Source: Archaeoglobi archaeon JdFR-42 (lineage in GTDB: Archaea; Halobacteriota; Archaeoglobi; Archaeoglobales; JdFR-42). From it: a stretch of DNA of 47,177 nucleotides. The notes beneath the pieces are model-generated. The model searched no databases. It worked only from the letters and a program-made list of their open reading frames with translations, and was not told the DNA's origin. A program made the translations under genes and the position numbers. How positions within the stretch are numbered: position 1 is the first letter of the stretch; each line of letters begins with the position of its first letter. Positions 1 to 47,177 of the stretch are shown here, piece after piece. The DNA lies in contig MTND01000014.1 of assembly GCA_002010305.1 (NCBI GenBank), positions 1 through 47,177 on the forward strand, written 5' to 3'.

Positions 1-198
1 ATGGGAAAAGCCATGGGAGAATTCAAGAAAGCCCAGAAAGAAACCGAAGTAGAGTTACAATCCATAACCCAGCCCCAGCTAACCAAGGTCCAGCAGATGG
101 CTAAGGATCTGGGCATAGACATCACGGGCAAGTCCGATGAAGAACTCCTAGATGAGATCAACACCCTTCTACCCAAAAAGGAAAGCACTGAGCCCTAA
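1..198 (+). CDS. tatA: TatA/Hcf106-family twin-arginine translocation protein, C-terminal part
   Basis: TatA forms the membrane pore through which folded twin-arginine proteins are exported. What is visible is only the part after the membrane helix: GKAMGEFKKAQKE is the typical amphipathic helix, followed by an acidic tail ending LLPKKESTEP. The N-terminal membrane helix must lie left of the window, so the first ATG here is probably internal and the gene is cut by the window edge, not broken. The family call rests on a short stretch. Confidence 0.72.
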   Translation: MGKAMGEFKKAQKETEVELQSITQPQLTKVQQMAKDLGIDITGKSDEELLDEINTLLPKKESTEP

Positions 199-207
199 TA
201 CTAATCC

Positions 208-390
208 CTATTCCGTTTCTATAGACTGGATCTGCGTTTTCTGGAAGATATTTGCTGCTATCAGGTCTATGGAGATATACCTGAAGGCCCTTTCTACACG
301 TCTCTCTTTTCCTGCCTTTGTAAGTAATTTCTGAGATCTCTTTTTGGGAAGTTGTAGTTCAATATCAGTATAATGTCCGTGAAAAAACCA
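208..390 (-). pseudogene. Unidentified open-frame remnant (about 60 codons, no start codon)
   Basis: Between the tatA end and the pstA remnant, the minus strand has an open frame of about 60 codons that opens after a stop near 391 and ends at TAG (208-210). It has no ATG, GTG or TTG near its beginning. The translation is amino-acid-like (LTKAGKERRVERAFRYISID is a good helix), which suggests a 5'-truncated gene in this damaged region. I do not recognise the family. It may be a chance frame. Confidence 0.3.
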
Positions 391-451
391 TTAAGTCTCT
401 CGTTACCATACTTTACAGTCTTTCACCCGTGGATACACTATATTGAAGGTT

Positions 452-802
452 TTATTTAACCCATACTTTCCTCCCTTCTTTTATAAATATAACTCTGGCT
501 CCATTTTTCTCAATGATGTCTCCTATCCTTTCTAAGTATCTGGATACGAGAAAAGTTTTAATGGCATCTTCAGAGGTTCTAAGAATCATAGGAACGGCAA
601 GGATAATCAAAGCTAAAGCTCCTGCAAATGCTGAAAATCCAAATTTAAGAACTAAAAGGGTATAGATAAATACCCCTGTAACGATTGATGGCGTTCCAAC
701 AAAAGTGTCTCCAAAAAGCCGTATTATCTCTTTAAATCTGGAGTTTTTCGACTCGGAAATGTATATGGCCGAAAGAACTCCAACTGGTATACTGATCGCC
801 AT
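452..802 (-). pseudogene. Deletion fusion: N-terminal part of PstA joined to the C-terminal end of PhoU
   Basis: Residues 1-82 match the middle of the phosphate ABC permease PstA (AISIPVGVLSAIYISE, GDTFVGTPSIVTGVF, and PMILRTSEDAIK, which in intact PstA leads into the EAA loop). At about position 556 the text switches to SRYLERIGDIIEKNGARVIF...GRKVW, the end of a classical PhoU. In the usual order pstA-pstB-phoU this is what a deletion of the rest of pstA, all of pstB and most of phoU would leave. The normal PstA N-terminus is also missing. The product cannot be a working permease. An assembly error is an alternative. Confidence 0.72.
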
Positions 803-1557
803 CTGGTGGCCCTTTACTTGACAGGGTATGACTCCATACGGATTAACTTAACCAGTGCTGGACAGTTCAGGAGCGCAATCTTAAACATTTCTCGACAGCT
901 TATAGGATGTGAAATCCTTACTGATACTGGAAACTACATAATCATGGAAGTTCTAGTTGAGGATGGTAGAATCAAAACAGAAGAGCTCCTCAGGAGGATG
1001 AATAAATATGCTACTCTATGCTTAATGACATAAAGAAAATATTGAAGGCCAGAGATAAGAATCTTATCGAGGATATTTGCGAGCGAGAAGGAGAAGTGGA
1101 TAAACTGTATTTTCTCATTGTTAGGCAGCTCAAGAAAGCAGTGGAGTCACAGCGAATAGCTAATAAACTCGGCCTATCAAGTAAAAAAGATTGTCTTGGT
1201 TACAGGATGGTAGTAAAAAGCCTTGAAAGGATAGGAGATCATATTAGATCTATTGCAGAAAACTGCAGAGGGCTGGACATCCCTCCAGAGAATTATGATA
1301 TCCTTGCAGATAAAGTTCTGGAATTGTTTGAGTCTTCGATGATTGCTTTTTTCAAAAAAGACGTGTCCTCTACTGATATAATATTCGAAAACTTCAGAAA
1401 GCTCGATCGCATATTTCATCAATATTATGAAAGAAATTTCACCTCTCGTAAAGGTATTCCAAGAGCCCTTTTAAAACAGAGAATCCTGGATAGCTTTGCT
1501 AGAATTGCTCATTACAGTACGAACATATCAGAGATAACCATAAACATGTCTATATGA
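797..1557 (+). pseudogene. Archaeal AbrB/PhoU-type phosphate regulator, 5'-truncated and frameshifted
   Basis: The frame from about 797 to 1033 (ALYLTGYDSIRINL, ISRQLIGCEI, EELLRRMNKY) is the middle of the archaeal fusion of a SpoVT/AbrB domain with PhoU repeats. The frame from 1018 to 1557 (DKLYFLIVRQLKKA, YRMVVKSLERIGDHIRSIAE) is the rest of the same protein. One missing base near 1015-1020 would rejoin them (RRMNKYATL then NDIKKILKARD). The DNA-binding AbrB domain is gone: the match starts at the junction with the inverted pstA remnant, where only a few bases overlap. It is read as a pseudogene of a phosphate-uptake regulator. The 1018-1557 piece alone could still be translated. Confidence 0.75.
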
Positions 1558-1649
1558 GAAGAGAACGCTCATTGAGATAAAATAAGATTACCATCACTGA
1601 GTCCGTATGAAAGTTTAGTGCATGAATTGACCTGATGCTATAACCTTGT

Positions 1650-2456
1650 CTATTGACGGAAAGACTCTTGATTCAGTTTCTCCATCACCTTATTTCTGCT
1701 CCATCCTTCATGAACGAGTTTAACAAGCATTTCCACCATAATTTTCGGATTTTTATGCTGAAATACATTTCTTCCTATGGCAACTCCAGAAACTCCTTGA
1801 GATAACGCTTCGGCAATAACATCAAAAAGTTCCATATCAGATTTCACCCTTGGCCCTCCGGCTATTACTACAGGCACAGAACAGCTGTCTATCACTTCTG
1901 CAAATCTTTCATCCCTTGAATAATTGGTTTTAATGATATCTGCTCCGAGTTCATCCCCAATTCTGACCACATGTTTTATTATGTCTACGTCCTGTTCATC
2001 ATGAACATTTTCTCCTCTGGGGTACATCATTGCCATCAGGGGCATTCCCCACTCTTCAGCCTCTCTACTGATTGTTCCAAGGGTTTCAAGCATGAAATCA
2101 TCATATTTTCCTCCAAGATTAATGTGGATGCTGATAGCATCGGCTCCAGCTTTTATGGCCTCTTCCACAGTTGCCACAATGACTTTTTTATTTGGGTTAG
2201 GTGAGAAATCAGCACTTGCTGATAGATGAGTAATCAATCCGATATCCCCTTTAATATATGGGACAACTCGTTTCATTATCCCTTTGTGGAGAATGATAGC
2301 ATCAGCCCCACCATCTATCACTTCTTGGATAATTCGGCCTATGTTGTCCAAACCAGTAATAGGGCCTGATGAGACTGCATGGTCCAAGGGAACTATAACT
2401 ACCTTACCTGAATTCCTGTTGAAAATGCGTTTTAACCTGAGAATCTTCCCAGACAT
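1650..2456 (-). CDS. 2-amino-3,7-dideoxy-D-threo-hept-6-ulosonate (ADH) synthase, DhnA-type aldolase
   Basis: Class I aldolase of the archaeal shikimate route. It makes the ADH precursor of 3-dehydroquinate in archaea that lack DAHP synthase (role known for MJ0400 homologues). The sequence shows LKRIFNRNSGKVVIVPLDHAVSSGP near the N-terminus, MMYPRG with the likely acid/base Tyr, DIIKTNYS with the Schiff-base Lys, and the phosphate-binding VIAGGP and GVAIGRNVFQ. Length of about 268 residues is normal. I prefer the ATG at 2456 over the one at 2478-2480, because a TATA-like stretch overlaps the upstream ATG about 25 bases before 2456. It is divergent from pyrD. A class I fructose-bisphosphate aldolase is the alternative. 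Confidence 0.87.
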   Translation of the reverse strand: MSGKILRLKRIFNRNSGKVVIVPLDHAVSSGPITGLDNIGRIIQEVIDGGADAIILHKGIMKRVVPYIKGDIGLITHLSASADFSPNPNKKVIVATVEEAIKAGADAISIHINLGGKYDDFMLETLGTISREAEEWGMPLMAMMYPRGENVHDEQDVDIIKHVVRIGDELGADIIKTNYSRDERFAEVIDSCSVPVVIAGGPRVKSDMELFDVIAEALSQGVSGVAIGRNVFQHKNPKIMVEMLVKLVHEGWSRNKVMEKLNQESFRQ

Positions 2457-2539
2457 CAAAGAGTGTTGGTTTTTTTGCATTAAAAGTATTTCGATAGGAT
2501 GGCAAGGGTTAAATTCTATGAATTTCTTTCAGAAAACGG

Positions 2540-3424
2540 ATGCTTGAGGTAAGAATTGGGGATATGGTACTGGAAAATCCCACTGTTCTTGCATCTGGTA
2601 TTATGGGGACTACAGTATCAAGTTTGAACAGAATTGCCAGAGTAGCGGGTGGTGTTGTCACCAAATCTGTAACCTCTGAACCAAGGGAGGGGTTCAAAAA
2701 TCCCACAGTAGTGAATGTGAATTGTGGTATTTTAAACGCTGTAGGTCTATCTAACCCGTCAGCAAAGCTTTTTGCACAGGAACTGGAAAGATATAATGGA
2801 GAAGCCCCTCTTATTGTTAGTCTTGCTGGCAGTGAAGAAGAAATTCCGGAATTGGTGTCCTTTTTTCCCATGGCTCAGGGATTTGAATTGAACCTGAGCT
2901 GTCCTCATGTGGGGAGTATGGGAGCAGAACTGGGGTCAGACCCTGAGTTAGTTGAAAATATCTGCAGGAGAGTAAAGAAACGAACCAGTAAACCAATATT
3001 TGTGAAACTATCTCCAAATGTAACAGACATTGTTGAAATAGGTCGAGGGGCGGAAAGAGGAGGAGCGGATGGAGTTGTGGCCATCAATACGTTGAGAGCT
3101 ATGGTCATCGATGTTGAAGCTGGAAAACCCATTTTGAGCAATAGGATCGGTGGTCTTTCCGGAAAAGCCATAAAACCTGTGGCGGTGAGATGTGTCTATG
3201 AACTTTTTGAGACACTCAAAATACCTGTAATTGGTTGTGGAGGGATTATAACTTGGAGAGATGCCGTTGAATTTTTGATGGCTGGTGCGAGTGCAGTTCA
3301 GATAGGTTCCGGGGTTTTTTACGGGACGTCGATTTTTAAGAGTGTTATTGAGGGTATAAAGGATTTCCTCGTTAGAAAAAACCTGTCCCTAGAAGATGTT
3401 ATTGGAATGGCTCATAGGAATTGA
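2540..3424 (+). CDS. pyrD: Dihydroorotate dehydrogenase B, catalytic subunit
   Basis: FMN enzyme oxidising dihydroorotate to orotate in pyrimidine synthesis. Family features seen: ENPTVLASGIMG at the N-terminus, NLSCPHVG carrying the catalytic Cys of the class 1B enzymes, KPIFVKLSPNVTDI, GLSGKAIKP, and the FMN-phosphate site IGCGGIITWRDAVEF with GASAVQIGSG. 294 residues is a full-length subunit. The stop overlaps the pyrK reading frame and pyrK follows directly, the expected pair for the NAD-linked B-type complex. Confidence 0.95.
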   Translation: MLEVRIGDMVLENPTVLASGIMGTTVSSLNRIARVAGGVVTKSVTSEPREGFKNPTVVNVNCGILNAVGLSNPSAKLFAQELERYNGEAPLIVSLAGSEEEIPELVSFFPMAQGFELNLSCPHVGSMGAELGSDPELVENICRRVKKRTSKPIFVKLSPNVTDIVEIGRGAERGGADGVVAINTLRAMVIDVEAGKPILSNRIGGLSGKAIKPVAVRCVYELFETLKIPVIGCGGIITWRDAVEFLMAGASAVQIGSGVFYGTSIFKSVIEGIKDFLVRKNLSLEDVIGMAHRN

Positions 3425-3438
3425 TATCAGGTGAGGAG

Positions 3439-4194
3439 ATGTATATCCGTATAGCAGAGAAAGTGATGGAAAATCCAGAAACAGTAACCCTGTATTTTTC
3501 TTACGAATTTCCTTCAGTTCCTGGACAATTCGTTATGGTAGATGTACCGGGGAAAGAAGAAATCCCTGTGAGTCTGTCTTCAGAATCTTCTATTACAGTT
3601 AAGGCCGTCGGAGATACCACCCAGAAAATGCTTAATCTAGGCAAAGGAACTATTGTGGGTATCAGAGGCCCATATGGAAATGGATTTAAGGCTGTTGAGG
3701 GAAATAAGCTGGTGGTTGGAGGAGGTATTGGGATAGCACCTTTGAGGTACCTCGTTCGATGGCTGGAAAGAGATATTGATGTTGTGTATGGGGTCAAGAC
3801 TGTTAAAGAATTCATTTTTTTTGAAGAGCTCAGGGCTAAGAATGTGGTTTTTATCACTGAAAATGGGAGTTTTGGAGAGAAGGGTACAGTAATAGATATA
3901 CTGGAATCTATGGATCTAGGTAAATATGACCAGATTTACGTATGTGGGCCGGAGATGATGATTGCCTCTATATTAAATCTTTTTGAACGAGAAAAAATCC
4001 TTCCATTAACCCAGATATCCGTTGAAAGATATATGAAATGTGGAATTGGAATCTGCGGATCTTGCTGTATTGATCCCTTTGGTCTGAGGGTATGTGTGGA
4101 AGGTCCAGTGTTTAATGGGGAAATCCTTAAGAATAGCGAGATAGGCAAATACCATCGAAATGGCTCAGGACGAAAATATGTTTGGAAGAATTGA
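3439..4194 (+). CDS. pyrK: Dihydroorotate dehydrogenase B, electron-transfer subunit (FAD, 2Fe-2S)
   Basis: PyrK passes electrons from PyrD to a soluble acceptor. The FAD-binding ferredoxin-reductase fold is visible (GQFVMVDVPG, RGPYGNGF, VVGGGIGIAPLRYLV, YVCGPEMM). The C-terminal 2Fe-2S cluster motif CGIGICGSCC with a later Cys in LRVCVEGPVF is complete. The frame opens at a TTG (3421), but the ATG at 3439 is preceded by GGTGAGG and fits the family start better. It lies directly downstream of pyrD, and its end overlaps the FAH-family gene. Confidence 0.93.
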   Translation: MYIRIAEKVMENPETVTLYFSYEFPSVPGQFVMVDVPGKEEIPVSLSSESSITVKAVGDTTQKMLNLGKGTIVGIRGPYGNGFKAVEGNKLVVGGGIGIAPLRYLVRWLERDIDVVYGVKTVKEFIFFEELRAKNVVFITENGSFGEKGTVIDILESMDLGKYDQIYVCGPEMMIASILNLFEREKILPLTQISVERYMKCGIGICGSCCIDPFGLRVCVEGPVFNGEILKNSEIGKYHRNGSGRKYVWKN

Positions 4195-4897
4195 GTGCAA
4201 TGGGGAACTGTATGAAGGACATATAGAGATAAAAGGAAAAAGTTTATTCGTGGAAGGTAAGGAGCTGCCGCTAGATGAGATATCATATCTACCCCCTGTC
4301 AATCCAAGTAAAATAATATGTATTGGTGCAAATTACATGGATCACATAAGAGAGATGAACCATGAGGTCCCGAAAAATCCGGTGATTTTTCTTAAACCAC
4401 CTTCTGCAGTAATCCCCCATGAAGGGGAAATTCTGCTACCCAAAACATCCAGAAGGGTTGATTACGAGGGTGAACTGGCTCTGGTGATTTCAAAGAAAGG
4501 GAAAGATATACAGAAAGATGAATGGGAGGAGTATGTGATGGGTTTCATGTGTTTCAATGATGTCACTGCAAGAGATTTGCAGCAAGAAGATGGGCAGTGG
4601 ACGAGGGCTAAGAGTTTCGATACGTTCGCTCCTATGGGCCCCTTCATCGTAGATGTAGACCCTTTCAACTTGGAAATAATAACAAAAGTAAATGAGAAAG
4701 TACGGCAGCAGTCAAATACCTCTAACTTGATATTTCATGTACCTGAGCTGATTGAATTCATATCCCATATAATGACTCTCGAAAAAGGAGATGTGATCTC
4801 AACAGGGACTCCCAGTGGTGTTGGCCCTCTTAATAAGGGAGATGTGGTGGAAGTGATGATTGAAAAAATAGGGACATTGAGAAATTACGTTAGGTGA
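4160..4897 (+). CDS. Fumarylacetoacetate hydrolase (FAH) family protein
   Basis: Metal-dependent FAH-fold enzyme; the family includes acylpyruvate hydrolases, isomerase/decarboxylases of aromatic catabolism and oxaloacetate tautomerases. Seen: [21 protein letters not shown], the metal-binding [19 protein letters not shown], and [16 protein letters not shown] at the C-terminus. The length of 245 residues is typical of archaeal members. The start at 4160 overlaps pyrK by 35 bases; ATG 4178 is a shorter alternative. The substrate cannot be told from sequence, and its place between pyrK and valS does not suggest a pathway. Confidence 0.85.
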
Positions 4898-4902
4898 AAA
4901 AT

Positions 4903-7482
4903 ATGCTCTCGAAAGAATATAGCTTCAAAGAGGTAGAAGAGAAATGGAAAGACAGGTGGGATTACTCGATATATCATTTCCAGAGAGAGAGTGATAAACC
5001 TGCTTTTGTAATTGACACTCCTCCTCCATATCCAACAGGTGATTTCCATATTGGTAACGCATTGAACTGGTTTTACATTGATTTCATAGCTAGGTATAAG
5101 CGAATGAGAGGATATAATGTGATGTTTCCTCAGGGGTGGGATTGTCATGGTCTTCCCACTGAGGTTAAAGTAGAAGAGAGGTATGGAATTACAAAAAATG
5201 AGGTTCCTCGAGAGAAATTCAGAGAATTATGCATGGAATTAACTCTTGAAAACATTAAAAAAATGAAAGAGACCATGATTCGTTTGGGATTTTCAGTAGA
5301 CTGGAGTAATGAGTACATTACGATGAGGCCTGAATATTTCAGAAAAACCCAGATCTCTTTTGTCAGAATGTACAACAGGGGTTACATCTACAAGGATGAA
5401 CACCCGGTTATGTACTGTCCGAGGTGCCAGACTGCTATCGCTCAGGCAGAAGTTGAGTATGAAGAACGGGAAACTGATTTGAATTATATCAAGTTTGATG
5501 AGGAAGTTGTCATAGCCACAACAAGACCAGAACTTCTGGCTGCGTGCGTGGCAGTAGCGATCCATCCAGATGATGAGAGATATACGGATCTCATAGGTAA
5601 GGAGATCATAGTTCCGATTTTTGGTCAGAAAGTAAAGGTTATTTCTGATGAAGACGTAGATCCTGCTTTTGGAACAGGGACAGTTATGATCTGTACTTTT
5701 GGTGATAGACAGGATGTTAGATGGTGGAAAAGACACAATCTCCCTCTGAGAACTGTTATTGATAGAAATGGAAAATTGAATACTTTAGCTGGACAATATG
5801 AAGGTCAGTCAGTAAAGAAATGCAGGGATAATATTGTAGAAGACCTAAAGAGAAAAGGGCTGCTGATCAGACAGGAAAAAATAGTCCAGAACGTCGGACT
5901 GTGCTGGAGGTGCAAAACTCCTATCGAAATTGTGGCTCAGAGGCAATGGTTTGTAAAAGTCATCGGTAATGAGGTGCTGGAAGCTGCAGAAAAAATTCAA
6001 TGGATCCCGGAACATATGAAAATACGGTTGAAAAACTGGGTCGAGGCAATGGAATGGGATTGGTGTATTTCTAGGCAGAGAGTATTTGCAACTCCGATAC
6101 CTGTATGGTATTGCAAGAAATGTGGTCAAGTTATGGTGGCTGAAGAGGAATGGTTGCCTGTGGATCCATTGAAAGATTCACCAAAAAAGCCCTGTGTGTG
6201 TGGTAGTAATGAGTTTGAAGGGGAAAGTGATGTCCTTGATACATGGATGGACAGCTCTATAACTTCTCTGGCCATTACCGGATGGCCTGACGATCTGAGG
6301 GGTTATCCCACTCAGCTAAGACCTCAGGGTCATGATATAATCCGTACATGGGCTTTTTACACCATTCTCAGATCTCTTGCCCTTGTTGAGCAAATTCCAT
6401 GGCATTCCATTGTGATAAATGGAATGGTGCTAGGGGAAGATGGAAGAAAAATGTCTAAAAGTCTGGGGAATATAATTTCTCCAGAAGAAGTGGTGGAGAG
6501 GTATGGAGCAGATGCTTTAAGACAGTGGGCCGCTATCGGAGGAGTGGTGGGTTCTGATGTCCAATTTTCTTGGAAAGAAGTGGTATCTGCCTCTAGGTTC
6601 ATGCAGAAGTTCTGGAGTGTGGTAAGATTTTCTATCAACCATTTAATGGACTACATACCATCCCACAAAGATATTGAGAATCTAAAAACAACCGATAAAT
6701 GGATTTTGAGTCTTTTAAACAAATTAATCGAGAGAGTAACTGTGTATATGGAAGAATATAGATTTGATGAGGCTCTTAAAGAAATTCGTTCATTTTTGTG
6801 GGATGAATTTGCCGATAATTATATTGAGCTGGTTAAGGGTAGGCTGTACAGAGACAAAGATAGAGGAGCAAAATACACACTTAAAAAAGTGGTTGAAGCT
6901 CTGATTATCATGTATGCTCCATTCGCTCCTTTTATGGCTGAAGAGATGTACCATATTGTCAATAACAAGAGTGTTCACACAGAACAGTGGCCTTCTCCGG
7001 ATAAAGAGATGATTGATGAGAGTGCTGAAAGAGATGGAGAATTGATAAAGGAGATAGTGAGCAGTATTAGACGGTTAAAACACGAAAAAGGCCTCCCGCT
7101 CAATGCCCCCCTTAAGAATATAACCATCGTCTCTAGAAATGATTTTGATGTTATTGATATAGCCGATGCGACTAGCAGTCCGGTGAGAATAGTGGAGGGG
7201 GTGCCTGAGATCAGAGAGGTGGTAAGTGAGGTAAAACCAATTCTTAAGGAAATTGGGCCGAGGTTTAGAGAAAAGGCCAGAACGGTAATTGATGCTCTAT
7301 CAACCTTAAATGAAGAAGATGCGAAAAAACTTGAAAGGGACGGATACTTAAATATATCATTAGACGGAGACATGGTAACTGTGGAGAGAGATTGGGTTGA
7401 AATCGTTAAAAATATAGTCTCAGAAGGACGTAAGGTAGAGCTCATACACATCGGCGATATTACTGTTATGGTCGAGGTGTAG
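4903..7482 (+). CDS. valS: Valyl-tRNA synthetase
   Basis: Class I synthetase charging tRNA-Val. Seen in order: the HIGH-type site [24 protein letters not shown] (archaeal ValRS type), the zinc-finger-like [14 protein letters not shown], the editing domain with [18 protein letters not shown] and [12 protein letters not shown], a second Cys-rich knuckle (WYCKKCGQ...CVCGS), and KMSKSLGN. The C-terminal anticodon-binding domain is present. Start ATG 4903 has AGGTGA 8 bases before it; a GTG at 4894 overlapping the previous stop is possible. Full length for an archaeal ValRS. Confidence 0.96.
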
Positions 7483-7484
7483 AT

Positions 7485-7865
7485 ATGGATAATAGTGAGA
7501 CCATGGAAACCAGGATTGTAGAACTGCTTGAAGGCGAGCCTACTTTTAGTCATATTTTGAAATGCGTTCTGGGTATTACTCCTTCAGAGATTGAGGTGTA
7601 TATGGCTCTTTTTAAACATCCCGATTCAGGGGTTGATGAAATTGCTGAATCCATCGACAAGGATAGGAGTGGTGTGTACAGAAGCCTTCAGTCCCTTCTC
7701 GAAAAAGGTCTTGTGGAAAGGGATTATCGTATTTTAAAGCAGGGTGGTTACAAATATCTGTATAAGCCAATACCCGTGGATGAATTAAAAAATAGACTCA
7801 AAAATGAGCTTCGTCAGTGGTATAAGAAATTGAGCGAAATAGTGAATGGATTTGAACTTGAATAG
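7485..7865 (+). CDS. TrmB-like winged-helix transcriptional regulator
   Basis: 126-residue protein with one winged helix: ITPSEIEVYMALFKHP begins the domain, VDEIAESIDKDRSGVYRSLQSLLEKGLV is the helix-turn-helix with recognition helix, and YKYLYKPIPVDEL is the wing. This layout is that of TrmB/Lrs14-type archaeal regulators without a sugar-binding domain. A short helical C-terminus could mediate dimers. It starts 3 bases after valS and is probably cotranscribed with it. Target unknown. Confidence 0.8.
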   Translation: MDNSETMETRIVELLEGEPTFSHILKCVLGITPSEIEVYMALFKHPDSGVDEIAESIDKDRSGVYRSLQSLLEKGLVERDYRILKQGGYKYLYKPIPVDELKNRLKNELRQWYKKLSEIVNGFELE

Positions 7866-7875
7866 ATTACATCAT

Positions 7876-9024
7876 TTAAAGACACTCGTTAACCAGTTCA
7901 ATCACGTCTTTTAATTCCATGTCAGCCCCTTTTATCTTCTTTACACCGTCTTTTAAGTTTAGTTTACAGAACGGACAGCAGGAAGTAAGGAGGTCTGCCT
8001 TTGTCTCAAGGGCTTGTCTCACTCTTTTTTCGGAAATGCTTTCAGCTAGATCTTTAAACTGAGATTTCACTCCACCACCGGCTCCACAGCAAAGAGCCTC
8101 ATCTTTTATCTGATCCATCTCTATCAGTTCAACCCCTAAAGCCCTAAGAATGTTTCTGGGCGGGTCATATACTTTGACATGTCGTCCGAGATGGCAGGGA
8201 TCATGGTAAGTGGCTTTAGCATTCAACTTTCTGGAGAATTTCACCTTACCCTCTTGTATGAGATTATCAATAAATTCTGAAATATGAAGGATGTTAAAGT
8301 TAAAATCTAGTCCCAGTTCTTTCGCAAACCTGGGGTAGTCTATTTTAATGGTCCTGAAACATCCAGAGCATGTTGCAACTATGGTTTCAGCTCCCTGATT
8401 TTTCCAGGAGGTTATATTATGTCTTACGAGATCTCTTACAATATCAAGCTGACCTGTTCTGATAAATGGGCTCCCGCAACACCATTCATCTCCTCCTAGG
8501 TAGTTGAACTCAATTCCTAATTTCCCAAATACTTCCACACTATTCCTTGAAAGCTCTTTCATCCTGTAAGATGCAGTACACCCTGCAAAATACACTAAGT
8601 TACTGTTTTTGGATATCTCGATACCTTCAGGCATCCAATCTCCTCTTGCTTCAGGGAGCTCCCCATAAGGGTTATGCTTCTCAAAAGCAATCTCTTTGAG
8701 ACGTTTGTGTACCGGAAGAGGAGCATAACCATGATCGACGATAGAGGACCTAATACTCTCCCAGAATTCTATAAGGGGTATGTTAACTTGACATACTTCT
8801 TCACACATACCACATGTCATACATTGATATACGCTCTGCACCATCTTCTCACTGTATTTTGCCCTCTTTTTCAAAACATTCTTGGCGAAGAATATCTTAC
8901 CTCGGGGGGAAACTGATTCCCATCCAATTTCTTTGAAGACGGGACAAACCCTGCAAAATCCACACTGAGCACAGTTATAGATCTCTTTTTCGATCTCCTT
9001 TTCGAACATAACTTTAGCTTTCAT
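7876..9024 (-). CDS. HdrD/GlpC-like Fe-S protein with two CCG domains
   Basis: 382-residue soluble protein with an N-terminal ferredoxin domain (CAQCGFCRVCPVF and CMTCGMCEEVCQV, eight Cys for two 4Fe-4S clusters) and two CCG repeats (CTASYRM...EWCCGSPF; CSGCFR; HDPCHLGRH...ALCCGAGGG). This is the architecture of heterodisulfide reductase HdrD and of GlpC/LldE-type subunits. Members pass electrons between flavin dehydrogenases and heterodisulfide or membrane carriers. No hdrE or flavin partner is adjacent, so the partner is unknown. A 160-base gap with nested dyads separates it from the upstream regulator on the same strand. Confidence 0.87.
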   Translation of the reverse strand: MKAKVMFEKEIEKEIYNCAQCGFCRVCPVFKEIGWESVSPRGKIFFAKNVLKKRAKYSEKMVQSVYQCMTCGMCEEVCQVNIPLIEFWESIRSSIVDHGYAPLPVHKRLKEIAFEKHNPYGELPEARGDWMPEGIEISKNSNLVYFAGCTASYRMKELSRNSVEVFGKLGIEFNYLGGDEWCCGSPFIRTGQLDIVRDLVRHNITSWKNQGAETIVATCSGCFRTIKIDYPRFAKELGLDFNFNILHISEFIDNLIQEGKVKFSRKLNAKATYHDPCHLGRHVKVYDPPRNILRALGVELIEMDQIKDEALCCGAGGGVKSQFKDLAESISEKRVRQALETKADLLTSCCPFCKLNLKDGVKKIKGADMELKDVIELVNECL

Positions 9025-9054
9025 CCTCTTCTCCTCAACACTGTATGGCTAAAT

Positions 9055-9180
9055 GAACAACCATGTTAAGTCGAATTATGGGCGATCCAGCATAGTATTT
9101 CTAGGAACAGTTTCAGTGGTTTAGGATAATCCTATTAAATTTTTTCGAAACTGAAAATTTTTCTTAAACAATGGTTGTTG
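9055..9180. repeat. Nested inverted repeats in the intergenic region upstream of the HdrD-like gene
   Basis: Three dyads are nested. The outer arms are AACAACCATGTTAAG (from 9056) and, on the other strand, AACAACCATTGTTTAAG (ending near 9179). The middle arms are CAGTTTC (about 9108-9115) and GAAACTG (about 9147-9153). The inner one is TAGGAT-A-ATCCTA-like (about 9122-9134). The whole 125 bases could fold as one interrupted stem in RNA from either strand. It may be a leader structure for the minus-strand HdrD-like gene, or a small non-autonomous element. Confidence 0.5.
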
Positions 9181-9186
9181 TATATC

Positions 9187-9939
9187 TCATATATGAGATT
9201 TTAACATGGAATGCATTTTGTTGAGGCCTTTAAGTATTTTATATCCCTTCTCGGTGATCATGTAGTCTCCTTTTTCGTGTCGTTGTAAAATTATTCCATT
9301 TTGAAGTAGTTTCCGTATATGAGAAAGTAAATTCCCACCTCGAAGGCCAGTGAGTTCGGACAGCTCTGAAAAAGTCTTTGGTTCAATTGCAACTGCCTTA
9401 AAAATCTGAAATCGATGTTTGTTGGATAAAGGGTTAAGGACTTCTTTTACTAAGAATTCCTCAGGTATTTCTAGGATGCTCTTCTCTCTTTGCATTTCTG
9501 TGTTGTAAATGTGCAAAGAACGCATTAATCGGACTTGCTTTTTGAAGAGCTCTGTAACTTCTGAAAGGCATATATCACATGTATCTGATTGGGCATTTTT
9601 CCTTATCTCTTCCAGTTCAGACTGGTGTTTCGACAAAGCTTCTTCATCAACTTCCTGACGAATAATCAAGCTGGCATTGTTTTTCAGAAATTCGGTGAAA
9701 TTTGATTTACACACGTCTTTCATGGAACATTGTTGAACCAAATTCCTTTCGAGATCGGTTTCAATATCTTCAATAACGTATCCCATAATGGCATTGGAAA
9801 AATAATCATGGAAGTATGAGAGTAGTGAATTAACATGTTGGTGATCTGATCTTTCTATAAGTCTCTTGATATCATTATGCATTTCAGCCAGTTTTCCTTT
9901 TATTTCGATAATCTCTTGATGAAGTTCATCATCTGTCAT
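9187..9939 (-). CDS. Winged-helix (ArsR/MarR-like) regulator with a Cys-containing sensor region
   Basis: 250 residues. The C-terminal part (about 165-240) is a winged helix: LSNKHRFQIFKAVA, TFSELSELTGLRGGNLLSHIRKLLQNGII, then the wing and an EKGYKIL helix. The N-terminal 160 residues are helical, begin with a coiled-coil-like EIKGKLAEMHNDIKRLIE, and carry two Cys pairs (CSMKDVC and CDIC) that could bind metal or sense redox state (inference). It is divergent from the 55-residue/DsrE-like pair and upstream of the HdrD-like gene, so these are candidate targets. A TATA-like stretch lies at about 9960-9971 on its strand. Confidence 0.78.
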   Translation of the reverse strand: MTDDELHQEIIEIKGKLAEMHNDIKRLIERSDHQHVNSLLSYFHDYFSNAIMGYVIEDIETDLERNLVQQCSMKDVCKSNFTEFLKNNASLIIRQEVDEEALSKHQSELEEIRKNAQSDTCDICLSEVTELFKKQVRLMRSLHIYNTEMQREKSILEIPEEFLVKEVLNPLSNKHRFQIFKAVAIEPKTFSELSELTGLRGGNLLSHIRKLLQNGIILQRHEKGDYMITEKGYKILKGLNKMHSMLKSHI

Positions 9940-9959
9940 CCATGCCCATCTCGTTATGT

Positions 9960-10065
9960 GGGTATAAAAAAGTCTCTATTACAACTTTTAAAGTTATTTT
10001 TGTGTACTTGATATATTTTAATAATAATTAAGTATATAAATATAGAATAAACTGTTTATAGTAAG
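9960..10065. promoter_or_regulatory. Divergent promoter region with central palindrome
   Basis: A minus-strand TATA-like element (CTTTTTTATACC, about 9960-9971) faces the regulator start at 9939, and a plus-strand one (GTATATAAATAT, about 10031-10042) precedes the ATG at 10077. Between them, near 9983-9995, is AACTTT-T-AAAGTT, a perfect 13-base palindrome that could be the operator of the regulator (inference). Confidence 0.5.
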
Positions 10066-10076
10066 GAACGAATCTG

Positions 10077-10244
10077 ATGTTGAAAGGAAACTACAAGAGT
10101 GGATCACTGATGATGAGAGGGATGAAAGAAATGAAATGCTCTTTGGAAAAAGAGGATTTCCTTGAAATGTCTAGAAAAGTGGCAGATGATGTTGTTCAAA
10201 AACTTGGATCAAAAAATAATGTGTCAATGAGGGTAGAGGTGTGA
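10077..10244 (+). CDS. Small 55-residue protein of unknown function
   Basis: Short frame that begins MLKGNYKSGSLMMRGMKEMK and ends VSMRVEV. It starts about 35 bases after a good TATA element, and its stop overlaps the ATG of the DsrE-like gene (TGATG), so the two are probably translationally coupled. Rich in Lys and Met, with one Cys. No family recognised. The promoter placement and overlap are the evidence that it is real. Confidence 0.55.
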   Translation: MLKGNYKSGSLMMRGMKEMKCSLEKEDFLEMSRKVADDVVQKLGSKNNVSMRVEV

Positions 10245-10630
10245 TGTATATGAAAATGAACACTATGCAGAAAGTAGTGATTTTTTTGCATGCTGAACCT
10301 GGAACCCATGATGCCCTAGGAAGGTGTGCGCATGCACTTTTATATGCACTGGAATTACACGAACAGGGGGTGGATGTACATCTGATCTTTGACGGTGGTG
10401 GTACCAAGTGGATTCCTGAGTTATTGAAAAAAGACCATCTCTTGAATCCTCTTTACAGAAAAGTCGAGAAGTTGGGAATTATAGATGCAGTATGCGATTA
10501 CTGTATCAGTGCTTTTGATGTTGAAAGAAAAACCATCGAACAAGCTAATCTATCCATAAATGGAGATTATCAAGGACATCCGAGTCTTGCATCGTATGTA
10601 TTGAAAGGCTATCAGATCATCTGTCTGTAA
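10244..10630 (+). CDS. DsrE/DsrF-like family protein
   Basis: 128-residue single-domain protein with the DsrE-like fold signature: a first strand KVVIFLHAEP, a helix ALGRCAHALLYALELHEQG, then VDVHLIFDGGG, and a late VCDYCISAFDVE segment with a C-x2-C pair. DsrE-family proteins carry sulfur on Cys in relay systems or act as small regulators; here the CDYC pair is the candidate sulfur-handling site. It is coupled to the upstream 55-residue frame and divergent from a Cys-containing regulator. The role is not clear. Confidence 0.7.
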   Translation: MYMKMNTMQKVVIFLHAEPGTHDALGRCAHALLYALELHEQGVDVHLIFDGGGTKWIPELLKKDHLLNPLYRKVEKLGIIDAVCDYCISAFDVERKTIEQANLSINGDYQGHPSLASYVLKGYQIICL

Positions 10631-10730
10631 CATAAGGAAACCTGTATTAAGGTGATAATCGTTTCTTTGAATGGATTCATAAAATCTAAAAATAGATTTA
10701 AGATGGGTGATACATTAAAGAGGTGATGAT

Positions 10731-11693
10731 ATGCTAGATGAAATATACAAAAAAGGTAAAGAAAAGCTGAAAGAAATAGGAATTTATGAGGATTGTGAGG
10801 TAGGAGTAGAAACAGGATTTGTTAACGAGCATAATGCGGAAATCTTTAGGAGATTCCATCTCGTCATGGCAGGGATAGATGCTGAATTTGCTGATATCAG
10901 TACTTCAGCTTTTGGAATTTCTCTGAATACCCCTATCATGATGGCCCAGATAACATATCCAATCCCCCGGATTACAGATAATGCCCTCATAAAAATCGCT
11001 CAAGCGTTGAAAGAAACTGGCTCCATGATGTGGCTCGGTTTCCCAATTCCAGATAATCTGGAAGAAATAGCAAAAATCGTCCCGGTTGGTCAGATGATAA
11101 AGCCATATAAGGACAGAAAGAAAATCTTTGAAGCGATAGATTATGTAGAGGACTCAGGGGCATCTGCATTTGGGGTGGATTTTGACTCAGGAGCGAGGAC
11201 CAAGTATCTGGGGAAGTTAAGGGGACCTGAATCGAAACCCCTCTCATCTGAGGAAATAAAAGATATAATGAACGCATCAGACCTCCCCTTCTTATTGAAG
11301 GGAGTACTGAGCATTAAAGATGCAAAAAAAGCCATGAAGATTGGAGTGGAGAATATTCTCGTTACCAATCATGCGGCTCATACTCTGGATTATCTACCTC
11401 ATCCACTGGAAGTCCTTCCTGATATAATGAAGGTTATCCATGAGGATACCAGTGTGTTTGTTGACAGCGGATTCAGGCGGGGGTCAGATGCGTTTAAGGC
11501 TCTTGCCCTTGGAGCAGATATAATCATGCTGGGCAGACCAATAATCTATGGACTTGCTGCGGGGGGGAAAGATGGTGTAAAGGAGGTCATATCAACCATT
11601 TCTGAAGAACTGAGGAGAATTATGACAATGTGTGGGGCGAAAAGTATCTCCGATGTAGATGAATCGATGATTTCTGTCTGTAGATTCAGATGA
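10731..11693 (+). CDS. FMN-dependent alpha-hydroxy-acid dehydrogenase-like (TIM-barrel) protein
   Basis: 320 residues with the FMN barrel of the glycolate oxidase / type 2 IPP isomerase superfamily: LNTPIMMAQI at the start of the barrel, FLLKGVLSIKDAKKAMKIG with the FMN Lys, and VDSGFRRGSDAFKALALGADIIMLGRP for the FMN phosphate. The catalytic loop reads NHAAHTLDYLPHPLEVLPDI, where classical hydroxy-acid oxidases have NHGGRQLD. The base His is kept, but the substrate-carboxylate Arg position is His. GAGGTGATG precedes the ATG. Substrate unknown; probably a distinct archaeal clade. Confidence 0.75.
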   Translation: MLDEIYKKGKEKLKEIGIYEDCEVGVETGFVNEHNAEIFRRFHLVMAGIDAEFADISTSAFGISLNTPIMMAQITYPIPRITDNALIKIAQALKETGSMMWLGFPIPDNLEEIAKIVPVGQMIKPYKDRKKIFEAIDYVEDSGASAFGVDFDSGARTKYLGKLRGPESKPLSSEEIKDIMNASDLPFLLKGVLSIKDAKKAMKIGVENILVTNHAAHTLDYLPHPLEVLPDIMKVIHEDTSVFVDSGFRRGSDAFKALALGADIIMLGRPIIYGLAAGGKDGVKEVISTISEELRRIMTMCGAKSISDVDESMISVCRFR

Positions 11694-11902
11694 TAAAAGA
11701 GTGTATCAAACCAGACAAACCATCTCTTATTTTTAATCATGGTCCTGTATGGGAAGCTACTTTATATAATGGGTTTGAGATGAAAATGTCGAAATTGTAT
11801 GATATTTTTTATGGTTTTTCGAGGTTTTGATTCTCCATAAAGGATCAATCTCTATGTGAATCTATTGGAATACAAGTATGGTGAAATGTCGTTGGGGGGA
11901 TT

Positions 11903-11915
11903 GATTTATAAAATA
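11903..11915 (+). promoter_or_regulatory. TATA element of cfbB
   Basis: GATTTATAAAATAA lies about 25-30 bases upstream of the ATG at 11938, which suggests a leaderless or nearly leaderless transcript and supports that start codon. A second TATA-like stretch (CTTTATATAATGG) lies near 11760. Confidence 0.5.
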
Positions 11916-11937
11916 ATAGTGAAGATATCATCTTTTG

Positions 11938-13284
11938 ATGTCTTTCCATGGAATTCTTATCGGTGCCACAGGAAGTGGAAGTGGAAAAACTATAATTTCA
12001 TTGTGTATAGCATCTGTTCTAAAAAAAAGGGGTTATAGAATTCAGCCTTTCAAAGTTGGCCCAGACTTCATTGATCCCACTCATTATGCTCACTCTCTTG
12101 GAGTTCCAGCAGTAAATCTTGATGTTTTCATGATGGGTGAAAATGAAGTTAAAAAATCCTTCGCTCGATGGACTCGCAAAGCAGATTTTGCGTTTGTCGA
12201 AGGAGTCATGGGTCTGTATGATGGTTATAAAGGCTCTGACATTGCAAGTTCAGCACACATAGCAAAAATTCTCGGGTTACCCGTTGTGTTAATTATAGAT
12301 GTCAGGGGAATGTCCCGAAGCGCCGCAGCAGTTATTAGGGGTTTTAGGGATTACGATCCTGAAATCCAATTTAGAGGAGTCATCCTGAATAATGTGGGTG
12401 GTAAATCCCACAAAGCTATGGTTGAAAATTCACTTCAGGAAATTGGTATAGAATTGCTAGGAGCTTTCCCCAAACTGAAAGAGTTTTCCATGGAAAGTAG
12501 GCATCTTGGGCTTAAAATGGGTTTTGAAGAAAAGAAAAACTGGAAAAAGCTGGCTGAAATTGGAGAGAGGTATTTAGATGTTGAAAGAATTGTAGAGATA
12601 TCAGAAGTATCAGAAGCTGAAGTTTGGTCAGATAATGGAGATTCTGAAGATGGCCTAAAAAATAAAAAAGATGAAAACAAAGTTCGAATAGGTGTCCCTT
12701 TCGATGAAGCGTTTTGTTTTTATTACTTAGATAATATAGAATATCTAAAACGATATGCTGATGTAAAGTTTTTTTCACCTTTGCAAGGGGAATTCACTGA
12801 ATGTGACGGGTATTATATCGGGGGAGGGTATCCAGAACTTTATGCAGAACAGCTGGAAAAAAGCAAGTCAACTGAGAAGATTAGAAAAGAAGCAGAAGAG
12901 GAGAAGCCAATATATGGAGAGTGTGGAGGTTTTATGTATCTTTCTAGGATTTTAACAGTTGGGAAGAAAAAATATAAAATGTGTGGGGTTCTGGATGTGG
13001 ACATCGTCCAGACAGATAAACTCCAGGCTCTTGGATATGTAAAAGGAAAAGCTGTTACATCTAATCCTGTGTTTTTAGATGGATTTAAGGGTCATGAGTT
13101 CCATTACTCCGTAGCATATCCTGATAGAGATGTAAAATATGCCTTCAGAGTTACTGGAAAAGGTATCTGCGAAGGATACGATGGACAAATGGCCCATTCT
13201 ACGGTAGGTGGATATACTCATGTCCATTTTTCCAGTACTTCCCTTGAACATTTTATCACGAACTGTAGAAGAAAATCTGAATAA
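11938..13284 (+). CDS. cfbB: CbiA/CfbB-family a,c-diamide synthase (likely Ni-sirohydrochlorin amidating, F430 pathway)
   Basis: ATP- and glutamine-dependent amidation of the a and c side chains of a sirohydrochlorin-derived tetrapyrrole. The N-terminal half is an ATPase of the dethiobiotin-synthetase type (GATGSGSGKTIISLCIA, KVGPDFIDPTHYA, FVEGVMGLYDGYKG). The C-terminal half is a class I glutamine amidotransferase with YIGGGYPELYAEQL, the nucleophile Cys in PIYGECGGFMYLSRI, and a late THVHFSS. An acidic linker (about 215-245) joins them. In MCR-type archaea a single member can serve F430, cobamides or both; cfbB is inferred from the nickel/F420/A2 context. Confidence 0.83.
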   Translation: MSFHGILIGATGSGSGKTIISLCIASVLKKRGYRIQPFKVGPDFIDPTHYAHSLGVPAVNLDVFMMGENEVKKSFARWTRKADFAFVEGVMGLYDGYKGSDIASSAHIAKILGLPVVLIIDVRGMSRSAAAVIRGFRDYDPEIQFRGVILNNVGGKSHKAMVENSLQEIGIELLGAFPKLKEFSMESRHLGLKMGFEEKKNWKKLAEIGERYLDVERIVEISEVSEAEVWSDNGDSEDGLKNKKDENKVRIGVPFDEAFCFYYLDNIEYLKRYADVKFFSPLQGEFTECDGYYIGGGYPELYAEQLEKSKSTEKIRKEAEEEKPIYGECGGFMYLSRILTVGKKKYKMCGVLDVDIVQTDKLQALGYVKGKAVTSNPVFLDGFKGHEFHYSVAYPDRDVKYAFRVTGKGICEGYDGQMAHSTVGGYTHVHFSSTSLEHFITNCRRKSE

Positions 13285-13601
13285 TGGATTGGGAGGTATA
13301 TTTATACAAAAAGGAAACTTTAAAGAATAAGAATTCTTTACGGTTGGGTTATATTGTGTTCATTGAACCAAAAAGTTTATAAACACGAATGAGCTACCAA
13401 TTTTTACCCCCCAACAACCCCCCTCCCTTTTCTATTCTATCGAGGGGGGCCCCCTTTATTACCCCACTATTATCTCATTTTTAACCCTATCTTACATTAT
13501 GGGTATGTAGCCCCACTTTTTTTGCAGTTCTCTGTAATGTTGCAGTAAAATTGATTTTTCAGTAATTTAAAAAGGATTGATAGTACCAAAAGAACAAATG
13601 T
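13285..13601. other. 317-base convergent intergenic region with C/G-rich tract and a possible small RNA
   Basis: It lies between the 3' ends of cfbB (+) and metG (-), where only terminators are expected. It contains AAAGTTTATAAACACG (about 13373-13388), a good TATA element facing plus, then at about 13407-13456 the C-rich run ACCCCCCAACAACCCCCCTC followed by GAGGGGGGCCCCC, which forms a strong stem, and a run of seven T at about 13515-13521. The minus strand holds closely spaced G-runs able to form a G-quadruplex. No coding frame was seen. Confidence 0.5.
13376..13521 (+). ncRNA. Candidate small RNA with its own promoter
   Basis: A TATA element at about 13376-13384, a predicted transcript start near 13405-13410, a G/C-rich stem (CCCCCCTC with GAGGGGGG) and a T-run stop near 13515-13521 would define an RNA of about 110 bases. 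The evidence is only architecture; no known RNA family was recognised. It may instead be a bidirectional terminator for the two converging genes. Confidence 0.3.
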
Positions 13602-15581
13602 TCATCGAACTATACTCCCAGTTGGAACCTCTTTCTCTGTTTTTAGTAATACTGGCTTTCCATTAACATCTGCAGCGAGAATCATGCCCTGACTTTCAAC
13701 TCCCATGAGTTTTGCAGGTTTCATGTTAACCAGTATGGGCACAAGCTCTCCTATAAGCTCTTCAGGTCTATAGGACGTAGCAAACCCAGCAACAATCTGT
13801 CGTTTTTCATCTCCAATGTCCACTTCCAGTTTAAGAAGCTTACTGGACCCTTTTATCCGTTCTGCAGCAATTATCTTTCCAATGCGAATATTCATTTTCT
13901 GGAAGTCTTCCAGAGTAACGTACTCCTGTGTATCTGTATTGCCCATTTTCTCAATCCTCCTGATGAGTTTTTCCTGCATTTCGATAATTTTCTCTTTTTC
14001 AATCTTTTTAAAGGGCACCGAAGGTCTCGATAATTTGAGTGGTGATATTTCCACTTGAACATCTTCGATTTTTAAACTAGTGGTATCAATACCAATTATA
14101 TCTCCGATCTCTTTCATGCTAGAAGGCATTACTGGATAAAATAGAATTGTCAGAGCTTTAACAATCTGAAGACAATCTTTAATGACCTGCTGACACTTTT
14201 CTAGATTGGATTTAATAAGTTCCCAGGGCTTGTTATGCTGGAAATAAGAGTTGCCAAAGGATGCCAGCTCCATTACAGCATCGCTTGCTTCTTTGAATTC
14301 ATAACTCTCTATACTCTCTATAACGTTCTTTCTAGCCTCCTCAATTTTTTTAATGATCTCTGAGGATACAGATACTTCTGGAATCCTGCCGAAGTTCTTC
14401 CATGTGAAGTGAAGTACTCGATACATGAAGTTACCAAGAGTGTTAACCAGCTCATTATTCACCTTATCTTCGAAAATCTTCCATGAAAAGTTGAGATCTT
14501 TCTGATGGGATGTATAATTTACTAGGTAATATCTTAGATAGTCAGGATGAAACCCCTCTTTGAGATAATCATCTTCAACCCACACCACATAGCCTCTGCT
14601 TTTTGAGAAGGTCTTATCTTGGATTTTAACCATTCCTGAAGCAACAACGGCACTAGGGAGAGTGTAACCCGCACCTTTCAGCATAGCTGGCCAGAAAATA
14701 CAATGATGGTAGACGATATCAAGTCCGATAAAATGAACAATCTCGCTTTTCTCTTTCCAGATCTCCTCCCAGTTAATACCGGTTCTTTTCGCATATTCTT
14801 CTGTAAATGAGATATAGCCAATGGGGGCATCAACCCAAACATAAACCACCATATCGTCCCTTCCTGGAAATTTAACACCCCAATCAAGATTCCTTGAAAT
14901 ACACCAGTCCTTCAGCTCCCTTTTAACCCATTCTCTGGCATAATTAAGAGCATTTTCAGTTCCCTTAAGGTCTTCGAGATATCTTAGAAGAAACTCCTTG
15001 AAGGAAGATAACCTGAAAAAATAATGCTCTTGTTCTCTATACTCAGCCTTTGCTCCATCGATTTTACATCTTGGATTAAGGATCTCTCCGGGCTCAAGAT
15101 GTCTTCCACATCCTTGGTCACATTCGTCTCCTCTAGCCTCCATCCCGCAATAAGGGCAGGTCCCTTCCACATACCTGTCGGGTAGGAATCTGTCACAAAC
15201 AGGACAGTATGCCAGTGGGATCGTCTTTGAATATACATAGCCATTACGGATCAACTCCAAGACAATCTCTTGGGTTCTGTGGTGGTTTGAGTAATCATCA
15301 GTAGATCCGTAATAATCGAATTCGATACTCATTTTCTCAAATATTTCCTTGAAGTGCCTGTGATATATCTTAATGAGCTCTTTTGGAGTCATATTTCTTT
15401 CTTCTGCGTTTATAACTATGGGTGTCCCATGGGTGTCTGACCCGCATACAAATACCACATCTTTTCCTAGCATTCTGAGATACCTGACATACACATCAGC
15501 CGGGATATAAGTTCTGAGATGCCCAATATGGCATGGACCATTGGCATAAGGAAGGCCACACGTTACTAGGGTCTTCATCAC
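13602..15581 (-). CDS. metG: Methionyl-tRNA synthetase with C-terminal tRNA-binding (EMAP-like) domain
   Basis: 659 residues. Seen: CGLPYANGPCHIGHLRTYIP (HIGH region), a zinc domain with YCPVCDRFLP, CPYCG and CDQGCG, the KMSKS-like KTFSKSRG, and the anticodon-binding domain near NFMYRVLHFTWKNFG. From about residue 545 there is a Trbp111/EMAP-type domain (MNIRIGKIIAAERI, LLKLEVDIGDEKRQIVAGFA, ESQGMILAA), which in other archaea is often a separate protein. Its start overlaps the hisB stop, so it is the last gene of the hisG-hisA-hisB-metG operon. Confidence 0.96.
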   Translation of the reverse strand: MMKTLVTCGLPYANGPCHIGHLRTYIPADVYVRYLRMLGKDVVFVCGSDTHGTPIVINAEERNMTPKELIKIYHRHFKEIFEKMSIEFDYYGSTDDYSNHHRTQEIVLELIRNGYVYSKTIPLAYCPVCDRFLPDRYVEGTCPYCGMEARGDECDQGCGRHLEPGEILNPRCKIDGAKAEYREQEHYFFRLSSFKEFLLRYLEDLKGTENALNYAREWVKRELKDWCISRNLDWGVKFPGRDDMVVYVWVDAPIGYISFTEEYAKRTGINWEEIWKEKSEIVHFIGLDIVYHHCIFWPAMLKGAGYTLPSAVVASGMVKIQDKTFSKSRGYVVWVEDDYLKEGFHPDYLRYYLVNYTSHQKDLNFSWKIFEDKVNNELVNTLGNFMYRVLHFTWKNFGRIPEVSVSSEIIKKIEEARKNVIESIESYEFKEASDAVMELASFGNSYFQHNKPWELIKSNLEKCQQVIKDCLQIVKALTILFYPVMPSSMKEIGDIIGIDTTSLKIEDVQVEISPLKLSRPSVPFKKIEKEKIIEMQEKLIRRIEKMGNTDTQEYVTLEDFQKMNIRIGKIIAAERIKGSSKLLKLEVDIGDEKRQIVAGFATSYRPEELIGELVPILVNMKPAKLMGVESQGMILAADVNGKPVLLKTEKEVPTGSIVR

Positions 15582-16150
15582 ATCACTCCTTTCACGCTTG
15601 GTATATCATCACCTGTTATTTCAATGGCACATTTAAGGGCACGAGCAAAGCCTTTGAAAAGGGACTCAACCATGTGGTGATAGTTTTTACCCTTAACTTC
15701 TGCATACAGGTTTATCCCCGATTCCCTGCAGAAAGTTTCGAAGAAATGGGTTATGTTGTGCATCATAATTCCTCCTACTCTTCCTGCAGGCAGAGTAGAG
15801 ATAGTGGCGATTCCTCTTCCACTGACGTCTACTCCGATTAATGATGCAGCTTCGTCCATAGGTAGGATAGAGTCTCCAAATCTGTTTATCCCTTTTTTAT
15901 CTCCTAGGGCTTTTTTAATTGCGTTTCCCAGTACTATAGCTAGGTCCTCTATGAGATGGTGTTCATCCACTTTCAAGTCTCCTTTAGCACTAATTTTCAT
16001 GCTGATTCCTGAATGCTTTGAGAAAGTAGTGAGCATATGATCCATAAATCCAAGGCCTGTGTTTATATCTGATTTCCCCTTTCCATCTATACTGATAGAT
16101 ATCTCAATTTCAGTCTCTTTCGTTTTCCTTTTTATCTTGGCTTTTCTCAT
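15578..16150 (-). CDS. hisB: Imidazoleglycerol-phosphate dehydratase
   Basis: Dehydration of imidazole-glycerol phosphate to imidazole-acetol phosphate in histidine synthesis. Seen: TKETEIEISISIDG, NTGLGFMDHMLTTFSKHSG, DEHHLIEDLAIVLG, the second motif FFETFCRESGINLY, and KNYHHMVESLFKGFARAL, giving the paired His/Glu metal sites. 190 residues is the normal length of the monofunctional enzyme. It is 4 bases from hisA upstream and overlaps metG downstream. Confidence 0.97.
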   Translation of the reverse strand: MRKAKIKRKTKETEIEISISIDGKGKSDINTGLGFMDHMLTTFSKHSGISMKISAKGDLKVDEHHLIEDLAIVLGNAIKKALGDKKGINRFGDSILPMDEAASLIGVDVSGRGIATISTLPAGRVGGIMMHNITHFFETFCRESGINLYAEVKGKNYHHMVESLFKGFARALKCAIEITGDDIPSVKGVM

Positions 16151-16154
16151 TTCA

Positions 16155-16895
16155 TCACCCTATTTTTATATGGTTATGCAATTTTTTTATTAGATAGGAG
16201 AGATCAATTTTACCTGTATAGAGGGCTGATCCAATTACCACCCCTTTTGCTCCGGTCTCTTGAATGGCCAGAACATCTTCATTTTTTGTAATGCCACCTG
16301 AAATGTAACAGGGCCTTTTCAAGGATTTCACAGTTCTCTCAATTATATTATAATTTATCCCTTTCATCAGCCCTTCCACCTCAATGTTAGTAAAAAGGAA
16401 AGATATCTCGAGGTCCTCGAACGTACGTGCCAGATCTAGGGTTTTAACTCCACTATCCTCTTTCCAGCCTTTAATCATGACTCTATCTTTTCTCGAATCT
16501 ATGGCAACCATTATTTGCCATGGAAATTTTTCAGAGAGTCTAGAAATTATTTCTGGTTTTTCAACAGCAACAGTTCCCAAAATGACTCTATCGACGCCCA
16601 TATTCAGCAGAGTCAGAGCAGTCTCCTCACTACGGATTCCTCCACCAACTTGGATGGTAACATCTGGAAAAGATCTTCGAATTGACGAGATTGTTCTGCT
16701 ATGGGTGAGCTTCCCACCCACTGCACCATCGAGGTCTATTATATGGAGACCTGTTGCTCCTTCTTCGATCCATTGCTCTGCTACTTTACGAGGGTCATCG
16801 AGGCTGATAATCTCTCTGTCAAAATCTCCTTGCTGTAACTGGACAACTTTCCCCTTTCTGAGATCTATGGCCGGAAGTATCTCGAAATCTCTCAT
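16155..16895 (-). CDS. hisA: Phosphoribosylformimino-5-aminoimidazole carboxamide ribotide isomerase
   Basis: TIM-barrel isomerase of histidine synthesis. Seen: EILPAIDLRKGKVVQL with the catalytic Asp, LHIIDLDGAVGG, VQVGGGIRSEETALTLL-type N-terminal phosphate site, and ISGGITKNEDVLAI with GVVIGSALYTGKI. 246 residues, full length. Its start overlaps the hisG stop (ATGA-type coupling). Confidence 0.96.
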   Translation of the reverse strand: MRDFEILPAIDLRKGKVVQLQQGDFDREIISLDDPRKVAEQWIEEGATGLHIIDLDGAVGGKLTHSRTISSIRRSFPDVTIQVGGGIRSEETALTLLNMGVDRVILGTVAVEKPEIISRLSEKFPWQIMVAIDSRKDRVMIKGWKEDSGVKTLDLARTFEDLEISFLFTNIEVEGLMKGINYNIIERTVKSLKRPCYISGGITKNEDVLAIQETGAKGVVIGSALYTGKIDLSYLIKKLHNHIKIG

Positions 16896-17740
16896 AATAC
16901 TATCCTCTGAATAGGAGTGACAAGAATATCTCTGGCTCCTGCTTTTTTTAATTTGTTTATGGTATCAAAAAGCTCATCTTCGTGAACCACCACATGCACT
17001 GCAACAATGGGTTCATCAGCCTCCACTTTCATCACAGTAGGGCCTTTCATTCCAGGAACAAGTTGTTTAATTTTCTCGAGAGCCTCTTCCGGGACGTTCA
17101 TCATCACATATCTCATTCCTTCCGCTCTTACCACGCTTTCAATGGCCAGTAGAATCTCTCTTACTTCTCCAGATGGGTATGCGTCTTCATTACAAATTAG
17201 TACTGCATTGGTTTTCATGATAGTGTAGAGGGGGATTAAACGGTTAATGGCCAGAGTGGTTCCCGAACTTGTCAGATCAACTATTGCATCGGAGATTCCT
17301 ATCTGAGGAGCAGTTTCACATGCACCAGAGATTTCTACTACTTCGACACTGATATCCCTTTCATCAAAAAATTGTCTGGTTATATTTGGAAATTCAGTGG
17401 CTATTCGCTTTCCTTTCAGATCTTCTAAAGTTGATATGTTGCTACTGTCAGGTACAGCAACCACCAGAGAAGCGTGTCCGAAGTTCAGATCGAGCAATTT
17501 CACAACCTTGGCGTTTAGTTCTTCAATGAGATCGATGCCAGTGATACCCATTTCTGCTGCTCCAATTTCCACATATCCTGGTATATCTCTGGCTCTGGAA
17601 AATAGAACCTGTATGTGGGGTTTTATAGTGTTGACTATCAACCGTCGTGGGGCATCGTTTTCGACTTTTAATCCTGCTTTTTTCAATAGCTCAAGGGAAG
17701 GTTCATGAAGTCTACCCTTATTTGGTATGGCAATTTTCAT
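16892..17740 (-). CDS. hisG: ATP phosphoribosyltransferase, long form
   Basis: First and feedback-controlled step of histidine synthesis. Seen: KIAIPNKGRLHEPSLELLKKAG, RDIPGYVEIGAAEMGITGIDLIEE, DLTSSGTTL for PRPP, and a C-terminal ACT-like regulatory domain (VVVHEDELFDTINKLKKAGA), so this is the HisZ-independent long form. The frame can be extended to 17800, but ATG 17740 gives the family N-terminus, and a minus-strand TATA element (TTTATATAAGC, about 17763-17773) sits 25-30 bases before it. Confidence 0.95.
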   Translation of the reverse strand: MKIAIPNKGRLHEPSLELLKKAGLKVENDAPRRLIVNTIKPHIQVLFSRARDIPGYVEIGAAEMGITGIDLIEELNAKVVKLLDLNFGHASLVVAVPDSSNISTLEDLKGKRIATEFPNITRQFFDERDISVEVVEISGACETAPQIGISDAIVDLTSSGTTLAINRLIPLYTIMKTNAVLICNEDAYPSGEVREILLAIESVVRAEGMRYVMMNVPEEALEKIKQLVPGMKGPTVMKVEADEPIVAVHVVVHEDELFDTINKLKKAGARDILVTPIQRIVL

Positions 17741-17762
17741 CTTATTTTCAAAGGAGTTATGC

Positions 17763-17789
17763 TTATATAAAAATCCTATACCTTTATAA
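17763..17789. promoter_or_regulatory. Divergent TATA elements of hisG (-) and the AdoMet synthetase gene (+)
   Basis: TTATATAAAAAT (about 17763-17774) read on the minus strand places the hisG start about 25 bases downstream. ACCTTTATAACC (about 17778-17789) read on the plus strand places a transcript start near 17810, ahead of GGTGATG and the ATG cluster at 17828-17836. Confidence 0.5.
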
Positions 17790-17833
17790 CCTATGAACAT
17801 ATGTGAAATTGGTCCCTACAGTAGGTGATGATG

Positions 17834-19030
17834 ATGAAAAACATAGTGGTGGAGGACATCAGGAAGGTTCCCATTGAACAGCAGGAAATTGAGCTGGTAG
17901 AGAGAAAAGGTATAGGCCATCCTGATAGCCTCGCAGATGGAATGGCCGAATCGGTCAGCCGAGCTTTGTGCAGAGAGTATTTAAAGAGAGTAGGCACTAT
18001 TTTACATCATAATACGGATGAAACCCAGATAGTGGCAGGAAAAGCCAATCCTTTTTTTGGTGGAGGAGAGGTAATAACTCCCATATATGTGCTTCTAGTG
18101 GGTAGAGCTACTAAACAGTTTGATGATATTTATATTCCGACAGATAGCATTGCAGTTAAGGCTGCAAAAAAATATGTCCAAGAAAATTTCCACAATCTGG
18201 ATGCTGAAACTGATATGATTATTGATTGCAAGCTTGGGGAAGGGTCAACTGATCTGAAGGACATCTTTGTGAGCAGAAAAGATATTCCTCGAGCCAATGA
18301 CACTTCTTTTGGAGTGGGGTATGCCCCCCTCTCGGAAACCGAAAAAATAGTGTTAAATGTGGAAAGAGAGATTTTTAACACATTTCGGAAAGAGCATCCT
18401 GAAGTTGGGGAAGATGTTAAGGTGATGGGACTCAGAGTAAAAGATGATGTAAACCTAACTATTGCCTGTGCTTTTGTATCTAAATATGTAGATAATCTGG
18501 ATGAATACAGAGCAATCAAAGAGGAATTAACGTCCTTTATTTCTGAAATTGCCTCTGTTTATACCAATCGGAGTGTGGTGGTTAATGTAAATACTGGAGA
18601 TAATTATGAAAAAGGGATAGTATATCTCACTGTGACAGGTACATCAGCAGAAAATGGGGATGATGGCTCAGTTGGGAGAGGAAACCGATGTAATGGCTTG
18701 ATCACTCCAAATAGACCCATGAGTATGGAGGCCACAAGTGGGAAAAATCCGGTAAATCACATTGGTAAGATCTACAATTTGTTGGCCAATCAGATTGCCC
18801 ACGATACGGTAGAGGCTGTAGAGGGTATTAAAGAAGTTTATGTCAGGATTCTCTCTCAAATTGGTCATCCTATCGACGATCCTAAGATTGTAAGTGTTCA
18901 GCTGATCCCGGAAAAAGGTTATGAAGTAAGGAAGCTCGCACCCAAAGTGAAAACAGTCGCTGAGGAATGGCTGGATGACATCTATAAAATTACTGAGATG
19001 CTTATAAACGACGAAATTTCGACATTCTGA
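17834..19030 (+). CDS. mat: S-adenosylmethionine synthetase, archaeal type
   Basis: Makes AdoMet from ATP and methionine; archaea use this form, which is distant from bacterial MetK. Seen: [61 protein letters not shown], the loop [19 protein letters not shown], and [13 protein letters not shown]. About 398 residues, full length. Several ATGs follow each other (17828, 17831, 17834); the last is best placed behind GGTGAT. It stands alone with its own promoter, divergent from hisG. Confidence 0.96.
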
Positions 19031-19074
19031 GTGGATTATACGGCAGTCTCTACTTATATCCCTCTTATCTGATG

Positions 19075-19302
19075 TTATTTTCTCCTAGAGTATCCTTTTC
19101 GACTTTTTTCAAGCTCTTCTTCATACTCTTTTTTCTGTTTGCTGCATTTTTCTTCATTTACTAACCCTTCTCTATAATCTTCCTTGAGGCCCTCAAGTTT
19201 TGCCAGAACTGCTTTTTCGTCATTCTGTGAGAATCTCCAAAGGAATGTAAGGGATCCCAAGACAGCAATGAGGGTTATAATAATCCACAAGAGGTCAGTC
19301 AT
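19075..19302 (-). CDS. Small single-span membrane protein with coiled-coil tail
   Basis: 75 residues: one membrane helix (LLWIIITLIAVLGSLTFLW), then a charged coiled-coil-like tail with a SHOCT-like pattern (LAKLEGLKEDYREGLVNEEK...). Similar small proteins accompany cytochrome c maturation or act as membrane scaffolds, but nothing here fixes a function. The next frame on the same strand is 23 bases upstream. Confidence 0.55.
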   Translation of the reverse strand: MTDLLWIIITLIAVLGSLTFLWRFSQNDEKAVLAKLEGLKEDYREGLVNEEKCSKQKKEYEEELEKSRKGYSRRK

Positions 19303-19325
19303 ATTAGATGAAAACTTAATGTGAG

Positions 19326-19550
19326 TTACTTTGATTCCGGATAAGGGTAATTCAATCCTATCGTTCTTTTCCAGTTTATGGAAATCACACTGTAGTATTC
19401 TTTCTGGTTGAAGGTGATGGTAGAGATGTTTGGTGCATCGATGAGAGTTATATTATCTTTTTCAACGAGTATGCTAAAACCCGAAGTGGGGTCCGTTATT
19501 TCTTTTCTAAAATCATAATATGAAAGCTCCCTATCGGGTGTCCCTCTCAT
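19326..19550 (-). CDS. Hypothetical protein, possibly 5'-truncated
   Basis: 74 residues from ATG 19550. The frame stays open upstream to about 19610 with protein-like text (NDLAFYLTDGDDSHS) but no start codon, and it overlaps the start of the divergent secreted-protein gene. So either the short form is the gene or this is the remnant of a longer one. The content is beta-rich, with no membrane helix and no Cys. No family recognised. Confidence 0.4.
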   Translation of the reverse strand: MRGTPDRELSYYDFRKEITDPTSGFSILVEKDNITLIDAPNISTITFNQKEYYSVISINWKRTIGLNYPYPESK

Positions 19551-19602
19551 GGAGTGAGAGTCATCACCATCTGTTAAATAAAACGCTAAATCATTATATA
19601 CT

Positions 19603-20061
19603 ATGAAAACATCTCATCTATTTCATATCTTCATATTGCTCCTTTTGGTGATAGGTATCGCAAATGGAGTGTATTATTCAAGTGAAACAGATGGTGTGTA
19701 TGTAACTGTTGAAATCGAACCAGAAACACCCACTCCAGGAGAAATGGTAAAGATTATTCTTCATCTTCAGAATCTAAGTAGTTTTGAAGCAATTGATGTA
19801 GAGGATATGAGGATTATGACTTCAATAGATACTGGTCAGATCATTTTGCCTATGCAAAATCCCCATAAAGGACATTATGAGGAGTATTATACATTCCCAC
19901 AGGAAGGGAAATATACAGTGAAGTATACATTTCAGTATGAGGGACAATTACATGGCGATGAATTTTTCATCGATGTAAAGTCGAATTATAACTGGGTATA
20001 CATGATTCTGTTGCCGGTGATTCTACTCTTTATCATTATTGCAGTTTATCGCATGAAATAG
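19603..20061 (+). CDS. Exported membrane-anchored protein with one Ig-like beta domain
   Basis: 152 residues: an N-terminal signal helix (HIFILLLLVIGIANG), an Ig-like/CARDB-type beta domain (VEIEPETPTPGEMVKIILHL ... GKYTVKYTFQYEG), and a C-terminal membrane helix (WVYMILLPVILLFIIIAVY) followed by a short basic end. The domain therefore faces outside and is anchored at its C-terminus. This resembles FixH/YtkA-like small proteins and archaeal surface adaptor domains. Function unknown. Confidence 0.65.
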   Translation: MKTSHLFHIFILLLLVIGIANGVYYSSETDGVYVTVEIEPETPTPGEMVKIILHLQNLSSFEAIDVEDMRIMTSIDTGQIILPMQNPHKGHYEEYYTFPQEGKYTVKYTFQYEGQLHGDEFFIDVKSNYNWVYMILLPVILLFIIIAVYRMK

Positions 20062-20397
20062 TATTTATCAAAGGGGTTATGTAGTCTCATTTGGATGGGA
20101 CTATAAATAAGACTATATGTAGGATGGACTTAAAAAGATGGAACTCATCGACACCAGATCCAAGAGTTGATAAGTCCAACGTTTACACTCTCTGTGTATT
20201 CCTTTAGGTCTCTTAGGAACCCTTTCCTGTATGGTTTTTCAGACTATTCCATTGTCAGAAGGCAATGACAGAGCAAGTAGGATTCAATTAGCTTATAACA
20301 TTAGATTCGCTCTCTAGAATCCTTTCTCATCTTAGATCTATGGTATTTTTTCCCCTAATCAAAGGGTTTAAGTAAAGGAAAATTAACCGACTGAAAT
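20062..20397. other. 336-base gene-free region with promoter-like element and several dyads
   Basis: No convincing coding frame on either strand. ACTATAAATAAG (about 20099-20110) is a good TATA element, followed about 20 bases on by the stem GGACTTA / TAAGTCC (about 20127-20178) enclosing AACTC / GAGTT. Further dyads are CATTG / CAATG (about 20248-20265) and GATTC / GAATC (about 20307-20322). The cofG promoter (GTTTAAGTAAAGG, about 20368-20380) closes the region. Confidence 0.5.
20127..20335 (+). ncRNA. Candidate structured RNA upstream of cofG
   Basis: It begins about 25 bases after a TATA element with a 7-base closing stem (GGACTTA with TAAGTCC) and an inner AACTC/GAGTT stem about 50 bases long overall, followed by two smaller hairpins. 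The first stem is too short to be a tRNA and lacks a T arm. No RNase P, SRP or riboswitch core was recognised. Supported only by promoter placement and dyads. Confidence 0.27.
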
Positions 20398-21384
20398 GTG
20401 GATGTAGTCACATATTCCAGAAATGTTTTTATACCAGTCACAAATCTATGCAGAAACAAATGTAAATATTGTGGTTTTAGAGGCAGTCTTACTAATTATT
20501 ATCTGATTGATAAAAATCAGGTTAGTAGTATCCTGAATATGGCGAAGAATAAGGCTTCAGAGGCGTTGTTTACCTTTGGGGAACGTCCAGACGTCTTTAA
20601 TATGTTTAAAAAGCAGCTAAGAGTAATGGGATATAAAAGTTTTATTGATTATGTAGTTGATTTATGCGGTATGGCTATACAGAAGGGGTTACTGCCTCAC
20701 ACAAACCCAGGAGTTGTAGAAAGGAGAGATTTGAAAAAACTTAGAGTGTGCAATGCGAGTATGGGGCTGATGCTTGAGACCACAGCCGATCTTGAAGCTC
20801 ATGAAGGATGTGAAGGAAAAGTCCCAGAAAAGAGGATAGAGGTGATACGGACGGCTGGCAAACTTGAGATTCCTTTTACAACTGGATTACTGATCGGTAT
20901 TGGGGAATCCTGGGACGACAGGATCCATTCTCTGGAAGTTATAAGAGAACTTCATGAGAATTATGGACACATACAGGAAGTAATTATCCAGAATTTTAAA
21001 CCAAAGCCAGGGACTGCTTTTTCAGATAAAGAATCTCCATCCATAGAAGAAATGGTAAAAATGGTAAAAATGGCAAGGAATATATTGCCATCTGAAGTGA
21101 CCGTACAGATCCCGCCTAACCTATCAGATTTCTTCCATCTTGTTAAAGCAGGAGCGAGGGATCTGGGAGGGATTTCTCAGATAACTCCAGATTTCATAAA
21201 TCCTGAAGCACCATGGCCCTCCATTGAATCTATCAGACAGACACTAAAAGATAGCAGTTTTATATTGAAAGAAAGACTCCCTATATATCCCAGGTATGTT
21301 GTCGAGGGATGGTATCCGGATAATCTGTCAAGTCTCATTGAAAAAATGTCAGACAAAGGAGGATATAGGAAGTGTTTGATATAG
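20398..21384 (+). CDS. cofG: 7,8-didemethyl-8-hydroxy-5-deazariboflavin (FO) synthase, CofG subunit
   Basis: Radical SAM half of FO synthase, which makes the deazaflavin of coenzyme F420. Seen: the C-x3-C-x2-C cluster motif NLCRNKCKYCGFRG, ALFTFGERPDVF, GMAIQKGLLPHTNPGVV, LLIGIGESWDDRI, and IIQNFKPKPGTAF. 328 residues, full length. The start is GTG (an ATG two bases upstream is out of frame). It overlaps cofH by 13 bases and leads a four-gene run. Confidence 0.96.
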   Translation: MDVVTYSRNVFIPVTNLCRNKCKYCGFRGSLTNYYLIDKNQVSSILNMAKNKASEALFTFGERPDVFNMFKKQLRVMGYKSFIDYVVDLCGMAIQKGLLPHTNPGVVERRDLKKLRVCNASMGLMLETTADLEAHEGCEGKVPEKRIEVIRTAGKLEIPFTTGLLIGIGESWDDRIHSLEVIRELHENYGHIQEVIIQNFKPKPGTAFSDKESPSIEEMVKMVKMARNILPSEVTVQIPPNLSDFFHLVKAGARDLGGISQITPDFINPEAPWPSIESIRQTLKDSSFILKERLPIYPRYVVEGWYPDNLSSLIEKMSDKGGYRKCLI

Positions 21385-22409
21385 GCCTTGAAGTGTCCGT
21401 AAAGGAGTATCTGGGCTTATTAAAGGATCCTTATAATTTGTTGAAAATGGCCAACGAGCTCTCAGAAAGTCTTAATGGGAATAGAGTAACCTATGTTGTA
21501 AACAGAAACATCAATTTTACCGACAAATGCATCAATGCATGCAAGTTCTGTTCATTCAGGAACAGATCTGGGTTTATCTTAACCCATCAAGAAATAGCAG
21601 GTAAGGTGAAGGAAGCAACTGAATACGGCTGTACAGAAGTATGTATTCAGGGAGGTCTCCTGAAAAAAGCAGATGTGGAATTTTATTGTTCCATACTCGA
21701 CTCTGTGAAATCAGTCTCAGATCACATTCATATCCATGCTTTCTCTCCTATGGAAATCGTTCATATGGCACGAAACTCTGGTGTAAGTATCGATAAAGTG
21801 TTTGAAATCCTTAAAGAACACGGTCTGGGCTCAATGCCAGGAACTGCTGCAGAAATACTGGTGGATGAAATAAGGCATGATATATGTCCTGATAAACTTA
21901 CCACGAGAGAATGGGTTGAAGTGGTTAAAACAGCCCATAAAAATGGTATACCCACAACAGCCACCATGATGTACGGGCATATAGAGTCCTGGGAAGATCG
22001 GATCAAACATCTTCTGATCATTAAGGGTATTCAGCAGGAGACTGGAATGATAACTGAATTTATTCCATTGCCTTTTATGGATCAAAACAATGAACTTGGA
22101 AAAATGACCAGTTCTCCGGATGGATTTGAGGATCTTCTGGTAATTGCAATGGCCAGAGTTGTACTGTATCCAGAGATACCTAACATTCAGGCTTCATGGG
22201 TCAAAATGGGTATTAAACTGGTTCAGGCAGCTCTTCACTGTGGTGCCAATGATATTGGTGGAACGTTAATGGAGGAAAATATATCGAAAGCTGCAGGCAG
22301 TGTATCTGGGGAATTTCTATCAAAAGAAATGTTGGAGAGTATAATAAGAAATGCTGGCAGAGAACCTGTTGAACGAGATACACTGTACAGACCTGTCAGG
22401 AGGGAATAG
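21372..22409 (+). CDS. cofH: FO synthase, CofH subunit
   Basis: Radical SAM partner of CofG, joining the tyrosine-derived radical to the ribityl-diaminouracil. Seen: VNRNINFTDKCINACKFCSF with the C-x3-C-x2-C motif, EVCIQGGLLKKADVEFY, HIHAFSPMEIVHMAR, GLGSMPGTAAEILVDEIR, MMYGHIESWEDRI, and GANDIGGTLMEENIS. 345 residues. The GTG at 21372 follows AGGAGG. Its stop directly abuts the next ATG. Confidence 0.96.
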   Translation: MFDIGLEVSVKEYLGLLKDPYNLLKMANELSESLNGNRVTYVVNRNINFTDKCINACKFCSFRNRSGFILTHQEIAGKVKEATEYGCTEVCIQGGLLKKADVEFYCSILDSVKSVSDHIHIHAFSPMEIVHMARNSGVSIDKVFEILKEHGLGSMPGTAAEILVDEIRHDICPDKLTTREWVEVVKTAHKNGIPTTATMMYGHIESWEDRIKHLLIIKGIQQETGMITEFIPLPFMDQNNELGKMTSSPDGFEDLLVIAMARVVLYPEIPNIQASWVKMGIKLVQAALHCGANDIGGTLMEENISKAAGSVSGEFLSKEMLESIIRNAGREPVERDTLYRPVRRE

Positions 22410-23744
22410 ATGAGAATTGTGGTCCTCGGGTTTGGTACAGCTGGTTTCTCTGCAGTTCTTCATGCAAAAAAGGAAGATATGAGGTCTGAAGTGGTAGTGG
22501 TTGAAAAAAGAGGCTACGATACCCACTCTCCATGTGGGATACCATATGCTGTCGAAGGGCTGATAGGTTTCGATGATCTCAGGCATACTTTTCCAGCTGA
22601 AAGGATGAATGTAGAAAAACTAACAGGTCACGAGGCAATTCGAATTAATGCAGAAGAATCTTCAGTCGTTGTTAGAGGGAAGTCAGGCAAAGAGACTGTT
22701 CTCAACTATGATTCTTTAGTTATTGCTACTGGAGCCCGAAGTAGCATACCTCCTATAAAAGGGCTGGAAAGGTACCCGGGAAAAAATGTGTTTACGGTCC
22801 GTACCATTGAGGACGGAGAAAAGATCAAAAGTATATTAAAAAAGGGTATGAAGGCCATTGTAATTGGAGGTGGACTTATAGGTTTAGAAATGGCTTATGC
22901 ACTATCACAAAACGGGTGTCACACTACTGTTGTGGAAATCTTTCCACAAATTATGCCAAAGAATCTTGATAAAGATATGGCCCGCGATGTCCAGAGATAC
23001 TTGGAAGAGGTGGGTATAGAGTTTAAAATAGGGAAAAATGTTCTCGAAGTGAATGGAAATAAACAGGCTTTGGAAGTAGTGCTGGAAAATGAAGTTATTG
23101 AGGGCGATATAATTGTCGTGTCTGCAGGAGTAAAACCCAATGTTGAATTAGCCGAAGAAGCAGGCATAAAGACTGGGAAATTTGGGATTATAACTGATAG
23201 ATACATGAAAACCAGTGTAGATAGTATATACGCCGCTGGAGATTGTGCCTCTAATAAACACAGATTGACGGGGAGAGACTCCAATGTTCAACTTGCTCCG
23301 GTGGCTTACAGGCAGGGGATGGTTGCAGGTATAAATGCTGCTGGAGGATTGAGAGAATACGAAGGGGATCAGGACGCATCCATTACTCGCATTGGCAATA
23401 TAGAGATCGGTTTTTGCGGGTTAAACGAATATGAGGCAAGGGAACTAGGATATGAATTTATTGTCTCTAAAATAAAGGGTATGGATACAGAGTTTCTTCC
23501 TTCTGGAGAGGTTAAATGCAAAATATTATGCAGAAAAGATGGGATTGTAATTGGTGGTCAGGTAATTGGCAAAAAGGTCAGGGAACGAATAGCGCCCCTG
23601 GCTATAGCTCTGTATGCCGGTCTCGATGTACAGACATTAATGGATGTGGATTTCGGGTATGCCCCTCTTCAAGCTGAGTATTATGACATTCTTAACAGAT
23701 GTGCAGAACAGGCTGTCAGAAAATTAAGGAGGATAACACATTGA
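22410..23744 (+). CDS. FAD-dependent pyridine nucleotide-disulfide oxidoreductase (CoA-disulfide reductase / NADH oxidase family)
   Basis: 444 residues with an N-terminal FAD fold (VVLGFGTAGFSAVLHA), the single redox Cys of this family in THSPCGIPYAVEG, an NAD(P)H fold (VIGGGLIGLEMAYALSQNG), IYAAGDCASNK for FAD, and the C-terminal dimerisation domain (ARELGYEFIV...ALYAGLDVQTLMDVDFGYAPL). Such enzymes reduce CoA disulfide, coenzyme A persulfide or O2. In an anaerobe a disulfide or polysulfide substrate is more likely (inference). It immediately follows cofH and overlaps the agmatinase-family gene. Confidence 0.88.
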   Translation: MRIVVLGFGTAGFSAVLHAKKEDMRSEVVVVEKRGYDTHSPCGIPYAVEGLIGFDDLRHTFPAERMNVEKLTGHEAIRINAEESSVVVRGKSGKETVLNYDSLVIATGARSSIPPIKGLERYPGKNVFTVRTIEDGEKIKSILKKGMKAIVIGGGLIGLEMAYALSQNGCHTTVVEIFPQIMPKNLDKDMARDVQRYLEEVGIEFKIGKNVLEVNGNKQALEVVLENEVIEGDIIVVSAGVKPNVELAEEAGIKTGKFGIITDRYMKTSVDSIYAAGDCASNKHRLTGRDSNVQLAPVAYRQGMVAGINAAGGLREYEGDQDASITRIGNIEIGFCGLNEYEARELGYEFIVSKIKGMDTEFLPSGEVKCKILCRKDGIVIGGQVIGKKVRERIAPLAIALYAGLDVQTLMDVDFGYAPLQAEYYDILNRCAEQAVRKLRRITH

Positions 23745-24607
23745 GAGTTTCTTATTGGGGTGGATCTGTAAAATATACCTCCTACGCCAAAAGTGATTTT
23801 ACCATTTTTGGTGTACCTTATGACTTGGAATCCAGTTACCGGCCTGGAGCCAGATTCGCGCCGGAGAGAATTCGTGAAGCATCAGGCGAGGAATCCATTA
23901 ACTCATTTACAGAGCTGGGAGTGGATCTATCCTCTGAAGCAGTGATATGTGATGTTGGTAATCTTTCGGTAAGTCACGATTTTGATGAAAACCTTCAAGA
24001 AGTGGAAACTGCAATAGATACTATAATTGGCAATGGGAGCATCCCTATTGCTCTTGGAGGGGACCACATCATAACTTATTTTACTGTGAGGGCCATATCG
24101 AAGCATTACAATGACCTTCACCTGATATATCTGGATGCTCATCCAGATCTTTATGAAGAATTCAGGGATGATAGGTTCAGCCATGCGTGTGTGGTTTCAA
24201 GGATTCTGGATACAGGCCGAATATCTGGTAAAAACATCACAGAGATGGGTATTCGTTCAATAACTTCCATCCAGAAAGAGCGAGCAAAACAATTCGGGAT
24301 TACCATTATCCCAGCATGGGAATTCAGCACAGAACCTATGAAAATGGATAATGTATATCTTTCTATTGATATCGATGTTCTGGACCCTGCTTTTGCTCCG
24401 GGATGTGGTAATCCAGAACCGGGTGGTATTTCGACACGAGAATTACTGAGTTTTATTCATAATCTTGAGGCTAACATTGTAGGTGTTGATTTAGTCGAAG
24501 TGGTTCCTGCATATGATCCGAGTATGATAACTGCAAGTGCGGCTGCTAAAATAATCATGGAGGTTATGGGAAAAACGGTGTTATTGAAGAAGAACAGAAA
24601 GGAGTAG
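23741..24607 (+). CDS. speB: Agmatinase/arginase (ureohydrolase) family protein
   Basis: Mn-dependent ureohydrolase, probably agmatine to putrescine and urea. Metal and substrate motifs are intact: GGDHIITYFTV, YLDAHPDLYEEF, FSHACVVSRI, SIDIDVLDPAFAPG, and the C-terminal VDLVEVVPAYDPSMITA. The frame opens at 23699, but the family N-terminus (RVSYWGG...FTIFGVPYD) begins at a TTG (23741) that overlaps the previous stop. 288 residues is normal. Arginine-derived polyamine synthesis is the likely role; the exact substrate is not proven. Confidence 0.88.
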   Translation: MRVSYWGGSVKYTSYAKSDFTIFGVPYDLESSYRPGARFAPERIREASGEESINSFTELGVDLSSEAVICDVGNLSVSHDFDENLQEVETAIDTIIGNGSIPIALGGDHIITYFTVRAISKHYNDLHLIYLDAHPDLYEEFRDDRFSHACVVSRILDTGRISGKNITEMGIRSITSIQKERAKQFGITIIPAWEFSTEPMKMDNVYLSIDIDVLDPAFAPGCGNPEPGGISTRELLSFIHNLEANIVGVDLVEVVPAYDPSMITASAAAKIIMEVMGKTVLLKKNRKE

Positions 24608-24696
24608 TTTAGCTTTTGGGGAGAGTAATATGTAAATTCTCCTCTGGCACAAAAAATTTAAATAGAAGTTGTCATCATGATTATAATGGTGGTTAA

Positions 24697-24888
24697 ATGG
24701 TTAAGATAATTCATGCTCAAACTGTGCTCACTGAAGAGGTCCTTGCGCAGTTAAAGGAGAAAAGTGGTGAGAGTGCAACAAAAGATGCTCTTGCTAAAGC
24801 GGTAGAGCATTACTTACAGTGCCCTTACACTGATTCTGATATGCTGGAAAAGAGGCTGGAAGAATACATAAGGAAAAGAGGAAAATAA
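24697..24888 (+). CDS. Small protein, ribbon-helix-helix-like (DUF5371-type)
   Basis: 63 residues: a short strand VKIIHAQTVLTEEV, a helix LAQLKEKSGESATKDALAKAVEHYLQ, then a charged C-terminal helix. The pattern resembles a ribbon-helix-helix DNA-binding protein; I think it matches DUF5371 of methanogens, from memory only. It has its own promoter (AAAAATTTAAATAG, about 24652-24665, 30-45 bases before the ATG). No operon partner. Confidence 0.62.
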   Translation: MVKIIHAQTVLTEEVLAQLKEKSGESATKDALAKAVEHYLQCPYTDSDMLEKRLEEYIRKRGK

Positions 24889-24934
24889 ACCCATTTTTGA
24901 TCCTGACCTTCTGTTTAATTCACTCATGTTGCTG

Positions 24935-25339
24935 TTATGAGAAGTTACAAGAGCACTCTATTTTCACTCTTATTCTTGAAGAAAATCCTTCAAAAAATTT
25001 AGAACATAGATAGGAGTTTTGAATCTGTAATAAGTTCTCAATAAAGCAGGTTTCGGCAATAATTCTGTTCCCGTCTTTTCTGGTTTGTATGCCCTGCATT
25101 AGCAGGAAAAGCTCCGCAAGATCTTCTCTGCTAAGATCTAGGCTTTTTTTCAAGAGAGTATCTCCTGTCATCTCTCCAAAATCTCTCATAGCAGTTTCAA
25201 GAATGCATTCTCGGTCCTCGCAGTTATCTATTGCCTTTAAGAGACATTTTAGGAAATTGATAAGATTTACATCCTTTTTCCATAGTTTCTTGCTTACAGG
25301 TATCAGCTTCCAGGTCCTTGCAAACTGTTCGTATCTCAT
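24935..25339 (-). CDS. Hypothetical helical protein
   Basis: 134 residues, helical, with scattered Cys (LKCLLKAIDNCEDRECIL, CFIENLL, YLCSKFF, IECSCNFS). No membrane helix and no recognised motif. It follows the small membrane-protein gene after 4 bases on the same strand and is the third gene of the lrp operon. Confidence 0.5.
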   Translation of the reverse strand: MRYEQFARTWKLIPVSKKLWKKDVNLINFLKCLLKAIDNCEDRECILETAMRDFGEMTGDTLLKKSLDLSREDLAELFLLMQGIQTRKDGNRIIAETCFIENLLQIQNSYLCSKFFEGFSSRIRVKIECSCNFS

Positions 25340-25343
25340 ATGG

Positions 25344-25595
25344 CTATACCTTTAATGCAGCATATAGTATAACAAGGATTCCAACTATTTCGATCAGAAA
25401 ACTTATGGGTGTTAAAGCCGTCTCGCGGAGAATTGCAAACACAGCATCAAGATTTGCTCCTATTAACATAAGGAAAAACCCAAAACTTAACAGTAATAAA
25501 CTTCGAGCCCTCGTATTTCGATATGCCTCATATACGTAGATTATAAAAGCCCCACCCGTCAGGAAAACAATAATGAGTAAGAGTTCATTTAACAT
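25344..25595 (-). CDS. Three-span small membrane protein (DUF7521-like)
   Basis: 83 residues in three hydrophobic helices: LLLIIVFLTGGAFIIYVYEAY, SLLLLSFGFFLMLIGANLDAV, and ISFLIEIVGILVILYAALKV. Proteins of this size and layout often sit beside HTH regulators in archaea and may be their membrane partners (inference). Its start overlaps the lrp stop. Confidence 0.6.
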   Translation of the reverse strand: MLNELLLIIVFLTGGAFIIYVYEAYRNTRARSLLLLSFGFFLMLIGANLDAVFAILRETALTPISFLIEIVGILVILYAALKV

Positions 25596-26029
25596 TATAG
25601 CACCTCGTTTCTTTCTTTATATCGCTCAGTGACGATAAAACTAGATAACTCATCAACTCCTTCGAGAGAGCTGAGAGTCTGAAGAATATCTTTGAGCTCT
25701 TTTATATCCGTGACCTTTACTTTCACGAATAAATCAAAAGGCTCAAGCAATTCATATATTTCGTTGGCCCAGTGTTTCTCTTTTAAATATTCAAGGATAC
25801 CTCTCCTCCTCTCTTTTTTTACAGTTAACCCAAGAAACGCAATGAGGTTAATCCCTACCTTTCTCGGATCCAGTATTATGGTATACTGCTCTATGACTTC
25901 TTTTTCCAGAGCAGCAATTCTTTTGTGAATGGTTGAGACAGACATCTGGAGTTTTTCAGCCATTTCTGCAAGAGTAGTTTTGGAATTTCGAATAAGCTCC
26001 TTTAAAATTTCAATATCTTTTTCATCCAT
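25595..26029 (-). CDS. Lrp/AsnC-family transcriptional regulator
   Basis: N-terminal HTH (MDEKDIEILKELIRNSKTTLAEMAEKLQMSVSTIHKRIAALE) and a C-terminal RAM ligand domain (GINLIAFLGLTVKK, LEPFDLFVKVKVTDIKELKDIL, DELSSFIVTERY). About 144 residues, standard length; the frame extends to 26047, but MDEKDIEIL at 26029 is the family start. It leads an operon with a three-span membrane protein and a hypothetical protein. Palindromes upstream (26109-26181) suggest autoregulation, and close relatives of them lie before the amino-acid permease. Confidence 0.9.
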   Translation of the reverse strand: MDEKDIEILKELIRNSKTTLAEMAEKLQMSVSTIHKRIAALEKEVIEQYTIILDPRKVGINLIAFLGLTVKKERRRGILEYLKEKHWANEIYELLEPFDLFVKVKVTDIKELKDILQTLSSLEGVDELSSFIVTERYKERNEVL

Positions 26030-26108
26030 CTGTATGAATATATACACTCCGGGGATATAAAATATTTTCTGGAGTGGCCCATTTTCACAGAAATTTTAAG
26101 ATATTAGA

Positions 26109-26181
26109 AGCATATGCTTACAATTTGTAAATATACAGTTTACAATATTGTCAACTCATGTTGACAAGTTGTAAATTACAA
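26109..26181. promoter_or_regulatory. Cluster of palindromic sites, candidate Lrp operators
   Basis: AGCATATGCT (26109-26118), ACAATTTGTAAA (26120-26131), TTTACAAT (26139-26146), a perfect 8-base-arm dyad TTGTCAAC-TCAT-GTTGACAA (26148-26167), and TTGTAA-A-TTACAA (26169-26181). The unit TTTACAAT + TTGTCARC-TYAT-GYTGRCAA recurs almost unchanged at 30592-30619 before the amino-acid permease. AT-rich dyads of this size are typical of Lrp-family sites. Confidence 0.5.
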
Positions 26182-26366
26182 TTCACAATATTTGTCAATT
26201 TACAATATTATGACTTCTTAAAAAATAAGGCAGTAGGTGGTATTTACCTGATGCTAATTACTTATTTACTTATCTTGGAAGGGTCTTATAACTATGACGT
26301 TGTAGACTTGAGGAGTTTAACATATAGTGAGTTACAAAAACATTACTGCATTGAGAATGCAAGAAA

Positions 26367-26388
26367 GGAGGTATGTTTATAAACCTCC
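26367..26388 (+). promoter_or_regulatory. Hairpin enclosing the TATA-like element of the brix operon
   Basis: GGAGGT and ACCTCC are perfect 6-base arms around a 10-base loop containing TTTATAA. The start codon of the Brix gene is 42 bases downstream. The dyad may be a repressor site over the promoter, or only a coincidence with an SD-like GGAGG. Confidence 0.35.
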
Positions 26389-26430
26389 CCAAAATATCTT
26401 TTAAGTCAGGGAAAAGGAGATGCAAGTAAC

Positions 26431-26940
26431 ATGAGTGTAATTTTGACAACTTCAAGATCTCCGTCAAGAAAAACCAGATCCTTTGGAAGATCCATTTCTG
26501 ATTTTTTTGGATGGAAGTACCTGACTAGAGGTAAGATGCCAAAGGAATATTTGATCTCAGAAGCAAATAGAACATCCAGCTACATATGCATCTTGGATGA
26601 GCTGAAAGGAAACCCCTCTAGGTTGCGATTTTTTGATTGTAATGGAAAGTTCATGGCAGGTCTTAAGATTACGGTGGGAAACATTCAGCAGCATAATGGA
26701 TGTGGTGGTTATATCTTTTTTACACATCCTATTCCCGGATTTCCTCTTAACATTCTCGGTGATGTTGTCATTCCCTCAGAAGTTCCGAATAAGTTTTTCA
26801 GAGAACATCCACCTGAAAAAAAGGCTGTTGTTACGTGTAACCCTGATGGCACTATGGGAATTGAACTACAGTGCAGGAATGTACCAGTTATGAGAATAAA
26901 AATCCTTAAAGTTATAAGGCAAGGGGAGGATCTGGTGTGA
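26431..26940 (+). CDS. Brix-domain ribosome-biogenesis protein
   Basis: 169 residues matching the archaeal stand-alone Brix (Imp4/Rpf2-like) proteins: SVILTTSRSPSRKTRSFGRS at the N-terminus, LTRGKMPKEYLISEA, FFTHPIPGFPLNILGDVVIP in the middle. These bind rRNA during subunit assembly. It leads a tight run with pcc1, pfdB and sfsA, a classic archaeal information-processing neighbourhood, overlapping pcc1 by 4 bases. Confidence 0.88.
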   Translation: MSVILTTSRSPSRKTRSFGRSISDFFGWKYLTRGKMPKEYLISEANRTSSYICILDELKGNPSRLRFFDCNGKFMAGLKITVGNIQQHNGCGGYIFFTHPIPGFPLNILGDVVIPSEVPNKFFREHPPEKKAVVTCNPDGTMGIELQCRNVPVMRIKILKVIRQGEDLV

Positions 26941-27197
26941 GTGATATGAGTTCTAGTAGGGTAAATTATAAGGCTGAAATTACAGTAAGGTCAGAGAAAA
27001 GCTCATTGTTGTTTAAGGTGCTTCAACCAGAAATTGAAAATCAACCTGATAGATCAGAAGTAAAAGTTTATTTAGATGAAGGTGTACTCACAGTAGTCAT
27101 TCATTCGAGGGATGTGCCCTCATTGAGGGCCGCTCTCAATACATGGATGAGGTTGATAAAGATTTCAGTTGAAATAGTTAGTGAGGTGTTAAAATGA
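26937..27197 (+). CDS. pcc1: KEOPS complex subunit Pcc1
   Basis: 86 residues. YKAEITVRSEKSSLLFKVLQPEI and VHVEIHSRDVPSLRAALNTWMRLI-like text (here VVIHSRDVPSLRAALNTWMR) match Pcc1, the dimerising subunit of the complex that makes t6A37 on tRNAs. The usual archaeal linkage brix-pcc1-prefoldin beta is preserved. The start is a GTG overlapping the brix stop; ATG 26946 is possible. Confidence 0.88.
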   Translation: MSDMSSSRVNYKAEITVRSEKSSLLFKVLQPEIENQPDRSEVKVYLDEGVLTVVIHSRDVPSLRAALNTWMRLIKISVEIVSEVLK

Positions 27198-27550
27198 GCC
27201 AGGAATTACCCCCACAGGTTCAAAACCAGTTGATGCAGCTTCAGCAGTTGCAACAGCAGGCACAGATGATCGGAAGTCAGAAAACTCAGATGACCATTGA
27301 GCTGAAAGAAATAGATATGGCGTTGAATGAACTCGAAAAAGTAGAGGAAGAAACGACCATATACCGGAATATAGGCGGCATTCTGGTGAAATCCCGAAAA
27401 GATGATGTTGTAAAGGAGTTGTCAGAGAAAAAAGAAACCCTTGAAGTGAGGATAAAGACACTTGAAAGACAGGAAGAGAGGATAAAGAAAAGATTTGATG
27501 AACTACAGGAGAAAATAAAGGAGTTCTTCGGCCCACCCAGGGCCCAGTGA
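27194..27550 (+). CDS. pfdB: Prefoldin beta subunit
   Basis: Chaperone subunit handing unfolded chains to the thermosome. 118 residues with the two coiled-coil arms (VQNQLMQLQQLQQQAQMIGS and LEVRIKTLERQEERIKKRFD) and the beta hairpin between them (VYRNIGGILV-type, here TIYRNIGGILVKSRKDDVVK). Start overlaps pcc1. Standard length. Confidence 0.95.
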   Translation: MSQELPPQVQNQLMQLQQLQQQAQMIGSQKTQMTIELKEIDMALNELEKVEEETTIYRNIGGILVKSRKDDVVKELSEKKETLEVRIKTLERQEERIKKRFDELQEKIKEFFGPPRAQ

Positions 27551-27579
27551 TCTCTTTCCATGGATGATTTCTCTGAAAA

Positions 27580-28305
27580 ATGGAACTCCCTCCACTCCAT
27601 GAAGGGACTTTCGTAGAGAGGATAAACCGTTTTCTTGGGTTGGTACGTTTGAATGGAGAAGAGATTCTGTGTTTTATTCCGAATCCAGGTAGAATGGAAG
27701 AGCTGTTGTTGAAAAATGCAACAGTATATCTAGTTAGAGAAAATTATCAACAACGATCAACAGAAAGTAAACAGACACCCTCTAAGGAATCCGGCAGAAA
27801 AACCGAATATGATTTGTTTGGAGTTCTTGAGGGAAATACTTTTGTGTGTATAGATTCCAGACTGCCCTCCAGACTTTTTTCTGAAGCCATAGAAACTGGA
27901 GGGATTGAAGAGTTCGATGGATATATGGTTGAGAAAAAAGAGCCTCGTTTCAAGGATGTCAGGTTTGATCTTCTTCTTATGGGTAAAGAAGTATGTGTTG
28001 TCGAGACCAAGTCATGCACTCTGGTTGTGGATGGTACAGCCATGTTTCCAGACGCTCCTACTGAAAGGGGTAGAAAACACCTTTATCGGCTTATTGAAGC
28101 CAGAAATTCTGGTATGAGGGCAGTGGTAGTATTTGTGATTCAGAGGGATGATGCATTTCGATTATCGCCCAATAAGAAAACTGACCCGGAATTTGCTTTA
28201 ACTCTCTTTCATGCCATGAATTCTGGAGTTGAGACTCTGGCATATCTTACACGAAAAGACGAAAATAGACTTTATCTGGCGGAGCGAATTCCGGTTGAGG
28301 TTTAA
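27580..28305 (+). CDS. sfsA: SfsA-family protein (nucleic-acid-binding nuclease-like)
   Basis: 241 residues matching SfsA: FVERINRFLGLVRLNGEEIL, CFIPNPGRMEELL, YDLFGVLEGNTFVCIDSRLPSRLF, FDLLLMGKEVCVVETKSCTLV with the nuclease-fold E-x-K, MFPDAPTERGRKHLYRLIEA, and VVVFVIQRDDAFRLSPN. The bacterial name (sugar fermentation stimulation) does not describe its archaeal role; an OB-fold plus nuclease-like domain suggests nucleic-acid binding or cleavage. It follows pfdB in the same run. Confidence 0.9.
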   Translation: MELPPLHEGTFVERINRFLGLVRLNGEEILCFIPNPGRMEELLLKNATVYLVRENYQQRSTESKQTPSKESGRKTEYDLFGVLEGNTFVCIDSRLPSRLFSEAIETGGIEEFDGYMVEKKEPRFKDVRFDLLLMGKEVCVVETKSCTLVVDGTAMFPDAPTERGRKHLYRLIEARNSGMRAVVVFVIQRDDAFRLSPNKKTDPEFALTLFHAMNSGVETLAYLTRKDENRLYLAERIPVEV

Positions 28306-28308
28306 ATT

Positions 28309-29283
28309 ATGAGTTTTGAAAGTTATCTGGAGTTAAGAGGGACTTTCATACATCTGGGACAGTTTCTGCACTACGGCCTTGGGATAATGGGAACCATCGT
28401 CCTGTTAACAACGATATACTGTGTGGTCACATGGAAACAAGAAAAATTGCAGTATAGACGGATAGACAGCCTTCTAATGGTTTCTAGATGTATACTGGTT
28501 GGAATCTTTATTGTTGGGTTCATCTCTCTTATATGGTTTCATGTTGGTATAGCCAGAGAACTGACCCTCGTCAATCCTGTGGATGGACGAGTCATAGCCT
28601 CTTATAAAATTCCACTGTGGATTGAAAATGAAAAGCTATTTTTCTGGGGATTTACTTTTGGTTTGTTCTCTCTGGGAATACATAACAGGGATGTATTCCA
28701 AACTACTTTGGTTAATATAACACTCGCTCTTTTTGCTATCATAATCTTTTTGTTCTCAAGTCCTTTTCCTGATCCCCTCCCAGTTTTCCATAAGGAGATG
28801 GTTATCTGGTACACTTGGATGAATTCAGATATAGCACTTCAGCTTTTCATGAGTATGTATGGAAAACTCGTGTACTTCTATAATTCAAGTTATATGTGGT
28901 TGCATCCACCGCTTCTTTTTATTTCTTACAGTGCTCTTACATTAACTCTGGTAGGTTCTATAGGTATGCTCTCTCGGAGGGACCAGGTAGATACTAACCT
29001 ATTCTACCAGTTTTCCAAAATTGGTTATCTATTTCTATCACTTGGATTAATACTCGGATATCCTTGGGCTTTAGAGGCATGGGGTAATGGATGGTGGTGG
29101 GATCCAAAAATAACAGGGTCCCTGATAACTTGGGCCTTGTATACGGCTCTTCTTCATTCAAATCTGTATGTGAAGCGATCTCTTTACAGGCTAACTGGGG
29201 CTATTGGTGTGATATGCTTTATTTCTCTTCTCTTAACATATCTTCTCACATACTTTGGATCAGGGGTGCATGCATATGGGTGA
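28309..29283 (+). CDS. CcmF/CcsA-type cytochrome c heme-lyase membrane subunit
   Basis: 324-residue polytopic protein with the heme-handling motif GNGWWWDPKITGSLITW (the WWD domain) and conserved His in SSYMWLHPPLLF and ALLHSNLY. Such proteins present heme to apocytochromes c on the outer membrane face. Compared with bacterial CcmF (over 600 residues) it is half-sized; the next gene seems to carry the rest. It follows sfsA by 3 bases. Its presence implies c-type cytochromes. Confidence 0.82.
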   Translation: MSFESYLELRGTFIHLGQFLHYGLGIMGTIVLLTTIYCVVTWKQEKLQYRRIDSLLMVSRCILVGIFIVGFISLIWFHVGIARELTLVNPVDGRVIASYKIPLWIENEKLFFWGFTFGLFSLGIHNRDVFQTTLVNITLALFAIIIFLFSSPFPDPLPVFHKEMVIWYTWMNSDIALQLFMSMYGKLVYFYNSSYMWLHPPLLFISYSALTLTLVGSIGMLSRRDQVDTNLFYQFSKIGYLFLSLGLILGYPWALEAWGNGWWWDPKITGSLITWALYTALLHSNLYVKRSLYRLTGAIGVICFISLLLTYLLTYFGSGVHAYG

Positions 29284-29854
29284 TTTGAAACGCTCTCTGG
29301 ATTTTCAGTTGATTGTTATTTTAATCGTATCCATGATGCTGTTTTCTGCTGCAGGGTTGTATGGTATTTATGCATATCAGAAAGAGTCGAGAGAAAATCC
29401 GGGATGGGTGAATAGCCCAGAACACAAAAGGTTCATAAGCAAAATGAATGGTGCAACCATACCTGCTGTAGTACTGCTATTCTTATCCCTCGCCCTATGC
29501 ATACCAAAAAGGGTATTCAACAGATACATCTTGAAGTGGATAGCAGTGGTAATCGGAGGAATTTTTGCCATATACACATTCCTGCTGGATCTTAAGGTAG
29601 CTTTTGTCACCTTTATGGTTTTGTTGATAGGCATTCAGACGGTATCTCTTCTCCTGATTATATACAGGAAGCCAGTTTTCTATAGAAAATCAGGACATAT
29701 GGTTCAGATTGGATCAGCTCTCCTCCATCTTGGTATTACAATTTTAATTCTGTATCTTGCAGTGTTAAGCGAATATTCGAACACTATCAGTGTATTCTGG
29801 ATTGCATCCATTCTGTTCATGGGTGGAAGCCTCATGTCTTTTTATGGGAAGTAA
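29276..29854 (+). CDS. Multi-span membrane protein, probably second part of a split CcmF
   Basis: About 192 residues with five to six membrane helices (LIVILIVSMMLFSAAGLYGIYAY, AVVLLFLSLALCIP, WIAVVIGGIFAIYTFLLDL, VTFMVLLIGIQTVSLLLIIY, MVQIGSALLHLGITILILYLAV). The GHMVQIGSALLHLG segment resembles the C-terminal half of CcmF. It overlaps the WWD-domain gene, so the two probably form one heme-lyase complex. Family assignment is weaker than for its partner. Confidence 0.62.
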   Translation: MGDLKRSLDFQLIVILIVSMMLFSAAGLYGIYAYQKESRENPGWVNSPEHKRFISKMNGATIPAVVLLFLSLALCIPKRVFNRYILKWIAVVIGGIFAIYTFLLDLKVAFVTFMVLLIGIQTVSLLLIIYRKPVFYRKSGHMVQIGSALLHLGITILILYLAVLSEYSNTISVFWIASILFMGGSLMSFYGK

Positions 29855-29905
29855 TGTAGAGAGGGCAGAAAGTTAATATGATTGAAAGGAAAAGCCTATT
29901 CAGCC

Positions 29906-30583
29906 ATGTTTAAACCAAAAGGTATTGTTATAGATATTGATGGCACTCTTACGGGAGAAGACAGGAGTTTGAATTGTAGGGCTGTGATGGAGCTTAGAAA
30001 AGTTGACTATCCGGTTATTCTGGCTACGGGGAATATTGTATGTTATGCCCGTGCTGCTGCTAAATTGATAGGAATCTCTGAAGTGGTAATTGCTGAAAAC
30101 GGAGGTGTAGTCAGACTTGAATATGACGGGGATAATATAATTCTTGGAGATAAGGAACGTTGTGTGGAGGCTATGAAATTTCTGGAGCGAGAGATGGGGA
30201 ATATTGAGCCTCTTGATCTGGAATACAGATTATCAGAAGTGGCTCTGAGACGAAATTTTCGACTTGAGGATGCTCAGAAAGTCCTTATTAAGAGTGGATT
30301 TAAGGTAAAACTTGTTGATTCACAGTTTGCGTATCATATTATGGATGAGAGAGTTAGTAAAGGAAATGCACTGCGGTATATAGGCGAGAAGCTGGAGATT
30401 GATCCAGAAGATTTTGTGGCAATAGGGGACTCTGAAAATGATGTCGATCTGTTGAGAGTTTCAGGCTTTGGTGTAGCTGTGGGAAATGCTCATCCAATCC
30501 TGAAAAAGGTAGCTGATTACGTATGTGCATCTGATGACGGAGAAGGTGTAATAGAAGCATTAAAATATTTGAAAATTTTGTAA
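29906..30583 (+). CDS. Archaeal phosphoglycolate phosphatase, HAD family
   Basis: HAD hydrolase of the Ta0175 type: GIVIDIDGTLTGEDRSLN with both catalytic Asp, VILATGNIVCYARAAAKLIG, EVVIAENGGVV, and GDSENDVDLLRVSGFGVAVGNA with the Mg-binding Asp residues. ATG 29906 gives the family N-terminus; a TTG at 29882 in the same frame is less likely. 225 residues. Last gene of the brix run. Phosphoglycolate is the known substrate of close relatives, but other sugar phosphates are possible. Confidence 0.82.
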   Translation: MFKPKGIVIDIDGTLTGEDRSLNCRAVMELRKVDYPVILATGNIVCYARAAAKLIGISEVVIAENGGVVRLEYDGDNIILGDKERCVEAMKFLEREMGNIEPLDLEYRLSEVALRRNFRLEDAQKVLIKSGFKVKLVDSQFAYHIMDERVSKGNALRYIGEKLEIDPEDFVAIGDSENDVDLLRVSGFGVAVGNAHPILKKVADYVCASDDGEGVIEALKYLKIL

Positions 30584-30591
30584 ATCTATGA

Positions 30592-30619
30592 TTTACAATT
30601 TGTCAGCTTATGCTGGCAA
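30592..30619. promoter_or_regulatory. Palindromic site upstream of the APC transporter, candidate Lrp operator
   Basis: TTTACAAT (30592-30599) directly followed by TTGTCAGC-TTAT-GCTGGCAA (30600-30619, arms with one mismatch). It is the same arrangement, with the same 4-base spacer and nearly the same bases, as 26139-26167 upstream of lrp. It lies 35 bases before the permease start. Confidence 0.5.
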
Positions 30620-30654
30620 TTCTGTGAGACTATCCCGTTAATACTGGTGTATTC

Positions 30655-32937
30655 ATGCAGGAAGTTAAAGTAGAACTGAAGAGAAATCTTGGACTTCTTG
30701 AGGCTTCTATGATTGGCATAGGAGCGATGATTGGGGCAGGAATCTTCGTTCTTACTGGAATTGCTGCTGGAGAAGCCGGGCCTGGAGCTATCATCGCTTT
30801 TGGGTTAAATGGGATCATTACACTTTTTACGGCTCTCAGCTATGCTGAGCTCTCTTCATCCATTCCTGAAGCTGGAGGTGGCTATTCTTATGTGAAATAC
30901 GCTTTTCCAAAACCAGCATCATTTCTCTCTGGGTGGATGTTATGGTTTGCCTATACTGTGGCATGCAGTCTTTATGCAATGGGTTTTGGAAGTTATGCTG
31001 TGGAGATGTCAGGATATCCAGAGTTGTTCAGGGAAGGGGGGTTGATTATAGGTAGCATGACCATCAGCATTCCCCCCGAAATCCTGTCTAAGGTGGTAGC
31101 AGTTCTCGCAGCAATTGTTTTTATAATGATCAACGTTATGGGTGCAGAAGCAACGGGCAAAGCAGAAAATATTATCACTGGAATCAAAATAGCCATACTG
31201 ATTATTTTTATTGTTGCTGGGTTACGAATGGTGTTAATAAAACCAGACTTGGTGGCTCGTAATTTCTCACCTCTATTGCCGAATGGATTTGGGGGAGTTA
31301 TTTCTGCCATGGGTTTGACTTTCATCGCTTTTGAGGGGTATGACCTGATAGCTACTGCCGCTGAAGAGATTAAAGATCCAAAAAAAACTATTCCGAGGGC
31401 TATTGCCATCTCACTAACAGTTTCTGTTTCCATATATCTCCTTGTGGTATTCACGAGCGTTGGAGGTATTGATGCCACTAAGGCTGGGTTTCTACAATCA
31501 TGGCAGTTTCTGGGGGCCATGAAGGAAACAGCTATAATGGAGGCAGCCAAGGTCTTTATGGGAGGTATCGGAATTCTCGTCTTGGGATTTGGGGGAATTT
31601 TCTCCACGACATCTGCGTTAAATGCTACTATCTTGGCCTCCTCAAGAGTCGCTTTCACTATGGGTAGAGATCAATTTCTTCCACAACGGTTTTCCACTCT
31701 GGACCCAAAAAGAAACACACCGAAAGTAGCAATTTTGATAACCTCAGTGGTGTTCATCCTTGTTATTGTGTTCTTGCCTATTGCTCAGGTCGCCTCAGCC
31801 ACTTCTCTGTTTTTTCTCCTGACTTTTGTCATGGTGAATTTGTCTCTAATACGGTTGAGGCAGATGGGTCGATTGAAACAGGATAGATTCAGAGTACCTC
31901 TGTTTCCTGCTCTTCCCGTTATTGGAGTTATAGCTAATCTATACCTTGCTGTGTCACTGTATCGGTTTGATCCTGTCTCGTGGAAAGTAGGATTGATATG
32001 GATTATAGCGGGAATAGTGGTGTATGTCATATTTGTTAGAAAAAGCCCAGAAATTGAGATGGGGGAGGAGATGTTTGAAGCTAAGGTGTTACCAGGGAAT
32101 ACCGTACTACTCTCCCTGGCCAATCTTCAGAATAACAATCTCGTGGATTTTGCTGTAGGGCTGGCAAAATCCAGGAATGCTCGCTTGGTAATTTTAAACG
32201 TTTTGCAGTTGCCATGGGTTGTATCCTTTGAAATGGCAAAACCTCTACTAAAAACCAGAAAAGAAGAATTCCAAGCTATAGTACACCAAGTGGCTGATAA
32301 AGGCGTAAATGCAGAAGCGATAGTTGCTGTTTCTCATGATGTTGTAAAAACTATTCTAAGTACGGTTGAGGAAACTCATGCAGATATCCTTATCCTTGGA
32401 TGGAGGGGGAAAACCAAGAAGGATTATTTCTTCGGTTCCACCATCGATCCCGTTGTGAGAAATGCAAAGTGTGACGTGATAACTGCAAAAATTGACAGGC
32501 CTATGGATTCGATACAAACAATTCTAGTATCTTTTGGGTTTGGTGTTCACATAAGACGTGCCCTTAAGATTGTCAGAGATCTAGCCATATTGAAAGGGGT
32601 TAGGTTAACTCTCATGAGGGTTACTAATAAGGAAGATGATCCAGAGATGGATAAGGTCATCGAAGAGATGTCCCATAAAGGTGTTGTTGCAAACAAAAGG
32701 ATAGTGCAGGGTGATGTGGTCAAAGCTGTGATAAAAGAAAGTGAAGATTATGATCTGTTGGTTCTCGGGTCTTCTGAGACTCCTTTTTATCGTAGGAGTC
32801 TCTTTGGGACGATAGCAGATGAGATAGCAACCAATACGCCTATCTCAGTTATCATTGTGAAATCCGGAAGTCCTCTTGCGAGAGGAAAGGAGAGGATTTA
32901 CAACAGAATTCTCTCGTTTCTTTTTCCCAAAAAATAA
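30655..32937 (+). CDS. APC-family amino-acid permease with two C-terminal UspA domains
   Basis: 760 residues. Residues 1-460 are a 12-span APC transporter (SMIGIGAMIGAGIFVLTGIA, GYSYVKYAFPKPASFLSGWM, AFEGYDLIATAAEEIKDPKK, KTIPRAIAISLTVSVSIYLL). Residues about 475-610 and 620-740 are two universal stress protein domains, each ending with an ATP-loop-like pattern (ILGWRGKTKKDYFFGSTIDP; VLGSSETPFYRRSLFGTIAD). APC-UspA proteins are known in archaea; the UspA parts probably sense nucleotide to gate transport (inference). A palindrome shared with the lrp gene lies just upstream. Confidence 0.9.
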   Translation: MQEVKVELKRNLGLLEASMIGIGAMIGAGIFVLTGIAAGEAGPGAIIAFGLNGIITLFTALSYAELSSSIPEAGGGYSYVKYAFPKPASFLSGWMLWFAYTVACSLYAMGFGSYAVEMSGYPELFREGGLIIGSMTISIPPEILSKVVAVLAAIVFIMINVMGAEATGKAENIITGIKIAILIIFIVAGLRMVLIKPDLVARNFSPLLPNGFGGVISAMGLTFIAFEGYDLIATAAEEIKDPKKTIPRAIAISLTVSVSIYLLVVFTSVGGIDATKAGFLQSWQFLGAMKETAIMEAAKVFMGGIGILVLGFGGIFSTTSALNATILASSRVAFTMGRDQFLPQRFSTLDPKRNTPKVAILITSVVFILVIVFLPIAQVASATSLFFLLTFVMVNLSLIRLRQMGRLKQDRFRVPLFPALPVIGVIANLYLAVSLYRFDPVSWKVGLIWIIAGIVVYVIFVRKSPEIEMGEEMFEAKVLPGNTVLLSLANLQNNNLVDFAVGLAKSRNARLVILNVLQLPWVVSFEMAKPLLKTRKEEFQAIVHQVADKGVNAEAIVAVSHDVVKTILSTVEETHADILILGWRGKTKKDYFFGSTIDPVVRNAKCDVITAKIDRPMDSIQTILVSFGFGVHIRRALKIVRDLAILKGVRLTLMRVTNKEDDPEMDKVIEEMSHKGVVANKRIVQGDVVKAVIKESEDYDLLVLGSSETPFYRRSLFGTIADEIATNTPISVIIVKSGSPLARGKERIYNRILSFLFPKK

Positions 32938-33053
32938 TTTGGAAGAGAGTTAAAATTATTATAACTTTCTTAAAACTGAAATAATCATTCAGGTTCTACC
33001 ATCTGAGAATTGGTAACTGTGTATATTTAGGATTATACATTCTGTTACTTTCG

Positions 33054-34133
33054 TTAATACCAATCGAATTCAGTTGAGACAATTGCCTCCATCTTTCTGA
33101 CTGTTTTGAGGGCTTTTTTCATTTTATCCTGCCACTCAGCTGAAAATTCTGAAGGATCAAGAAAGTCGTCAGGCACATATCCTTTTTTCAAGCCCTTAAT
33201 GTGGTTCAGTATTCGCGTCATGGTGAGGATGTTATAAGCATCCTCTAGATCTTCTGCTAGTTCGCTGTTTATCACTCCTTTTTCCCTGAGCTTCCATATT
33301 CTTTTGATGGTGTTCGTCTCTTCAATGCCATGGGCTATGGCTAGAATGCGTACATTTACTACAAGGGGACGACATCCCACCGCTTTTATATTTAACTTCC
33401 CTTTATGGGTACCTCTCTTTTCAAGCACAAATTTTCCAAAGATGTTAATTCCTACAGGCTTATGACCGGCATCTAATGCCATATAGCTTAATGTTAAAAA
33501 ATTCTGCCTTACCACCTCCATCAGTCTCTTTCGGACGATTTGAGTGAGAAGCTCTTCTCCCGCTATATGTCTGGAGTCCAAGATAATGGTCAAAAAAAGT
33601 AGAGTTCTGGACAGATCCTTTTTTTCTGAAAAACTTTCATCTATCCTAGATATCCACCAAGATAGCCTGCCTCTCCATCCATCTTCAGATGCCATAACTT
33701 TTCCACGACATTTCCTGAAACCAACTTCTTCGAGTTTATCAACTACACGTATAGCCATTTCTTTGTAAAATTCTTCAGCTGCTGCATCCTCACCATCTTC
33801 ATAAATAAGGGCATTATCTTGGTCTGTGAATAAGGTTTGCTCCTCACGACCTTCACTACCGACAGCAACCCATGCAAATTTTTCATAAGGCTTTTTCCAG
33901 CCCTCGTCAATCATATCGGATACCACAAGATCTATAGCCTTTCTTGTAATTTCATCTCGGGTGGATGAGATAAAAAAATGAATGTCTATGGTAGTTACTC
34001 CCCATTCTATGAACTCCATTTCTATGGTGGTAGCATCTCTGCAAATCTTTTTCAGATCTTCAAAATCTTTAGCTTTTTGGACTCTCCCAATTAGGTTAAC
34101 CTGGTGACTTTTGAGTTTTTCAGACCTGATCAT
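33054..34133 (-). CDS. DUF294/GlnD-like putative nucleotidyltransferase
   Basis: 359 residues. AWVAVGSEGREEQTLFTDQD is the GS-x-GR...D-x-D nucleotidyltransferase signature of the DUF294 family. The C-terminal helical domain (HKPVGINIFGKFVLEKRGTHKG, RPLVVNVRILAIAHGIEETN) is the associated DUF294_C. Bacterial relatives carry CBS domains in front; here the N-terminus is a short helical segment instead. Such proteins may modify a regulator with a nucleotide. Its start overlaps nikR by 4 bases, so the two are an operon. Confidence 0.82.
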   Translation of the reverse strand: MIRSEKLKSHQVNLIGRVQKAKDFEDLKKICRDATTIEMEFIEWGVTTIDIHFFISSTRDEITRKAIDLVVSDMIDEGWKKPYEKFAWVAVGSEGREEQTLFTDQDNALIYEDGEDAAAEEFYKEMAIRVVDKLEEVGFRKCRGKVMASEDGWRGRLSWWISRIDESFSEKKDLSRTLLFLTIILDSRHIAGEELLTQIVRKRLMEVVRQNFLTLSYMALDAGHKPVGINIFGKFVLEKRGTHKGKLNIKAVGCRPLVVNVRILAIAHGIEETNTIKRIWKLREKGVINSELAEDLEDAYNILTMTRILNHIKGLKKGYVPDDFLDPSEFSAEWQDKMKKALKTVRKMEAIVSTEFDWY

Positions 34134-34549
34134 ATGTCCTCCTCGGTCAGAGTAGTGATGAGTTTGACATGTTTAACCCCTCGGAGAGCCATCAATCTAT
34201 CCACTACATTCCTGATTTTTTCTACTGCTCCCTTGACAAGAATAACTTCCATACAGGTTTTTCCAAGGTGTACATGCATAGTAGCTGAAATCAGGTTAGA
34301 ATGAGTGTGCTGAATGTCAAGAATTATGTCTGTTAGACCCCTAAGACTGTGATCGTAAGTGACTGTAATAACTCCCACTCTTTCTCCTATTTCTTGGTCG
34401 ATCCATTCGTATTCCAAAAGATACGTCCTTATGGCATCTCGAATCCCCTCAGACCTAGATGAATATCCTCTTTTTGAGATAAGTTCATCGAATCGTTTAA
34501 GCAAATTTTCTGGAATAGAGACTCCAATTCTTGTTACCTTTTTACCCAT
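34130..34549 (-). CDS. nikR: NikR-family nickel-responsive regulator
   Basis: N-terminal ribbon-helix-helix (VTRIGVSIPENLLKRFDELI, YSSRSEGIRDAIRTYLLEYEW) and C-terminal ACT-type domain with the nickel ligands HTHSNLISATMHVHLGKTC (His, His-x-His and Cys as in NikR). 139 residues. The frame reaches 34570, but MGKKVTRIGVS is the family start. Nickel control fits an organism making F430. No nickel transporter is in view. Cotranscribed with the DUF294 protein. Confidence 0.9.
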   Translation of the reverse strand: MGKKVTRIGVSIPENLLKRFDELISKRGYSSRSEGIRDAIRTYLLEYEWIDQEIGERVGVITVTYDHSLRGLTDIILDIQHTHSNLISATMHVHLGKTCMEVILVKGAVEKIRNVVDRLMALRGVKHVKLITTLTEEDI

Positions 34550-34570
34550 GAGAAAGATTGAGTACTTCAT

Positions 34571-35012
34571 TACCTATATATTTATCTTAAATAAAAAATC
34601 GTCATGTTCACAATGTGGTGAGACATACGAATCCAGCATACAAGCATATTATGCGTCTTGTATCTGATCTAATACTTTATCGATAATAAAGCTGATCAGG
34701 GAGAAGATGCCAAGTCTGTCATCTGGAAGTATCCATTAAGGTATTCTTGGACTTCTTCGGGAAAAATATCTAGGCTTACTGTTAATATTGGCCATATCTG
34801 AGACTCCTGAGAATCCCCAGTATCCGTATTTTCAAAGAGCAATCAGGGTATTGGGATCATGTTCTACTTGTTGTTAATTGTATTATAGTTTATAGCTCTC
34901 CAAAGTAGAAGGATCGTTATGCCTTTATAGCATTCAGCAGCATCAACATCCATGAAAATAAATAATATAATGTAAAAGATAATTATTTTGATCCCCGTTC
35001 AATCGATGATGG
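34571..35012. other. 442-base gene-free region upstream of nikR
   Basis: No supported frame; both strands are broken by stops. A 24-base dyad TACAAG...CTTGTA with inner GCATA-T-TATGC lies at 34639-34662, about 90 bases before nikR, and could be its operator, although it is not the GTATGA-N16-TCATAC arrangement of the E. coli site. The rest (34680-34990) looks like decayed sequence with no recognisable origin. Confidence 0.4.
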
Positions 35013-35273
35013 TTATTCCGCACTCTCGTAAGCTTCAAGAACGGCCGAGGTAATCTTATCTCTTGCCTCTCTTGTAATTGGATGGAACGTGTCCTTGAAC
35101 TCACCGCTGCGCAGGTCTTTTTTCCCAGGCATCCCTACCCAAAGACCGTTCTCTCCTTCGAGAACCTTTAACCCTTTGACCACAAACTCTCCATCAAGGG
35201 TTACACTCGCGTAGGCTTTAATAGTACCGTCCATTTTGGATTTAAATATCCTCACTTCCGTAATTTCAGCCAA
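35013..35273 (-). CDS. spoVG: SpoVG-like RNA/DNA-binding protein
   Basis: 86 residues closely following bacterial SpoVG: AEITEVRIFKSKMDGTIKAY, ASVTLDGEFVVKGLKVLEG, ENGLWVGMPGKKDLRSGEFK, HPITREARDKITSAVLEAY. SpoVG is a small regulator that binds RNA and DNA in Firmicutes and spirochaetes. The frame opens at a GTG (35309), but a TATA element (about 35311-35320) is too close to that. A TTG at 35273 has a perfect AAGGAGG 6-7 bases upstream and gives the SpoVG N-terminus. Rare in archaea. Confidence 0.85.
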   Translation of the reverse strand: MAEITEVRIFKSKMDGTIKAYASVTLDGEFVVKGLKVLEGENGLWVGMPGKKDLRSGEFKDTFHPITREARDKITSAVLEAYESAE

Positions 35274-35320
35274 TATACATTCCTCCTTACACTGGTCGCC
35301 ATCTTCCACTATATAAAAGT

Positions 35321-35364
35321 ATTGTAAGACGTATGCTCACAATTTGTAAAGCATTACTTTACAA
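35321..35364. promoter_or_regulatory. Palindromic sites between spoVG and etfB, related to the lrp-linked sites
   Basis: ATTGT (35321-35325) and ACAAT (35339-35343) flank GTATGCT, followed by a perfect dyad TTGTAAAG-CATTA-CTTTACAA (35344-35364). TATGCTCACAATTTGTAAA here and TATGCTTACAATTTGTAAA at 26112-26131 differ at one base. It sits between divergent genes, so it could control both. Confidence 0.45.
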
Positions 35365-35435
35365 TTACCCTCTTTGAGTGAAAAATATAAAAAAATAAAT
35401 AACTGGACTCCAAGGTGTATCCGGAGGTCTCTAAC

Positions 35436-36179
35436 ATGAACATAATCGTATGTGTCAAAGAAGCACCTCATTCAGAATCAGAAGTTATCATTTCAAAGGA
35501 TGAAAAAGGTGTGGAAAGAGAAATTCTCACTCTTGGCATTAATGAATGGGATAAATACGCTCTCGAAGAAGGGATACGTATAAAAGAGGATAATGGTGGG
35601 AAAGTCACGGTAATATCTCTCGGGAGCAACAGTGATGACGTACTATGGGAATCTCTTGCTATGGGAGCTGATGAGGCTATAAAAATATCTCAGGATACCT
35701 TTCTTGATGGCCATAACACTGCTAAAATGCTTGCTGACGTGATAAAGGAAATGGATTATGATCTCATTCTGACGGGTCTCATGGCAGCCGACACGGGTAA
35801 CGCTCAGGTGGGAGTCATGCTTGCCTCTATGCTTGGAATTCCCCATGCCACAATTGTCACAGGAATTGAGATGGAAAATGGAAAACTGACTGCTAGGAGA
35901 GAACTGGAGGGAGGTCTAGAAGAGAAAGTGGAAGTTGATCTGCCCTGTGTGCTGACTATTCAGTCTGGGATTAACGAGCCACGATATGTCTCTATAATGG
36001 GTATAAAAAGGGCAAAAAAGAAGGAATTGATAGAAAAAGAAGGGATCAAGGGAGAAGAGTATGCTGAGCTAATACGGCTTTATAAACCTCCTGTAAGTCT
36101 TGCTGAGATGATAGAGGGCTCTCCTGACGAAGTGGCTGAAAAGCTTCTTGAGATCTTTAAAGAGAGGGGATTGATATGA
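35436..36179 (+). CDS. etfB: Electron transfer flavoprotein, beta subunit
   Basis: ETF passes electrons from acyl-CoA dehydrogenase-like flavoenzymes to membrane carriers, or takes part in bifurcation. Seen: IIVCVKEAPHSESEV, LGINEWDKYALEEGIRIKED, VISLGSNSDDVLWESLAMGADE, DLILTGLMAADTGNAQVGVMLA, PCVLTIQSGINEPRYVSIMG. ATG 35436 follows GGAGGT. 247 residues. It overlaps etfA (ATGA). Confidence 0.95.
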   Translation: MNIIVCVKEAPHSESEVIISKDEKGVEREILTLGINEWDKYALEEGIRIKEDNGGKVTVISLGSNSDDVLWESLAMGADEAIKISQDTFLDGHNTAKMLADVIKEMDYDLILTGLMAADTGNAQVGVMLASMLGIPHATIVTGIEMENGKLTARRELEGGLEEKVEVDLPCVLTIQSGINEPRYVSIMGIKRAKKKELIEKEGIKGEEYAELIRLYKPPVSLAEMIEGSPDEVAEKLLEIFKERGLI

Positions 36180-37126
36180 AGGAAATTCTGGTTGTTGCTG
36201 AAATCAGACAGGGTGAGGTTAGACCTATAACCTATGAACTGCTGAACATTTCAAAGTGTGTGAATGGGAAAATCACCTGTATTTTGCTGGGCAATGACGT
36301 AAAGGAGATCGCAAAAGAGCTTGCTGATAAAGCAGATGAAGTATTGCTGATTCAGGATGATAGCCTTGAGAATTTTAACTCTGAACTTTACTGGCATGCC
36401 CTCAAAGAAGTCATTGAAGAGAGAAAGCCATACATTGTGGCAATGGGTCATACCTCTATGGGTATGGATCTGGCACCGTATGTAGCTGATCAGCTTGATC
36501 TTCCTATTGTAACTGACATAGTTAGGATTGAAGAGAAAGACGGTCGACTTGTGGTCCATAAGTATGTGTATAATAACAAATTGCTTGCTGAATTGAAGCT
36601 CAAGGAAAGTGAAGGTTATGTTCTGACCATCCGTCAGGGAGAGTTTAAGGATGAGGTTGGAGGAAAAGAAGGATCGATAATTGAAAGATCTTTTTCTCCA
36701 CCTGAAACCCTTAAGAAAAGGTTTATTGAGTACATCGAGCCTGAAACCGTAGGTGTAGACATCTCAAAGGCAGATGTTATCATTTCAGTGGGTCGAGGCA
36801 TCGAGGATGAGGCTAACATTGAACTAGCAGAAGAGCTGGCAGAGATGATAAACGGAGTTGTTGCAGGCTCCAGACCTGTGATAGACTCTGGATGGCTCCC
36901 CAAAGAGAGACAGGTGGGCATATCTGGCAAAACTGTAAAACCCAAGCTGTATCTGGCCCTAGGGATAAGTGGTGCTTTTCAGCATATCGTGGGGATGAAA
37001 GATTCAGATCTGATAATAGCCATAAATAAGGATCCTGAGGCACCTATATTCCAGGTGGCCCACTATGGAGTGGTAGGTGACATTTTTGAAATCATCCCGG
37101 AACTGGTAGATAAGTTGAACCAGTAA
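36176..37126 (+). CDS. etfA: Electron transfer flavoprotein, alpha subunit
   Basis: 316 residues. The FAD domain is intact: SVGRGIEDEANIELAEELAE, GVVAGSRPVIDSGWLPKERQ, VGISGKTVKPKLYLALGISG, AFQHIVGMKDSDLIIAINKD. No extra ferredoxin domain is fused. Together with etfB and the FixC/GGR-like flavoprotein 0.5 kb downstream, it suggests a route from a flavoprotein dehydrogenase to the membrane, as in beta-oxidising or syntrophic archaea (inference). Confidence 0.95.
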   Translation: MKEILVVAEIRQGEVRPITYELLNISKCVNGKITCILLGNDVKEIAKELADKADEVLLIQDDSLENFNSELYWHALKEVIEERKPYIVAMGHTSMGMDLAPYVADQLDLPIVTDIVRIEEKDGRLVVHKYVYNNKLLAELKLKESEGYVLTIRQGEFKDEVGGKEGSIIERSFSPPETLKKRFIEYIEPETVGVDISKADVIISVGRGIEDEANIELAEELAEMINGVVAGSRPVIDSGWLPKERQVGISGKTVKPKLYLALGISGAFQHIVGMKDSDLIIAINKDPEAPIFQVAHYGVVGDIFEIIPELVDKLNQ

Positions 37127-37208
37127 TTTTCTTCGCCTAATTATTTATTCTCAACTATTTATTCCTCTTCCAAAAACATTTAAGTTTTAACCAGAAAATG
37201 CTCTTCCT

Positions 37209-37523
37209 ATGAGATTTAAAAGCTGGTATCTCATTCTTGTTGGTATCGTATTACAGATGATTTTTGGAATGTTCATTCTTTCCATTGCAAAAACTACAAA
37301 TGATGTGGGTGGATTTTTCATGGGAATTCTTGGTTCATTCATTTTAATAGCCTCTGGGATTGGGGTGATCCCTCTGATACTTGTCTATTTTTCCAGAACC
37401 AGAAGAATTGGTGGGGTGATAAGCATCCTTTTTGGAATTTTTGGAATATTGATTCAGATAGGAATCGTGGTAGGGATTTTCCTCATTGGTGCTGGTATAC
37501 TGTCTTTATGGAAGAAGATCTGA
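37209..37523 (+). CDS. Small membrane protein, three hydrophobic spans
   Basis: 104 residues: YLILVGIVLQMIFGMFILSI, GFFMGILGSFILIASGIGVI, and IGGVISILFGIFGILIQIGI with a Gly-rich end. A basic turn SRTRRIGG separates the spans. No family recognised. It lies between etfA and the FixC-like gene; a TATA-like stretch (ATTTAAGTTTTAACC, about 37178-37192) precedes it. Confidence 0.6.
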   Translation: MRFKSWYLILVGIVLQMIFGMFILSIAKTTNDVGGFFMGILGSFILIASGIGVIPLILVYFSRTRRIGGVISILFGIFGILIQIGIVVGIFLIGAGILSLWKKI

Positions 37524-37610
37524 ACGGTGAGAAATCTTTCTTTGACCTCTTCACTTGGAAGAAGACAATTCCCAAAGTTTTTATATCCCCTCCTGTTAAT
37601 CCATTCAGCA

Positions 37611-38768
37611 ATGGACGCAGAGGTGATTGTCGCTGGAGTTAATGTCGCAGGTAGCTTCGCTTTGAAAGCATTATCAGGAACGGATGTTATAGCAATTGAA
37701 AAGCGGAGAACTCTGGGATATCCGGTTGAATGTGGAGAACTCGTCCCTTATGTTGAAGAGATGAAACGTCTTTTACCTGATCTGAAATCCTATGAGCTAT
37801 TTGAAATTCCGGGAAAGTATTCTACCAATGAAACAGATTATATTGAGCTGATAATCCCCAATGGTAAGAGTTTCAAAGTTCCATTTAAGTCTCACATAAT
37901 TGAGAGAGATAGGATGGTACAGGATGTTGCTAGCAAGGGTGATGCCACCATTCTGACTCAACACTTGATTACAGGATATAATAGGAAGAAGCTTGATGTC
38001 AGAGATCTAGAAACAAAAAAGAAACTCACTATTTCGGGAAAAGTTATCATAGCGTCAGATGGAGGGCATTCTGTCATCGGCCGTCATCTGGGATTGAGGA
38101 ATGAGCTCTGCCCTACTATTCAATATCTAATGGACAATGTAGAGACGGATGAAAACGTGGTTAAGATGTTCGTAGGACAGGAAGTTGCTGCTGGTGGATA
38201 TGCATGGATAATCCCAAAAGGTAATGGACTAGCCAATGTGGGTCTTGGATTCAGGAAAGAATATGCGAGAAAGGGAGATACCATCCATAAAACCATGGAC
38301 CGGTTCTTGCATAAACTGGATATTACCAAGCAGTATTTCGAAAAGGCGAAGATAATCCATAAAGTTGGAGCAGTGGTTCCCATAGGGTTGCCTGGGAAAA
38401 CTGTAGTAGATAATGTGTTGTTGGCAGGAGATAGTGGAAGTCAAATCATAACTCATGTGGGGGCTGGCATCCCTACATCAATGGTTTGTGGAAATCTTGC
38501 AGGAAAGATAGCCTCAATGCATGTAAGGGAAGGTATAGCTTTATCCAAGTATGAAACAGAATGGAAAACCCAGCTGATGGATGCTCTTATGAGGAGCTAT
38601 GCCATAAAAAGTATGTGGGACCTGGTTTCGAAGGATGATGCCAGAATGGTAAGGATGTTTGAAAAACTCGTGACAGAAAAAGATATGTATCATATAATTA
38701 GAGGTTACCTTCCGCTAAAATTGGCTGTTGGAAAGTTGTTCCTACCTTTTTTGAAAATGGTAATTTGA
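37611..38768 (+). CDS. FAD-dependent FixC/geranylgeranyl reductase-family oxidoreductase
   Basis: 385 residues with an N-terminal FAD fold (DAEVIVAGVNVAGSFALKAL), YPVECGELVP (the family C-x-G loop), a middle GYAWIIPKGNGLANVGLGFR substrate-domain motif, and VDNVLLAGDSGSQIITHVGAGI for FAD. GGR enzymes saturate archaeal lipid chains; FixC/ETF-QO relatives take electrons from ETF. There is no ferredoxin domain. Position near etfBA favours an ETF link (inference), lipid reduction is the alternative. The TATA element TTTTTATATCC (about 37579-37589) is placed for a start at 37611. Confidence 0.78.
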   Translation: MDAEVIVAGVNVAGSFALKALSGTDVIAIEKRRTLGYPVECGELVPYVEEMKRLLPDLKSYELFEIPGKYSTNETDYIELIIPNGKSFKVPFKSHIIERDRMVQDVASKGDATILTQHLITGYNRKKLDVRDLETKKKLTISGKVIIASDGGHSVIGRHLGLRNELCPTIQYLMDNVETDENVVKMFVGQEVAAGGYAWIIPKGNGLANVGLGFRKEYARKGDTIHKTMDRFLHKLDITKQYFEKAKIIHKVGAVVPIGLPGKTVVDNVLLAGDSGSQIITHVGAGIPTSMVCGNLAGKIASMHVREGIALSKYETEWKTQLMDALMRSYAIKSMWDLVSKDDARMVRMFEKLVTEKDMYHIIRGYLPLKLAVGKLFLPFLKMVI

Positions 38769-38784
38769 AGTTATCTCCTCTTTA

Positions 38785-39051
38785 TTACTCTTTTATCACT
38801 CTTTTTATTACGAAAGTAACGACATTTTCTGCATCAGGGCACTGGAGGCGATCGACTTGGTTAATCCAGTCATCTCTGTCTGTGTTTCTATATAAGGCAG
38901 TAAGGTACGGCATAAGGGCTCCAAGGGCATAAATGCAGATTGGTCCATCAGAAAGTATTACTGGGTCTTCTACTATGAAGGTATCTCCTTTGGAAAGTCC
39001 GGCTGAACAGTACCCTTTTATAGACTCAACCTCAATTTCCAATCTATACAT
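38785..39051 (-). CDS. TIGR04076-like small protein
   Basis: 88 residues: YRLEIEVESIKGYCSAGLSK, GDTFIVEDPVILSDGPICIY, ALGALMPYLTALYRNTDRDD, and CPDAENVVTFVIKRV. This pattern of a Cys after the first strand, PICIYAL and a late Cys is that of the TIGR04076 family, found in anaerobes and of unknown function. ATG 39051 is preferred to a start at 39096. Confidence 0.75.
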   Translation of the reverse strand: MYRLEIEVESIKGYCSAGLSKGDTFIVEDPVILSDGPICIYALGALMPYLTALYRNTDRDDWINQVDRLQCPDAENVVTFVIKRVIKE

Positions 39052-39109
39052 GATACTCCATTGGATGTTATGGAACAAATAGATGTCTGTTACCAATTAC
39101 CAGCCTTCG

Positions 39110-39787
39110 TCATCCTTTCGTTATGATGTAAATCAGAACTAGAATCAGGAATACAAGAACTATGGTCTGGACCAGATAGACGAAAAATATCAGGGGACTT
39201 CTCATGGAGAATACATCTCTCAACGTCATGTTCTGCAAATCAGGTTTTTTTTGGCGCTCCATCTCTTTTGGGGAAACTACCACATCAGCTATACCCAATA
39301 TGGTGTTCTCCACTTCTTTTCCAAGTGACTCTTTGATGAGATATGTAAGAAGGACGCTGCCCTTCTCTGCAATCATATTAAACAGATTTTTCAGAAATAC
39401 CATAATTCTTCTCTGCTCATCAAAAACAAAAAGGGAATTTATGTTATCCAACACTACAATTTCCTTTCCTTTTAATAGAGTATCCAATTCAGTAAGCAGA
39501 AAGTTATAATCTGTTGGTTTTTCAGAGAAAATGCTGTGTTCCTCTTTCTTGGACAATCCCTCAGTTTTACTTATCATGTCAATATAGTATATTCTCTCGT
39601 AATGCTCTTTTTGTAGTTTTTCAGAAATTGTTTCAGCCATCACAGGAGCGGGGGTGTCGAAACAGATCCAGATAATAGAATCATGAGTTCTATTGGCTAT
39701 GATTTTTTTCAGATGTTTAAAGAAATCCTCTTTAATGTGGTCTGCTGAACTATATACTAGTTGTATTGTCTCCATTTTCATCTCCAC
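39110..39787 (-). CDS. KaiC/RecA-fold protein without Walker A, with C-terminal membrane anchor
   Basis: 225 residues. The fold follows the RecA/KaiC pattern (SIIWICFDTPAPVMAETISE, EIVVLDNINSLFVFDEQRRI as a Walker-B-like strand, GSVLLTYLI), but no GxxxxGKT loop is present, so ATP binding is doubtful. A C-terminal helix (LIFFVYLVQTIVLVFLILVLIYII) anchors it in the membrane. It follows the intact ATPase gene directly with no gap; the two probably work together, one as membrane-tethered partner (inference). Confidence 0.6.
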   Translation of the reverse strand: MEMKMETIQLVYSSADHIKEDFFKHLKKIIANRTHDSIIWICFDTPAPVMAETISEKLQKEHYERIYYIDMISKTEGLSKKEEHSIFSEKPTDYNFLLTELDTLLKGKEIVVLDNINSLFVFDEQRRIMVFLKNLFNMIAEKGSVLLTYLIKESLGKEVENTILGIADVVVSPKEMERQKKPDLQNMTLRDVFSMRSPLIFFVYLVQTIVLVFLILVLIYIITKG

Positions 39788-40537
39788 TCATATAATACCA
39801 AATTTGCTGAATATCTTGATACCTTCAGACGTAATCTTATACTCTCTTATATCTTTTGAGTGATCTGTTAGCCTCATTTTAACAATCCGCATAACATTTA
39901 CACTCTCCCCTTTCTCTGTTAGAACTAATCTTTCAAGTTTGATTACCCCATCTGAGAGCAATTCCACAGAAGAAAACTCTTTACTCTCCTCCTTAACTAT
40001 AAAACCTGTGGAATCCTTCTCTTTCATTATGTTCATAATATGGATGACCCTCCCTCTCCGTTCAACTTCATCCGCACAGAGCAATAGAAACTCTGTTATG
40101 GAATCTATCACGATTACATCAACTGAGCTCTCCATTAGAGCAGCAGGAAGACGAGCCAGATAATCAGATGTCACTTCAATTGTGTATGGAATCCCATTGA
40201 TATGCCTGCTGTAAGAAAGATCCCTCCTTGTTGGAGTTGATGCTATTTTCACAGGAAGGATAAATTTAAACTCTAGCTGGTTTGATTGCATATATTTTTC
40301 AAAGTCCCATCCAAACATATTTCCCATCTGTATCAGATATTCTGGACTCTGACTGGTAGTGATATAAATACAGCTCAAATCTTGCTGCAAGCATGATAGG
40401 GTGAACTGAAGAGCCACTGTAGTTTTTCCACCTCCAGTTGGACCGGTAAGAGTCACTATGTGTCCTTTAGGGATGCCTGAATTCAACATTTCGTCCAGGC
40501 CATCTATACCTGTTTTAATTCTTTGGATCTCTCTCAT
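39788..40537 (-). CDS. KaiC/RadA-like RecA-superfamily ATPase
   Basis: 249 residues: TGIDGLDEMLNSGIPKGHIV then the Walker A loop LTGPTGGGKTTVALQF, a CIYITTSQSPEYL strand, and the Walker B strand VDVIVIDSITEFLLLC. The C-terminal 40 residues look like a small winged or beta domain (YKITSEGIKIFSKFG). Single-domain KaiC-like ATPases are common in archaea and linked to signalling or motility control. First gene of a two-gene minus-strand operon. Confidence 0.82.
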   Translation of the reverse strand: MREIQRIKTGIDGLDEMLNSGIPKGHIVTLTGPTGGGKTTVALQFTLSCLQQDLSCIYITTSQSPEYLIQMGNMFGWDFEKYMQSNQLEFKFILPVKIASTPTRRDLSYSRHINGIPYTIEVTSDYLARLPAALMESSVDVIVIDSITEFLLLCADEVERRGRVIHIMNIMKEKDSTGFIVKEESKEFSSVELLSDGVIKLERLVLTEKGESVNVMRIVKMRLTDHSKDIREYKITSEGIKIFSKFGII

Positions 40538-40696
40538 TTAACCCCCCAACTCATTGTTTGATTATCTGTATGTATGGAAGACAACCGGGGTATATAACAT
40601 ATAATAACATATTCACCTTAAAATAATTTAAGATTTTTCCATATACTCCCTCTCCAGCCAAAAACTTAAATACCCTCGTCCTGTTCTATAAATGGA

Positions 40697-41437
40697 ATGT
40701 CCTATGGAAAATACAAGATTGAAGATACTAGAATACAGATACGGGATGTTACTATAGAAATGGAGAAGCTCAATGGAGGTGCCCTCTATAAAAGAGTTGG
40801 TCCGGGTAATGAAACTAAGGAACTCGTGATTCGATCTACTTCAGGAAATTTAATCCTGAATCCGATACCTGCAATATTTACTCCTCAGAAAATAACGGAT
40901 TTTATATGTGTTCATATGAATACGCCAATCGTCTTGGAACCTAACGGGAATCATTCTGTATATTTTACCACTCCAGTAGAAATTGGAGTTTTTCTGAGTG
41001 GGAAGAAAGATGTTGAGATGGTGGATGTATTTACCTTGGAACAGGCAAAGTATACCCTATATGGACCGATTGAAAAGGGCGTAATTTGCAGGCACCACAG
41101 ATCAGATGTTTATGCTGAGGATTTTGATGAAGATCCCTTTACAAGGGCTGTTGGGTTACTCCATCTAAGAAACAAATATAAAGAATGGGTAACCATATCT
41201 AAAGTGGTTCTGGATTCTATGGGTATGTTACTCTTTCTCGATGAGAACAGAGTAAGGATTGCCGATTCCTACATGGAAGTGACCGATAAGGATCTGGCCA
41301 ACACCTGGATGTCGGAAAGAAGTCCTGGAGAAGGTTTCAAACGGAGCATTCTGATCCGCCAACTTGTCAGTAAAGCTGTGCAGTCGAAGAAAGTCTTCGA
41401 TCGAAAGAAGTTTACCATGTGGTGGGGATATGCATGA
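40697..41437 (+). CDS. DUF432 family protein
   Basis: 246 residues, beta-rich, matching DUF432 (VIRSTSGNLILNPIPAIFTP, HSVYFTTPVEIGVFL, YTLYGPIEKGVICRHHRSDV). Archaeal DUF432 genes commonly precede MscS-type channels, as here (4-base overlap), so a role as cytoplasmic partner of the channel is likely. A TATA element (AAACTTAAATACC, about 40662-40674) stands about 25 bases before the ATG. Confidence 0.82.
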   Translation: MSYGKYKIEDTRIQIRDVTIEMEKLNGGALYKRVGPGNETKELVIRSTSGNLILNPIPAIFTPQKITDFICVHMNTPIVLEPNGNHSVYFTTPVEIGVFLSGKKDVEMVDVFTLEQAKYTLYGPIEKGVICRHHRSDVYAEDFDEDPFTRAVGLLHLRNKYKEWVTISKVVLDSMGMLLFLDENRVRIADSYMEVTDKDLANTWMSERSPGEGFKRSILIRQLVSKAVQSKKVFDRKKFTMWWGYA

Positions 41438-42285
41438 TCGATCTACTGGGCTTTCCCGTATGGGGAAATGTAACCGTTAAAGATCTTCTGGTGGTAATCT
41501 TTACTCTGGCACTGGCAGTGATAATTGCAAGGGTCGTAAGAGTCAGTCTGAGGCGTTCCTTGAAAAATATCGTGCCTGCTAATACTCTGGTTTTATTTGA
41601 AAAAGCTGCATACTATGGAATTCTTGCTATAGCCATAATTGCCGTTCTCCCTCAGATAGGGATTCATCTAACTGGATTGCTGGTAGCAGGTGGCATTCTA
41701 GGGATAATGCTGGGTTTTGCCAGCCAGACTGTTGTGTCAAATCTTATTTCTGGAGTATTCCTTTTTATAGATAAACCCCTGAACATTGGAGATCAGGTGG
41801 ACATTGGTGGTGTATCTGGAGTGGTAACAGACATATCTGTGTTTTCAACCAGAATAAGAACCTGGGATGGTATTTACGTAAGACTGCCTAATGAGAAGGT
41901 ATTCAACTCTAACATCAGGAATTTTATATATAACACAGTTAGGCGGTTTGAGTATACTGTTGGTATACGCTACAGTGATGATGCGGAAAGAGCAATTGAG
42001 ATAATTAAAAAGGTCATCGATGAACATCCTTTTGCTCTGGTGAACCCATCTCCCCAGGTATTTGTCAATGAACTTGGAGAAAATAGTGTTAATCTAACTG
42101 TCAGGGTATGGGCTCCATCTCAGGTATGGTTTGGAGTTAAGACAGATTTACTCTGGAAAATCAAGCAGGCTATAGAGGAGGCGGGAATAGAGATACCTTT
42201 CCCTCAGAGAGTTATATGGTTTGCTAACGAATCGAAAAAAGGAGATCAAAACATTTTATCTGAGAGGGAAGGCCATGGATCTTGA
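41434..42285 (+). CDS. mscS: MscS-type mechanosensitive channel
   Basis: 283 residues with membrane helices in the first 100 (LLVVIFTLALAVIIARVV, YYGILAIAIIAVLPQIGI), the pore helix GGILGIMLGFASQTVVSNLI, SGVFLFIDKPLNIGDQVDIG as the family signature, and the cytoplasmic beta and alpha/beta domains. Releases solutes under hypo-osmotic stress. Overlaps DUF432 upstream and the HTH gene downstream. Confidence 0.93.
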   Translation: MIDLLGFPVWGNVTVKDLLVVIFTLALAVIIARVVRVSLRRSLKNIVPANTLVLFEKAAYYGILAIAIIAVLPQIGIHLTGLLVAGGILGIMLGFASQTVVSNLISGVFLFIDKPLNIGDQVDIGGVSGVVTDISVFSTRIRTWDGIYVRLPNEKVFNSNIRNFIYNTVRRFEYTVGIRYSDDAERAIEIIKKVIDEHPFALVNPSPQVFVNELGENSVNLTVRVWAPSQVWFGVKTDLLWKIKQAIEEAGIEIPFPQRVIWFANESKKGDQNILSEREGHGS

Positions 42286-42745
42286 GTCCCTTTTTCTGAA
42301 TAGAGTGCCACCAAAAATCGTCACTACAATATATGAGCTTGAGAGCACTTTCCCCTCTGAGATAGCCAAAAGAGTAGATTCACCCTTTGCTCATGTCATC
42401 TCCGTCCTTCAAAAGCTGGAAAAAGAGGGTCTGGTTGAGACGAAAATGGAAGGACGAATTCGGGTTACGACTTTAACTGAAAGAGGTCTCCACCTTGCAA
42501 AACTACTTGTAGAATTAAGAAAAGTTCTGTCTGATTCATATGAAGTGGAACGGAAAATTGAAATCATAAAACAGGAGCTGGATTCCATGAAAAATGATCC
42601 GAAAACCGATCCTGAAATACTTATTTTCAAATTAATTCCCCTTAAATTTTCCATTGATATGATAAAAAAGAATTTAAAAGAGGGCTATACGAGGGAAATT
42701 AATTTTCTTGAAGAAGATATTAAAGAGTTGATAACAGTTACATAG
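42275..42745 (+). CDS. MarR-like winged-helix regulator with helical C-terminus
   Basis: 156 residues. The winged helix spans about 10-70 (IVTTIYELESTFPSEIAKRV, FAHVISVLQKLEKEGLVETK, RIRVTTLTERG). The rest is a helical tail rich in Glu and Lys that may dimerise. The start at 42275 lies inside the end of mscS. It may control the DUF432-MscS operon (inference). Confidence 0.75.
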   Translation: MDLESLFLNRVPPKIVTTIYELESTFPSEIAKRVDSPFAHVISVLQKLEKEGLVETKMEGRIRVTTLTERGLHLAKLLVELRKVLSDSYEVERKIEIIKQELDSMKNDPKTDPEILIFKLIPLKFSIDMIKKNLKEGYTREINFLEEDIKELITVT

Positions 42746-43140
42746 ACAGCCAGTTACTCTTTTGTGATCTGGTTTTCTGATCATTGTATTAAACGCTGGA
42801 TTTGTGTTCTGGGAGGGATTCATACCATCTTTTAAATCTTTTGAAAGATCGAAATAAGCTAATAACACATTTAAAAGAATTATTGTAACAAAACAGAAAT
42901 GGATTTCTTCCCAGAAATCTCTTTGTTATTCTTTATAACCAGTTAAGTAGTGTTGGGTCAGGTGATATTATTTATAACCTTAACAAGATTAAAACCTTGA
43001 ACTTTTATATCCCAATAGATATTTTTCATATATTAAGAATAAAAATAAAAATTAATTGATAGGATAACGTAAACTATATGTAAAACGAAAATGATATATA
43101 TTGATAGTTTAAAAATCGCGTGAATGCTGGAGGCGTCGGT
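42746..43140. other. 395-base AT-rich region upstream of the RiPP-like genes
   Basis: No supported coding frame. It holds two direct copies of TTTATAACC (about 42932-42940 and 42971-42979), a TTTTATATCCC (about 43003-43013) and the best-placed promoter ATGATATATATTG (about 43091-43103). The sequence GGAGG at 43129-43133 is the ribosome binding site of the peptide gene. The density of TATA-like elements suggests more than one promoter. Confidence 0.45.
43091..43133 (+). promoter_or_regulatory. Promoter and ribosome binding site of the peptide/PqqD-like pair
   Basis: CGAAAATGATATATATTG (from about 43086) resembles BRE plus TATA, placing a transcript start near 43118. GGAGG at 43129-43133 is 7 bases from the ATG at 43141, an unusually clear SD for this window. 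Confidence 0.5.
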
Positions 43141-43248
43141 ATGGAAAACGGAGAAGAGAAGAGAGAGCAAAAGAAAAAGTATGAAGTGCCTAAAATAGAA
43201 GAATGGACAAGCTTATCTGGATTAATTGACTCAGCAGCTGGATTATGA
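43141..43248 (+). CDS. Putative RiPP precursor peptide (35 residues)
   Basis: A short gene too small for most callers. The N-terminal half is a highly charged leader (MENGEEKREQ...); the middle reads KKKYEVPKIEEW, close to the Y-x2-P-x-[L/I] motif bound by PqqD-like RRE domains in lasso-peptide and related leaders. The end, SGLIDSAAGL, is uncharged apart from one Asp, with Gly, Ser and Ala, like a core peptide. It has a strong SD and is followed 3 bases later by a PqqD-like gene. There is no Cys, so not a ranthipeptide or sactipeptide type. Confidence 0.62.
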   Translation: MENGEEKREQKKKYEVPKIEEWTSLSGLIDSAAGL

Positions 43249-43251
43249 GAG

Positions 43252-43542
43252 GTGTTCTATGTGGAAACTATAAAGCTCAGAAGTGCTATAACGGTTGAAG
43301 AGAAGGCCACATTTACAACAAGAGAAAGTGAACGAGGGCTGATACTCTTGGATATGAACAGAGACAAGATGTATGAAGTAAATGAGTCTGGATCAGTGAT
43401 TATTAAGCTTATTCAAAAAGGCGCCAGGTTAGAGGATATCATAGATGCGTTATTTGAAACTTATGAGGTTGATATGGATACCTTAAAAAAAGATGTTAAT
43501 GAGTTTTTGAAGAAACTGAAAGAATTTAATTTAATAAGTTAA
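43252..43542 (+). CDS. Stand-alone PqqD-like (RRE) protein
   Basis: 96 residues with the PqqD fold: ERGLILLDMNRDKMYEVNES for the beta hairpin, GSVIIKLIQKGARLEDIIDAL, FETYEVDMDTLKKDVNEFLKKLKEFNLIS for the three helices. PqqD-like proteins bind leader peptides and present them to RiPP maturases. The start may be GTG 43252 or GTG 43261; GAGAGG (43247-43252) suits the second. It follows the precursor-like gene immediately. No radical SAM, cyclase, YcaO or protease gene is in the window. A T-rich terminator follows. Confidence 0.82.
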   Translation: MFYVETIKLRSAITVEEKATFTTRESERGLILLDMNRDKMYEVNESGSVIIKLIQKGARLEDIIDALFETYEVDMDTLKKDVNEFLKKLKEFNLIS

Positions 43543-43548
43543 TAGATT

Positions 43549-43573
43549 ATTTTTCAATTTTTTTATCTTTTAT
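43549..43573 (+). terminator. T-rich terminator after the PqqD-like gene
   Basis: TTATTTTTCAATTTTTTTATCTTTT within 30 bases of the stop is a typical archaeal oligo-T termination signal, separating this pair from the A2-like gene. Confidence 0.45.
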
Positions 43574-43576
43574 AGC

Positions 43577-43670
43577 ATCTTAAGATATACGAATGAGCTG
43601 TTAATTGAAAAGTTTTAATGAACATATCCAATTGCATTTAGAGATTTTCTTAGATAAACATATCTTAAGA
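43577..43670. repeat. Two TCTTAAGA palindromes 80 bases apart
   Basis: ATCTTAAGAT (43577-43586) and ATCTTAAGA (43662-43670) share the 8-base palindrome TCTTAAGA in the gap between the PqqD-like and A2-like genes. They could be paired operator sites for the A2-like promoter near 43733-43745. Confidence 0.3.
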
Positions 43671-43732
43671 ACTAAAACACTTACATTAAACAGGTCTGAA
43701 TTAATACTCTCCATGGTGTAATAGAGACCGTT

Positions 43733-43745
43733 AAGTATATTAATA
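43733..43745 (+). promoter_or_regulatory. TATA element of the A2-like gene
   Basis: AAGTATATTAATA stands 23-35 bases before the ATG at 43768 and no SD is seen, so the transcript is probably leaderless. The A2-like gene is thus transcribed apart from the peptide pair. Confidence 0.45.
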
Positions 43746-43767
43746 CAATTCTGATAATTGATGATAG

Positions 43768-45465
43768 ATGTCCCTCATTGAGATCAAAGGATTGACTAAG
43801 CGATACCATCTTACGTCCGGGACTTTTAAAATTGCTCTTGATGACGTATCTTTTGAGGTTAAAAATAGAGAGATTCTAGGTGTTATCGGAAAAAGTGGTA
43901 GTGGAAAATCCACACTTTTGAGAATAATCAGAGGAATTGAGCCATTTGATAGGGGACATATCAGAATCGGTGATGTGAGGCTTACTCCTGATTCCCCAAA
44001 ATATGAATTTGAGAAAGTGAAAAGTAAGTCTGCCTATCAGTATCAAAGATCCTTTAGTTTATGGGGATTAACAACTGTTGAAAACATAATGAAAAGGCTG
44101 TATGCATTAAAAACCGGAGATGAAACCTTAGACCTACCACCTGAAGATTCAAAGGAATATGAAGAGTTGAAAGGAGAGTCGATACGATACTTAAGAATTG
44201 TTGGACTGGACCATAAATGGTATCAATCTGCTCATACATTAAGCGGAGGAGAGAAGCAAAGGCTTGTACTCGCAAGACAGCTAGTGCTAAATCCTGAAAT
44301 TCTTCTGCTAGATGAACCGTTGAGTATGGCCTCTCCTGACAAGAGAGTCGATATAATTGAGTTAATTAGAAATCTCAGAAATGAACATGATATGGCAGTA
44401 ATAATGGTATCTCATTTACCTGAAATACATGAAAAATTATCTGATCGGTTGGTTCTATTAGATGATGGTAGGATTAGTTTCGACGGAAATGTATCTGAAG
44501 GAATTGACCTGTTTCTTTCAGAGCTTGAACCTCCATTAACTTTGAAACCATTGAAAAAGAAAGAGCCGGCATTTATAGTAGAGAATGTAAAAAAGAAGTA
44601 TTTTCACTATAACTTAAAACAATTATTTGAGTTAGGTGTTGAAAAATTAGAAGTGTTTAGGGGGGAGATACTTGGTATTATCGGACCTTCAGGTAGTGGA
44701 AAAACTGTTCTAGTGAGATTGCTATCAGGTCTGGAGTTACCAAACGAGGGCAGGATTACATTTATAGGGAAAGAGTTTACAGCAATAATCAGCGAATTAG
44801 GCCTTCTTAATGCTCTTGCAAGACAAAGAATCGGACTAGTGAGACAGGAGTTTGATTTGACCTATTATGCCTCAATTCTTGATATCATATTAAGTAAAAA
44901 AAGATTGGCTACCCTTACAGAAGATGATATTAAGAAAATAATTGAGGACTTTGATCTGACTGATAAAAGTGTAGATTTCTTATTGAGGTTGGCACATCTT
45001 CCACCAGAGATACAAAGGGATATTGTTTATCAGATCGGTTTGAACGAAGACGAATTGGCAGACTTTTTTTTGTCGTTACCCTATGTCCCTGTAGATCATA
45101 AAGATGTGAAAAGCTTATTTTATCAGTTAGAGCTGCCTGCTGATATTTTGGAAAGACGAGCATTTGAGCTTTCAGGTGGTGAGAAAATAAGAGTCGCTAT
45201 TGGAGTAGAAATGGCTATGAACCCAGATATTTTAATATTAGATGAACCTTTTGCAGATTTAGATCCGATCACCACTAGGATGCTATGTAACGTATTAAAA
45301 ACTCTAAACAATAAACTCGGTATAACTATGCTTATAGTGAGCCATAACAGAACTGCATTGAAAGAAATCGCTCATAGAATAGTGAAGGTAGAAGATGGAA
45401 CCCTGTTAGGGGAAGTTGAGGATGAAACTGAGCTTGAAAATCTGTTAAAAACAAAAGCTAAGTGA
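43768..45465 (+). CDS. Component A2-like tandem ABC ATPase (AtwA family, divergent paralogue)
   Basis: 565 residues with two soluble ABC modules and no membrane spans. First: GVIGKSGSGKSTLLRIIRG, Q-loop region [48 protein letters not shown]. Second: GIIGPSGSGKTVLVRLLSG, FELSGGEKIRVAIGVEMAMN, DILILDEPFADLDPIT. A2 drives ATP-dependent reductive activation of methyl-coenzyme M reductase. Here the second module has about 50 extra helical residues between its Q-loop and LSGG, absent in the canonical A2 nearby. The McrD-like gene follows after 12 bases, which supports the MCR link. Confidence 0.8.
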   Translation: MSLIEIKGLTKRYHLTSGTFKIALDDVSFEVKNREILGVIGKSGSGKSTLLRIIRGIEPFDRGHIRIGDVRLTPDSPKYEFEKVKSKSAYQYQRSFSLWGLTTVENIMKRLYALKTGDETLDLPPEDSKEYEELKGESIRYLRIVGLDHKWYQSAHTLSGGEKQRLVLARQLVLNPEILLLDEPLSMASPDKRVDIIELIRNLRNEHDMAVIMVSHLPEIHEKLSDRLVLLDDGRISFDGNVSEGIDLFLSELEPPLTLKPLKKKEPAFIVENVKKKYFHYNLKQLFELGVEKLEVFRGEILGIIGPSGSGKTVLVRLLSGLELPNEGRITFIGKEFTAIISELGLLNALARQRIGLVRQEFDLTYYASILDIILSKKRLATLTEDDIKKIIEDFDLTDKSVDFLLRLAHLPPEIQRDIVYQIGLNEDELADFFLSLPYVPVDHKDVKSLFYQLELPADILERRAFELSGGEKIRVAIGVEMAMNPDILILDEPFADLDPITTRMLCNVLKTLNNKLGITMLIVSHNRTALKEIAHRIVKVEDGTLLGEVEDETELENLLKTKAK

Positions 45466-45477
45466 AATGGTGGTTAA

Positions 45478-45846
45478 ATGGAGGAAAAATTCAGGAAAGA
45501 AGTTCTAATATTCCCTGAAAGGTTGCTTAGTGACGATACAGTGGTTTACTTTCTCCGAGAATTAAAAAATGTCAGAGGTATAACCAAAATAACATTTCAT
45601 GGTCCAACGTACTATCGTAGAACTTTGGAAGTAGATGAGGAAAGTAGTTTCAAACTGGATGTTAAAGTTGGGAGGATCTGGATTGAAATAGATGATGATG
45701 AAGTAATAGGAAAAATCAAAGAGGTGGCAGAGAGAACATTAATGGTTCCATACCTGATTGATGTGGGCCGATATACAAAATACAGGAAAACCCTAACAGA
45801 TCATCTCCAAAAAAATAGGGGATTAGATGATATAGGAAAACTGTAG
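45478..45846 (+). CDS. McrD-like protein
   Basis: 122 residues: EVLIFPERLLSDDTVVYFLR, GITKITFHGPTYYR, LDVKVGRIWIEIDDDEVIGK, VPYLIDVGRYTKYRKTLTDH. The paired VGRIWIEI and DVGRYTKYRKTLTDHL strings are those of McrD, the MCR operon protein thought to bind apo-MCR during assembly. It is shorter than typical McrD (about 150-170 residues). It follows the A2-like gene and ends 2 bases from the converging A2 gene, away from any mcrBGA in this window. Confidence 0.82.
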   Translation: MEEKFRKEVLIFPERLLSDDTVVYFLRELKNVRGITKITFHGPTYYRRTLEVDEESSFKLDVKVGRIWIEIDDDEVIGKIKEVAERTLMVPYLIDVGRYTKYRKTLTDHLQKNRGLDDIGKL

Positions 45847-45848
45847 GA

Positions 45849-47177
45849 TTATCCCATTGCAGTCTCGACTTCTCTCATTGTTTCTACAACTTTCGTCGGG
45901 TCTCCAATTTCTACTATTTTTCCAGTTCTCATCAATAATGCCCTATCACATACCATATCAATGAAGTCCATGTCATGAGAGACAATAATATATGTCTGGC
46001 CAAGTCTATCTCTGGCATATCTAATATACTCAGCTATTTCAGCTCTGGTAATCGGATCAGCAGTTCCTGTTGGTTCATCTAGTATAACCACTTTGGGGTC
46101 ATTCATCAGCACTCTTGCTATAGCGATTCTGTGTCGCTCTCCTTCGCTTAACTGTTCAGGAAGCATGTACAATATTTTATCAATCTCTTCGTCTGTAAAT
46201 CCTACTGCTTGAAGCACTTCATTGACTTTCATTGCAACCAGTTCAGCAGGAAGTTCAGTCTTCAAAGCCCCTTCTAAGTTCTCATATATGTTCTTTAAAG
46301 GACTAAGTGTATATTCTTGGTATAGAATCGCGATATTGGGTGTCACCATCCCTTTCCCTTCCGGTCCCACCATTCTCATGTCTACCCACTGACCATCTGA
46401 TCTTATCCTTAGTAATCCGTGGGATGGCATGACATGTCCCGCGATCATTTTAGAGATCGTTGTCTTCCCACTTCCACTCACACCAACTATCCCAAAAATC
46501 TCTCCTTCATGAATTTCAAATTCAACGTTATCAACTGCTCTTATCAAACCCCTATCAAAAGTGTAGTAGTATTTTTTGACTCCTTTGAAAGCGATTAATG
46601 GTTTATCTACCACTTTCCTTACCTTTTTAATTTTTTTCACTTTCTGGAGGAATTTATTTGCCACTTCTTGGGAATTGCCTTGGTCAGTAACCTTACCCTT
46701 TTCGAGCAATATAGCCTCTGATGTCAATTCTGCAACTGCTTCAGGCCAATGAGATGTTATCACCATAGACATGCCCTTGTTTATTTCATTTTTAATCACT
46801 TCATGTACCGCTTGAGCGGTTATTGGGTCTAAGGTTCCAGTAGGTTCGTCAGCCAGAATTAATATTGGGTTTTTTGCGATACACATTGCGAAAACAACCC
46901 TCTGTTTTTCCCCTCCACTGAGGTCTCTCGCTACGTGAGTAATTCTATGAGTAAGCTTAACTTGTGATAATAATTTAACGGCAAGGGGTCTTTGCATATG
47001 TTTAGGTATTCCAGCATCATCGAGAGCCAACATTACGTTTTCAATAACTGGCAGTTCTCCATATAATGAGAACTGCCGTTGCGTCATCATACTCATTCTG
47101 TCGTATATGTTCTTACCAATCCTCGTTCCATTATCCAGCTCGTTCCAGTAATCAACCTCCTGAGTATGCATGGTCTT
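45849..47177 (-). CDS. atwA: Component A2 of the MCR activation system (AtwA), N-terminus beyond the window
   Basis: About 440 residues are visible. The first module lacks its Walker A (beyond the right edge) but shows [58 protein letters not shown]. The second is complete: [76 protein letters not shown], with Glu in place of the second Gly of LSGGE. Canonical A2 has about 530 residues, so roughly 90 are missing. It converges on the McrD-like gene. The ATG at 47171 is internal. Confidence 0.85.

Follow-up and report, generated by a model that had tools for sequence, protein, structure and literature searches.

A conserved precursor-like peptide and PqqD-like protein co-distributed with divergent alkyl-CoM reductases in archaea

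A PqqD-like protein together with a peptide bearing a Y-x2-P-x-I motif is the characteristic sign that a leader is recognised for modification. The gene pair described here shares with the lasso B1/RRE systems (TbiB1, PDB 5v1u/5v1v; 6jx3; YxxPxL leaders) a stand-alone RRE of ~90 residues and a Tyr-x2-Pro-x-aliphatic leader, and with the PQQ (PqqA/PqqD) and mycofactocin (MftA/MftB) systems a short precursor, a PqqD-like carrier and a possible cofactor role. Its genomic neighbours and co-distributed genes are members or paralogues of the MCR activation system as set out in PMC12176620 (A2, McrC, Mmp3/7/17), a paper in which a keyword search found neither a PqqD-like protein nor a precursor peptide.

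The window, which is the whole stretch of 47,177 nucleotides of Archaeoglobi archaeon JdFR-42 DNA that was analysed, carries on its plus strand an ORF (43141-43248) that translates as MENGEEKREQKKKYEVPKIEEWTSLSGLIDSAAGL followed by a stop codon, and that is preceded by a GGAGG Shine-Dalgarno sequence (43129-43133, +). A putative archaeal promoter with a BRE/TATA-like sequence, TAAAACGAAAATGATATATATTGATA (43081-43106, +), precedes the start of the peptide by 34 nt; this 26-nt block is identical in the window and in the sister genus (genome G056), whereas the non-coding sequence 3' of pqqD is unconserved between the two. At the equivalent place G056 encodes MNRENGKKQKKRYEEPRIEEWTSLSKLIDSAAGL, and the peptide, the PqqD-like protein (71% identical) and a diverged A2-like ATPase follow there in identical order; on the upstream side of the peptide, the genes of G056 are unlike those of the window. 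Comparison of the two peptide genes gave pS = 0.93, with synonymous differences saturated, and pN = 0.16, and between two Alkanophaga species the peptide has a dN/dS of ~0.02, so that, as judged from codons, this 35-residue precursor-like peptide is under strong purifying selection. Given the counterpart in place in G056, the codon-level selection and a distribution over the same eight genomes as the PqqD-like protein (below), a chance frame is excluded, and the initial annotation, which had read the frame as a gene with a strong Shine-Dalgarno sequence and had looked to relatives for conservation and codon-level selection, was correct.

Downstream lies the gene for the PqqD-like stand-alone RRE (43261-43542, +), which matches the PqqD domain (PF05402, 3e-17) with 63.1 bits against a curated cut-off of 23.4, and which is the sole PqqD-family gene above cut-off in the window's genome (99.6% complete). 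Its identity and its end at 43542 agree with the initial annotation, but the spacing of 3 bases proposed there does not: the likely start is the GTG at 43261, which is separated from the peptide stop by 12 nt that include GAGGTG; a GTG only 3 nt past the stop is less likely because the G056 homologue aligns from MEIYKL. Since the peptide and PqqD share one frame, the two were modelled as a TGA read-through fusion, with each part scored separately. In the AF2 model of this fusion the RRE was well modelled, leader residues 11-20 had a mean pLDDT of 89 and the linker was disordered. Its best PDB matches by Foldseek were the TbiB1:leader complex and another lasso B1:leader complex, and the nearest NCBIfam models of the PqqD-like protein are also of lasso B1 types, with scores below cut-off. 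The fusion model supports, but does not prove, docking of the leader on the PqqD-like protein.

The string YEVPKI, previously remarked on as resembling a recognition sequence, lies within the leader segment KKKYEVPKIEE (43171-43203, +), which conforms to a leader, KKxYxxPx[IV]xE, common to 12 precursors (10 of the phylum and two from Helarchaeota). K11, K12, Y14, P17 and E21 are invariant across 10 aligned precursors, and position 19 is Ile or Val. Short frames upstream of the PqqD relatives in genomes of the phylum read MAEGAKKPYVEPKIEEWQSLSSIMDGAGGL, MEDDKEADKKKKPYIAPKVEEWQSLDKMMSGAGGL, MDTEEGKKKKEYEAPKISEWKSINKMMDGASGL and MSEEVKKKPYVPPKIEEWKSLGSIMDGAGIDGTSLM. The C-terminal tail of the window's peptide, a putative core, is WTSLSGLIDSAAGL (43204-43245, +), and 13 of its 14 residues are identical in G056. 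Over the family the tails are 12-18 residues long and variable in sequence, with the leader conserved, and most end in Gly-Leu; the alignment revealed no conserved Tyr or Cys in them, some contain no Cys, Ser or Thr, and those of Alkanophaga are without the conserved Trp and Ser. The precursor profile located two tandem diverged precursors in Alkanophaga at a second locus, between gyrB and a malic-enzyme gene. In G080 the precursor (L010) has a tail extended to DGAGIDGTSLM, and that of its congener ends in DGAGGL.

The PqqD, precursor and A2b (see below) profiles were compared on a sample of 394 genomes of the phylum. A two-sequence PqqD profile found full-length relatives in six further genomes, and the precursor profile matched 8 of the 394, namely the same 8 that hold the PqqD subfamily: the window's genome, G056, G189, G158, G182, G129, G306 and G080. 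Besides the window's own family, these carriers represent Ca. Syntrophoarchaeum, Ca. Alkanophaga/Alkanophagales and two further families, with CSMAG_2992 among the named records. Weak precursor matches in G253 and G382 lay inside larger frames and were taken as chance. Nowhere in the sample did the PqqD subfamily occur without a precursor peptide, the Alkanophaga precursors being those at the second locus; the constancy of pairing on which the initial annotation depended is therefore borne out. The co-occurrence has a Fisher p of ~1e-16, which overstates independence, since the test treats genomes as independent and the eight carriers are partly related by descent.

A diverged A2-like ABC ATPase, A2b (43768-45465, +), begins 0.2 kb downstream of pqqD and is followed by a gene for an McrD-like protein (45478-45846, +; Pfam MCR_D 3.9e-22, passing the cut-off), as had been proposed, and on the minus strand by canonical component A2 (45849-47171, running off the window). 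Of the two A2-type ATPases in the initial annotation, the minus-strand protein qualifies, with 547 bits against the cut-off of 517 for TIGR03269 (component A2 equivalog), but A2b, with 243 bits, does not, and by its profile score is a diverged A2 paralogue. Orthologues of A2b are found in exactly the eight pair carriers (488-1227 bits; the next best score in the 394 genomes was 440). The anticipated linkage of the pair to A2 and McrD in other genomes thus holds as co-distribution with A2b, but not as adjacency, which is confined to the window's family. Elsewhere the neighbours of the pair are Mmp6-Mmp5-Mmp15 (G306), Mmp8 (G182) and LarC (G129), with nothing relevant in the pair neighbourhoods of G189 and G080. 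Overall, genes for MCR activation, F430 synthesis or nickel are frequent neighbours of the pair. Where A2b lies away from the pair, it is beside CfbA (G182, G158, G129 and G080) or near an McrD-like gene (G189), and it is plausibly a candidate ACR-dedicated activation ATPase. In three lineages a QueG/reductive-dehalogenase-like Fe-S protein is encoded close to mcr or pqqD loci (L088:3650-4480, L096:3433-4272, L180:5962-6813).

Of the two McrA genes in the window's genome, both divergent, one is long-form (620 aa). Relatives of this AcrA at no less than 51% identity were found only in G056, G189, G158, G182, G129 and G306, all of them pair carriers, and in the McrA tree these sequences form one clade (support 100/99), whose sister group comprises Helarchaeota and Methanoliparum-like sequences, the latter label being assigned by inference. 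The peptide and the PqqD-like protein form a conserved pair that is inherited together, and the pair is co-distributed with A2b and, in seven of eight carriers, with one long-form AcrA clade. The remaining carrier, G080 (of the genus of G129), has the pair, four other McrA copies and no long-form AcrA; three of these copies could be placed in the tree, where they join the window's second McrA or sit on a neighbouring long branch. Universality is limited by the Ca. Methanoliparum-like genomes, in which profile searches found long-form ACR but no pair. The pair was absent from ~55 related ANME-1 genomes, and in the phylum scans no genome whose MCR is all of the ordinary kind had it; the connection with MCR that had been suspected thus stands for divergent ACR but not for ordinary MCR. 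Long-form acrA lies apart from acrB and acrG in L091/L092, and the most expressed acrA of Alkanophaga has been described as separated from acrB and acrG (PMC10322722). Three families of ~370, 123 and 180 aa adjoin long-form AcrA (L087:11941-13053, L087:13463-13831, L087:7080-7616 and homologues); they have no Pfam or NCBIfam match and are probably ACR-specific accessory proteins, the 370-aa family being present beside every long-form ACR locus examined, Helarchaeota included.

Better evidence than the Fisher tests is the recurrence of the pair in Asgard archaea. When the PqqD profile was run on four genomes of the order of Helarchaeota G394, a genome first picked by a weak match in a different protein (L051), full-length members were found in G394 and G396, with the precursors MSDEKPKEKKEYVKPEIKEKGSLGDKLSADGFDVGL and MATEPTKKKKKYEKPKIEERKGITDTMKSDSFGSVF, respectively, directly upstream. 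In G394, the genome that the Helarchaeota AcrA result covers, the pair is accompanied by two long-form AcrA at 50%, and in G396 it lies 3-9 kb from genes for the McrA glutamine methyltransferase, CfbB, a CfbC-like protein, CfbD and CfbE. In our view, the reading of the pair as an RRE and its leader peptide with a tie to ACR is well supported.

The known systems differ from this pair chiefly in their enzymes. A lasso system was rejected because the window's genome has no match to the B2 leader peptidase (PF13471); no lasso cyclase C (asparagine-synthetase-like) or transporter was noticed on reading the genes of the window and of the other neighbourhoods examined, the short tail is without the lasso core layout, and the RRE falls below the lasso model cut-offs. 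Unlike PQQ and mycofactocin, the pair stands apart from any maturase in the window's genome, its tails have no conserved Glu/Tyr or Val-Tyr core, and no PqqE/MftC-type enzyme is common to the carriers: SPASM radical-SAM proteins (PF13186) are present in them, but among the proteins fetched and clustered no orthogroup is shared by all eight. The ACR-linked protein c1, also considered as a maturase, matched nothing in Pfam or NCBIfam, and the quality of its model did not permit a structure search. In both Alkanophaga species a gene for a SagB-type peptide dehydrogenase (TIGR03605) adjoins pqqD (L096:8816-9385, L095:10339-10908); the L096 protein scores above the cut-off, and the dehydrogenase is a candidate maturase for the Alkanophaga lineage only. 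No YcaO or azoline logic of SagB systems was noticed for the pair, and among the loci examined the SagB gene was seen only in Alkanophaga. Because these searches found no common maturase, the new RiPP or peptide-carrier system first suggested for this locus is well supported as an RRE plus leader peptide, whereas modification of the peptide, and its role, are what we infer.

On balance we lean toward the view that the pair is a leader-peptide/RRE module of archaea with divergent ACR, and that its product serves the ACR system, a role suggested by co-distribution and gene neighbourhood. As happens in lasso and PQQ systems, the KKxYxxPx[IV]xE segment would join the PqqD-like protein as an additional beta-strand, and the PqqD-like protein would then present the tail of 12-18 residues, typically with its Gly-Leu end, to a modifying enzyme whose gene lies at another locus. 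Most likely the product would help to mature or activate either ACR itself or the F430 cofactor of ACR; alternatively, it might be a redox cofactor for the step from alkyl-CoM to acyl-CoA. It is also conceivable, though we propose it only tentatively, that divergent ACRs, unlike methane-specific MCR, depend on a ribosomal, RRE-delivered, modified peptide, as cofactor or as assembly or activation factor; if so, this would be a new RiPP class at work in primary metabolism that has travelled with ACR from one archaeal phylum to another.

Given that no common maturase was found by the searches for PF13471 in the window's genome and PF13186 in the carriers, and that the pair adjoins A2/McrD or Mmp6-5-15, the peptide might instead remain unmodified, as a structural or regulatory factor that the PqqD-like protein, acting as chaperone or clamp, brings to ACR or its activation complex. 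Such a peptide would be likened to McrC or DUF2098, small subunits of the MCR activation complex, in which small proteins do take part (PMC12176620). We consider this unlikely, since a Y-x2-P-x-I peptide with a PqqD-like protein signals leader recognition for modification, and a conserved leader with a more variable tail follows RiPP logic. A peptide-derived redox cofactor like mycofactocin or PQQ, serving the conversion of alkyl-CoM to acyl-CoA or beta-oxidation with no direct part in ACR maturation, would suit carriers that are multicarbon-alkane lineages (the ANME-1 without the pair are also without ACR), the Alkanophaga SagB-type neighbour, and the description of the alkyl-CoM to acyl-CoA conversion in Alkanophaga as unknown (PMC10322722). 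However, the neighbours are mostly ACR, F430 or Mmp genes rather than beta-oxidation genes, and no Tyr or Cys of the kind that goes into PQQ and mycofactocin is conserved in the tail, which makes this cofactor improbable. Least probable by far is an ordinary antimicrobial or signalling RiPP, lasso-like for example, that merely tracks lineages by descent. The RRE does resemble lasso B1 proteins, and according to RRE-Finder the lasso-type RREs that lack lasso enzymes number in the thousands (PMC7470986), but the missing B2 peptidase in the window's genome, the fact that no transporter or cyclase was noticed next door, the match with A2b in eight of eight carriers and the presence in Asgard archaea, including ACR-bearing G394, have already weakened this proposal.

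In the anaerobic oxidation of oil and gas, the maturation and activation of ACR and the conversion of alkyl-CoM to acyl-CoA are open questions (PMC10322722, PMC9081873), and a full-text literature search found no paper linking PqqD with Syntrophoarchaeum, or coenzyme PQQ synthesis with alkyl-coenzyme M. Because they are conserved and track divergent ACR across Halobacteriota and Asgard archaea, the peptide and its RRE, accompanied in the Halobacteriota carriers by a plausibly dedicated A2-like ATPase, are concrete candidates for the missing parts. The pair could matter for making active ACR in other hosts, and it would be a RiPP-type module for core metabolism, like PQQ or mycofactocin, and not an antibiotic.

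Other PqqD-like proteins were met in the same searches. For the wider contig scan a subset of profile A3 served as query, the full profile being too diverse; most of the genome-contig matches (L039-L054) were other PqqD-like proteins without the peptide, and a scan of viral contigs gave no match. A PqqD match in the ANME-1 genome G039 was set aside as unrelated: the PqqD domain there continues as a radical-SAM protein that a frame break interrupts (L007:9756-11062), behind a 246-aa unknown protein, and constitutes a different RiPP-like locus. Other Halobacteriota PqqD loci (L016, L023 and L026) have a conserved short frame unlike the present peptide, MKEYETPSVETYGTVEEKTNWWDHDDGYGKW[SD], which is probably a RiPP precursor in its own right.
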